Shown: positions 1 through 43,464 of the stretch, one piece after another
Layout of the letters: every line of letters begins with the position of its first letter
How positions within the stretch are numbered: position 1 is the first letter of the stretch
Origin: Embleya scabrispora DSM 41855
GTDB lineage: Bacteria > Actinomycetota > Actinomycetes > Streptomycetales > Streptomycetaceae
Direction: 5' to 3'
Assembly: GCF_000372745.1 (NCBI RefSeq)
Contig: NZ_KB889690.1
Location: forward strand, 1 to 43,464
DNA: 43,464 nucleotides
Position numbers and translations under genes: made by a program
Notes under the pieces: model-generated
Told to the model about the DNA's origin: nothing
The model's database searches: none
What the model saw: the letters and a program-made list of their open reading frames with translations, nothing else

Positions 1-340
1 CCCGGCTGATCGTGGAGGGGCTGCGGCCCAGCTCGGCGGCGATCGTGCGGACGCCGGCCTTGTCCCGCAGCCGGTCGGCAATGTGGATGCGGTCGGCTTC
101 GCGCAGGTGTCTCGACGGGCCGGACGAGGGCGCCGCGGTGATCGGCGGCGCCCCCTTCCTGCCTGCGGTCGGGCTGTACCCGTTGCGCCATCGCTTCCCC
201 GTGCGGACGTTGATGCCGACGACCCGGCATGCCTCCGCGAACCCCAGTCCTTGATCCACGAGCCGGAAGTATTCCTCCCGCTCCCGGGCCAGTTTCACGG
301 GACCCTGAGGTTCCCGAGTCCCACGGATCTCGAAGTCCAT
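1..340 (-). CDS. IS30-family transposase, N-terminal part (cut by window edge)
   Basis: This is the first 113 codons of a transposase that would cut and join the ends of its own insertion sequence; the rest lies left of the window. The frame opens with ATG at 340 and stays open to the edge. It contains a short basic HTH-like stretch (VGINVRTGKRWRNGY), then a second helix-turn-helix ending in AAELGRSPSTISR. That second motif is the hallmark of the IS30 N-terminal DNA-binding domain (family consensus: alpha-helix, then LGRSxSTISRE). The DDE catalytic domain is not visible, so integrity cannot be judged. The element lies downstream of rnpB and does not interrupt a recognisable gene here. Confidence 0.8.
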   Translation of the reverse strand, partial: MDFEIRGTREPQGPVKLAREREEYFRLVDQGLGFAEACRVVGINVRTGKRWRNGYSPTAGRKGAPPITAAPSSGPSRHLREADRIHIADRLRDKAGVRTIAAELGRSPSTISR

Positions 341-354
341 CGCATCCCCTGAGC

Positions 355-383
355 TGGGGTGTTGCGACGACCACTAGAACCCA
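355..383. repeat. Probable terminal inverted repeat of the IS30 element
   Basis: Just upstream of the transposase start lies GGGTGTTGCGACGACCACTA. It resembles the GTGTTGCGACGACC-type ends I recall for actinobacterial IS30 elements. The other end is outside the window, so the match between the two ends cannot be tested. Sequence 384-523 holds no gene I can support. Confidence 0.4.
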
Positions 384-523
384 AGCCGCGGCCGGGGCTT
401 TCGTCTTGCCCGGGCACGCACCGCCGGCCGGCGCGGCCGGGGGCAGCGGGTCGGCGCCCCGGGTGCGCCGGGCGAAGCGGCCCGTGCGCGCCCCGCGGCC
501 CGATCGGCGGCGCGAGCCACGCC

Positions 524-563
524 AAAAAGGCCCCCGACCCGCGTGTTCGCAGGTCGAAGGGCC
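524..563 (-). terminator. Intrinsic terminator of rnpB
   Basis: Read on the minus strand, GGCCC-TTCGACC pairs with GGGTCGG-GGGCC around an 11-base loop and is followed directly by CTTTTTGG. The hairpin starts about 17 bases past the 3' strand of the RNase P P1 helix, as expected for the rnpB transcript end. Confidence 0.7.
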
Positions 564-579
564 GTGATCGGTGAAGCGA

Positions 580-994
580 CGGACGAGTCGGCCTCTACGC
601 CGGGTTCTGTCTCCCGGGAGCCTTGCGGCGCCCGGGGAGGCGGCCATCCATCTACGACTGCCGTTGCCGACAGCCTCCAGCGGTCTACCCGCGAACTCGG
701 GCGGGCCGCCCTCGAACGTTCGCGCAGAGCACGTGTGACGGTGCTCCTCTTGACCTTGCTCCGGGTGGGGTTTACCTAGCCGCCCGAGTCACCTCGGGCG
801 CTGGTGGTCTCTTACACCACCGTTTCACCCTTACCGGTCGTCCGAGGACGCCGGCGGTCTGTTTTCTGTGGCACTGTCCCGCGGGTCACCCCGGGTCGGT
901 GTTACCGACCACCCTGCCCTGTGGAGCCCGGACGTTCCTCGGCGGAACCCTCCGAAGAGGAATCCCGACGCGGCCGCCCGGCCGACTCGTCCGC
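580..994 (-). ncRNA. rnpB: RNase P RNA, bacterial type A
   Basis: This is the catalytic RNA that removes 5' leaders from pre-tRNAs. The ends were set by the P1 helix: the 5' strand at 992-980 (GGACGAGTCGGCC) pairs perfectly with the 3' strand at 593-581 (GGCCGACTCGTCC). Between them, on the minus strand, lie the universal blocks in order: GAGGAACGTCCGGGCTCC near 947-930, GGGTGAAACGGTGGTGTAAG, AAACCCCACCCGGAGCAAGG, AGATGGATGGCCGCC and ACAGAACCCGGCGTA. The length, about 415 nt, is normal for actinobacteria. The 5' 90 nt overlap the end of the RNB nuclease gene on the same strand. A TAGGAT hexamer sits 12-17 bases upstream of the 5' end, inside that coding region. Confidence 0.95.
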
Positions 995-2437
995 CGTACC
1001 GGCCATCCTAGCGGGGGCGAACCGCACCCTTCGCCGGGTGTCGTCGGCCTCGGTCAGCCGGACCCGGACCCGCTCGCCCAGACCCAGGCCCACGCCGTCG
1101 AAGCGGGCCCGTACGGCCGGCTCGGCGAGTTGTACGGTCCCGCCGTCGCCGCGATCGTTCAGGTCCACCACCACCGCGTCGAACTCGTCGCCGACGTGGT
1201 CGGCCAGCACGACCGCCTCGACCAGGGACACCGCCTCGCGCTCGACCTCGTGCGCCCGGCGATCACCGGTCTCCATCGCCTTCGGCAACTCGTGCAACCG
1301 CTCGCCCACCCACTCGGGCACGTCGGTGCCCGCGACCAGGGACACGCAGATCTCGCCCGCGTACCGGTCGACCAGGCGCCGCAGCGGCGCGGTCACGTGC
1401 GCGTACTCGTCGGCGACCGCCGCATGCCCGGCCTGCTCCGGTACGCCCGCGTCGAAGGCGGTGTAACCCGCCCCGCGCAGCAGCCCGGTGGCCTCCTCGA
1501 GGAACGCCGCATGCCGGGGGTTGTCCGGATCGAGCGAGCGGATCACCGCGCCGTAGGTGCCGCCCTCGGGCCAGGCCACGTCCAGCGCCCGGCCGACCCG
1601 GCGGACCTGGGCCAGCGCGTCCGGCGCCGGCGGCGGCAGGGTGCGCAGGATGCCGATGCCCGCGTACGTCATCAGGTCGGCGGCGGCGATGCCGGTGAGC
1701 AGCGAGATCTGCGCGTTCCAGCCCTCGGCCGGGATCGGCGCCCGGTATTCCAGCCGCCACGTATCGCCGTGCTCGACGATCTCCTGCTCCGGGATCGGCA
1801 GGCTCACCCCGCCGCGATCGCTCTCCAGCGTCTCGCGCAGCAGACCGATCTCGGCGAGCAGCGCCAACGGCTCCTCGGCGGTGCCCGTGTCGATCGCGCG
1901 CTGCACCTGCGGATAGTCGAACCGGACCCGGCTGCGCACCAGCGCGCGAAAGACGTCGGTGCCGATCAGGTCGCCGCCCGCGTCCAGGTCGAGCACCCAC
2001 ACCAGCGCGGGCCGGTCCTGCCCCGGGAGCAGACTGGCCGCCCCCTCGGACAGGGTCGGCGGATGCAGCGGGATGCGCTCGTCCGGCAGATACAGGGTCT
2101 CCACCCGGCGCATGGTCTCCGCGTCCAGCGCGCCGCCGGGGGTCACCCAGGCCGCCACGTCGGCGATCGCGTAGTGCACCCGGTAGCCGGTGTCCGTGCG
2201 GGCCAGGTGCATCGCCTGGTCCAGGTCCAGCGACTCGGCCGGATCGATGGTCAGGAACGGCAGGTCGGTCAGGTCCCGGCGGGTCAGTGTCGGCCCGCGC
2301 CGGGCGGCCGCGTCCGCCTCCGCCAGCACCTCCCGGGAGAACGGCCCCGGCAGTCCGAGGTCCGCACGCAGCCGGGTGAAGCCGGCGCGCAGGCGATCAC
2401 CGTCGGCGGACCTGATGTGGAGATGGCGACGAGGCAC
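902..2437 (-). CDS. RNB-domain (RNase II/R-like) 3'-5' exoribonuclease
   Basis: This predicted processive 3'-5' hydrolytic exoribonuclease would degrade single-stranded RNA in the cytoplasm. It has 511 residues from a GTG start at 2437. The RNB signature is at 63-76 (TIDPAESLDLDQAM): D65, D71 and D73 match the metal-binding Asp residues 201, 207 and 209 of E. coli RNase II, whereas the fourth is Gln (Q74) in place of Asp210. I recall DLDQA as usual in the actinobacterial subgroup, so this need not mean inactivity. A typical IADVAAWV stretch and the LYLPDERIPLHPPTLSEG segment follow. The protein is shorter than RNase R and has no clear cold-shock or S1 tail. Its last 30 codons, a polar Ser/Gly/Arg-rich tail, lie within the 5' part of rnpB. 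Confidence 0.9.
   Translation of the reverse strand: MPRRHLHIRSADGDRLRAGFTRLRADLGLPGPFSREVLAEADAAARRGPTLTRRDLTDLPFLTIDPAESLDLDQAMHLARTDTGYRVHYAIADVAAWVTPGGALDAETMRRVETLYLPDERIPLHPPTLSEGAASLLPGQDRPALVWVLDLDAGGDLIGTDVFRALVRSRVRFDYPQVQRAIDTGTAEEPLALLAEIGLLRETLESDRGGVSLPIPEQEIVEHGDTWRLEYRAPIPAEGWNAQISLLTGIAAADLMTYAGIGILRTLPPPAPDALAQVRRVGRALDVAWPEGGTYGAVIRSLDPDNPRHAAFLEEATGLLRGAGYTAFDAGVPEQAGHAAVADEYAHVTAPLRRLVDRYAGEICVSLVAGTDVPEWVGERLHELPKAMETGDRRAHEVEREAVSLVEAVVLADHVGDEFDAVVVDLNDRGDGGTVQLAEPAVRARFDGVGLGLGERVRVRLTEADDTRRRVRFAPARMAGTADESAGRPRRDSSSEGSAEERPGSTGQGGR
1005..1010 (-). promoter_or_regulatory. Candidate -10 element of rnpB
   Basis: TAGGAT on the minus strand fits TAnnnT and is correctly spaced for a start near 995, the first base of the P1 helix. 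It lies inside the RNB nuclease coding sequence. The -35 position 17 bases upstream (CGAAGG) does not match the consensus. Confidence 0.4.
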
Positions 2438-2537
2438 GGATCGAGCTTAGGAAAGATCCGCCGCGGTGCGAAGGACTTTTTACCGCTTTTCGCCCGCCCA
2501 CCCGGAGCCGCCGTGTCGTGATCGGCCCGGCTCGTCC

Positions 2538-2563
2538 CCATAAACTCGATCCATAAACTTGAT
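2538..2563. repeat. Tandem 13-bp repeat upstream of yaaA
   Basis: CCATAAACTCGAT is followed immediately by CCATAAACTTGAT, two copies with one mismatch and a 13-bp period. The repeat lies 38 bp before the yaaA start and 100 bp before the divergent RNB gene. Each copy contains TAAACT, a possible -10 (TAnnnT). It could be an operator or overlapping -10 elements. Confidence 0.5.
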
Positions 2564-2600
2564 CGTTCCCCTTCCGTCCGCGTCGCTTGGAGTCCCGCCC

Positions 2601-3398
2601 GTGCTCGTGTTGTTGCCGCCCTCCGAGGGCAAGGCCGCTGCGGGGGCGGGCCCCGCGCTCGACCTCGCGGGCCTTTCGATGCCGGAACTGAACTCCGTGC
2701 GGCGGCAGGTGCTCGATTCGCTGATCACCCTGTGCGAGGGTGACGCACTCAAGGCCCTCGAAGTGCTCGGTCTCGGCCCGAAGCTGCACGGTGAGGTGCT
2801 GCGCAATCTCGACCTGCGCGAGGCGCCCGCGTTGACGGTGGCCGCCCTGTATACCGGCGTGCTCTACGACGCCCTGGACCTGCCCTCGCTCACCGGTGCG
2901 GCGGCCGCGCGCGCGGCCGGTTCGATCCTGGTCTTCTCCGGGCTCTGGGGAGCGTTGCGGCCGACCGACCGGGTGCCGCCGTACCGCTGCTCGATGGGTG
3001 TGCGACTGCCCGGCATCGGCGCGCTCGCGAGCCAGTGGCGGGTGGCGATGGCGCCGGTGTTGCCCAGGCTCGCGAGCGAGGAACTGGTCCTGGATCTGCG
3101 GTCGGCGGCGTACGGCGCGGCCTGGAAGCCGACCGGTGCGGTCGCCGAGCGGACCGCCACGGTGCGGGTGTTGCACGAGCGCATCGTGGACGGGGTGGCC
3201 AAGCGCTCGGTGGTGAGCCACTTCAACAAGGCGACCAAGGGCCGAGTGACCCGCGACCTGCTCATCTCCGGCGCCGAGCCGCGCAATCCGGGCGAACTGG
3301 CCGACGTGCTGCGCGAACTGGGCTGGACGGTGGAGACGGCCGAACCCAAGCAGGGCGGTACGCCCTGGGCGCTGGACATCGTGGTCGCCGCGGTCTGA
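2601..3398 (+). CDS. yaaA: YaaA-family peroxide stress protein (DUF328/UPF0246)
   Basis: This is a homologue of E. coli YaaA, which limits intracellular unincorporated iron and DNA damage under peroxide stress; the biochemical activity is DNA binding of a HhH-like fold rather than a known enzyme reaction. The 265-residue protein begins VLVLLPPSEGKA, the family N-terminal signature. Other family marks are VFSGLWGALRPTD, the DLRSAAY stretch and, near the C-terminus, SHFNKATKGRVTRDLL (compare the KxxRG/ARGxxVR segment of the family). GTG at 2601 was chosen because GGAG lies 8 bases upstream and the conserved N-terminus begins exactly there; a longer frame from 2559 adds only unconserved residues. 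It is divergent from the RNB nuclease gene. Confidence 0.88.
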   Translation: MLVLLPPSEGKAAAGAGPALDLAGLSMPELNSVRRQVLDSLITLCEGDALKALEVLGLGPKLHGEVLRNLDLREAPALTVAALYTGVLYDALDLPSLTGAAAARAAGSILVFSGLWGALRPTDRVPPYRCSMGVRLPGIGALASQWRVAMAPVLPRLASEELVLDLRSAAYGAAWKPTGAVAERTATVRVLHERIVDGVAKRSVVSHFNKATKGRVTRDLLISGAEPRNPGELADVLRELGWTVETAEPKQGGTPWALDIVVAAV

Positions 3399-3574
3399 GT
3401 AGGGCCTATGTTCGGCCAATTGCGATCAGACGAGGTCTCGCCTTGACAAAACAGGGGAGCTTCATGATCCTGACGCTTCCTCCGCAGGCAAAAAACAAAG
3501 CATTCCGTCCTACTTTTGGATGATCAGTGCGTCGTGCCCGGCGGAGTCGACGATCCGACATCCATGGGGGATGA

Positions 3575-4255
3575 GTGACTTACCCGCCGCCGCCCGGCCA
3601 GGACCCGAACCAGCCGTACGGCCAGCCGCAGTACGGACAGCAGCCGTACCCGGGTCAGCAGTACCAGCAGCCGCAGTACCAGCAGGGACAGTCCGGCCCG
3701 TACGGGCAGCCGCAGTACCCGGGCGGCTACCCGCAGGGCCCCGGCTACCCGCCGCCGCCCGGCCGCAGCCGCAGGAATCTGTGGATCGGCGTCTCGGTGG
3801 TCGCGGTACTCGCCATCGTCGGCGTGATCGCCGCGATCGGCCTGTCCGGCGGCGACGACAAGAAGAGTTCGGCCTCCTCGACCTCGTCGGCGAGCGCTTC
3901 GACCGGTGCGAAGTCCGGGTCGCCCACGCCGTCGACCAAGCCGTCCACGCGCACCTCCGCGCCCGAACCGGACGACGAGTCGACCTCGATTCCCGGGCTG
4001 GGCGGTGGCGGCGCCGGGCTGGGCGAGGACAACTTCCTCTCCACGATGCACATGCTCCTCCCGGCGACGAAGTCGAAGTCGGACGCCGAACTGGTGGCCC
4101 AGGGCAAGCAGGCCTGCTCGGATCTCAAGTCGGGGAAGACCCTGCTGGAGACCGCGACGAAGGTGACCGCGGTGAGTGCCATTCAGGAGAAGGGCATGCT
4201 CGTGGGCGCCGCGATGCCCGCGTTCTGCCCGGACCAGACCGGCAAGATCAAGTAG
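3575..4255 (+). CDS. Membrane-anchored DUF732-domain protein with Pro/Gln/Tyr-rich N-terminus
   Basis: The 226-residue protein has a cytoplasmic, low-complexity N-terminus (1-66) of repeated YGQPQY/YPGQQYQQPQY units. One membrane helix follows at 69-90 (LWIGVSVVAVLAIVGVIAAIGL), then a Ser/Thr/Lys-rich linker and an exported C-terminal domain. The final 75 residues carry the DUF732 pattern: a FLSTM start, then QGKQACSDLKSG and VGAAMPAFCPDQ with two Cys that probably form a disulfide. DUF732 proteins are mostly secreted actinobacterial proteins of unknown role. The start is GTG at 3575 after GGGGGATGA. It stands alone between yaaA and the chaplin-like remnant. No function is proposed. Confidence 0.82.
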   Translation: MTYPPPPGQDPNQPYGQPQYGQQPYPGQQYQQPQYQQGQSGPYGQPQYPGGYPQGPGYPPPPGRSRRNLWIGVSVVAVLAIVGVIAAIGLSGGDDKKSSASSTSSASASTGAKSGSPTPSTKPSTRTSAPEPDDESTSIPGLGGGGAGLGEDNFLSTMHMLLPATKSKSDAELVAQGKQACSDLKSGKTLLETATKVTAVSAIQEKGMLVGAAMPAFCPDQTGKIK

Positions 4256-4284
4256 GGCGCCCGCCGCCCGGGGTGGAACGAGTG

Positions 4285-4446
4285 AATCCCGCCCGCCGAG
4301 CGTTTCCGCTCCCCGGCCACGTCGTTGACCAGCCTGCCGAACCCGGTCGGCGGTGACGTGGAGGAAACGAACGCTGTGACGAACATCGACACCTGATCGC
4401 CGTGCTGAACCCGACGTTCGGCAACACCTGCGTCAACGCGGGCTGA
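4285..4446 (+). pseudogene. Remnant of a chaplin-like small secreted peptide gene (frameshifted, no start)
   Basis: At 4393-4446 an open frame encodes LIAVLNPTFGNTCVNAG and a stop, which closely resembles the C-terminal half of chaplin domains (family pattern: VxVIGLLNPAFGNTCVN). Immediately upstream, one frame over, the reading VEETNAVTNID ends at TGA 4394-4396. Joining the two frames at about 4392 restores NAVTNID-LIAVLNPTFGNTCVN, which aligns with the chaplin domain without gaps. Further upstream that frame reads SPATSLTSLPNPVGGD but has a stop near 4282 and neither start codon nor signal peptide. A strong terminator follows 42 bases after the stop. This fits a decayed hydrophobic surface-peptide gene; the exact upstream limit is uncertain. 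Confidence 0.5.
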
Positions 4447-4487
4447 TCACGCGCCCCGGCCCGCCTCCTCGGTCGCCGGCCGACGGG

Positions 4488-4523
4488 ACCGCCCCGTTCC
4501 CGACTCCGGGAAACGGGGCGGTT
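4488..4523 (+). terminator. Hairpin terminator after the chaplin-like remnant
   Basis: ACCGCCCCGTTCCC pairs with GGGAAACGGGGCGGT around a 6-base loop, followed by TCTCGTTG. Since 4256-4743 (488 bases) holds no intact gene, the terminator supports the view that the remnant was once expressed. The rest of this stretch (4524-4743) shows no convincing promoter. Confidence 0.65.
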
Positions 4524-4743
4524 CTCGTTGCGGGCGGCACACCGAACCGAAGCGATCGGCGATGTACATTTCTCGCGGGTTCACGAAGCCGGACAGGTGT
4601 CATTGCGATCACCTGTGAACCCTGTCGGCACATCGACGCGTGCGACCCGCGATGATGGGGATTGCCCGGGCCGGTCTTCCGCGTTGTACACGCAGAGGCG
4701 CCGTGTGGGGCGCGTAAGGCACGCACGCGGAAGAAGGGGTTCC

Positions 4744-5433
4744 ATGGAGCGAATGGGCAGAATGGCCGGATGGCTGCGCCGTCGACCGCGTGAGGATCCG
4801 GACGCCGTTCGCGACCGGCGGGCCGGACTGCTCATGGACCTGGTCGAGCGCGGCTGGCCCGTCTGTCCGGCGGCGCACCCGGTGGGCTTCGGCTGTTCGT
4901 GTGACCGGGTCGGTTGTCCGGCGCCGGGCATGCACCCGGTCTCGTTCGCGTGGCAGACCCAGGCGTCCACCGATCCGGTACAGGTGGCCCGCTGGCTGGA
5001 GTTGTATCCGGAGGCCAACTTCGTCACCGCCACCGGAGCGGGACACGACGTGCTGGATGTGCCCGCGCGGGCGGGCGAGATCGCCTTGGCGGTCTTCGCC
5101 GAGCAGGGCATCGAGATCGGCCCGGTGGCCTCGTGTGGCCCCGAGCGCACGCTGTTCTTCACCGCGACCCGCGGCACGCCCGCCGACGAGGACGAGTGGT
5201 GGCCCTGCGAGCTGGACTGCCACCCCGAGACGCTGGACGCGCATCCGGGCCTGCGCTGGCACTGCCGGGGCAGCTATGTGCTGGTCCCGTCCTCGCAGCA
5301 CCCCTCGGGGCAGCCGGTGCGTTGGATCCGGGGGCCCGAACTGCCGCTGCCCGACCCGTTGCGGGTGCTGGACGTGCTCACCGACGCCTGCGACACGGTG
5401 GGGGCCACGGCCGGCGACGTGCGCTGGATGTAG
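4744..5433 (+). CDS. Bifunctional DNA primase/polymerase (PrimPol) domain protein, short form
   Basis: The 229-residue protein matches the N-terminal PrimPol fold (PF09250 type, archaeo-eukaryotic primase superfamily) seen in many Streptomyces proteins annotated as primase/polymerase. Visible marks are the RGWPVCPAAHP start, a Cys cluster CSCDRVGCPAPGMHP that fits a zinc site, the VARWLELYPEANFVTATG segment, VLDVPARAG in the place of the usual catalytic hhhDhD motif, and HPGLRWHCRGSYVLVPSS, which carries the HxxGxGxxxVxPxS-like third motif. The catalytic motif reads DVLDVP, so the second acidic residue of a DxD pair is not evident as DxE/DxD; activity is doubtful. No helicase domain or replication gene is adjacent. 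ATG at 4744 follows GAAGAAGGGG. Confidence 0.75.
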   Translation: MERMGRMAGWLRRRPREDPDAVRDRRAGLLMDLVERGWPVCPAAHPVGFGCSCDRVGCPAPGMHPVSFAWQTQASTDPVQVARWLELYPEANFVTATGAGHDVLDVPARAGEIALAVFAEQGIEIGPVASCGPERTLFFTATRGTPADEDEWWPCELDCHPETLDAHPGLRWHCRGSYVLVPSSQHPSGQPVRWIRGPELPLPDPLRVLDVLTDACDTVGATAGDVRWM

Positions 5434-5464
5434 CCGGGCCGGCCGGCCCGGCGCCCACGAGCGG

Positions 5465-6424
5465 TCACTCGCCGTCGGCGCCGACCAGGCCGTACATCCA
5501 TCCGACGAGCTGCACCTTGCCACCGGCCTTCGGCACCACCGCGACGTACTCGGAGAGCCGGTGCTCGGTGACCGACCTGGACGGCTTGCCGGCCAGGAAG
5601 GTCAGCGTCGAGGGGTCCACGTCGCCGAGTCGGCGCGGCGGTTGCACGGTCAGCTTGACGCTGTGCTGGAGCGCGAAGAGCACGAGCGCGCCGCCGTCCT
5701 TGGTCCGCACCGCGAGCGGCGGGAACTGGTTCGCCGCGCTGTCCACCGTCTGCCGCACGAAGCCCTCGCCGATCGGCTCGTCCCGCTGCCTGCGCAACTG
5801 CGCGGTGTAGGGGTCGGGTCCGAACAGCTCCGCGCGCGTCTTCCCGTCCTTGAGGAACTCGGTGAGTACGGGCGCCAGTTCGCCGGGGGCGGCGGCCAGC
5901 CCGGCGGCGGTCGGGGCAACCGGTTCGAGGTAGCCGTCCGCGTCCTTGCGCAACTCGGGCAGCGGGTTCTGCAGGGTCGGACCCCACGCGGCCTGCCAGA
6001 CCGCGTCCGGGTTCGCCTTGACGAACACCAGCAACTGCGGCTTGGCGTTGTTGAAGTTCGGCGTGCTGTGTACGGCGAACCACTTGGGCCAGCCGATCAC
6101 CTTGGGGATCAGGAACTCGGGCCGCTCGTGCGTGATCGGGGCCTTGCCCAGGTTTCCGCGCGGGTCGGTGAAGCTCAGGATCTTCAGACCGGCCTGGTCC
6201 AGCGCGCCGAGCGAGCCGGTCTCGACCCGGGCGTTGAGCGGCAGATCGCGGTTGGCGTACGCCTGGTTGTTCTGTACCTCGTAGTCGTGCAGCACCTTGC
6301 CGGCCTCGCGCCGGTCCAGGGCCTCGACGGGCGTCGAGGAGCCGTGGACGGCGACACAGCCGGTCGCGGCGAGCGCCGTCACGAGCAGGGCGGCGGTCGC
6401 GGCCACCGCGCGGGATATGCGCAT
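5465..6424 (-). CDS. Secreted lipoprotein of unknown function
   Basis: The 319-residue protein starts with a classic lipoprotein signal: basic MRISR, a hydrophobic run, then LAATGC with the acylated Cys at 23. The mature part (VEALDRREAGKVLHDYEVQNNQ...) is about 295 residues, has no cysteines and no further membrane segment, and looks like a two-domain export of the NTF2- or DUF8094-like type often found in Streptomyces. I cannot assign a reaction. ATG at 6424 has GGAAGAG about 10 bases upstream. It lies 95 bp downstream of map on the same strand and could be read from the same transcript. Confidence 0.8.
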   Translation of the reverse strand: MRISRAVAATAALLVTALAATGCVAVHGSSTPVEALDRREAGKVLHDYEVQNNQAYANRDLPLNARVETGSLGALDQAGLKILSFTDPRGNLGKAPITHERPEFLIPKVIGWPKWFAVHSTPNFNNAKPQLLVFVKANPDAVWQAAWGPTLQNPLPELRKDADGYLEPVAPTAAGLAAAPGELAPVLTEFLKDGKTRAELFGPDPYTAQLRRQRDEPIGEGFVRQTVDSAANQFPPLAVRTKDGGALVLFALQHSVKLTVQPPRRLGDVDPSTLTFLAGKPSRSVTEHRLSEYVAVVPKAGGKVQLVGWMYGLVGADGE

Positions 6425-6519
6425 CGGTTCGGCAACTCTTCCGGGGGAGCGGGCAGGAGGAGATCTCGCGAAACCTTACTGCCCGCGCCCCGCGCGGCAC
6501 CGCGCCCGCCCGGTGGGAA

Positions 6520-7368
6520 CTACACGACGGTCAGGACCTCGGCGCCGCTGTCGGTGACGACCAGGGTGTGTTCGAACTGCGCGGTGCGCTTGCGGTCCTT
6601 GGTGACCACGGTCCAGCCGTCGTCCCACATGTCGTAGTCGTAGGTGCCCAGGGTGAGCATCGGCTCGATGGTGAAGGTCATCCCGGGCTCCATCACGGTG
6701 GTCGCCCGCTCGTCGTCGTAGTGCGGAATGATCAGACCGGAGTGGAACGAGCTGTTGATGCCGTGGCCGGTGAAGTCACGGACCACGCCGTAGCCGAAGC
6801 GCTTCGCGTAGGACTCGATGACCCGGCCGATCACGTTGATCTGCCGACCCGGCTTGACCGCCTTGATGCCCCGGTTCAGCGCCTCTCGGGTGCGCTCGAC
6901 GAGCAGCCTCGACTCCTCGTCGACGTCGCCCACCAGGTAGGTCGCGTCGGTGTCGCCGTGCACGCCGCCGATGAACACGGTCACGTCGATATTGACGATG
7001 TCGCCGTCGTTCAGGCGTGTGGTGTCCGGAATGCCATGGCAGATCACCTCGTTGATCGAGGTGCAGATGGTCTTCGGGAATCCCCGGTAGCCCAGGCAGG
7101 ACGGATATGCGTGGTGATCGAGCACGTACTCGTGGGCGATCCTGTCCAACTCGTCCGTGGTCACCCCGGGCGCGATGTGCGCGGCGGCGGCCTCCATCGC
7201 GCCGGCCGCGATCCGACCGGCGACACGCATGCGCTCGATCGTCTCGGCGTCCTGCACCTCCGGCCCGGTGTACGGGGTCGGCGCCGACTTCCCGACATAC
7301 TCCGGCCGCGGGATGTCGGCGGGAACGGAGCGGATGGGGGTCGCCTTACCGGGTACGAGAATCGCCAT
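6520..7368 (-). CDS. map: Methionine aminopeptidase, type I
   Basis: This enzyme removes the initiator methionine from nascent proteins using a dinuclear metal centre. All five metal ligands are visible in the 282-residue protein: D128 (NIDVT), D139 (HGDTD), H202 (FTGHGI), E235 (FTIEPM) and E266 (QFEHT), along with the substrate-contacting His in VICHGIPD. A 40-residue N-terminal extension with Pro-rich [12 protein letters not shown] precedes the pita-bread fold, as in the actinobacterial MetAP1c class. Open frame extends upstream to 8409, but ATG at 7368 begins the conserved MAILVPGK extension. It is divergent from the small SPOR-like gene, and the lipoprotein gene follows downstream. Confidence 0.97.
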
Positions 7369-7467
7369 AACCAGCGAGTGTAGCCGGCGCCGCGACCGAG
7401 GCGGCGATCGATACGACGGATGCCACGCGCGGTGGCGAGCAGGCAGCGAGTGGGTGGAGGACGGGCC

Positions 7468-7686
7468 GTGAAGTTCAGACTGTGGCGCAGGTCCGAGGGG
7501 CGCGCCGGCGAGTGGTACTACTGCATCAGGCACGGCACGGTCGAGGAGGGTCCGGACTGCCCGGCGCGCGACCGGCTCGGGCCGTACTCGACCCGCCGGG
7601 AGGCGGCGAACGCGTTGGAGACCGCGAAGACCCGCAATCAGGTCTGGGAGAACGACCCCAACTGGAACGACCGCGGGCGCCGCTGA
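7468..7686 (+). CDS. Small conserved SPOR-like protein
   Basis: The 72-residue soluble protein contains [40 protein letters not shown] and the WENDPNWND end. I recall near-identical small proteins in Streptomyces, often annotated as SPOR-domain proteins because of the GPYxTRxEAxxAL segment, which resembles one SPOR repeat. Whether it binds peptidoglycan is unknown: it has no signal peptide or membrane helix. Two Cys (YYC and DCP) could bind metal. GTG at 7468 follows GGAGG with 8-base spacing. The gene is divergent from map and followed by a hairpin at 7729. Confidence 0.8.
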
Positions 7687-7728
7687 GCGGGCGGCGGGAC
7701 CGATGCGCGGGGGCGCCCACCTCCTCCG

Positions 7729-7752
7729 CCCGGGACCGACCGGGGTCCCGGG
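7729..7752. terminator. Convergent hairpin terminator
   Basis: CCCGGGACC pairs perfectly with GGTCCCGGG around a 6-base loop, lying between the rightward small SPOR-like gene and the leftward DUF1508 gene. Neither side has a long T-run. Confidence 0.5.
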
Positions 7753-7855
7753 GCTGCTCGATCGTTTTCCGTCCTTGCCCGCCACGACCCCGAATGCGGC
7801 AGGGATCACGTACGTGGGTCCGGAAACCGGCGATCGAGGGAGGGGCGGACGGGGG

Positions 7856-8341
7856 TCAGGCGCGAGAGCCGACCGACATTCGCCTTCGTGACCCGGCCGT
7901 CCTGGATACGGCCTTTCGGGTGCGCGAGGCGGCCGGCCTGGATACCGCCTTTCGGGTGGCCGAGGGCTTGGTCGCGATCTTTCGCGATTGCGCCTTTCGA
8001 GGCGGCGCCTTTGCGGTGGCCGACTTCGCCGACGCGCTCTTGCGCGTCGTGGTGCTCTTGCGCACCGCGCCGCCGCGGCGCGCGACGGTTCGCGCGGCCG
8101 GTGTCCGCCGGTGCGTGGCCGCGGACTTCGGGGCCTGGGCCCGCTGCGCGGCGAGTGCGTCGACGGTGCGGTCGTCGACCGTCTCGGTGTCGCCGTTGCG
8201 CTGGATATAGCGCACCGCGGTGAGCGCCTCGCGCTTGGTTTCATAGGGCGACGACTTGATGATCGTCGCACCGTTGGCGGCTGCCAGGACGAAGCCGTAC
8301 TTGCCGGAGCGTCCCTTGGTGACAATAAATTTGGCCGGCAC
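7856..8341 (-). CDS. DUF1508 (YegP-like) domain with basic histone-H1-like tail
   Basis: The protein has 161 residues. Residues 1-50 form one YegP/DUF1508 unit ([20 protein letters not shown], then [20 protein letters not shown] and RYIQRN), a small beta-alpha fold of unknown role. From about 72 to the end the sequence is almost only Lys, Arg, Ala, Ser, Thr and Pro, with [16 protein letters not shown] and twice RKAVSR. This is the composition of bacterial H1-like DNA-binding tails such as HupS or HbsU C-termini. I infer nucleic-acid binding. GTG at 8341 was chosen because AAGGAG lies 6 bases upstream and the DUF1508 domain begins there; upstream frame is open but not conserved. The AT-rich block 8380-8430 probably holds its promoter and that of the divergent F420 reductase. 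Confidence 0.8.
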
Positions 8342-8524
8342 TGCGTCTCCTTGGAGAGCGAAGAGAAAGTTTTCTCCTCCACGGAAACACGGTTTGTCCC
8401 GGTTGTCATATATAAGTGCTATTTCGGAGTGAATCGGCCCGCACAGCCGAAAACCACTGTGACCTCGACTGCATCCGGGCGCCGACCCCGTGTCCTCTGC
8501 GGTTTCGGCCGGCAGGATCACGCC

Positions 8525-9217
8525 ATGACAACCCCCTCGTCCCCCAAGCGCGACCCGCGTGACCTGCCGAACATCGACCACCTGGTCGTGGGTGTCCTCG
8601 GCGGCACCGGCGAGCAGGGCCGCGGCCTCGCGTACCGCCTGGCCGTCGCCGGCCAGAAAGTGATCATCGGCTCGCGCAGCGCCGAACGGGCCGGCTCCGC
8701 CGCGGCGGAGCTCGGTGCCGGTGTCCGCGGCGCGGACAACGCCACCTGTGCGGCGGAGAGCGACATCGTGATCGTCGCCGTGCCCTGGGAGGGGCACCGC
8801 GATCTGCTCGTGGCCCTCAAGAGCGAGTTGGCGGGCAAGATCGTCGTCGACTGCGTGAACCCGATGGGCTTCGACAAGCAGGGCGCGTTCGTGCTCGACG
8901 TCGAGGAGGGCAGCGCCGCGCAGCAGGCCGCCGCCGTGCTCACCGACTCGTCCGTCACCGCCGCCTTCCACCACGTCTCCGCGGTGCTGCTGCTCGACCC
9001 GAACGTCGAATCCCTGGACACCGACATCATGGTGCTCGGCGACAAGCGCGACGCCACCGATGCGGTACAGGCGCTCGCGTCGCGGATCCCCGGGATGCGC
9101 GGGGTGTACGCCGGGCGACTGCGCAACGCGCGGCAGGTCGAGGGGCTCACCGCCAACCTCATCTCGACCAACCGCCGGTACAAGGCACACGCCGGACTGC
9201 GCGTCACCGACGTGTGA
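8525..9217 (+). CDS. npdG: NADPH-dependent F420 reductase
   Basis: This enzyme transfers hydride between NADP(H) and the deazaflavin cofactor F420 in the cytoplasm, supplying reduced F420 to other enzymes. The 230-residue protein begins its Rossmann fold with VVGVLGGTGEQGRGLAYRLA and the NADP-phosphate-binding SRSAER, followed by IVIVAVPWEGH, VVDCVNPMGFDK, and a helical C-terminal half with SAVLLLD and GLTANLISTNRRYK typical of the family. Length is usual for Fno/NpdG. ATG at 8525 was chosen as the only start before the nucleotide-binding motif in an otherwise open frame. It is alone, ends in a bidirectional hairpin, and faces an FMN reductase gene. Confidence 0.92.
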   Translation: MTTPSSPKRDPRDLPNIDHLVVGVLGGTGEQGRGLAYRLAVAGQKVIIGSRSAERAGSAAAELGAGVRGADNATCAAESDIVIVAVPWEGHRDLLVALKSELAGKIVVDCVNPMGFDKQGAFVLDVEEGSAAQQAAAVLTDSSVTAAFHHVSAVLLLDPNVESLDTDIMVLGDKRDATDAVQALASRIPGMRGVYAGRLRNARQVEGLTANLISTNRRYKAHAGLRVTDV

Positions 9218-9256
9218 GCCCGCTCGGGTGCGGCCCACGGCGCATACCGGAGAAGG

Positions 9257-9302
9257 CGGCACGAGGCCCGGCACATCATCGGATGTGCCGGGCCTCGTGC
9301 CG
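9257..9302. terminator. Bidirectional terminator, 20-bp perfect stem
   Basis: The arms 9258-9277 and 9282-9301 are perfectly complementary over 20 bases with a 4-base loop, extended by one C-G pair. The hairpin lies between the converging F420 reductase and FMN reductase genes and should stop both. Confidence 0.85.
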
Positions 9303-9331
9303 TCTCGCCGGGTGCGGGGTTCGCCCCGGCG

Positions 9332-9940
9332 TCAGGCCAGTGATGCGCTCCAAGTGCCCAGCGGGCGGGCGACCAGTTCGCCGGCGTTGTTGTCGATCGC
9401 GTCCTGCAGGCCGGCCAGCACGTGGGTGACCATGCCGGCGGTGGCCGGGTCGGTGAGCACGTGCTGCACGTCGGCCTCGACACCGAGCCGGGTGTGCACC
9501 TCGGGGACCGAGATCTCCGGGCCGGAGACGACGAAGTTGCTCAGGTCCCGCAGCAGGGCCTTGAGCTGGATCAGCGCGCGGATGCCGCCCTGGACGCCGG
9601 GCGAGGCGGAGATCGCGACGATCGACTTGCCGGCCAGCACGCCCTGGGCGTACGGGCGCGAGGCCCAGTCCAGCGCGTTCTTGAGCACGCCCGGGAGGCT
9701 GCGGTTGTACTCGGGGGTGGCGATGATCAGGCCGTCCGCCTCGGCGATCGCCTCGCGCAGGCGCACCACGGACGCCGGCGGGTTGGCCTCCAGGTCCTGG
9801 TTGAAGTGCGGGAGCTCGTCCAGACCCTTGTACACCTCGATCTGCATGCCCTCGGGCGCGAACGGCTGGAGGGCGTTCACGAGCGCGGTGTTGAACGACT
9901 GGGCGCGCAGCGAGCCGGAGATGGCGAGGATGCGGGACAT
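9332..9940 (-). CDS. NADPH-dependent FMN reductase (flavodoxin-like)
   Basis: This 202-residue soluble flavoprotein has a flavodoxin-like fold and is predicted to reduce FMN or quinones and other electrophiles with NAD(P)H. The FMN phosphate loop is at the N-terminus (ISGSLRAQSFNTALV) and the second flavin-binding segment is TPEYNRSLPGVLKNALDW; the AISASPGVQGG loop follows. ATG at 9940 has GGAGG 6 bases upstream. Thirty-four bases upstream of the start lies an 18-bp palindrome, so the gene is probably under a MarR/TetR-type repressor; none is encoded next to it. This arrangement is common for oxidative- or electrophile-inducible reductases. Confidence 0.9.
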   Translation of the reverse strand: MSRILAISGSLRAQSFNTALVNALQPFAPEGMQIEVYKGLDELPHFNQDLEANPPASVVRLREAIAEADGLIIATPEYNRSLPGVLKNALDWASRPYAQGVLAGKSIVAISASPGVQGGIRALIQLKALLRDLSNFVVSGPEISVPEVHTRLGVEADVQHVLTDPATAGMVTHVLAGLQDAIDNNAGELVARPLGTWSASLA

Positions 9941-9973
9941 GGGGTCCTCCGTGGCGAGGCGGGACAAGGCAGA

Positions 9974-9991
9974 TTGTTGAACGTTTAACAA
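9974..9991. promoter_or_regulatory. Palindromic operator upstream of the FMN reductase
   Basis: TTGTTGAACGTTTAACAA is an 18-bp inverted repeat with one mismatch in nine pairs. It is AT-rich in very GC-rich surroundings and placed where it would overlap the promoter of the leftward reductase gene. The form (TTGNNNNAACGTT...CAA) is typical of MarR-family sites. A weaker half-site (TTGTTGTGGGTTCAAC) follows at 10004-10019. Confidence 0.6.
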
Positions 9992-10178
9992 CGTACCCCG
10001 AGTTTGTTGTGGGTTCAACTTTTGGGCTTCCTCCCAGGGGGGTCGGCGTCGCGAACCGTCGGCGGCGGTGTCGGCGACCGGTGCCGGCGACCCGGTCGGC
10101 GGGGGCGACAATGGAGCCGCGCCGCGCCCGTGTCACCCGCGGCCGTTCCTCGTTCGCACCCGTCTGGAGCCCCCCGCC

Positions 10179-10370
10179 ATGCCCCGCATCGTCGTCCTCG
10201 CCGTGATCGTGTGCGTCCTGGCGCTCGCCGCCGCCGTGGTGGCCTTCGTCGGCGGAAGCTGGCTCGGCGTCCCGTTCGTGCTGCTCGCCGCGCTCGACGG
10301 GAATCTCGCCTTCTACTACCTGCGCCGGCACCGGGTGCGCCGTTCGCGTGAGCTCGCCGCCCGGGTCTGA
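10179..10370 (+). CDS. Small two-helix membrane protein
   Basis: The 63-residue protein has two predicted membrane helices, [20 protein letters not shown] (about 5-24) and [21 protein letters not shown] (about 28-48), and a basic Arg-rich tail [15 protein letters not shown] that should stay inside the cell. I do not recognise a domain. ATG at 10179 follows GGAG with a 9-base gap. It lies upstream of recA, separated from it by a hairpin and the SOS promoter, so it is probably an independent unit. Confidence 0.65.
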
Positions 10371-10386
10371 GTCCGTCTCGCCGCCC

Positions 10387-10420
10387 GCCGGCGTCACCCG
10401 TATGGGTGGATGCCGCCGGC
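10387..10420 (+). terminator. Imperfect hairpin after the small membrane protein
   Basis: GCCGGC (10387) pairs with GCCGGC (10415), with an inner ACCC/GGGT stem and an asymmetric bulge. It is a weak terminator that could separate the small gene from recA. Confidence 0.35.
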
Positions 10421-10442
10421 CGATGGCGTGTCGGCATCGAAT

Positions 10443-10458
10443 TCGAACAAAAGTTCGG
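10443..10458 (+). promoter_or_regulatory. LexA-binding SOS box of recA
   Basis: TCGAAC-AAAA-GTTCGG matches the Gram-positive/actinobacterial SOS box (TCGAACnnnnGTTCGA) at 11 of 12 defined positions. It lies 115 bp upstream of the recA start. Confidence 0.85.
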
Positions 10459-10507
10459 GCTACGCTTCGACCGACGTTGTCCACAGGCGTACGCCGGTCG
10501 TGCCTCC

Positions 10508-10530
10508 GTGTCGGTGCGACGGGTTAGCGT
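10508..10530 (+). promoter_or_regulatory. RecA-NDp-type (PafBC-dependent) promoter of recA
   Basis: GTGTCGGTG, eight bases, then TAGCGT. The consensus for the LexA-independent actinobacterial DNA-damage promoter is TTGTCRGTG-N8-TAnnnT; only the first base differs and the spacing is exact. It is 44 bp upstream of the recA start and downstream of the SOS box, giving two damage-responsive inputs as in mycobacteria. Confidence 0.7.
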
Positions 10531-10573
10531 TCAAGGTGTGAAGCGAACACCACAGACCGGCAAGGCGGCATCC

Positions 10574-11608
<1,035 letters not shown>

Positions 11609-11612
11609 GCCC

Positions 11613-12557
11613 GTGGGTCGCCCTGCCGGCGAGTGGTCGAACACGTGGGGGGACGGATCCGGGGCCGGACCCGTCTCCCCGCCGGTCGACGCCGCCGAAC
11701 TGCGGGCCGCGCTGGCGGCCGTCACGGCGCGTGCCGCGACAGGTGATCGCGCCGAGCGCGGCGGTGCCGAGCGCCGCACCGCCCGCCGAGCCGGCTCGAC
11801 GCGACGCGACTCGGGGGAGCGCGAAGCGGGCGACCGGGATGCGAGGGACGACGGCTCGGGGGCCGACGTCCGCGGTGTGGGTGAGCGGGCCGCCGGTCGG
11901 CGGTCCGAACGCGGTCGGGCCAAGCGGGACACGCGCGAGCGGGCCGGGACTCGGGGCCGGCCCCGCCGGAACACGGACGACGAGGGCGTCGAGCCTGTCG
12001 AGGGCGCCGACGCGGAGCCGCAACCGCTCGCCGATCCGGAGGCCACCGCGCGGGCGATCTGCCTGCGCCTGTTGACCGGGCGCGCCCGAACCCGGTCCCA
12101 GCTGGCGGACGCTCTGCGCCGTCGGGAGGTGCCCGACGAGGTGGCGGAATACGTGCTGGGCCGATTCACCGACGTGGGGCTGATCGACGACACCGCCTTC
12201 GCGGGCGCGTGGGTCGACACCAGACACACCGGCAAGGGGCTGGCCCGTCGCGCCCTGGCCCGGGAACTGCGCCAACGCGGCGTGGACGCCGTCGTGGTGG
12301 ACGAGGCGGTCGCCCGACTCGATCCCGAACAGGAGCTGGAGACGGCTCGGGCCCTGGTGGCCCGCCGGTTGCCGGGCACGCGTGGCCTGGACCGGGACAA
12401 GCGCATCCGCAGGTTGGCGGGGATGCTCGCGCGCAAGGGATACGGCGAGGGCCTGGCCCTTCGCGTGGTCCGGGACGCGCTCGCGCACGAGGCCGAGGCC
12501 GACGAGGCGGACGAGGCGGACGAGAACCCGTGGCGGGCCTGGGACGGACCGGTCTGA
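11613..12557 (+). CDS. recX: RecX, regulator of RecA, with long disordered N-terminus
   Basis: RecX binds in the groove of RecA filaments and limits their growth. The 314-residue protein has its RecX core at about 145-300: ICLRLLTGRARTRSQLADAL, VGLIDDTAFAGAWVDTR, ARRALARELRQRGVD and the RRLAGMLARKGYGEGLALRV repeat, three tandem three-helix units as in the family. Residues 1-140 are Arg/Glu/Asp/Gly-rich low complexity and are much longer than in E. coli RecX (166 residues in total). The C-terminus carries an EADEADEADE stretch. GTG at 11613 lies 4 bases after the recA stop, which indicates translational coupling. Confidence 0.93.
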   Translation: MGRPAGEWSNTWGDGSGAGPVSPPVDAAELRAALAAVTARAATGDRAERGGAERRTARRAGSTRRDSGEREAGDRDARDDGSGADVRGVGERAAGRRSERGRAKRDTRERAGTRGRPRRNTDDEGVEPVEGADAEPQPLADPEATARAICLRLLTGRARTRSQLADALRRREVPDEVAEYVLGRFTDVGLIDDTAFAGAWVDTRHTGKGLARRALARELRQRGVDAVVVDEAVARLDPEQELETARALVARRLPGTRGLDRDKRIRRLAGMLARKGYGEGLALRVVRDALAHEAEADEADEADENPWRAWDGPV

Positions 12558-12680
12558 GCCGCGCTCCCGAGACTGCGGTCGGTGACCTAGCCTGGGACCG
12601 TTGTCCGAGCCGTCGGACCGCCACAAGCGCGTCCCTCGGCGCGCATACGTCCCTGCCGTCCGCTTGAAGGGCCATCCGCC

Positions 12681-14048
12681 TTGGCGATCAGTGTGTTCGA
12701 CATGTTCTCGATCGGGATCGGCCCGTCGAGCTCCCACACGGTGGGTCCCATGCGCGCCGCGCGGATGTTCGCGCAGCGACTCAAGAGCGAGGGTGTCCTG
12801 GACCGGGTCGCCTCCGTCCGGGTCGAGCTGTACGGCTCCCTCGGCGCGACCGGTCACGGCCACGGCACCCCGCGCGCGGTGCTGCTCGGCCTGGAGGGCT
12901 ACTCACCGCGCACCGTCGACCCCGAGGAGGTCGAGCCGGAGCTGGCGCGCATCCGCGAGTCGGGGATGTTGCGACTGCTCGGCGTGCACGACATCGCCTT
13001 CGACGGCGACCGTGACCTGGTGCTGCATCGACGCAAGGCGCTGCCGTACCACGCCAACGGGATGACCGCGTGGGCGCGCGACGCGGACGGCACCGAACTG
13101 CTCACCAAGACGTACTACTCGGTCGGCGGCGGCTTCGTGGTGGACGAGGACGCGATGGGGGCGGATCGGGTCAAGCCCGACGACACCGTGCTGCGACACC
13201 CGTTCCGCACCGGCGACGAGTTGTTGCGGTTGACCCGGGAGACCGGACTCTCGGTGTCCGCACTGATGCTGGAGAACGAGAAGGCGTGGCGCACCGAGCC
13301 GGAGATCCGCGCCGAGTTGCTGGAGATCTGGCACGTGATGCGCGCGTGCGTGGAGCGCGGCCTGGCCACCGAGGGCATCCTGCCCGGTGGGCTCAAGGTG
13401 CGCCGCCGCGCGTCGCGGACCGCCCGCACGCTGCGCGCCGAGGGTGATCGGCCCACGCACGCGATGGAGTGGGTCACCCTGTGGGCGATGGCGGTCAACG
13501 AGGAGAACGCCGCCGGCGGTCGGGTGGTCACCGCGCCCACCAACGGCGCCGCCGGGATCATCCCGGCCGTCCTGCACCACTACGTGGCCACCGTCCCGGG
13601 CGCGGACGAGGACGGCATCGTGCGCTTCCTGCTCGCCGCGGGCGCGATCGGCATGCTGTTCAAGGAGAACGCGTCGATCTCGGGCGCAGAGGTCGGTTGC
13701 CAGGGTGAGGTGGGTTCGGCCTGCGCGATGGCCGCCGGCGGCCTGGCGGAGGTCCTGGGCGGCACCCCGGAGCAGGTGGAGAACGCCGCCGAGATCGGGA
13801 TGGAGCACAACCTCGGACTCACCTGCGACCCGGTCGGCGGCCTCGTGCAGATCCCGTGCATCGAGCGCAACGGCATGGCCGGCGTCAAGGCGGTCACCGC
13901 CGCCCGGATGGCTCTGCGCGGCGACGGCCGGCACCACGTCTCGCTGGACAAGGTCATCAAGACCATGAAGGAGACCGGCGCCGACATGAAGACCAAGTAC
14001 AAGGAGACCGCCCGGGGCGGCCTCGCGGTCAACATCATCGAGTGCTGA
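12681..14048 (+). CDS. sdaA: L-serine ammonia-lyase (iron-sulfur type)
   Basis: This enzyme deaminates L-serine to pyruvate and ammonia with a labile 4Fe-4S cluster. The 455-residue single-chain protein has the beta-type domain first ([20 protein letters not shown], the anion-binding SSSHT loop at 16-20) and then the alpha-type catalytic domain with [38 protein letters not shown] and [16 protein letters not shown], whose Cys residues are the cluster ligands. The start is TTG at 12681 with GAAGG 10 bases upstream; ATG codons further in would delete the conserved SVFDMFSIG start. It is 123 bp from recX and probably a separate unit. Confidence 0.96.
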
Positions 14049-14167
14049 GCCGAGAGCCGGGACGAGAGCCGAAACGGAGCGGGAACCGACCCGGAGACTT
14101 GAGCCGACTCGCGAACCGGAGCGCGAGCCGGCTCCGCCCCCGCCCCGGGTGCCGCCGGCCGCGAGGT

Positions 14168-14190
14168 GCGGCGGGTGGTCCGCCCGCCGC
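14168..14190 (+). terminator. Hairpin after sdaA
   Basis: GCGGCGGG pairs with CCCGCCGC around a 7-base loop. The preceding 14049-14150 is a run of degenerate GAGCCG/GAACCG units with no coding sense. Confidence 0.45.
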
Positions 14191-14281
14191 GACACCGGTG
14201 ACGCAAGCGCCCGAGTCGCGTTGATGATCCGGGCGGGACACGTGAGGTGTGCTCGCGGAAACGAAGGGTAGGCATGCGCCC

Positions 14282-14659
14282 GTGAACGACGAGAGCGGTC
14301 CCCTCTTGGTGCAGGTATCGGCAGCCGGAGCCGGTCATACGTTGGTGACCGTGCACGGCGAGATCGACATGGACAGCGGTCCGATCCTGGACGACGCGCT
14401 GAGCCGGCAGGTCTCGGCCGGCCTGAACCGGCTGCTGCTCGACCTGTCCTCGGTCGCCTTCATCGACTCCTTCGGCCTGCGGATTCTGGTCCGGGCCGAG
14501 CGGCGGGCCCGCGAGGCCGGCGGCTCCCTGCAGCTGATCGCGCCGACCCGGGCGGTGGCGCGGGTGCTGCGGCTGACCGGCTTCACCCTGATGGTGGCCG
14601 TGCACGACACCGTGCAAGAGGCGCTGGACGCGCAGGAAAGTCCGGCCGGGCACGAGTAG
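14282..14659 (+). CDS. STAS-domain anti-sigma factor antagonist-like protein lacking the phospho-serine
   Basis: The 125-residue protein is a single STAS domain of the SpoIIAA/RsbV/BldG kind, which frees sigma factors by binding anti-sigma kinases. It shows VTVHGEIDMDSGPILDDAL, LLLDLSSVAFIDSFGLRILV and the C-terminal helix region LQLIAPTRAVARVLRLTG. In SpoIIAA the regulatory serine is the second Ser of DSSGL; here the motif reads D62-S63-F64-G65, so that position is Phe and normal phospho-control looks impossible. GTG at 14282 was chosen since the upstream in-frame GTG (14249) has its GAGG too close. No partner anti-sigma factor or sigma factor gene is nearby. Confidence 0.85.
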   Translation: MNDESGPLLVQVSAAGAGHTLVTVHGEIDMDSGPILDDALSRQVSAGLNRLLLDLSSVAFIDSFGLRILVRAERRAREAGGSLQLIAPTRAVARVLRLTGFTLMVAVHDTVQEALDAQESPAGHE

Positions 14660-14681
14660 GTGCACCCCGCTGATCAAAAAC

Positions 14682-14713
14682 ACCAAAGTTCATGATCAAA
14701 ATCCGACGCAGGG
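14682..14713. repeat. AT-rich block with repeated TGATCAAAA
   Basis: CTGATCAAAAACACC and ATGATCAAAATCCG repeat TGATCAAAA, two turns apart, in an otherwise GC-rich gap between converging genes. No gene is read away from it, so a promoter role is unclear. Confidence 0.35.
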
Positions 14714-14797
14714 GTGGCCGGATCCGATCACGCACGCCACACTTGGAGTGTCCGCGCGCCGGATGTTTCTGCTGTCGCCCGAAGGCCGTGGACCTGT

Positions 14798-14833
14798 GGC
14801 CGTCCCGCCGAGCGCAAGCCCGACGGGACGGCC
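14798..14833. terminator. Convergent hairpin between STAS gene and esterase-like gene
   Basis: GGCCGTCCCG pairs perfectly with CGGGACGGCC across a 16-base loop. It lies between the two converging genes; about 50 bases separate it from the end of the leftward one. Confidence 0.5.
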
Positions 14834-14884
14834 GCCGCATGTCCGAGGCGACGCGGGACGGAGTGAGGCGGCCCCGCGCCCCGC

Positions 14885-15847
14885 TCAGCCCAGCGTGCGC
14901 TTGAGGAACTGCGCCATGGTCGAGCGATACTCGCGGGCCTGCGGCAGCAGCGCGGTGAGTTCGCCCGCGCCGTGTACGAAGCCATCCCAGCGCTTGGCCT
15001 CGACCGGGACGCCGGCCGCCTCCAACTGCTTCGCGTACGCCTCGCCCTCGTCGCGCAGTGGGTCGTACTCGCCGGTGAGCACCAGCGCCGCGGGCAGCCC
15101 GGCGAGGTCCTCGGCGTGCAGCGGCGACGCGAGCGGATCGGTGCGCTCGCTGCGCGGGCTGGTCAGGTACAGCCGGACGGCTTCCTCCAGCGCCTCGCGG
15201 GTGAGCAGGTAGCCCTCGCCGTTCTCCGCCACGGACGCCTGGGAGAGGGTCAGGTCCAGGATCGGGCCGTCCAGCACCTGGGCGAGCGGGGTCGGCTGGC
15301 GGCGGTCGCGCAGCATGATCGAGCAGGCCGCGGCCAGGTTGCCGCCCGCGCCCGCGCCGCCGATGGCCACCTTGTCCGCGTTCACGCCGAGTTGGAAGGC
15401 GCGCTCCTGCACCCAGATCCACGCGGCGTACGCGTCCTCCAGGGGCCACGGGAACTTGAACTCGGGCGCCAGGCGATACTCGACCGAGATCACCACGGCG
15501 CCGCTCTCGGCGGCGATGTGCGCGCAGTGACCGTCGAAACGGTCCACCGCGCCGAGCCACCACGCACCGTCGTGCAGGTACACGTAGCCTGGGCGACCGC
15601 CCCTGGGGGCGGGTCCGGCCGGCGTGTACACACGAGCGGTGATCCGGCCCGGCTCCGGCTCCTTCACCGTGATGTTCACATCCCGCGTCGTCACACCTTC
15701 CGGTGCGGGCTCGGCGAACGCGAGGATGGACGACTCGAGAGCTTTATTGGACGCGGCACGGCGCTCCGCCAAGGGCAGGTCGGCCAAAAGGGGCGGCGCG
15801 GCGGCGACAGCGTCGAGGATCGGCTGGATCTGCGGTGCGACGGGCAT
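14885..15847 (-). CDS. HSL-family alpha/beta hydrolase homologue without catalytic serine
   Basis: The 320-residue protein has the hormone-sensitive-lipase-like esterase layout: a cap helix region, VYLHDGAWWLGAVDRFDGHC in place of the oxyanion HGGG block, VVISVEYRLAPEFKFPWPLEDAY, the nucleophile elbow, the Asp loop LTGEYDPLRDEGEAYA and the His loop RWDGFVHGAG. The elbow, GDSAGGN in active members, reads GAGAGGN at 164-170: Ser is replaced by Gly (codon 15350-15352) and the preceding Asp by Ala. HGGG is HDGA. Asp and His are intact. It is therefore probably not an esterase; a binding, scaffold or altered chemistry role is possible. ATG at 15847 has GGAGG 6 bases upstream. The reading frame is intact, so it is not an obvious pseudogene. 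Confidence 0.85.
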   Translation of the reverse strand: MPVAPQIQPILDAVAAAPPLLADLPLAERRAASNKALESSILAFAEPAPEGVTTRDVNITVKEPEPGRITARVYTPAGPAPRGGRPGYVYLHDGAWWLGAVDRFDGHCAHIAAESGAVVISVEYRLAPEFKFPWPLEDAYAAWIWVQERAFQLGVNADKVAIGGAGAGGNLAAACSIMLRDRRQPTPLAQVLDGPILDLTLSQASVAENGEGYLLTREALEEAVRLYLTSPRSERTDPLASPLHAEDLAGLPAALVLTGEYDPLRDEGEAYAKQLEAAGVPVEAKRWDGFVHGAGELTALLPQAREYRSTMAQFLKRTLG

Positions 15848-16018
15848 GCGACTCCTCCGAACGGATTACGAAGCAGCACAGTAGAACTTCGCGCCCGGAG
15901 TTGACAGAGCGTCAGACTTCGGACGCGTGACATAGGCCACACAGAAACCGCGCGAAGGGCGTCAACCGTGTCAGTTGTCCCCGGCGTTGAATAAACGGAA
16001 CCCACCAAGGAGTACGCG

Positions 16019-17233
16019 TTGACCGTCATCGACGAGCCCCGGATACCGGGCGCGCCGACGTCCGCCCCGGGCCCAGGTGCCCCCGACGAGGACTCGTCGG
16101 GGGCCCTGTCGTTCGCGGAGCGCGGCTTTCGGCTGCTGTGGCCGCCGTTGGCGGTGTACGCGGGTACCGCCCTGGTCCAGTTGCTGGTGCTCTCGTGGAT
16201 GATCCCGCCGGGTGGGCCGAGTCTGCGGGACCGGCTGCTGCAGTGGGACGCGCACTGGTACGTGGACGTCGCCGCGCACGGCTATCCGGACAGCTTCACC
16301 TACACCCCCGAGGGTGACCTCACCGGCAATACGCTGGCGTTCTTCCCGCTGTATCCGGGCCTGGTCCGGATCGTGCACTACCTCACCGGCGCCGACTACG
16401 AGACGGCCGGCCTGATCGCCGGACACCTGGCCACCGCCGTCGCGCTGTGTGTGCTGTACGTGTTCATGAAGCGTCTGTACGACCGCCGCGCGGCGCTGGT
16501 GATGACCGTGCTCGTGGGCGGCGCGCAGCCGATGGGCGTGGTCTTCTCGATGGCCTACAGCGAGACGCTGTTCCTGGCGCTGGCGGTGGGCACGTTGCTC
16601 GCCGCGCACCGGCGGGCCTGGTTGACCGCGGGCCTGCTCGCGTGTTTGACCAGCGTCACCCGGCCGGCCGGCATCGCCGCGATCGCCGCGCTGGGAGTGG
16701 CCGCGCTGCTGGAGATGTGGCAGCACCGGCGGCTCGTGTACCGCCCGATCGCGGCGTGTGTGATCGCGTGCCTGGGTATGCCGCTGTATCTGCTGTGGGT
16801 GGGCGCCCGGCTCGGCGAGATCGACGCCTGGTTCACCATCCAGGACGCCGGCTGGGGTACCAAGTGGGACAACGGCGAGGCGGTCCGGCACTTCCTGACC
16901 GACACGCTGCGCAACGGCGACCAGTGGATAGCGGTCAGCACGGCGGTGTTGATCATCGCGGCGGTGATCGGCTCGCTGGTCGCGCTGAACCGACGGATCT
17001 GGCCGCCGCTGGCGGTGTACGGCCTGTCGATCCTGGTGATGACGCTGTGCCAGAGCAACTATTACCACTCGAAGCTGCGGCTGATGATCCCCACGCTGCT
17101 GTTCTTCGTCCCCCTGGCGACGGTCCTGGCGCGGGTGCGCACGCGTACGGCGGTGCTCGTGCTGAGCGGGATGTGCCTGTTCGGCATGTGGTACGGCGCG
17201 TACATGTTGACCACCTGGCACTACGGGATCTGA
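16019..17233 (+). CDS. PIG-V/GT-C-like integral membrane mannosyltransferase family protein
   Basis: The 404-residue membrane protein has about nine to ten hydrophobic helices. Its first extracellular loop carries WDAHWYVDVAAHGYP, which matches the WDxxWYxxIAxxGY pattern of the PIG-V/GPI mannosyltransferase-2-like family; the Asp there is thought to bind the polyprenyl-phosphate sugar donor. LAFFPLYPGLVR and SMAYSETLFLALAVGTLLA follow as in that family. In actinomycetes such proteins probably glycosylate surface lipids or proteins, but no substrate is known. TTG at 16019 has AAGGAG 5 bases upstream. It stands alone and ends in a strong hairpin. Confidence 0.82.
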   Translation: MTVIDEPRIPGAPTSAPGPGAPDEDSSGALSFAERGFRLLWPPLAVYAGTALVQLLVLSWMIPPGGPSLRDRLLQWDAHWYVDVAAHGYPDSFTYTPEGDLTGNTLAFFPLYPGLVRIVHYLTGADYETAGLIAGHLATAVALCVLYVFMKRLYDRRAALVMTVLVGGAQPMGVVFSMAYSETLFLALAVGTLLAAHRRAWLTAGLLACLTSVTRPAGIAAIAALGVAALLEMWQHRRLVYRPIAACVIACLGMPLYLLWVGARLGEIDAWFTIQDAGWGTKWDNGEAVRHFLTDTLRNGDQWIAVSTAVLIIAAVIGSLVALNRRIWPPLAVYGLSILVMTLCQSNYYHSKLRLMIPTLLFFVPLATVLARVRTRTAVLVLSGMCLFGMWYGAYMLTTWHYGI

Positions 17234-17241
17234 CGTTCGCC

Positions 17242-17287
17242 GTCCTCGAACGCCGGTCGGCCGAAATTCGGACCGGCGTTCGAGGAC
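17242..17287. terminator. Bidirectional terminator, 17-bp perfect stem
   Basis: 17242-17258 pairs perfectly with 17271-17287 around a 12-base loop, between the converging PIG-V-like and FAD monooxygenase genes. Confidence 0.85.
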
Positions 17288-17308
17288 GAGGCGGCGTCGG
17301 CCGCCGGG

Positions 17309-19018
17309 TCAGTGGCCCGCTCCGCGGGCGCGGTCGATGGCCTCCTCGAGGATGTCCAGGTGCTCGGGGGGCAGGTGCGCCGCTATGTAGCCGTCCGGGC
17401 GGATCAGCAGGATCGTGTGCGCGCCGGTGCCCGGGTACTCGGGGGTGACCACCAACTCGGCGGGCGCGGCGAGCTTGTCCAAGCGTGCGCGCAGCCGTGG
17501 CATCAGGCCCGCCTCCCGCCAGCGGTCGCCGTGCCACACCTCTATGCCGGGGGCGATCAGCAGCACCACCAACCCCCGGTCCAGGCACTCGGTCAGCCAC
17601 CCGTCGGCGCCGTCCGCACGGACCACCGGGACGTCCCGGATCCACTCGCCGACCCCGGGGCCGGGGGTTAGCAGCGGCGAGCCGTTGTAGTCGGGGCCCG
17701 AGGTGCTCGCGGCCGGTCCGCGCGGGTCGAGCCGGCGCAGTGTGGTGCCCTTGCCGCGCGCGCCCATCAGGGTCAGCCGGCGGCCCACCTTCTGCGCCGG
17801 GCTCACCGGCGCCAGGAAGTGCAACGCGTCCTCGCCCAGCGCCAATCGGCGCCGGGCGGCCCCCCGGCGCTCGCCGTGGTAGGTCTCCAGGAGCCGGATC
17901 GGGGCGTAGCCGCGCAGGGTGAAGGCCAGTTTCCAGGCCAGGTTGCGAACGTCCTGGAGACCGAGCTCGACCGAGTCCGCGGCGGACGGGTGGACCAGGT
18001 GCGCGGCATCCCCGGCGAGCAGCACCCGGCCGACCCGGAAGCGGCGGGCGAGTCGCTGATGCACCTCGTACTCGCCGCTCCACAACAAATCGTGCGCGGG
18101 ATCCCCGGCGGCGTCCGAGTCGGGGGAGAGCGCGTCCAGGGTGCGCAGCACCGAACGCACCCGGGCGGAGACCCGCTTGGGGTCGGCCAGGTCGCCGGTC
18201 ACCGGGATCACCCGGGTCTCCTCGGCGGCCTTGGCCACTCCGTGCGCCATCGGGAGCTGCCAGGTCAGTCGCCACACGTCGTCCGGCAGCGGCTGGGCGA
18301 GCACGGTGCCGCCCTTGTGGAACGGCGGGTCCACGAACAGCCACGGGGTGGCCGGCCCGCCGGTGTCGGGGGTCGGGGGCTCGTCGGCGAGCGAGGGATC
18401 CGGCGGCACCAGCGACGTCGCGGTGAGCCGGCGCGGCAGCCGTACCTTCACGTCCGCGCACAACAGCCGGTCCACCCGCGGCCGGCCGGGAAAGCGCACG
18501 CCCACCGCGCGCCGGACCACCGAGCGGGCTCCGTCGCAGCCGAGCAGCCACTGCGCGCGCCATTTGACCGGGCCCCCGGGGCCGCGGGCGAGCAACGTGA
18601 CCGAGGTCTCGTCCTGTTCGACCCCCTCGATCCGGTGCCGCCACGCGGTGGTCACCAGCGGGCTGGCGTGTGCGGCGTCCAACAGGGCGCGTTCCAGGCG
18701 CTGTTGGGAGAGCCCATAGCGGACCGGGGCCTCGGGCTCGTCGACCGGCTGCGGTACGTCGCGGGTGCGCCGGCGGATCCGCTGCACGCCCCACGGCTCG
18801 GCGGCGCCGTCCAGGCGGGTGCCGGTCAGGTCGTAGACGAAGGCCAGCGTCGCGCCGTCCAGCGCACACGCGCGCGAGCCGGCCCGCGGCGTGCCGTTGC
18901 CCGAGTCCACCACGACCGAGCGCACCCCGCGCCCGGCCAGGGCCAGGGCGGCGGCCAGGCCGGCGGGCCCGGCGCCCGCGATGATCACCGAGTCCGCGCG
19001 CGGAGCATTGCCCGCCAT
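17309..19018 (-). CDS. FAD-dependent aromatic-hydroxylase-like monooxygenase
   Basis: The 569-residue protein has a class A flavoprotein monooxygenase layout: the dinucleotide loop IIAGAGPAGLAAALALAGRG near the N-terminus, the DG motif WLLGCDGARSVVRRAVG, and the GD motif GRVLLAGDAAHLVHP. A C-terminal thioredoxin-like domain ends in ILLIRPDGYIAAHL, as in phenol hydroxylase-type enzymes. The FAD-phosphate segment after the GD motif, usually GGQGMNTGIQD, reads SAADSVELGLQD, an unusual variant. Substrate is unknown. ATG at 19018 follows a GGGGGG ribosome site; an upstream in-frame extension to 19087 overlaps the glu terminator region. It is read separately from gluD, whose terminator precedes it. 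Confidence 0.88.
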   Translation of the reverse strand: MAGNAPRADSVIIAGAGPAGLAAALALAGRGVRSVVVDSGNGTPRAGSRACALDGATLAFVYDLTGTRLDGAAEPWGVQRIRRRTRDVPQPVDEPEAPVRYGLSQQRLERALLDAAHASPLVTTAWRHRIEGVEQDETSVTLLARGPGGPVKWRAQWLLGCDGARSVVRRAVGVRFPGRPRVDRLLCADVKVRLPRRLTATSLVPPDPSLADEPPTPDTGGPATPWLFVDPPFHKGGTVLAQPLPDDVWRLTWQLPMAHGVAKAAEETRVIPVTGDLADPKRVSARVRSVLRTLDALSPDSDAAGDPAHDLLWSGEYEVHQRLARRFRVGRVLLAGDAAHLVHPSAADSVELGLQDVRNLAWKLAFTLRGYAPIRLLETYHGERRGAARRRLALGEDALHFLAPVSPAQKVGRRLTLMGARGKGTTLRRLDPRGPAASTSGPDYNGSPLLTPGPGVGEWIRDVPVVRADGADGWLTECLDRGLVVLLIAPGIEVWHGDRWREAGLMPRLRARLDKLAAPAELVVTPEYPGTGAHTILLIRPDGYIAAHLPPEHLDILEEAIDRARGAGH

Positions 19019-19094
19019 CGTGGCCCCCCAAGTGTTGCAAGACGTGTCGTACTCGTCGCCCATCATCCGGCACCGGGACCCCGCCACGACAAAG

Positions 19095-19130
19095 CGACGC
19101 CCCGCGGGTGGTGTTCACCGCGGGGCGTCG
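19095..19130 (-). terminator. Terminator of the gluABCD operon
   Basis: CGACGCCCCGCGG pairs perfectly with CCGCGGGGCGTCG around a 10-base loop; on the minus strand CTTTGTCG follows. It lies 38 bp past the gluD stop. Confidence 0.8.
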
Positions 19131-19168
19131 GTCGTCGGTGGTGCGGGTGGGGCGCCGGGCCGGCGGGG

Positions 19169-20053
19169 TCAGACGCCGGCGCCGTCCAGGGACAGCGCCG
19201 CCGGCCGCGGCGGCTGGACGGCGATCGGCTTGCCCTTGCGCGAGGTGCGCAGCCTGCGCTCCAGCCAGGTGGCGAACGCCGACAGGATCATGCACATCGC
19301 GACGTAGATCGTGCCGACGATGATCGTGACCGGGATGAACGGCATGTGGTAGTCCTGGTAGCCACCGATCAGCTTGGCCGCCGCGAGCAACTCCGGGTAG
19401 GTGATCAGGAAGCCGAGCGAGGTGTCCTTGAGGGTCACCACAACCTGGCTGATGATCGTCGGGAGCATGGTGCGGATGCCCTGCGGGACCAGGATCATCG
19501 TCATCACCTGGGTCTTGCGCATGCCCAGCGCGTAGGCCGCCTCGCTCTGCCCCTTCGGCACGGCGAGGATGCCCGCGCGGATGTTCTCCGCCTGCACGGT
19601 GCCGTTGTAGATGGTCAGGCCGACCACCAGCGGCCACATCGGATCCCACTTCCACCAGCCCTGGCTGCCCGGGACGAGGTAGAGCATGAAGATCAGCACC
19701 AGCAGCGGCATCGCGCGGAAGAAGGTCACGAACGTGGTCGAGGCCCAGCGCACGATCTTGTGATCGGAGAGCCGGCCGGCGGCCAGGAAGGCGCCGAGCA
19801 CGATCGAGAACACCGCGGCGAGCGCGAACGCCTTCAAGGTGGCCTTGAGGCCGTCGAAGATGAACTGCTGGACCCCCGTGTACTGGAACGGGTCCCACTT
19901 GGCCGACTCGAACTGGCCGGTGTCCTCGAACCGCATGATCACGAAGACCAGGAAGGCGGCCAGGGCCAGGGTGCCGACCACGCCGATGATCAGGTTGCGC
20001 CGACGTGCCTTCGGGCCCGGCACGTCGAACAGCACGCTCGCTTCGCGGCTCAT
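19169..20053 (-). CDS. gluD: Glutamate ABC transporter, permease subunit GluD
   Basis: This is one of two membrane subunits of the high-affinity glutamate importer. The 294-residue protein has an N-terminal cytoplasmic stretch, a first helix (LIIGVVGTLALAAFLVFVIM) and then the HisMQ-type permease core with TFFRAMPLLVLIFMLYL. The EAA loop is SEAAYALGMRKTQVMTMILV PQ, which contacts the ATPase. ATG at 20053 overlaps the gluC stop in an ATGA, so translation is coupled. It is the last gene of the operon and is followed by a perfect hairpin. Confidence 0.95.
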   Translation of the reverse strand: MSREASVLFDVPGPKARRRNLIIGVVGTLALAAFLVFVIMRFEDTGQFESAKWDPFQYTGVQQFIFDGLKATLKAFALAAVFSIVLGAFLAAGRLSDHKIVRWASTTFVTFFRAMPLLVLIFMLYLVPGSQGWWKWDPMWPLVVGLTIYNGTVQAENIRAGILAVPKGQSEAAYALGMRKTQVMTMILVPQGIRTMLPTIISQVVVTLKDTSLGFLITYPELLAAAKLIGGYQDYHMPFIPVTIIVGTIYVAMCMILSAFATWLERRLRTSRKGKPIAVQPPRPAALSLDGAGV

Positions 20054-20697
20054 CGGACCACCGCCAGCTTCTTCTCCAGCGCGGCGAGAAGCGCGCTCAT
20101 GGTCAGGGTGATGATCAGGTAGCCGATCGCGATCCACACCAGGACCCACAGGGATTTGTAGCCGTTCTCGATCATCGTCGAGCTGGTGCCCATGAGTTCG
20201 GTGGTGTTGAAGGCGCTGGCGATGGCCGAGTTGCGGACCATCGCGATCAGCAGGCTGCCGATCGGCGGGACCGCCGCCCGACCGGCCTGTGGCAGCACGA
20301 TCTGGCTCAGTGTCTGGGTGAAGGACATGCCCAGGCTGCGGGCGGCCTCGGCCTGGCCGATCGGGACGGTGTTGATGCCCGAGCGGATCGCCTCGCAGAT
20401 GAAGGCGGCGGTGTACGTGCTCAGCGCGATGACCGCGAACTGGAAGAAGGAGAAGTTGAACCGCAGCTTGGGGAAACCGAGCGCGACGGCGAAGAAGATC
20501 AGCGTCAGGGGGGTGTTGCGGAAGAGATTGACGTACGCGGCGCCGAACCAGCGCAGGGGCGGCACCGGCGAGACCCGACACGCGGCTATCAGCGTGCCGA
20601 GCAGAAGCGACGCGATCCCACAGACGACGGTCAGCTTGAGCGTCCCGACGAAGCCGTCCTGCAAGAGATCCCAGTTGTCCTGGATCACTTCGAGCAT
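20050..20697 (-). CDS. gluC: Glutamate ABC transporter, permease subunit GluC
   Basis: This second membrane subunit has 215 residues and five predicted helices. It has the HisMQ family pattern: FVGTLKLTVVCGIASLLLGT, YVNLFRNTPLTLIFFAVALG, and the EAA loop AEAARSLGMSFTQTLSQIVL PQA. It pairs with GluD and docks to GluA. ATG at 20697 follows a GGAGGGC-type ribosome site. A 31-base hairpin lies in the 161-bp gap before gluB, suggesting that the permease genes are read at lower level than gluB. Confidence 0.95.
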   Translation of the reverse strand: MLEVIQDNWDLLQDGFVGTLKLTVVCGIASLLLGTLIAACRVSPVPPLRWFGAAYVNLFRNTPLTLIFFAVALGFPKLRFNFSFFQFAVIALSTYTAAFICEAIRSGINTVPIGQAEAARSLGMSFTQTLSQIVLPQAGRAAVPPIGSLLIAMVRNSAIASAFNTTELMGTSSTMIENGYKSLWVLVWIAIGYLIITLTMSALLAALEKKLAVVR

Positions 20698-20794
20698 CGT
20701 GATCGAGCCCTCCTCTCCGTGATCGTGGGTTCAGGGGTGGGTTGACGAACCGTTCCCCTGCTCACGTGCGGCGGGGACGGGAGGGGCCGCGCGC

Positions 20795-20825
20795 CGGCCG
20801 GTCCCGGGGGAGCCGGGACCGGCCG
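20795..20825 (-). terminator. Intercistronic hairpin between gluB and gluC
   Basis: CGGCCGGTCCCGG and CCGGGACCGGCCG are perfect 13-bp arms with a 5-base loop. It has no T-run, so it may partly terminate transcription or protect the gluB mRNA 3' end from decay. Confidence 0.65.
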
Positions 20826-20858
20826 ACGCGCGACGTGCGACGGGTGCGACGTGGCGCG

Positions 20859-21809
20859 TCAGTAGCGGACGAGCGCCGGGATGGCCGGGGCGGCCGAGCC
20901 GGACAGGCCGAGCGTGGCGTCGTACGCCTTCTTCCAGTCGCCGTTCTTCTCGTGCGCCTCGAGGGCGTCGCTGACCGCGTTGCGGAACACCGCGTCGTCC
21001 TTGTTCAGGCCGACGCCGTAGTTCTCCACGGTGAACGGCTCGCCGACCACCTTGAGCGCGCCCGGGTCCTTGGCCGCGTAACCCTTGAGGATCGCGTCGT
21101 CGGTGGAGACCGCGTCGACCTGGTTGGAGAGCAGGTTCTCGACACACAGCGAGTAGGTGTCGAACACCCGGGTGGTGGTGTCGGGGAACTTGGACTGCAG
21201 GTTCTGCAGCGGGGTGGAGCCCTTGGCGGAGCACACCGTCTTGCCCTTGATGGTGTCCTTGCCGGTGATCGCGCTCTCGTTCTTGCGCACCAGCAGGGAC
21301 TGGCCGGCGATGTAGTACGGACCCGCGAAGGACACCTGCTCCTTGCGCTTGTCGGTGATGCTGTAGGTGCCGACGTAGTAGTCGATGTCACCGTTGACCA
21401 GCGCGTTCTCCCGGTTGGTCGACGCGATGGCCTTGAACTCGATCTTGTCCGGGCCGAAGCCGAGGTCGGCCGCGATCATCTTGGCGACCTCGATGTCGAA
21501 GCCGGAGTACTTGCCGGTGGCCGGGTCCTTGGAGCCGAGGAAGGGCTGGTCCTCCTTGGCGCCGACGATCAGCTTGCCGCGCCGCTTGGCGTTGTCGAAG
21601 GTCTTCGAGCCGGTGAGCGCGGCGTCCGCCTTGGGCGTGTAGCTCGGCAGCTCGGGCTTGCCGGCACCGGGCGCGCCGGGCGCGCCCTGCGAACCACCGG
21701 TGGTACCGCCCGGCGTCTTGGCCTCCGGCGAACCGTCCTTGCCGCACGCGGTACCGAACAGGGCGAGCACGGCGATGCCGGCGACGGCCACGGATGAGCG
21801 CATCTTCAT
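20859..21809 (-). CDS. gluB: Glutamate-binding lipoprotein GluB
   Basis: This is the extracellular substrate-binding protein of the glutamate importer, 316 residues. The lipoprotein signal ends with LFGTAC (Cys22), followed by a flexible Gly/Pro/Ala linker. The type II binding fold begins at GKLIVGAKEDQPFLG; GFDIEVAKMIAADLG, QVSFAGPYYIAGQSLLVRK and VSTDDAILKGYAAKDPG are typical of glutamate-specific members, with a Cys pair (VCSAKG and LCVENL) likely disulfide-bonded as in GluB/GlnH. ATG at 21809 has AAGGA 8 bases upstream, preferred over TTG at 21815. The extracellular half of the kinase at 25076-26992 is a clear paralogue. Confidence 0.96.
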   Translation of the reverse strand: MKMRSSVAVAGIAVLALFGTACGKDGSPEAKTPGGTTGGSQGAPGAPGAGKPELPSYTPKADAALTGSKTFDNAKRRGKLIVGAKEDQPFLGSKDPATGKYSGFDIEVAKMIAADLGFGPDKIEFKAIASTNRENALVNGDIDYYVGTYSITDKRKEQVSFAGPYYIAGQSLLVRKNESAITGKDTIKGKTVCSAKGSTPLQNLQSKFPDTTTRVFDTYSLCVENLLSNQVDAVSTDDAILKGYAAKDPGALKVVGEPFTVENYGVGLNKDDAVFRNAVSDALEAHEKNGDWKKAYDATLGLSGSAAPAIPALVRY

Positions 21810-21883
21810 GATCAACGTCCTTGAGTGAAAGGGAGAGCGGCCTGACGACAGACGAACTGCAGGGTGCGAAGCGTGAGTTGCGC

Positions 21884-21910
21884 CATCGGGCGCACTGGGG
21901 GCGCCCGATG
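21884..21910 (-). terminator. Intercistronic hairpin between gluA and gluB
   Basis: CATCGGGCGC pairs perfectly with GCGCCCGATG around a 7-base loop, starting 5 bases after the gluA stop. With the gluB-gluC hairpin it suggests stepwise control of subunit amounts. Confidence 0.5.
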
Positions 21911-21914
21911 CGGC

Positions 21915-22730
21915 TCAGTGGTGCAGGATCTTGGAGAGGAAGTCCCGAGCACGGTCGCTGCGCGGGTTGCTGAAGAATTCGTCGGGCGTGTTCTCCTCGA
22001 CGATGCGGCCGTCGGCCATGAAGATCACCCGGTTCGCGGCGGAGCGCGCGAAGCCCATCTCGTGGGTCACCACGACCATCGTCATGCCCTCGCGGGCCAG
22101 GTCGCGCATGACCTCCAGGACCTCGTTGATCATCTCCGGGTCGAGCGCGGAGGTGGGCTCGTCGAAGAGCATCACCTTGGGCTCCATGGCCAGTGCCCGG
22201 GCGATCGCGACGCGTTGCTGCTGGCCACCGGAGAGTTGGGCCGGGTACTTGTCCGCCTGGCTGCCCACGCCGACCCGGTCCAGCAGTTCGTGCGCCCGGC
22301 GGGTGACCACGTCGGCCTTCTCGCGACGGACCTTGAGCGGGCCCAGCGTCACGTTCTGGAGCACGGTCTTGTGCGCGAACAGGTTGAACGACTGGAACAC
22401 CATGCCGACGTCCGAGCGCAGGCGGGCGAGTTCACGACCCTCCTGCGGGAGGAGGTTCCCATCGATGGTGATGCGGCCGCCGTCGATCGCCTCCAACCGG
22501 TTGATCGTGCGGCACAGCGTCGACTTTCCCGATCCGGAGGGACCGATGACGACGACGACCTCGCCCCTGTGGATCGTCAGGTCGATGTCCTGCAACACGT
22601 GCAGGGCGCCGAAGTGCTTGTTGACGTTCTCCAACACGACGAGGGGCTCGCCGGAGTGCGCGTCCTTGCCGATGTCGCGCTTGGTGAGCACCGGCGGCTT
22701 CGGTGCGGTGTCAGAGGCATCCGTCGTCAC
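21915..22730 (-). CDS. gluA: Glutamate ABC transporter, ATP-binding subunit GluA
   Basis: This cytoplasmic ATPase powers glutamate import. The 271-residue protein has all ABC motifs: Walker [10 protein letters not shown] (63-71), the Q-loop in [13 protein letters not shown], signature LSGGQQQR, Walker [13 protein letters not shown] and switch His in VVTHEMGFA. An N-terminal 30-residue extension precedes [20 protein letters not shown]. The start is GTG at 22730 with GGAG 10 bases upstream. It is the first gene of gluABCD and divergent from gluR; the shared 187-bp gap holds the candidate GluR site. Confidence 0.96.
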
Positions 22731-22860
22731 GATGGCGGGCTCCGTCCAGAGTCGTCCCGTATCTTTTTGCGCGACCGGGTGGCAGGTGGGTTCGAGAGTC
22801 TCCCGGCGTGGCCGGGTGGTGCGTGACACTAGGGCAGGCAGCACCCCCCCAGTCAGTGCA

Positions 22861-22884
22861 CTTGAGCTTGTCTTGAGGTCAAGA
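22861..22884. promoter_or_regulatory. Candidate GluR operator in the gluA-gluR gap
   Basis: CTTGAG at 22861 and again at 22872 are direct repeats exactly 11 bp apart, the spacing expected for an OmpR-type dimer. The second is also part of a perfect 6-2-6 palindrome, TCTTGAGGTCAAGA (22871-22884). The site is 34 bp before gluR and about 130 bp before gluA, just upstream of a possible gluA -10 (TAGTGT near 22830). Confidence 0.5.
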
Positions 22885-22917
22885 GTCGGTAACGGACCGT
22901 CAGATGTGAGGAACCAC

Positions 22918-23595
22918 GTGCGCCTCCTGCTCGTCGAGGATGATCTGCGAGTCGCCGCACCGCTACGCGCGGTGCTGGGCCGGCACGGCTTCACCGTGCG
23001 GCACGCCACCACCGGCGAGGAGGCCCTCGCCGCGCTCGACGACGTGCCCGACGTGGTGCTGCTCGACCTGTCGCTGCCCGACCACGACGGCTTCGAGGTG
23101 TGCAGTCGGATTCGGCGGTTGTGCGACGTCCCGGTGATCATGGTCACCGCGCGCGCGGACATCCGATCGCGCATACACGGGCTGAACCTGGGTGCCGACG
23201 ACTACGTCACCAAGCCCTACGACATCGGCGAACTGCTGGCCCGCATACACGCGGTGAGCAGACGCACGCGCAGTGACGCGCCGCTCGCGGAGAGTGCGCC
23301 GGCCGCCAAGGGGCCCGGTGGCATCGTGCTGGACCCGGCGACCCGGCGGGTGAGCGTCGGCGGTGTCGACGTGGTGCTCACCCGCAAGGAATTCGATCTG
23401 CTCGCCCTGCTGGCGCAGCGCCCGGGCGTGGTGTTTCGGCGCGAACAGATCATCAGCGAGGTCTGGCACACCAGCTGGGCGGGCAACAACCGCACCCTGG
23501 AGGTGCATGTCGCGTCGCTGCGCTCCAAGCTCGGCAATCCGGCGATCGTCGAGACGGTACGCGGCGTGGGCTACCGTGTCGTTCCCGAGGCCTGA
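22918..23595 (+). CDS. gluR: OmpR-family response regulator GluR
   Basis: This is the response regulator of the glutamate-sensing pair that, in S. coelicolor as I recall, controls gluABCD. The 225-residue protein has a receiver domain with acidic pocket VEDD (7-9) and phospho-acceptor D50 ([13 protein letters not shown]), the conserved Thr in IMVTARAD and Lys in YVTKPYD. A winged-helix DNA-binding domain follows ([55 protein letters not shown]). GTG at 22918 has GAGG 8 bases upstream. gluK follows after 36 bp. The assignment to GluR rests on the family match and on adjacency to gluA. Confidence 0.92.
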
Positions 23596-23631
23596 TCCCA
23601 CCGGCTTCCCGACGGATCGTCACCGGTTCCT

Positions 23632-25047
23632 GTGCGTACCCGCCTGCTCGCCTTGCTTCTCGCCCTGATGACCGCGGTGCTGATCGCGCTCGGCATCCCG
23701 TTGGCGATCTCCCGCGCGTCCGCCCACCAGCAGGAGCTGATCCGGGACCGCGTGGACGATCTCACCCGCTTCGTTTCGGACACCCAGTTGACCGTGGTCT
23801 CGGACACCCTGCGCGCGCAGACCGACGGCGGGCAGCCACCCGGCCCCGACGCCGCCGACCTGGACATGTTGCGCTCGGAACTGGAGCGCTACGAGGCCGT
23901 CTACGGCATCCGGGTCGGCGCCTTCGATCGGCGCGGCCAGGCGATCGCCGTGTCCCACCCGGGATTTCGGGTCGATCCGCGCTCGCCGGCGTTCACCGAG
24001 GCGCTCGCCGGGCGGCGCAGCGACGACCCCGGGCAGGTGTGGCCCTGGCAGCGCGACCGCATCGTGGTGGCGGTCCCGGTGATCCACCGCGGCGACGTGG
24101 TCGCGGTCGTGCTGACCGACTCGCCGACCGGCCGGATGCGTTCGAAGATCCAACAGGTGTGGCTGATTCTGGTCGCCGGCGAAGTGGTCGCGGTGCTCGC
24201 CGCGCTGCTGCTCGCGACCCGGCTCACCGGCTGGGTGCTGCGTCCGGTCCGGGTGCTCGACTCGGTGACCCACGAGATCGCCACCGGCCGGCTCGGCGCA
24301 CGGGTGGCCGGCGCCCAGGGGCCGCCGGAACTGCGGCGACTGGCAAGGTCGTTCAACGAGATGGCGGATCACGTGGAGACCGTCGTGGACCAGCAGCGGG
24401 CGTTCGCCGCAGACGCCTCGCACCAACTGCGCAACCCGCTGTCCGCGCTGCTGCTGCGGATCGAGGAGCTGGGCCTGTCGCTGCCGCCGGGCCACGGCGA
24501 GACGCTGGAGGGGGTGCGCGAGGAGGGCCGGCGGCTCACCCATGTCCTGGACGAACTCCTCGAGTTGGCGCTGGCCGAGAATGCCCGCCCGTCCGCGCGG
24601 GCCGTGGACGTGGCGGCCCTGGTGCACGAACGAGTGGACGCGTGGCAGACGTTGGCCCGCAGCCGCGGTCGCCGGTTCGAGCAGGAGGGCCCGCTCGCGC
24701 TGACCGGCAACGTGGATCCGGTCACCCTGGGCAGCGCGCTCGACGCGATCCTGGACAACGCGCTCAAGTTCGCCCCCGAGGACACCACGATCACCGTGGC
24801 GTGCTCGGCGGTGGGCAGCGAGGTGGAGATCCGGGTCAGCGACCGCGGCCCGGGGCTGACCTTCGAGGAGATGCGACGCGTGGGCGACCGGTTCTGGCGC
24901 AGCCCGCGGCATCAGAACGTGGACGGCTCGGGCCTGGGCCTGTCGATCGCCCGCACCCTGCTCGCCGCGAGCGGCGGCACGATCGACTTCGCCGCGCGCG
25001 AGGGCGGCGGGCTGACCGTCACACTGACCGTGCCCAGGGCCGACTGA
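23632..25047 (+). CDS. gluK: Sensor histidine kinase GluK
   Basis: This is the partner kinase of GluR and is thought to sense extracellular glutamate. The 471-residue protein has membrane helix 1 (LLALLLALMTAVLIALGIPL, 5-24), an extracellular sensor of about 145 residues and helix 2 (VWLILVAGEVVAVLAALLLA, 176-195). A HAMP linker follows (LRPVRVLDSVTHEIATGRLG), then the H-box DASHQLRNPLSALLLR with H264, the N-box LDAILDNALKFAP, and G-boxes DRGPGL and GSGLGLSIA. All catalytic motifs are intact. GTG at 23632 is the start. It converges with the kinase/binding-protein fusion gene 28 bp away, with no clear hairpin between them. Confidence 0.92.
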   Translation: MRTRLLALLLALMTAVLIALGIPLAISRASAHQQELIRDRVDDLTRFVSDTQLTVVSDTLRAQTDGGQPPGPDAADLDMLRSELERYEAVYGIRVGAFDRRGQAIAVSHPGFRVDPRSPAFTEALAGRRSDDPGQVWPWQRDRIVVAVPVIHRGDVVAVVLTDSPTGRMRSKIQQVWLILVAGEVVAVLAALLLATRLTGWVLRPVRVLDSVTHEIATGRLGARVAGAQGPPELRRLARSFNEMADHVETVVDQQRAFAADASHQLRNPLSALLLRIEELGLSLPPGHGETLEGVREEGRRLTHVLDELLELALAENARPSARAVDVAALVHERVDAWQTLARSRGRRFEQEGPLALTGNVDPVTLGSALDAILDNALKFAPEDTTITVACSAVGSEVEIRVSDRGPGLTFEEMRRVGDRFWRSPRHQNVDGSGLGLSIARTLLAASGGTIDFAAREGGGLTVTLTVPRAD

Positions 25048-25075
25048 ACCGGCCGGATCGAAACGGCGGTCGTCG

Positions 25076-26992
25076 CTATTCGGCCACCCGGCACTGCGGC
25101 GCGCGCGGCTGGGGCAGGCCCAGCGGGCGCAGCCGCACGTCGTAGGCGCGCTGCCAATCACCGTTGGCGATGTGCCGGTTCAGTGCCCCGCACACCGCGT
25201 CCGCGAGGGCGACATCGCCCTTGCTCAGGCCCACGCCGTACGGCTCGTCCGAGAACGGCCGGCCCAGGATCCGCAGCGTGCCCGGATACTGGGCGACGAA
25301 GCCGGACAGGATCGCGTCGTCGGTGCTGACCCCGCGCACCTTCTTGGCCAACAACTCGTCCACGCACTCGGAGTACTTGCCGCGTTCCTGGACCTTCATG
25401 GTCGGGAACTCGGTGCGGATGCGGGTCGCCGACGTCGACTCGCGCACCACGCACACCGCGCTGTCGGCGAGGTCCTCGGGACCGTTGACGTCCGGCTCGT
25501 CCGAGCGGACCAGGAAGTCCTGGCCGGCGATGAAGTACGGCCCGGCGAAGGAGACCTTCTGCGACCGGGCGGCGTTGATCGTGTAGCTGGCCACGACCAG
25601 GTCGACCTGACCGCTGGTGATCCGGTACTCGCGGTTCTGCGTCTCCACGTCCATGAAGGTGATCCGGTCCTTGAACCCGAGATCGTCCGCGATCATCCGC
25701 GCGACATCGTCGTCGAAGCCCTGATACGCCTGATCGCCGGTGCGCACGCTCCACCCGGGTTGGTCCGGTTTGACCCCGATGATGATCCGGCCCCGGGCCA
25801 CCATCTCCCGGTAGGTCGGCGAGTTCTTGCGCAGGTTGGCGAGCGGGTCGGGGGCGTGCGTGCCGCCCTCGGCCCGGTTGTTCTCCACCGCGAGCCAGGA
25901 CGCGCCCACCGCGACCAACAGGAACGCCAACGCGGCGGGCAGCGCGATCCGGGTGCGCCGCCACCACCGGGCGCGGGCCGCGGGCCGCGATATCGGCTCC
26001 TGCGGCGGGCCTTCGCCCGCGTAGGTGGCCTCGACGTCCTCGTCCGGCTCGTCGCGCTCGCGCCGGGGCAGCGGGTCGCCGCCCCAGGTCACCGGCACCG
26101 AGTCCTGCACCACTCGGGTGAGCAGCGCGTCGGTCTCCTTGGCGTCCAGCCGCCGGAGCGGATCCTTGCGCAACAGGCCCATGATCACCGGCTCCAGCGG
26201 ACCCGCGTGCCGCGGCGGCGCGGGCGGCGCGTTCACCACCGCGTCCACGACCTCCACGGGGGAGGAGCGACGAAACGGCGCGAGACCCTCGACCATCTCG
26301 TACAGCGTCGCGCCCAGCGACCACAGGTCCGAGGCCGGATCCAACGCGCCCGGCACGTCGGCGAGCGTGTGCTCGCTCGATCCGTTGTCGGTGAGCACGC
26401 CGGCCCGACCGCGGGAGAACTGTTCCGCGCGCTCGGGAGCGAGATAGCCCGGGGTGCCGAGCAGTTCGCCGAACTGGGTCACCTGGGGCGCATCGGCGAA
26501 GGTGGCGATGCCGAAGTCGGTGAGCACCACCCGGCCGTCCGTGCCCAGGAGCACGTTCGCCGGCTTCACGTCACGGTGCAGCACGCCCTTGGCATGCGCG
26601 GCGCGCAGCGCCCGCAGCACGTCCAGGCCGATCCGGGCCGCCTCGGCGTGGTCGAGTCGACCCTCCGCGCGGATCACGTCGGCCAGCGAGCGCGAGATCA
26701 CCAATTCCATGACGATCCACGGCAAACCGTCCTCTTCGAAGACGTCGTGCACCGTCACCACGTTCTCGTGGCGGATGCGGGCCGCGGCGATCGCCTCGCG
26801 CTTGCTGCGCTCCAGCCAGGACCGCTGCGAGCCCGCGTCCAGGGACTTGGGGAGCAGCAACTCCTTGACCGCGACCTCGCGGCCGAGGGCGGTGTCCACG
26901 GCCAGCCAGACCTCGCCCATACCGCCTCGGCCGAGACTGCGGCTGAGGCGGTAACGATTGTTCAGTATTCGGCCGATCTCCCCCTCGGACAC
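25076..26992 (-). CDS. Transmembrane Ser/Thr kinase fused to an extracellular glutamate-binding domain
   Basis: This 638-residue one-piece receptor kinase has three parts. Residues 13-295 form a Hanks kinase with all motifs: GRGGMGEV (21-28), catalytic K43, HRD (139-141) in HRDVKPANVLL, DFG (159-161) and APE (185-187). An insert of about 30 residues after APE (188-217) lengthens the activation segment. A charged linker follows, then one membrane helix at 349-368 (IALPAALAFLLVAVGASWLA). Residues 400-620 form a complete type II binding domain parallel to GluB: GRIIIGVKPDQPG, KVSFAGPYFIAGQDFLVR, VSTDDAILSGF, YGVGLSKGD and NGDWQRAYD. Positive-inside topology puts the kinase in the cytoplasm and the binding domain outside. 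GTG at 26992 follows GGAGG. I recall an automated family name for this fusion in Streptomyces, but no characterised member. Confidence 0.93.
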   Translation of the reverse strand: MSEGEIGRILNNRYRLSRSLGRGGMGEVWLAVDTALGREVAVKELLLPKSLDAGSQRSWLERSKREAIAAARIRHENVVTVHDVFEEDGLPWIVMELVISRSLADVIRAEGRLDHAEAARIGLDVLRALRAAHAKGVLHRDVKPANVLLGTDGRVVLTDFGIATFADAPQVTQFGELLGTPGYLAPERAEQFSRGRAGVLTDNGSSEHTLADVPGALDPASDLWSLGATLYEMVEGLAPFRRSSPVEVVDAVVNAPPAPPRHAGPLEPVIMGLLRKDPLRRLDAKETDALLTRVVQDSVPVTWGGDPLPRRERDEPDEDVEATYAGEGPPQEPISRPAARARWWRRTRIALPAALAFLLVAVGASWLAVENNRAEGGTHAPDPLANLRKNSPTYREMVARGRIIIGVKPDQPGWSVRTGDQAYQGFDDDVARMIADDLGFKDRITFMDVETQNREYRITSGQVDLVVASYTINAARSQKVSFAGPYFIAGQDFLVRSDEPDVNGPEDLADSAVCVVRESTSATRIRTEFPTMKVQERGKYSECVDELLAKKVRGVSTDDAILSGFVAQYPGTLRILGRPFSDEPYGVGLSKGDVALADAVCGALNRHIANGDWQRAYDVRLRPLGLPQPRAPQCRVAE

Positions 26993-27203
26993 CGCGGTCG
27001 CACCCTCCTCCCGAGCAAGCGGGCCTCCCTGACCAAGTGTGCGGCCTTCCCCCCGGTCGGCTCACAGCGTCGGTTCGGGGACCGCGCACGGTCTGGCCCA
27101 CAAGCTCAGAGCGTAGATGTCGGTCCCGAACACCATGACACGAACCCAGCATGTGCCATCGGAGCCGCTTCGCGCGACGCCCTGGGCATCACGATCTGTC
27201 CGA

Positions 27204-28205
27204 TCAGGGTTTCACCGATCGGTACCACCGCTGAGCGCCGGTGTGCAGTGGCAGCGGATCGGTGAAGATCGCCGTCCTGGGATCGACCAACTGGGCCGCG
27301 TGCACCTCGCGTCCGATCGCCTCCCGGTTCTCCATCACCGTCTCGGTCACCCGCCTGATCAACACCGGATCCTGCGAGGCCCGGGTGACCAGCAGATTCG
27401 GCACCGCGATGGTGGGCGTCTCGGTACCGCCGGGATAGGCGTCCGCGGGCACCACCGCCTCGCGGTACACCGGCCCGTAGCGATCGCGCAGTTTGCCCGC
27501 GAGGTCGCCGAGTTGGACCAGACGCACCGACCAGTGCTCGGCCAGGTCGGAGACCGCCCCGGTGGGCAACCCGCCGGACCAGAAGAACGCGTCCACGGTG
27601 CCGTCGCGCAGTCGCTGGGTGGCCTCCCCGATGCCGATCCGCACGGGGGTGATGGCCCGATCCATGTCGCCCATGCCCACCTCGCTCAGCAGCCGGCGGG
27701 TGATCAACTCCACGCCCGATCCGGGCAGCCCCACCACCACCCGGCGCCCGCGCAGGTCGGCGATCTTCTGCACCGGGGAACCGACCGGCACGACCAGTTG
27801 CACGTAGTCGTCGTACAACCGGGCGACCGCCCGCAGTCGCTCGCGATCGCCCGGCCCCAGATCGGCCACCGCGTCGGCGGTGGCGATGCCGAAGGTGTCG
27901 ACGCCCTCGATCACCCGGCGCAGGTTCTCCACCGACCCACCGCTGGAGTTCACCGTGACCTTGACGTCCAGGTCCGCGGACAGCCGCGGCCGCAACAGTT
28001 CGCCGTAGCGGTGGTACACCCCGGTCGGCACCCCGGTGGCCAACGAGACCGGCCCACCCGGGGTCGGCCGGTCGTCCCGGGAGAACACCACGTACCCGCC
28101 GACCAGGCACAACAGCACGAGCGTGACCAGTCCGGCCCTGACCAGGCGGGGTCGACGCGCACAGGCGTCGCGCAGGGAAACGGGGAGGAACGACAAGGAG
28201 GGCAC
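27204..28205 (-). CDS. TAXI-family TRAP-type solute-binding protein, membrane-anchored
   Basis: The 333-residue protein has an N-terminal membrane helix at about 20-40 ([20 protein letters not shown]) and an extracellular TAXI-type binding domain: [35 protein letters not shown], the [12 protein letters not shown] stretch, [19 protein letters not shown] and [17 protein letters not shown] proteins bind small acids such as glutamate or 2-oxoglutarate for TRAP transporters. No TRAP membrane subunits are present, and the anchor is not a lipoprotein signal, so a sensory role is possible. The start is uncertain: GTG at 28205 puts the helix near the N-terminus, and GTG at 28235 or TTG at 28247 are alternatives. 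It lies 211 bp upstream of the kinase fusion; 26993-27203 probably holds that gene's promoter and no other gene. Confidence 0.82.
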
Positions 28206-28273
28206 GGCGGCGATATTGCCATGGAGGTCGGCCACGCGCCCCGGCAAGCAAACCCCGTACCCTGTCGGGTGTT

Positions 28274-29752
28274 ATGACTGCGCGAAGCTATGAGGTCCGC
28301 ACCTACGGGTGCCAGATGAACGTCCACGACTCCGAGCGACTGTCCGGTCTGCTGGAGGACGCGGGATACGTCCGCGCGCCCAAGGGGGAGTCGGCCGACG
28401 TGGTCGTCTTCAACACGTGCGCCGTCCGCGAGAACGCGGACAACAAGCTGTACGGGAACCTGGGCCACCTGGCGCCCGCGAAGGCCGAACGCCCCGGCAT
28501 GCAGATCGCGGTCGGCGGCTGCCTCGCGCAAAAGGACCGGGACACCATCGTGCGCAAGGCGCCGTGGGTGGACGTGGTCTTCGGCACCCACAACGTGGGC
28601 TCGCTGCCGGTGCTCCTGGAGCGGGCCCGGATCGAGCAGGAGGCCCAGGTCGAGATCCTGGAGTCGCTCGACGTCTTCCCCTCCACGCTGCCCACCCGGC
28701 GCGAGTCGGCGTACGCGGCGTGGGTGGCCATCTCGGTGGGCTGCAACAACACCTGCACGTTCTGCATCGTGCCCGCGCTGCGCGGCAAGGAGAAGGACCG
28801 CCGACCCGGCGACGTGCTCGCCGAGATCGAGACCCTGGTCGGCGAGGGCGTGATCGAGGTCACCCTGCTCGGCCAGAACGTGAACGCGTACGGCTCGGAC
28901 ATGGGCGATCGCGAAGCCTTCTCCAAGCTGCTCCGCTCGTGCGGACGCGTCGAGGGCCTGGAGCGGGTGCGCTTCACCTCGCCGCACCCGCGCGACTTCA
29001 CCGACGACGTGATCGCGGCGATGGCCGAGACGCCGAACGTGATGCACCAGTTGCACATGCCGCTGCAGTCCGGCTCGGACACGATGTTGCGCGCGATGCG
29101 CCGCTCCTACCGGCAGGACAGATACCTCGGGATCATCGAGCGGGTGCGGGCGGCGATGCCGGACGCGGCGATCTCCACCGACATCATCGTGGGCTTCCCC
29201 GGGGAGACCGACGAGGACTTCGAACAGACCCTGCACACGGTGCGCGAGGCCCGGTTCGCCGCCGCGTTCACGTTCCAGTACTCCAAGCGCCCGGGCACCC
29301 CGGCGGCCACGATGGACGGCCAGGTGCCCAAGGAGGTCGTGACCGAGCGCTACCAGCGGCTGCTCGCGCTCCAGGAGGAGATCTCCTGGGCGGAGAACCG
29401 CACCCGGGTCGGCCGCACCCTGGAGGTGCTGGTCGCCGAGGGCGAGGGGCGCAAGGACCACGACACCGCGCGGTTGTCCGGGCGAGCCCCGGACAACCGC
29501 CTCGTGCACTTCGAACGCCCCGCCGAGGGCGTGCGGCCCGGCGACGTGGTCTCGGTCGAGATCACCTACGCCGCACCGCACCACCTGCTCGCGGAGAAGC
29601 CGACCCTGGCGATCCGGCGCACCCGCGCGGGCGACGCGTGGGAGCGCCGCAACGCGGCCCCCGCGGCCAAGCCGGGCGTGCTGCTCGGCATGCCGCGGAT
29701 CGGCGCGCCGGCGACCCCGGCCGCGTCGACCGGGGTCGAGTGCTGCGACTGA
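28274..29752 (+). CDS. miaB: tRNA-2-methylthio-N6-isopentenyladenosine synthase
   Basis: This radical SAM methylthiotransferase converts i6A37 to ms2i6A37 in tRNAs reading UNN codons, using the product of MiaA (encoded at 31975). The 492-residue protein has the N-terminal UPF0004 domain with three cluster Cys (TYGCQMN, NTCAVRE, GGCLAQ), the radical SAM CxxxCxxC in [10 protein letters not shown], and a C-terminal TRAM domain around [15 protein letters not shown] to [10 protein letters not shown]. An additional C-terminal tail ends in ECCD. ATG at 28274 begins the conserved sequence and is divergent from the TAXI gene, with only about 70 bp for both promoters. Confidence 0.97.
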
Positions 29753-29759
29753 GCACCGC

Positions 29760-30347
29760 TCAGGTCACGTTCCAGCCGAGCATGACCGGCTGTTCGCGCT
29801 CGTAGCCGAGGGTGGACAGCCGGGCGGTCTCCAGCCGGAACAGCCGGCCGTCCTCGGGCGGCAGGCCCAGCCAGCGGGCGGTCAACACCCGGAGCAGGTG
29901 GCCGTGGGCGACGAGCACCGCGTCCTCGCCGCGCTCCAGCACCGGCCGTACCCGATCGAGCACCCGGTCCACCCGGCGGCCCACATCGGCGATCGACTCG
30001 CCGGGATGCGCGGCGTCGCCCGGGATCACCCCGTCCCGCCACAGGAACCAGCCCGGGACGCTCTCGCGGATCTCGCTCGTGGTGATGCCCTCGTAGCCGC
30101 CGTAGTCCCACTCGACCAGATCCGGTTCGAGCCGTCCGCCGGTGATCCCGGCCAGCTCCGCGGTGTGTCGGGCCCTGGTCAGCGGGCTGATCAGGGCGAG
30201 CCCGAACTCGTGCCCGGCCAGCAGGTCGGCCACCGCCTTGGCCTGGGCCTTCCCCTCGGGGGTCAGCGGGATGTCGGTCAGCCCCGTGTGCCGCCCGGAC
30301 CTGCTCCATTCGGTCTCGCCGTGTCGCACCAACATCAGTTCTCGCAT
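29760..30347 (-). CDS. Histidine phosphatase (phosphoglycerate mutase-like)
   Basis: The 195-residue soluble enzyme belongs to the branch 1 histidine phosphatase superfamily. The phospho-acceptor motif LVRHGETEWS is at the N-terminus, the second catalytic segment is SPLTRARHTAEL, the acid is within EWDYGGYEG, and the second His is in LVAHGHLLRVL. Length and spacing fit broad-specificity or GpmB-like phosphatases; the substrate cannot be told from sequence. ATG at 30347 was chosen because GGATGG lies 5 bases upstream; ATG at 30356 adds three residues. It converges with miaB, ending 7 bases past the miaB stop, and is divergent from the next gene. Confidence 0.9.
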   Translation of the reverse strand: MRELMLVRHGETEWSRSGRHTGLTDIPLTPEGKAQAKAVADLLAGHEFGLALISPLTRARHTAELAGITGGRLEPDLVEWDYGGYEGITTSEIRESVPGWFLWRDGVIPGDAAHPGESIADVGRRVDRVLDRVRPVLERGEDAVLVAHGHLLRVLTARWLGLPPEDGRLFRLETARLSTLGYEREQPVMLGWNVT

Positions 30348-30408
30348 GTGATCCATCCCATCACGCGACCCGGGAGGCGTCGCGGCGGCCACTTAGTACT
30401 CTCCCTGA

Positions 30409-31128
30409 ATGCTCGTAGCCGCCGCGGTAGTCCCGTGCCCCCCGATGATCGTGCCCGAGCTGGCCCGCGGGGCCGTAGCGGAGTTGGACGCGCTGCGCGC
30501 GGCGTGTGATCGGGCGCTGGCCGGGCTGGCCGAGACGGCCCCGGACCGGTTGGTCGTGCTGGGCGCGGGCGATGCGGACGCGACGCTGGAGGCCGGGGGG
30601 ACCGGCTCGTTCGCGCCGTACGGACTCGACCTGGAGGTCGTCCTCGGGGCCGGCGCCGCGCAGCCGCTCTCGCCCGCGTTGACCGTCGGCGCCTGGCTGC
30701 TCGGCCGCTCGCCGTGGGCCGCCGAGCGGATCGCCGCGGGGACCGCGCCGAGCCCGGTGACCGCAGCGGTGATCGCCTCGGACGCCGACCCCGCGCGTTG
30801 TGCCGCCCGGGGCGCCGAACTGGTCGCCGGCCCCGATCGGGTCGCGCTCGTGGTGGTCGGGGACGGATCCGCGTGCCGGACCGAGAAGGCCCCCGGCTAC
30901 CTCGACGCGCGCGCCGAGCCCTACGACCGCGCACTGGGCGCGGCGCTCGCGGACGCCGACTCGGACGCGCTCGCGGCGCTGGAGCCCGCGCTCGCGGAGG
31001 AACTGTGGGTGGCCGGCCGGCCCGCCCTCCAGGTGCTGGCCGGCGCGGCGGGCCCCGGTCGACGCGGCCGGCTGCTCTACGCCGAGGCGCCCTACGGCGT
31101 CGGCTACTTCGTGGCGCTCTGGTCCTGA
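30409..31128 (+). CDS. Class III extradiol dioxygenase subunit B-like (LigB/MEMO-fold) protein
   Basis: The 239-residue protein fits a compact LigB-like fold: VAAAVVPCPPMIVPELARG at the N-terminus, DRLVVLGAGDA, VALVVVGDGSACRTEKAPGY with the D-G-S loop, and the YDRALGAALADADSDALAAL helix. In active extradiol dioxygenases the iron is held by two His and a Glu; here the N-terminal HxP-type site reads CPP and I see no His in the protein at the second site either, so iron-dependent dioxygenase chemistry is doubtful. I recall this family as conserved between miaB and miaA in Streptomyces, function unknown. ATG at 30409; the ribosome site is weak (CTCCCTGA). Confidence 0.7.
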   Translation: MLVAAAVVPCPPMIVPELARGAVAELDALRAACDRALAGLAETAPDRLVVLGAGDADATLEAGGTGSFAPYGLDLEVVLGAGAAQPLSPALTVGAWLLGRSPWAAERIAAGTAPSPVTAAVIASDADPARCAARGAELVAGPDRVALVVVGDGSACRTEKAPGYLDARAEPYDRALGAALADADSDALAALEPALAEELWVAGRPALQVLAGAAGPGRRGRLLYAEAPYGVGYFVALWS

Positions 31129-31224
31129 CCCGCGACGGCCCCACGACCGTCGGCCGGCCCGCGAACGCGAAAGCCCCGGGCACGAAGGCCCCGAGCAGGG
31201 ATGCCCGGGCGCGCCCCGGACATG

Positions 31225-31267
31225 AAAAAGCGGGCGGGGCCACCGGAATCCGGTGACCACCGCCCGC
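31225..31267 (-). terminator. Intrinsic terminator of the MT0933-like antitoxin gene
   Basis: On the minus strand GCGGGCGG-CACCGG pairs with CCGGTG-CCGCCCGC (with small bulges), directly followed by TTTTT. It lies 7 bases past the stop. Confidence 0.75.
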
Positions 31268-31273
31268 GCGCAC

Positions 31274-31744
31274 TCACACGGTGGGATCGGCCGGAGGCCC
31301 GGGCGGCGTCGCCTCGGGCTCTTCGCCGCCGGCCTTGCCCAGCGATTCCTTGGCCTTGTCCGAGGCACCGTGGATCGTGTCGGTGTGTTTGCCGCCGGTC
31401 TTTCGATCGGCGATCTCGGCGGCCTTGTCGATGCCCTTGTCGGCCTTGTCGCCGTGCTGACCGAGCAGCCCCTCGGCCTTGGCCTTGATGGTGTTGAAGA
31501 CACCCATGTCCTGCTCCTCCTCGGATGCGCCCGTCGCGACCTGCTCGGCGGCCGCGTCCCCGGGAGTCCGGGGAGCGGGCGTCGTGGCCGCCGCCTCGAC
31601 GGGTTCGGCCTCGGCCGAAGCCCGCGTTGCGGGCCGGTCCTCGACCAGCGTGGCGGTGTCCGTGCCCGCCGCGTTCTGCGAGCAGCACGAGCCGCTCTCC
31701 TCCGACGTGCTCGGACGCCGCTTGAACCAGTCGAAAACACTCAC
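31274..31744 (-). CDS. MT0933-like antitoxin-family protein with N-terminal extension (two possible starts)
   Basis: The frame encodes 156 residues from GTG at 31744. The C-terminal 77 residues (MGVFNTIKAKAEGLLGQHGD, then KADKGIDKAAEIADRKTGGK) are the MT0933/Rv0909-type antitoxin family, small helical Lys-rich proteins common in Streptomyces. The N-terminal 79 residues (MSVFDWFKRRPSTSEESGSC C...) are Ala/Glu/Thr-rich, probably disordered, and share only the xVFxxxK start with the domain. Both starts look usable: AAGGAG lies 5 bases before GTG 31744, and GGAGGAG lies 6 bases before ATG 31507. The gene may therefore make a long and a short protein. No toxin gene is adjacent, so antitoxin function is only a family label. 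Confidence 0.75.
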   Translation of the reverse strand: MSVFDWFKRRPSTSEESGSCCSQNAAGTDTATLVEDRPATRASAEAEPVEAAATTPAPRTPGDAAAEQVATGASEEEQDMGVFNTIKAKAEGLLGQHGDKADKGIDKAAEIADRKTGGKHTDTIHGASDKAKESLGKAGGEEPEATPPGPPADPTV

Positions 31745-31974
31745 AATTTCTCCTTGACCGTATGTCTGTGGTCGTCGTCTTGCATTTCGGCGACGGGACG
31801 GGCCGGTCCACTGCGCCGTCCGGAGTACCGCCGCGCCGCCCGGAGTACAGCCGCCCGGGGATATGGGTCGTCGGAGATCAACGAGAGCGCGCGGGGCCGG
31901 TCACGACCTCGCGGGCGGCCGTACCGCAACGAGCGACGGCACGACCCGGTGCGGTGATCCGGCAGACTTGGGGG

Positions 31975-32883
31975 GTGAGTCCCCGTGTCATTGCCGTCGT
32001 CGGTCCCACTGCGGCCGGAAAGTCCGATCTGGGGGTCGCCTTGGCCCGTGCGCTGGACGGGGAGGTGATCAACAGCGATTCCATGCAGCTCTACCGCGGC
32101 ATGGACATCGGCACCGCCAAACTGACCGTCGCCGAGCGCGCCGGCGTCCCGCACCACCTGCTCGACGTGTGGGACGTGACCAGCTCCGCCAGCGTGGCCG
32201 AGTACCAGCGCGACGCGCGGGCGCTGGTGGACGACCTGCTGGCGCGCGGTCGCACCCCCGTACTGGTCGGCGGTTCCGGGCTGTACGTGCGCGCGGTGCT
32301 GGACGACCTGGAGTTCCCCGGCACCGATCCCCGGATCCGGGCCCGCCTGGAGGCCGAGGCCGAGCGGTTCGGGCCCGGGCCGCTGCACGAGCGCCTGGCC
32401 GCGGCCGATCCGCCCGCCGCGGCGGCGATCCTGCCGAGCAACGCCCGGCGGATCGTGCGCGCGCTGGAGGTCATCGAACTCACCGGGCGCCCGTTCACCG
32501 CCACCCTGCCCACCCACCGCTCGCTCTACGACAGCGTGCAGATCGGCGTGGACGTGCCGCGTCCGGTGCTGGACGAGCGGATCACCGCGCGAGTGGATCG
32601 GATGTGGGCGACGGGTCTGGTCGAGGAGGTGCGCGAGCTGGAGAAGGTCGGGCTGCGCGAGGGCCGGACCGCCTCGCGCGCGCTGGGCTACGCGCAGGTG
32701 TTGCGGCTGCTCGCGGGCGAGTGCACCGACGAACAGGCTCGCGAGGACACGGTGCGCACCACCCGCCGGTTCGCCCGCAGGCAAGACACCTGGTTCCGGC
32801 GGGACCCGCGGATCGAGTGGCTGGAGCACTCCCGGGCCGATCTCCTGGACGCCGCGCTCGAACGGGTGATCCGACCCGCGTAG
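31975..32883 (+). CDS. miaA: tRNA dimethylallyltransferase
   Basis: MiaA adds the dimethylallyl group to A37 of tRNAs reading UNN codons, making the substrate of MiaB. The 302-residue protein has the P-loop VVGPTAAGKSDL near the start, the INSDSMQLYRGMDIGTAK segment with the catalytic Asp and Thr, the LVGGSGLYVRAVLDDL helix, SNARRIVRALEVIELTGRP and the tRNA-contacting RRFARRQDTWFRRDP. GTG at 31975 follows GGGG. It is separated from the leftward antitoxin-like gene by a 230-bp divergent gap. Confidence 0.97.
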   Translation: MSPRVIAVVGPTAAGKSDLGVALARALDGEVINSDSMQLYRGMDIGTAKLTVAERAGVPHHLLDVWDVTSSASVAEYQRDARALVDDLLARGRTPVLVGGSGLYVRAVLDDLEFPGTDPRIRARLEAEAERFGPGPLHERLAAADPPAAAAILPSNARRIVRALEVIELTGRPFTATLPTHRSLYDSVQIGVDVPRPVLDERITARVDRMWATGLVEEVRELEKVGLREGRTASRALGYAQVLRLLAGECTDEQAREDTVRTTRRFARRQDTWFRRDPRIEWLEHSRADLLDAALERVIRPA

Positions 32884-32958
32884 GGGTGTTGCGGGTGGGG
32901 TGTGCGTGGCACGGTGGGAGGTCCGTGACACACCCGAACCTTCTCGGGGGAGGCGCTC

Positions 32959-34770
32959 GTGATCCGCTCTGTTCGTCGCGCCATGGCGTTGGGTACGGCG
33001 CTCGGGCTCGCATTGACCATTCCGGGAGTGGCGTCCGCGCACCCCGGCGAGTCGACCGGCCCGCCGTCCAAGCAGCCGGTGGCCACGGGCTGGGGCGGCG
33101 CGGTCTCCAGCGTCGACCCCGACGCCACCCGGATCGGTCTGGACGTGCTGCGCCGCGGCGGCAACGCGGTGGACGCCGCGGTGGCCACCGCCGCCGCCCT
33201 GGGTGTCACCGAGCCCTACTCGTCCGGGATCGGCGGCGGTGGCTACTTCGTCTACTACGACGCGCGCAGCCGCACGGTGCGCACCCTGGACGGCCGCGAG
33301 ACGGCGCCCGCGAAGATGGACAAGGACGCGTTCCTCGACCCGGCCACCGGGCTGCCGATCCCGTTCGACCAGGGGGTCAACTCGGGGCTCTCGGTGGGCA
33401 TTCCAGGCACCCCGCAGACCTGGAACACCGCGCTGCGCAAGTGGGGCACCACCAACCTGCGCGCGGCGCTGGAGCCCGCGCGGGCGCTGGCCGAGCGCGG
33501 GTTCGTGGTCGACCAGACCTTCCACGACCAGACCGCGGCGAACGCGACCCGGTTCGACGACATCACCCCGACCGCCCGGCTGTTCCTGCCCGACGGGCAG
33601 CCGCCGGTCGTGGGCAGCGTGTTCCGCAACCCGGACCTGGCCCGCACCTACGAGCAACTGGGCCGCAACGGCGTGGACTGGTTCTACCGGGGCGGGCTCG
33701 GCCGCGAGGTGGTGCACACCGCGCAACAACCGCCGGTGGCGCCGGGCGCGGACCGGGTCTTTCGGCCTGGCCTGATCGACGCCGGCGACCTGGCCCGCTA
33801 CCGGGTCCTGGACCAGCGGCCCACGCACATCGACTTCCGCGGGCTGGACGTCTACGGCATGGCGCCGTCCTCGTCGGGCGGATCCACGGTGGGCGAGGCG
33901 CTCAACATCCTGGAGACCACCGACCCGCGTCGGCAGGACGAGGTCACCGCGACGCACTACTACCTGGAGGCGTCCCGCCTGGCGTTCGCCGACCGCAACC
34001 GTTACGTCGGCGACCCCGCCGCCGTGGACGTGCCACTGCGCGGCCTGCTCGCGGACGGCTACGCGAGGGAACGCGCGTGCCTGATCGACCCGGACCACGC
34101 GGCGGTGAGTCCGGTCCCACCGGGTGACCCGACGCCGCCGTACGACCGGGGCTGCCGTCCCGCCGGCACGCCGGAGGCGAGTGAGCCGGTCGAGGGGTTG
34201 TCCACGACCCACCTGGTCACCGCCGACCGCTGGGGCAACGTGGTGTCGTACACGCTGACCATCGAGCAGACCGGGGGCAGCGCGATCACCGTGCCCGGTC
34301 GCGGGTTCCTGCTGAACAACGAGCTGACCGACTTCAATTTCGCGCCGCTGACCCCCGGTGTGTACGACCCGAACCTGCCCGCGCCCGGCAAGCGCCCGCG
34401 CAGCAGCATGTCGCCCACCATCGTGCTCCGCGACGGCCGCCCGTTCATCGCGGTCGGCTCGCCCGGCGGCGCGACCATCATCACCACGGTGCTCCAGGTG
34501 CTGACCGGGCGCCTGGACCGGGGTCTGTCGCTGCCGCAGGCGGTCGCCGCGCCGCGGTTGTCCCAGCGCAACGGGGCGGCCACCGAGGTCGAACCCGGGG
34601 TGCCCGCCCCGCTGCGCGCGGCCCTGGAGCAACGTGGGCATGTGCTCAAGGCGAATCCGGAGATCGGCGCCGCCGCCGCGCTCGAGTTCCTCCCGGGTGG
34701 TCGGATCCAGGCCGTCGCGGAGCCCACCCGCCGCGGCGGCGGCGCGGCGGGAGTGATCCACCCCGACTGA
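32959..34770 (+). CDS. ggt: Secreted gamma-glutamyltransferase
   Basis: This exported enzyme cleaves gamma-glutamyl bonds (glutathione, gamma-Glu peptides, glutamine) outside the membrane, yielding glutamate or transferring it. The 603-residue precursor has a signal peptide (RRAMALGTALGLALTIPGVASA, cut near 27). The self-cleavage point and new N-terminal nucleophile is T416 in GLSTTHLVT. The substrate loops YSSGIGGGGYFVYYD (with the R of DGRETAP binding the alpha-carboxylate) and PSSSGG (303-308) are present, as is NNELTDFNF. GTG at 32959 follows GGAGG. Its product would supply the glutamate uptake and sensing island 4 kb to the left, which is my inference. Confidence 0.95.
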   Translation: MIRSVRRAMALGTALGLALTIPGVASAHPGESTGPPSKQPVATGWGGAVSSVDPDATRIGLDVLRRGGNAVDAAVATAAALGVTEPYSSGIGGGGYFVYYDARSRTVRTLDGRETAPAKMDKDAFLDPATGLPIPFDQGVNSGLSVGIPGTPQTWNTALRKWGTTNLRAALEPARALAERGFVVDQTFHDQTAANATRFDDITPTARLFLPDGQPPVVGSVFRNPDLARTYEQLGRNGVDWFYRGGLGREVVHTAQQPPVAPGADRVFRPGLIDAGDLARYRVLDQRPTHIDFRGLDVYGMAPSSSGGSTVGEALNILETTDPRRQDEVTATHYYLEASRLAFADRNRYVGDPAAVDVPLRGLLADGYARERACLIDPDHAAVSPVPPGDPTPPYDRGCRPAGTPEASEPVEGLSTTHLVTADRWGNVVSYTLTIEQTGGSAITVPGRGFLLNNELTDFNFAPLTPGVYDPNLPAPGKRPRSSMSPTIVLRDGRPFIAVGSPGGATIITTVLQVLTGRLDRGLSLPQAVAAPRLSQRNGAATEVEPGVPAPLRAALEQRGHVLKANPEIGAAAALEFLPGGRIQAVAEPTRRGGGAAGVIHPD

Positions 34771-34810
34771 TAACAGGCTCACCCGACGGGCGGGCCCCGC
34801 AGTGCGCGAG

Positions 34811-34842
34811 CGCGGCCCCGGTGGAAACCCACCGGGGCCGCG
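34811..34842 (+). terminator. Terminator of ggt
   Basis: CGCGGCCCCGGTGG pairs perfectly with CCACCGGGGCCGCG around a 4-base loop. It sits between ggt and dapF, which starts 26 bases later. Confidence 0.8.
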
Positions 34843-34867
34843 CCAGGACACGCCCTAGGATTGTCGG

Positions 34868-35722
34868 GTGAGCACTCTGCACTTCTTCAAGGGCCACGGC
34901 ACCGAGAACGACTTCGTGATCGTGCCGGACGCGGACGGCGAGTTCGCCCCGACCGCCGAGCAGGTCGCCGCGCTGTGCGATCGGCGCGCGGGCATCGGCG
35001 GCGACGGCCTGCTCCGGGTGGTGCGTTCGGCCAAGGATCCGGCCGCCGAGCACATGGCCGGCGAGGCCGAGTGGTTCATGGACTACCGCAACTCCGACGG
35101 GTCGATCGCCGAGATGTGCGGCAACGGTGTGCGGGTGTTCGCCCGGCACCTGGTCGAGCAGGGCCTGGCCGATGCGGGCGAGTTGCGGGTGGCCACCCGC
35201 GGCGGGGTCAAGACGGTCACCGTGCCGATCGAGGGCCCGGTCACGGTGGACATGGGTGTGCCCCGGCTGCCCGACTCCGCCGGCATCGGGGTGGATGTCG
35301 AGGGGCTGGTGCGGCCCGCGACCAACGTCGACATGGGCAACCCGCACGCCGTGGTGTTCGTCGAGGACCTGGCCCAGGCGGGCAACCTGTACACGGCGCC
35401 GGCGGTATCCCCCGCGGGGGCGTATCCCGACGGCGTCAATGTCGAGTTCGTGGTGCGCCGGGCGCCGGGGCACGTGGCGATGCGGGTGCACGAGCGCGGC
35501 TCCGGGGAGACCCGGTCGTGCGGAACCGGGGCGTGCGCGGTGATGGTCGCCGCGGCGCGGGCCGACGGCGCGGAGCCGACCGTGACCGGCGAACCGGTCA
35601 CCTACACCGTGGACCTCCCGGGCGGTCGGCTGGTGATCACCGAGCGCGTGGACGGCCATATCGAGATGGCCGGTCCGGCCGTGATCGTCGCCGAGGGACG
35701 GGTCGACCTCGACCGACTGTGA
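34868..35722 (+). CDS. dapF: Diaminopimelate epimerase
   Basis: DapF interconverts LL- and meso-diaminopimelate for lysine and peptidoglycan synthesis. In this 284-residue protein the two catalytic Cys are in AEMCGNGVRVFA (C84) and TRSCGTGACAV (C218), with the usual HGTENDFVIV start, DGLLRV and the substrate-binding NPHAVVFV. The start is GTG at 34868 just after GTCGG. Streptomyces walls use LL-DAP, so the enzyme serves mainly lysine and the LL/meso balance. It is preceded by the ggt terminator, so its promoter must lie within the hairpin-to-start gap or transcription must read through. Confidence 0.97.
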   Translation: MSTLHFFKGHGTENDFVIVPDADGEFAPTAEQVAALCDRRAGIGGDGLLRVVRSAKDPAAEHMAGEAEWFMDYRNSDGSIAEMCGNGVRVFARHLVEQGLADAGELRVATRGGVKTVTVPIEGPVTVDMGVPRLPDSAGIGVDVEGLVRPATNVDMGNPHAVVFVEDLAQAGNLYTAPAVSPAGAYPDGVNVEFVVRRAPGHVAMRVHERGSGETRSCGTGACAVMVAAARADGAEPTVTGEPVTYTVDLPGGRLVITERVDGHIEMAGPAVIVAEGRVDLDRL

Positions 35723-35840
35723 GAGCCGACCCGCCCGGCGTCGCCGTGCGGGCGTCCTCCCGCGCCCTGTGCATGTCCGATCCTCCGTGATAGGTCTTGT
35801 ATGACCTTGTCAAGCAATGCCGTCATGGGGAGACACCAGC

Positions 35841-36584
35841 ATGAGCAGCATGGACACGGCACGTGACACCACCCGCGCGGTGAAGAAAACCGTGCAGGCG
35901 GCAGGAGCCTTCTTCTTCGCGCCGCACACGGTCGAGCGCGGTGCGGAACTGGGCCTGGACGGCGTGACCCTGTACATCGCCGGTCGCGGCGGGGTGCTGG
36001 GTGACGTGGACGACGACACGGTGGTTCGCGCGTTCCACCACTTCACCGCCGAGACCCTGCTCCAGCTGTGGGAGGCGGGCCGCAAGATCGCGCCGCCCGC
36101 GCAGGTGGGCGAGCTGTACGCGGACTGTGCCCGGGCGTGGGGCCGCGCCCACCTCGCGGACCTGCCCGAAGTGGAGCGGCTGGCCGAGATCACCACCTCG
36201 ATCGTGCGCGCCAACGATCTGGGCGACCTGGCTCCGCTGTATTCGGCCTGGCGCGGTGTACTTCTTCCGGATGACGCGCCCGCCCGCCTCGCGCAGAACC
36301 TGCAGACGCTGCGCGAGCACCGGGGCGGGCTGCACATCCTGGCGCTGGCCGCCCATCGCCTCACCCCACTCCAGGCGCAAATGGCCGAGGGGAGCCCGTA
36401 CCTGGAGTTCTACGGGCACCGGAAGCCGTTTCCCGAGGTCACGGCCGATGTGGCGGAGCGGTACCGGGCCGCGGAGGAGCTCACCGACGAACTCGTGGCG
36501 GCCGGTTACGCGGTCCTGGACGAGGCCGAGGCGGCCGACTTCGCCGCGTTCGCACCGGCTCTGGGCGCCCGCTTGGCGCACTGA
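35841..36584 (+). CDS. SCO6745-family HTH-like protein
   Basis: The 247-residue, mostly helical protein belongs to the conserved actinobacterial family called SCO6745 in automated annotation. Visible marks are FFFAPHTVERGAELGLDGVT, the YIAGRGGVLGDVDDDTVVRAF stretch with an acidic cluster, LLQLWEAGRKIAPPAQVGEL, and LAALAAHRLTPLQAQ-like LALAAHRLTPLQAQMAEG, which fits a helix-turn-helix-like unit. No enzyme motif is recognised and no function is known. ATG at 35841 has GGGAG 8 bases upstream; ATG at 35817 extends it by 8 unconserved residues. Confidence 0.8.
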   Translation: MSSMDTARDTTRAVKKTVQAAGAFFFAPHTVERGAELGLDGVTLYIAGRGGVLGDVDDDTVVRAFHHFTAETLLQLWEAGRKIAPPAQVGELYADCARAWGRAHLADLPEVERLAEITTSIVRANDLGDLAPLYSAWRGVLLPDDAPARLAQNLQTLREHRGGLHILALAAHRLTPLQAQMAEGSPYLEFYGHRKPFPEVTADVAERYRAAEELTDELVAAGYAVLDEAEAADFAAFAPALGARLAH

Positions 36585-36614
36585 CGCGAGGGGTCGGTCC
36601 CGGTACCGGGGTCC

Positions 36615-36670
36615 GGGAGAACCCCTAGGCGGATCCTGCCTGGAGGTGGACCGCCTCGGGGGTTTCTCCT
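36615..36670 (+). terminator. Long-stem terminator after the SCO6745-like gene
   Basis: GGAGAA-CCCC-TA-GGCGG pairs with CCGCC-TC-GGGG-GTTTCTCC around an 18-base loop; two small bulges interrupt the stem. Confidence 0.6.
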
Positions 36671-36809
36671 GCCAGGGAAGGACCCGCCTTACCCGACGCC
36701 GGACCGACGCGGGGCGGGGGCATGTCTTCCTAGCCTTGAGGCATCAGTAAAGCGGGGGAGTGGTCGTGCGTTCGGGCGGCGGACCCCGCCCCGACCCCAA
36801 GGAGAAACC

Positions 36810-37523
36810 ATGTCTGCCCGCAACCGTCGATTGGCTCTGCTGGCCCCGCTGGTCGCACTTCCGCTGGTGCTCACCGCGTGCGAGTTCAACGTGGACAGCG
36901 ATGGGCACGGGGCGGAGAAGAAGACCACGTCCTACGACGTGTCGCAGAACGTGCGTTCGCTCAAGGTGGACAGCAACGCGGGCAACGTCAAGGTGACGGA
37001 AGCCGACGTCAAGACGGTCAAGGTGACCGAGAAACAGCACTACGACAACACGGCGCCGACGACCACGCACAACGTGGACGGCAACGGGCAGCTGGTCCTC
37101 GACTACGACTGCGCGAGCAAGAAGGCGTGCTTCGTGGCGTACGAGGTGACCATCCCGCGCGGGGGCGCCGCGCTCGACATCCGTACCGACGCGGGCAACG
37201 TGACCCTGCGCGATGTGACCGGGACGCTCAACCTGCACACCAGCGCGGGCAAGATCGACGGCGAGGGGGTCACCTCGGCGAAGGTGACCGCACAGACCAG
37301 TGCCGGGTCGATCGACCTGACCTTCACCAAGGCGCCGACCGATGTGGACGCCAAGACCAACGCGGGTCGGGCGACGGTGCGGGTGCCGGGTGGGCAGCAG
37401 TACGCGGCGGACGTGTCGACCACGATCGGCGACACCGACGTCAAGGTCTCGCGCAACGACCAGTCGCAGCACAAGGTCAAGGTGCACACCGACGCGGGCC
37501 AGGCGCGGTTGCTGACCTCGTGA
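36810..37523 (+). CDS. DUF4097 beta-helix lipoprotein
   Basis: The 237-residue lipoprotein has its signal ending LVLTAC (Cys24). The mature part shows repeated short beta-strand units with the pattern DSNAGNVKVTEADVKTVKV, DIRTDAGNVTLRDVTG, HTSAGKIDGEGVTSAKV, QTSAGSIDLTF and HTDAGQARLLTS. A T-x-A-G-x-x every 20-25 residues is typical of DUF4097 (adhesin-like) right-handed beta-helix proteins. A CxxxxxC (CASKKAC) may form a disulfide. The role is unknown; such proteins are often cell-envelope stress or surface components. ATG at 36810 has AAGGAG 6 bases upstream. Confidence 0.88.
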   Translation: MSARNRRLALLAPLVALPLVLTACEFNVDSDGHGAEKKTTSYDVSQNVRSLKVDSNAGNVKVTEADVKTVKVTEKQHYDNTAPTTTHNVDGNGQLVLDYDCASKKACFVAYEVTIPRGGAALDIRTDAGNVTLRDVTGTLNLHTSAGKIDGEGVTSAKVTAQTSAGSIDLTFTKAPTDVDAKTNAGRATVRVPGGQQYAADVSTTIGDTDVKVSRNDQSQHKVKVHTDAGQARLLTS

Positions 37524-37689
37524 GGTCGAGGGCTCGGCGGGGTCGCCGGTCCCGGCGTCGACCGCGTCCGGGCCGGTCGGCGGACGAACCGGCGAAAACC
37601 CGGATGCCCGTGTGCGGGCCGTCGTGGGACCATCATGACGGCCGCCCCGGGGAATGGAGCGGCCCGCCGACTACGTTGAACAGGACGAT

Positions 37690-39195
37690 ATGACTTCTCG
37701 CTCACACCGCGCCGGACACGACGACACGGACTCGACTCCCCCATTCGACGACGCCGACGGCTTCGACGACGGAGCGGCCTTCGACGGATTCGGAACGGGC
37801 GATGACGTCGGGGTCGGTCCGCTCGACTACGACGGCGACCAGTTCGACCGTGAGGAGCGCAGCGCGCTCCGCCGGATCGCCGGTCTCTCCACCGAGTTGA
37901 CCGATGTCACCGAGGTCGAATACCGACAGCTTCGCCTGGAACGGGTCGTGTTGGTCGGGGTCTGGACCGACGGGACCGCCGCGGATGCCGAATACTCGCT
38001 CAAGGAACTCGCCGCGCTCGCGGAGACCGCGGGCTCGGAGGTGCTGGACGGGCTGATCCAGCGCCGCGACAAGCCGGACCCGGCGACCTACATCGGGTCC
38101 GGAAAGGCCAAGGAACTGCGCGACGTGGTGATCGCCACGGGCGCGGACACCGTGGTCTGCGACGGTGAGCTGACCCCGGGTCAGCTCATTCAGCTCGAAG
38201 ACGTGGTCAAGGTCAAGGTCGTGGACCGCACGGCGTTGATCCTGGACATCTTCGCGCAGCACGCCAAGTCCCGAGAGGGCAAGGCGCAGGTCTCGCTGGC
38301 GCAGATGCAGTACATGCTGCCGCGCCTGCGTGGCTGGGGTGCCTCGCTGTCGCGCCAGATGGGTGGCGGCGGCGGTGGCGGCATGGCCACGCGTGGTCCC
38401 GGTGAGACGAAGATCGAGACCGATCGTCGGCGCATCCGGGAGAAGATGGCCAAGATGCGCCGCGAGATCGCGGACATGAAGAAGGCCCGGGACACCAAGC
38501 GGCAGGAGCGGCGGCGCAACGCCATCCCGTCGGTGGCCATCGCGGGTTACACGAACGCCGGCAAGTCCTCGATCCTGAACCGGTTGACCGGTGCGGGCGT
38601 GCTGGTGGAGAACGCGCTGTTCGCGACGCTGGATCCGACGGTGCGCCGGGCCGAGACGCCCAGCGGTCGCGGGTACACGCTCGCCGACACGGTCGGTTTC
38701 GTGCGGCATCTGCCGCACCAGCTGGTCGAGGCTTTCCGCTCCACCCTGGAAGAGGTCGCCGACGCGGATCTGATCCTGCACGTGGTGGACGGCTCCGACC
38801 CCACGCCGGAGGCCCAACTGGCGGCCGTGCGTGAGGTGTTCACCGAGGTCGAGGCGCACAAGGTGCGTGAGATCGTGGTGGTGAACAAGGCGGACGCGGC
38901 CGATCCGGAGGTGCTGGCACGGCTGTTGCGTCGGGAGAAGCACGCGATCGTGGTGTCGGCCCGTACCGGGCAGGGCATGGACGAGCTGCTCGCGTTGATC
39001 GACGAGGAACTGCCGCGCCCGGATGTCGAGGTCGAGGTGGTCGTGCCGTACGAGCGCGGCGATCTGGTGGCCAAGGTGCATGCCACCGGTGAGCTGTTGG
39101 CCACCGAGCACCGCGAGGCGGGCACGTGGTTGCACGCCCGGGTGGGCCGGCAACTCGCCGCCGAGTTGGAGCGGTTCGTGGTCGCCAAGCGCTGA
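37690..39195 (+). CDS. hflX: GTPase HflX
   Basis: HflX is a ribosome-associated GTPase that splits or rescues stalled 70S ribosomes, especially under stress. The 501-residue protein has an acidic N-terminal extension, the HflX domain (RLERVVLVGVWTDG, PATYIGSGKAKEL, VVCDGELTPGQLIQLEDV) and the glycine-rich linker MGGGGGGGMATRGPGETKIE. A coiled-coil, then the G domain (G1 GYTNAGKSS, G3 DTVGFV, G4 NKAD) and a C-terminal tail follow. ATG at 37690 has AGGA 5 bases upstream and gives the MTSRSHRAG start; ATG at 37654 would add 12 residues. A strong terminator follows. Confidence 0.96.
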   Translation: MTSRSHRAGHDDTDSTPPFDDADGFDDGAAFDGFGTGDDVGVGPLDYDGDQFDREERSALRRIAGLSTELTDVTEVEYRQLRLERVVLVGVWTDGTAADAEYSLKELAALAETAGSEVLDGLIQRRDKPDPATYIGSGKAKELRDVVIATGADTVVCDGELTPGQLIQLEDVVKVKVVDRTALILDIFAQHAKSREGKAQVSLAQMQYMLPRLRGWGASLSRQMGGGGGGGMATRGPGETKIETDRRRIREKMAKMRREIADMKKARDTKRQERRRNAIPSVAIAGYTNAGKSSILNRLTGAGVLVENALFATLDPTVRRAETPSGRGYTLADTVGFVRHLPHQLVEAFRSTLEEVADADLILHVVDGSDPTPEAQLAAVREVFTEVEAHKVREIVVVNKADAADPEVLARLLRREKHAIVVSARTGQGMDELLALIDEELPRPDVEVEVVVPYERGDLVAKVHATGELLATEHREAGTWLHARVGRQLAAELERFVVAKR

Positions 39196-39217
39196 CCACC
39201 GGCCGTCGCGGTGACGT

Positions 39218-39256
39218 GGCCCGGGCCGCACACGATTTGCGTGTGCGGCCCGGGCC
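39218..39256 (+). terminator. Bidirectional terminator after hflX, 16-bp perfect stem
   Basis: GGCCCGGGCCGCACAC pairs with GTGTGCGGCCCGGGCC over a 7-base loop and is followed by TTTGTC. It separates hflX from the converging protease gene. Confidence 0.88.
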
Positions 39257-39291
39257 TTTGTCGTGTCCGTGGGACGGCCGCGCCCGCGTGC

Positions 39292-40374
39292 TCAGCGTTT
39301 GCGTTTGAGGTTGTCCAGCATGCGGCGGGCGTCCTGGTCCAGGTAGGGGCCGGCGATCCAGGTGTGTCCGGCGCCGCTGAGCGCGCTGTTGCCGATCAGC
39401 CGCAGGGTGCCGTCGGGGGCGGTGGCGTACCAGCCGCCGCCGCTGGCGCCGGCGGTCATGGTGCAGCCGATGCGCAGCAGGGGCGGGCTGTTCGGGTCGA
39501 CGGTCATCCGGCGCGGGTCCTGGGTGCAGGCGAACATGGTCAGCCCGTCGAACGGGGCGTCCTGCGGGTAGCCGTACGCGCCGGCGGCGGTCAGGTCGCG
39601 CGGGGCGTCGAACCACATCTGCAGGGCGCGGCCGACGACCTCCTCCAGGCTGCGTGCGCTGCGGTCGGGGTTCTTGACCTCGACCACCGCGTAGTCGTAG
39701 GCGGTGGCGGGTGACGTGGAGTTCGTGCCGCCGGCGCGCCACTGGTCGGAGGTGGACACCGAGGTCGCCCACCATTGGCCGAACGGCGCGACCGGACCCG
39801 GGTTGCCGAGGTTGGCCAGGGTGCCCTGGCCGCTGCTGTTGAAGGCCGGCACGAATTGCAGGCTGGTGAACCAGGTGCCGCCGCGGCCGGCGTGGACGCA
39901 GTGGCCGGCGGTCCAGACCAGGTTGCTGCGGCCGGGGCGTTTGGGGTCGGCGACCACGGTGCCGGAGCAGACGGAGGGGCCGTCGGGGGCTTCGAAGAAG
40001 AGTTTGCCGGCGGCGATGGTGCCGGCCTCGCCGGTGTAGGGGCGGACCACCGGGCGGGCCTGGACGGGTGGCGGCTTGGCCTCGGCGAGCACCTCGGGCA
40101 GGGGTCCTCGGGAGGCTTGTGGGCCGGGTCGGTCGGGTGCCGCGGTCGGGGCGGGCGGGCCGTCCTCGCCCCTGGGGTCGCGGGGCTTGGCCCGGCTCAT
40201 GCGTTCCGGGGTCCAGTGCGCGGGATCGCCGGGATCCGCGAGCGCCTCCGGGCCTCTGCCGTTGCCGTCGTCCTTGCCGACTCCGGTGAGTGTCAGTGCC
40301 ATGACGGTGCCCGTCACCAGCAGCGACACCGCCACCGTCAGCGTGACGAACAGCGTGCGAACGCCGCGCGTCAA
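39292..40374 (-). CDS. Exported trypsin-like serine peptidase
   Basis: The 360-residue protein is predicted to act outside the cell. It has a signal-anchor at 4-30 (GVRTLFVTLTVAVSLLVTGT, then VMALTLTG), a Pro/Arg-rich linker, and a chymotrypsin-fold catalytic domain with triad H158 (WTAGHC), D227 (YDYAVVE) and S311 (TAGASGGGW). Two Cys pairs (CSGT/GHC and ACTQ/IGC) fit disulfides. The order and spacing are those of the glutamyl-endopeptidase-like trypsin family in actinomycetes. The start is TTG at 40374, because GGGGAGG lies 8 bases upstream; a longer open frame to 40515 lacks one. The terminator at 39218 lies just beyond its end. Confidence 0.88.
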   Translation of the reverse strand: MTRGVRTLFVTLTVAVSLLVTGTVMALTLTGVGKDDGNGRGPEALADPGDPAHWTPERMSRAKPRDPRGEDGPPAPTAAPDRPGPQASRGPLPEVLAEAKPPPVQARPVVRPYTGEAGTIAAGKLFFEAPDGPSVCSGTVVADPKRPGRSNLVWTAGHCVHAGRGGTWFTSLQFVPAFNSSGQGTLANLGNPGPVAPFGQWWATSVSTSDQWRAGGTNSTSPATAYDYAVVEVKNPDRSARSLEEVVGRALQMWFDAPRDLTAAGAYGYPQDAPFDGLTMFACTQDPRRMTVDPNSPPLLRIGCTMTAGASGGGWYATAPDGTLRLIGNSALSGAGHTWIAGPYLDQDARRMLDNLKRKR

Positions 40375-40536
40375 GCGCCTACCTCCCCGTGCGCGCCCCC
40401 GTATATGACGGCCCGACAGTATCGGAGGGCGTCGCGGCCGTGATCGGGCGGCGGTTCGGTCGTTGTTCGGGGCAGGGGACGTCGATCCGGCGATTGTCAC
40501 TCGTTGTGGTGACAACTTTGCCCCGAGTCATCACCA

Positions 40537-40555
40537 TGAGGTAAGCCTTACCTAA
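40537..40555. promoter_or_regulatory. Iron box (DmdR/IdeR-type operator)
   Basis: TGAGGTAAGCCTTACCTAA is a near-perfect 19-bp palindrome that matches TTAGGTTAGGCTCACCTAA, the site bound by Fe2+-DmdR1/IdeR repressors of actinomycetes. It lies 31 bp before the aminotransferase start, overlapping its promoter. Confidence 0.88.
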
Positions 40556-40586
40556 ATTTCGATCGCCTTGTGGAGGTGCCGCAGTC

Positions 40587-42122
40587 ATGACCGCCGCCCT
40601 GACCAGGCCGGACGACCGCTCCGGCACCGAGAATTCGGCGCCGGGCGCGGCGCCGGCGGACGCCGCTCCCGTCGACACCGCTCCCGTCGACGCCGCTTGC
40701 GTGGACACCGCGCCTGCGGACCCCGGGCCGATCGGTCGCCAGCGCTCGCGACCGCCGGCCGACGGGCCGGGGATCCTGCGCCGGCAGGCCGCCCGCGAGT
40801 CCTCGGCGCGCACGTACGCGCGCTCGTTGCCGATCGTGCCGGTGCGGGCCCGGGGGATGACCGTCGAGGGCGCCGACGGCCGGCGCTACCTCGACTGCCT
40901 CTCCGGCGCCGGCACGCTCGCGCTCGGCCACAACCACCCCGCGGTGCTCGCGGCGATCCGCGGCGTGTTGGACACCGGCGCGCCGCTGCACGTGCTCGAC
41001 CTGGCCACCCCGGTCAAGGACCGCTTCGTGGAGGAGCTGTTCGCGACGCTGCCGCCGGAGTTGGCGCGAGGCGGGCGGATCCAGTTCTGCGGGCCGGCCG
41101 GCACCGACGCGGTGGAGGCGGCGCTGAAGCTGGTGCGGACCGCGACCGGACGGCGCGGGGTGGTCGCGTTCACCGGCGCCTACCACGGGATGACCGAGGG
41201 CGCGCTGGCGGTCAGCGGGGACACCGCGATCCGCGACGCGACCGGCGCGGGCACCGGCGACACCGTGCGGCTGCCCTTCCCGCAGCGATATCGCTGTCCG
41301 TTCGGCACCGGCGGCGACGAGGGCGAGCGGGTGGCCGCGCACTACGCACGCACGCTCCTGGAGGATCCCAGCGGCGGGGTGCCGGCGCCCGCCGGGATGA
41401 TCGTGGAGCCGGTGCAGGGCGAGGGCGGGGTGCTGCCGGCGCCGGACGGCTGGCTGCGCGAGATGCGCCGGCTGACCGCGGAGCGCGGCATCGCGTTGAT
41501 CGCCGACGAGGTACAGACCGGCCTGGGCCGGACCGGCGCGATGTGGGGCGTGGACCACGCCGGTGTGGTGCCGGACGTGATGGTGATCTCCAAGGCGATC
41601 GGCGGCAGCCTGCCGCTCGCGGTGGTGGTCTATCGCGCCGAGCTGGACCACTGGTGGCCCGGTGCGCACGCCGGTACCTTCCGCGGCAACCAGCTCGCGA
41701 TGGCGGCGGGCACCGCGACGATCGCCTTCGTGCGCGAGCACCGCCTGCACGAGCGGGCGGCCCGGCTGGGGGCCCGGCTCGCGGGCGTGCTGCGCGACCT
41801 GATGCCCGGTCAGCCGGCGATCGGCGACGTGCGCGGGCGCGGGCTGATGCTCGGCGTGGAGATCGTCGAGCCGGACGTCGGCGCGGACGCGTGCGGTGCC
41901 CGGCCCGCTGCGCCGGCGCTGGCGCTCGCGGTGCGCCGTGAGGCGCTGGGGCGGGGGCTGATCGTCGAGTTGGGCGGGCGGCACGACAGCGTGGTGCGGC
42001 TGCTGCCGCCGCTGACGATGACCGACGTGCAGGCGGACGCGGTGTTGGAGCGGCTGGCGGACGCGATCGAGGCGGCCCGGGCCGGGCAGGCGACCTCGAC
42101 CGCCGCGACGGAGTCGGCGTGA
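40587..42122 (+). CDS. Diaminobutyrate-2-oxoglutarate aminotransferase
   Basis: This is predicted to convert aspartate-semialdehyde and glutamate into L-2,4-diaminobutyrate with PLP. The 511-residue class III aminotransferase has an Ala/Pro/Asp-rich repetitive N-terminus (1-60, with APVDTAPVD units) before the core. In the core are GPAGTDAVEAALKLVR, FTGAYHGMTEGALAVSG, IADEVQTGLGRTG and the PLP-binding K336 in VISKAIGGSLPLAVVVY, which is the pattern of siderophore-linked DABA aminotransferases (RhbA type). GGAGG lies 9 bases upstream of ATG 40587. It overlaps the decarboxylase gene by 4 bases and is preceded by the iron box, so it is the first gene of an iron-repressed operon. Confidence 0.88.
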   Translation: MTAALTRPDDRSGTENSAPGAAPADAAPVDTAPVDAACVDTAPADPGPIGRQRSRPPADGPGILRRQAARESSARTYARSLPIVPVRARGMTVEGADGRRYLDCLSGAGTLALGHNHPAVLAAIRGVLDTGAPLHVLDLATPVKDRFVEELFATLPPELARGGRIQFCGPAGTDAVEAALKLVRTATGRRGVVAFTGAYHGMTEGALAVSGDTAIRDATGAGTGDTVRLPFPQRYRCPFGTGGDEGERVAAHYARTLLEDPSGGVPAPAGMIVEPVQGEGGVLPAPDGWLREMRRLTAERGIALIADEVQTGLGRTGAMWGVDHAGVVPDVMVISKAIGGSLPLAVVVYRAELDHWWPGAHAGTFRGNQLAMAAGTATIAFVREHRLHERAARLGARLAGVLRDLMPGQPAIGDVRGRGLMLGVEIVEPDVGADACGARPAAPALALAVRREALGRGLIVELGGRHDSVVRLLPPLTMTDVQADAVLERLADAIEAARAGQATSTAATESA

Positions 42123-43464
42123 GCACCGCGCGGCGCGTCGGGCATCCGGTCGGGGCCGCGCTCGCGGGCGGGGTCGCGGGCGCCGACGCGCTGCGCACGT
42201 TGATCGAGGTCGCGCTGGCCGCGCTGGCGAGTGGTGCGGGCGCGCGGGGTGGAGCACTGCCGCCGGGCGGCCCGGTCGCGGTCGCGGCCGAGGTGGCCCG
42301 GGTACTGGGTCCGGGCGCGGTGGGCCCGGTGGGCGCGGTGCCGGCCGCGCGCGGGTCGGCCGCGATCGGCCCGGGCCCGCTGCCGGAGTGCGGCGTGGGC
42401 GAGTTCGCCGCACTGGGCGAGCTGTCCGCGCTGCTGGCCTGGGGGGCCGCGGATCCGGCCGATCCGTACTGTGCGGGGCACCTGCACTGTCCGCCGCTGG
42501 CGGTCGCGGTGGCCGCGGACCTGGTCGCCGGCGCGCTCAACGGCTCGCTCGACTCGTGGGACCAGGCTCCGGCGGCGACCGCGCTGGAGGTGGAGGTGAT
42601 CGCCGCGCTCGCGGGTCTGGTCGGCTTCGCGCCGAAGGCGGCGGGCGGCACGATCACCAGCGGCGGTACCGAGTCCAACCTGATGGGCCTGCTGTTGGCG
42701 CGGGACGCGGCGGGCCCCGGGGTGGGGCGGCGGCGGATCCTGTGCTCGCAGGCCGCGCACTTCTCCATCCGGCGCTGCGCCGGCCTGCTCGGCTTGGGCG
42801 AGGACGCCGTGGTCACCGTGCCGGCGGGCGCCGACCACCGGATGGACCCGGTCGCGCTGGCCGCGGCCGGCCGCCGGGTGCTGGCGGGCAACGATCGCAT
42901 CGCGGCGATCGTGGCCACCGCCGGCACCACCGACCTGGGTGCGATCGATCCGCTGCCGGCGGTCGCCTCGGTGGCCCGGGAGCTGGGCGCCTGGCTGCAC
43001 GTGGACGCGGCCTACGGCGGCGGCGCGCTGTTCTCGGACCGGCTCGCGCCGCTGCTGGCCGGCCTGCACCGGGCCCACTCGGTGGGCCTGGACCTGCACA
43101 AGCTGGGCTGGCAGCCGGTCGCCGCCGGGGTCTTCGTGGTGCGCGACGCGGCACTGCTGTCCCCGCTCGCCCAGCGTGCCGCCTACCTGAACCCGGACGA
43201 CGACGAACGGGCGGGCTACTTCAGCCTGTTGGGCAACTCGCCGCGTACCACCCGGCGGGCGGACGTGTTCAAGATCGCGGTCACCCTGCGTGCCCTGGGC
43301 CGGGCCGGATTGGGCGAGTTGGTGGAGCGCTGCCACGACCTGGCCAGGCACGCGGCGCAGTTGATCCGGGTCGATCCGCGCCTGGAGCTGGCCGCGGAGC
43401 CGGTGCTCACCTCGGTGGTGTTCCGCTATCTCCCGGACCGCCCCGACGGGCCGGGGCCGGCGGG
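42119..43464 (+). CDS. PLP-dependent group II decarboxylase, likely diaminobutyrate decarboxylase (cut by window edge)
   Basis: The frame runs from GTG 42119, overlapping the aminotransferase stop as GTGA, to the window end without stop (448 codons seen of probably about 480-500). It is a group II decarboxylase: HLHCPPLAVAVAADLVAGAL, TSGGTESNLMGLLLARD, HFSIRRCAGLLGLG, ATAGTTDLGAIDP, HVDAAYGGGA (Asp296 to the PLP nitrogen) and PLP Lys328 in LDLHKLGWQP. Homologues act on L-2,4-diaminobutyrate (to 1,3-diaminopropane) or, in DesA, on lysine. Coupling to a DABA aminotransferase favours the former. The N-terminal 90 residues are Ala/Gly/Pro-rich. Later siderophore genes are expected to the right. 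Confidence 0.88.
   Translation, partial: MSTARRVGHPVGAALAGGVAGADALRTLIEVALAALASGAGARGGALPPGGPVAVAAEVARVLGPGAVGPVGAVPAARGSAAIGPGPLPECGVGEFAALGELSALLAWGAADPADPYCAGHLHCPPLAVAVAADLVAGALNGSLDSWDQAPAATALEVEVIAALAGLVGFAPKAAGGTITSGGTESNLMGLLLARDAAGPGVGRRRILCSQAAHFSIRRCAGLLGLGEDAVVTVPAGADHRMDPVALAAAGRRVLAGNDRIAAIVATAGTTDLGAIDPLPAVASVARELGAWLHVDAAYGGGALFSDRLAPLLAGLHRAHSVGLDLHKLGWQPVAAGVFVVRDAALLSPLAQRAAYLNPDDDERAGYFSLLGNSPRTTRRADVFKIAVTLRALGRAGLGELVERCHDLARHAAQLIRVDPRLELAAEPVLTSVVFRYLPDRPDGPGPA

Follow-up and report, generated by a model that had tools for sequence, protein, structure and literature searches.

A Ser/Thr kinase fused to a GluB-like solute-binding domain in the glutamate locus of Embleya scabrispora, a putative receptor for extracellular glutamate or aspartate

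We analysed a 43,464-nucleotide stretch of the genome of Embleya scabrispora DSM 41855 (contig NZ_KB889690.1, hereafter the window) and found that one gene encodes a Ser/Thr kinase, a single membrane helix and an extracytoplasmic solute-binding protein (SBP) domain in one 638-residue chain. Judged from its sequence, this fusion is probably a receptor Ser/Thr kinase for extracellular glutamate/aspartate, a reading to which we assign a probability of about 0.6. The original prediction had described a one-piece receptor kinase, and this single-chain SBP-kinase architecture was confirmed using Pfam and hydropathy, with the minus strand now added. Pfam placed Pkinase at residues 14-286 (145.7 bits) and SBP_bac_3 at residues 403-618 (79.3 bits), the latter above the gathering score of 26.4, which makes the outside half a family 3 amino-acid solute-binding protein. 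Sequence inspection located GGAGGAGGG 10 nt ahead of the start codon, and GC by codon position (0.72/0.48/0.93) fits a real coding sequence. The source genome comprises 11.39 Mb in 190 contigs and the nearest named relatives by sensor identity were Embleya hyalina (91%) and Yinghuangia soli (72%). Conservation was assessed in an alignment of 30 fusions, made up of the window protein and 29 proteins from other genomes of the family Streptomycetaceae. The features are listed in Table 1.

Table 1. The fusion gene, its parts and its neighbours in the window (window coordinates).
Feature	Position	Strand	Basis and remarks
gluD, permease	19169..20047	minus	Pfam; start approximate
gluC, permease	20050..20697	minus	Pfam
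gluB, homologue of sensor domain	20859..21815	minus	Pfam, alignment; lipobox read by eye
gluA, ABC ATPase	21915..22679	minus	Pfam; 5' end approximate, ORF extends to 23174
gluR-like response regulator	22915..23592	plus	receiver + Trans_reg_C; position beside gluABCD as for GluK/R (PMC9739842, in part)
gluK-like sensor histidine kinase	23632..25047	plus	Pfam
Fusion gene, Ser/Thr kinase - membrane helix - solute-binding domain	25076..26992	minus	638 aa, GTG start
Extracytoplasmic solute-binding (sensor) domain, residues 391-634	25091..25822	minus	Pfam, alignments, structure matches
Single membrane helix, residues ~347-371, positive side facing kinase	25880..25954	minus	hydropathy
Juxtamembrane linker, residues 287-346, poorly conserved	25955..26134	minus	dN/dS, alignment
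Protein kinase domain, residues 14-286	26135..26953	minus	Pfam; nearest solved kinases PknA/PknB
TAXI/NMT1_3-type solute-binding protein, N-terminal hydrophobic segment	27204..28247	minus	upstream neighbour of fusion
miaB-like radical SAM gene	28274..29752	plus	border of conserved locus

The kinase motifs, described as intact in the original prediction, were all found in the window protein (GRGGMGEV at 21, AVKE at 41, HRDVKP at 139, DFG at 159, APE at 185 and DLWSLG at 222). The catalytic residues K43, E66, H139-R140-D141, K143, N146, D159-F-G, P186-E187 and D222 were invariant in 30/30 fusions, as were T172 and T180 of the activation loop. PknA and PknB were the best sequence matches in the PDB, and the fusion resembles receptor kinases of this type in having a Hanks-type RD kinase inside, one helix and a sensor outside. 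It differs from the PASTA-type PknB in that the outside half is SBP_bac_3 with no PASTA domains, and its score of 236.9 bits against NF033483 (PASTA-type PknB) fell below the cut-off of 450.

The outside half aligned with the window GluB over residues 391-632 with 106 identities in 246 columns and a score of 508, compared to 34.9 +/- 6.0 (maximum 72) in 200 shuffles. This bears out the full-length likeness to GluB that had been predicted, and all six of the shared motifs that were tested occur in both proteins. Mycobacterium tuberculosis GlnH was the nearest solved structure to the sensor by sequence and also headed the Foldseek list. The predicted ligand contacts of the sensor are R454, S469, T471, R476, Y540 and D558. 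The GlnH contacts R147, R169 and D250 are identical in the sensor, T162 and S164 are conservatively replaced by S and T, W232 is replaced by Y as in the window GluB, and K161, which makes a water-mediated contact, is replaced by A. R454, R476, Y540 and D558 were invariant in all 30 aligned fusions. The main ligand contacts were kept throughout this alignment, and the sensor has glutamate/aspartate contact residues like those of GlnH. The pocket is also the same as that of GluB save for S/T swaps; GluB, however, is a separate uptake protein, whereas the sensor is tethered to the membrane and carries an extra conserved cysteine, C601. Proteins bound to glutamate or aspartate were the top fold matches of the sensor, with a cysteine-binding protein scoring nearly as high. 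Structure prediction of the full chain succeeded in part: Foldseek with the model ranked GlnH 1st and PknA 12th, but the kinase C-lobe was unusable with too few sequences. In Corynebacterium glutamicum GlnH the affinity is influenced by which of two pocket positions holds Ser and which holds Thr, and the protein with one of these orders had a KD of 264 µM for aspartate and 1.26 mM for glutamate (PMC9769921). S469-T471 has the order of this measurement, and the sensor is therefore predicted to bind more weakly than GluB.

The cysteines of the outside half separate fusions from free binding proteins. C514 and C543 were common to both (24/24 fusions and 110/110 free proteins), whereas C601 was present in 24/24 distinct fusion rows and 0/110 distinct free binding proteins. 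A further cysteine beyond C601 was found in 24/24 fusions, with C634 present in 30/30 full-length fusions, compared to any cysteine in that C-terminal part in 9/110 free proteins. This pattern suggests an extra disulphide and an oxidising location of the sensor outside the membrane. Each of the 30 fusions had one strongly hydrophobic stretch, lying between the two domains, and positive charge predominated at the kinase end of it in 29/30, with one tie (L035). The structure model puts the helix at residues 352-373, within a stretch of low confidence.

Purifying selection acts on both halves of the fusion. Compared to E. hyalina, dN/dS was 0.156 for the kinase, 0.208 for linker plus helix and 0.159 for the sensor, and compared to a second Embleya-like genome (G031, L018) the values were 0.111, 0.258 and 0.112. 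At larger distance the sensor is slightly less constrained than the kinase and the connector is free, with values in the same order of 0.222, 0.923 and 0.329 against Y. soli and 0.234, 0.685 and 0.369 against G001 (L019). Over five comparisons, dN/dS of residues 291-390 (linker plus helix) ranged from 0.21 to 0.92. Because the GluB alignment scores far above shuffles and dN/dS is low in both halves, the fusion is neither a chance joining nor a decaying gene.

The history of the two halves was followed in separate trees, with long branches in both. The sensor tree held 70 hand-chosen binding domains (14 at-locus fusions, 9 other fusions, 8/12 StpK7 rows and 39 free proteins). All 23 Streptomycetaceae fusion sensors, from several genera, formed one fusion-only clade (100/99), while the window GluB grouped with GluBs. 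The original prediction had the sensor as a duplicated uptake protein captured by the kinase. Given this separation, recent duplication of the GluB next to it was rejected as its source, but an older duplication among the GluBs of the family was not, with an AU p of 0.103 for a joint clade of fusion sensors and Streptomycetaceae GluBs. The StpK7 sensor paired with a free binding protein of the source genome, far from the fusions (100/100), and a joint clade of fusion sensors and StpK7 was rejected (AU p 4.3e-6). The kinase tree held 48 domains (18 at-locus, 7/13 class-2, 5/12 StpK7 and 18 other kinases of the source genome). The fusion kinases formed one clade (97/94), and adding StpK7 to it was rejected (AU p 0.0032). 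Fusion sensors of genus g9 nest among the at-locus fusions in the sensor tree. Since class 2 nests within the at-locus fusions, yet a clade of at-locus fusions alone was not rejected (p 0.16), class-2 fusions are likely, though not proved, to have moved out of the glu locus.

At E 1e-90 fusion matches were detected in 31/297 genomes of the family and 7/17 genera, source genome included; the count is a lower bound, as G008 and G010 fall below E 1e-90 yet carry the fusion at the locus. Across the class 5/296 genomes matched at 1e-85, source genome included and all in the same family, using a cut-off that would miss StpK7-like fusions. Two candidates for a second fusion in the source genome were set aside. 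The long frame matching the sensor at C90 reads as a binding protein on its own that follows an ABC ATPase (L156), and the one at C31 was labelled free by the kinase-motif test alone.

The gene slot was scored in 42 stretches, comprising 22 fusion stretches and 20 family glu loci. The fusion lay between the TAXI-type gene and gluK-gluR-gluABCD in 16/25 fusion loci examined and elsewhere in the genome in the other 9/25, all in genus g9. The fusion is set apart from gluK by several kb of intervening DNA at L144 and L183. gluABCD was complete in 15/16 at-locus cases, and the L144 stretch stops before gluABCD. Seventeen related glu loci had no fusion, three of them (L188-L190) in genomes with a g9-type fusion elsewhere. 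Pseudonocardia acidicola (L068) has miaB, the TAXI-type gene, gluK, gluR and gluABCD without the kinase, and the kinase-free locus is therefore likely ancestral. In Streptomyces coelicolor gluABCD is under the control of the neighbouring GluK-GluR pair, and glutamate is bound by GluK, according to the review PMC9739842. The TAXI/NMT1_3-type gene accompanied gluK in 32/33 family glu loci scored, and neither the TRAP permease family DctM nor the GltS symporter was matched in the source genome. Rather than belonging to a transporter, the TAXI-type protein may bind glutamate as an orphan partner of GluK. gluK-gluR and the TAXI-type gene are kept with no gluABCD beside them at L178, L182 and L192, and L179 lacks gluB only, so the GluK-GluR two-component system may persist in some family members without a neighbouring transporter. 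Two gluB copies flank gluCD in Y. soli and its relative G018 (L046 14249-17880, L146).

The original prediction knew of no characterised member with this architecture. This was too strong, as M. smegmatis MSMEG_1200 (StpK7), although an independent fusion, shares the design and its phenotype has been published. It is reported to phosphorylate MSMEG_1198 and to influence susceptibility to phage TM4 (passages of the reviews PMC13355554 and PMC13314858). The design has also been in print as 'SBP kinases' (mBio 2018), with a remark in the accessible part of PMC6069109. StpK7 shares with the window fusion a Ser/Thr kinase, a membrane helix and a family 3 solute-binding domain in one chain, but comes from another kinase branch and another binding-protein branch, and a common origin was rejected for both halves. 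It also appears to lack the arginine for the side-chain carboxylate: in all eight StpK7 rows R454 and Y540 are replaced by Ile and Gln, whereas R476 and D558 are kept, in an alignment made less sure by 22-27% identity. The rejection of StpK7 for both halves and these substitutions argue that the SBP-kinase architecture was assembled at least twice independently, probably with different ligands. NF052427 (StpK7) scored above its cut-off in 13/394 class genomes, all of one genus. As our searches separate this one-genus family from the Streptomycetaceae one, the Streptomyces 'SBP kinase' cases in the accessible part of PMC6069109 may belong to the latter. The review passages on StpK7 and the remark in PMC6069109 report no ligand for it, and in a literature search thin on subscription journals that remark was all we found on the Streptomycetaceae fusion family. 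New here, compared to the known design, are an origin of its own, conservation of the pocket and a slot in the glutamate locus that recurs, with a ligand that is probably different.

For the fusion kinase we infer the identity and binding of the ligand, activation and its direction, dimerisation and the substrates. As a receptor for glutamate or aspartate, the C-terminal Venus-flytrap domain outside the membrane would close on L-glutamate or L-aspartate, and closure, or a dimer arrangement favoured by closure, would be relayed via the single membrane helix. Inside, the PknA/PknB-like RD kinase would autophosphorylate its activation loop in the T172/T180 region and then phosphorylate targets in the cytoplasm, by which the use of glutamate or nitrogen would be adjusted. 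Ser/Thr phosphorylation of GlnR follows nitrogen supply (available part of PMC9739842), and GlnR and GluR are the candidate targets that we infer. One chain would thus do the job of the three-protein PknG-GlnX-GlnH system beside GluK-GluR and GluABCD.

A receptor kinase for a different small ligand, such as glutamine, asparagine, cysteine or another amino acid, seems unlikely. Cysteine-, arginine- and glutamine-binding proteins reach scores level with or close behind those for glutamate/aspartate, and the Trp by which GlnH discriminates aspartate from asparagine is a Tyr in the fusion sensor, but R and Y are also what the window GluB has in these places, every fusion aligned keeps the arginine for the ligand side-chain carboxylate, and the gene sits in a glutamate locus in most of the loci examined. 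The synteny with gluABCD, gluRK and the TAXI-type gene would suit a domain that docks on GluCD, the TAXI protein or GluK and reports the occupancy of the transporter or histidine kinase instead of free ligand, and PMC6069109 discusses receptors that are read via binding proteins. We consider such transport-coupled sensing rather improbable, as the binding domain retains its own predicted ligand site, also in class-2 fusions away from the locus.

Two further explanations are disfavoured. The outside half could be a fossil, a tether without ligand function, and the somewhat faster evolution of the sensor than of the kinase against Yinghuangia and G001 points that way; however, the halves evolve equally against the two Embleya-like genomes and the main ligand residues are invariant, making this very improbable. 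If the fusion were the StpK7 orthologue and acted in phage susceptibility, the same domain order would be expected, and NF052427 does align over residues 13-614 of the window fusion. That alignment, however, reached 168.6 bits against a cut-off of 900, the joint clade was rejected for both halves, and the pocket differs at the positions named above. In addition, no BREX gene was recognisable among 12 neighbours scanned with Pfam (16019-31128; one had no Pfam hit), the neighbourhood consisting of the TAXI protein, miaB, gluKR and gluABCD rather than a BREX-like island, and StpK7 orthology is in our judgement close to untenable.

The preferred reading of a glutamate/aspartate receptor kinase can be set against PknG-GlnX-GlnH, with which it would share control of a Ser/Thr kinase by a glutamate/aspartate-binding Venus-flytrap domain, in the one-chain version proposed here from sequence comparison. 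PknG-GlnX-GlnH consists of three separate proteins with a cytosolic, TPR-bearing kinase, whereas in the fusion kinase and sensor share a chain, so the contrast drawn in the original prediction stands, and it holds within the source genome, which has separate genes for PknG, GlnH and a GlnX-like protein as well. If the fusion is such a receptor, external glutamate/aspartate would be read by two Ser/Thr kinases and one histidine kinase. The kinase would be directly coupled to its binding domain without a GlnX relay, and the ligand could be guessed from solved structures and tested on the purified domain. Two natural comparisons would be at hand, one between the fusion family and StpK7, in which a single trait was assembled separately and probably for different ligands, and one between sister genomes that have or lack the kinase in this locus. 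More tentatively, and at odds we would not call favourable, one-piece Ser/Thr kinases that serve as solute receptors may have been assembled in actinomycetes from different parts on two or more occasions, the Streptomycetaceae version being a lower-affinity glutamate/aspartate receptor that signals into its own glutamate circuit (e.g. by Ser/Thr phosphorylation of GluR or nitrogen regulators), such that three proteins of one locus would read glutamate at once: the histidine kinase, the Ser/Thr receptor kinase and, as an orphan binding protein, the TAXI protein.

The PknG gene of the source genome stands in a row with genes for a binding protein resembling GlnH and a GlnX-like membrane protein, at G000:C136:262500-270500 (L174). 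PknG was recognised by its TPR domain, a lipobox was made out by eye in the GlnH-like protein, whose side-chain positions hold R and W, and the GlnX-like label of the 538-aa frame with hydrophobic segments beside PknG comes from position and look alone. Four tandem Ser/Thr kinases with other, unidentified C-terminal parts were found at G000:C14:8000-22000 (L160); these belong to the kinases of the source genome that match the fusion best, and three of the four group together in the kinase tree. The window also carries a class A RNase P RNA at 580-989 on the minus strand (287.4 bits).
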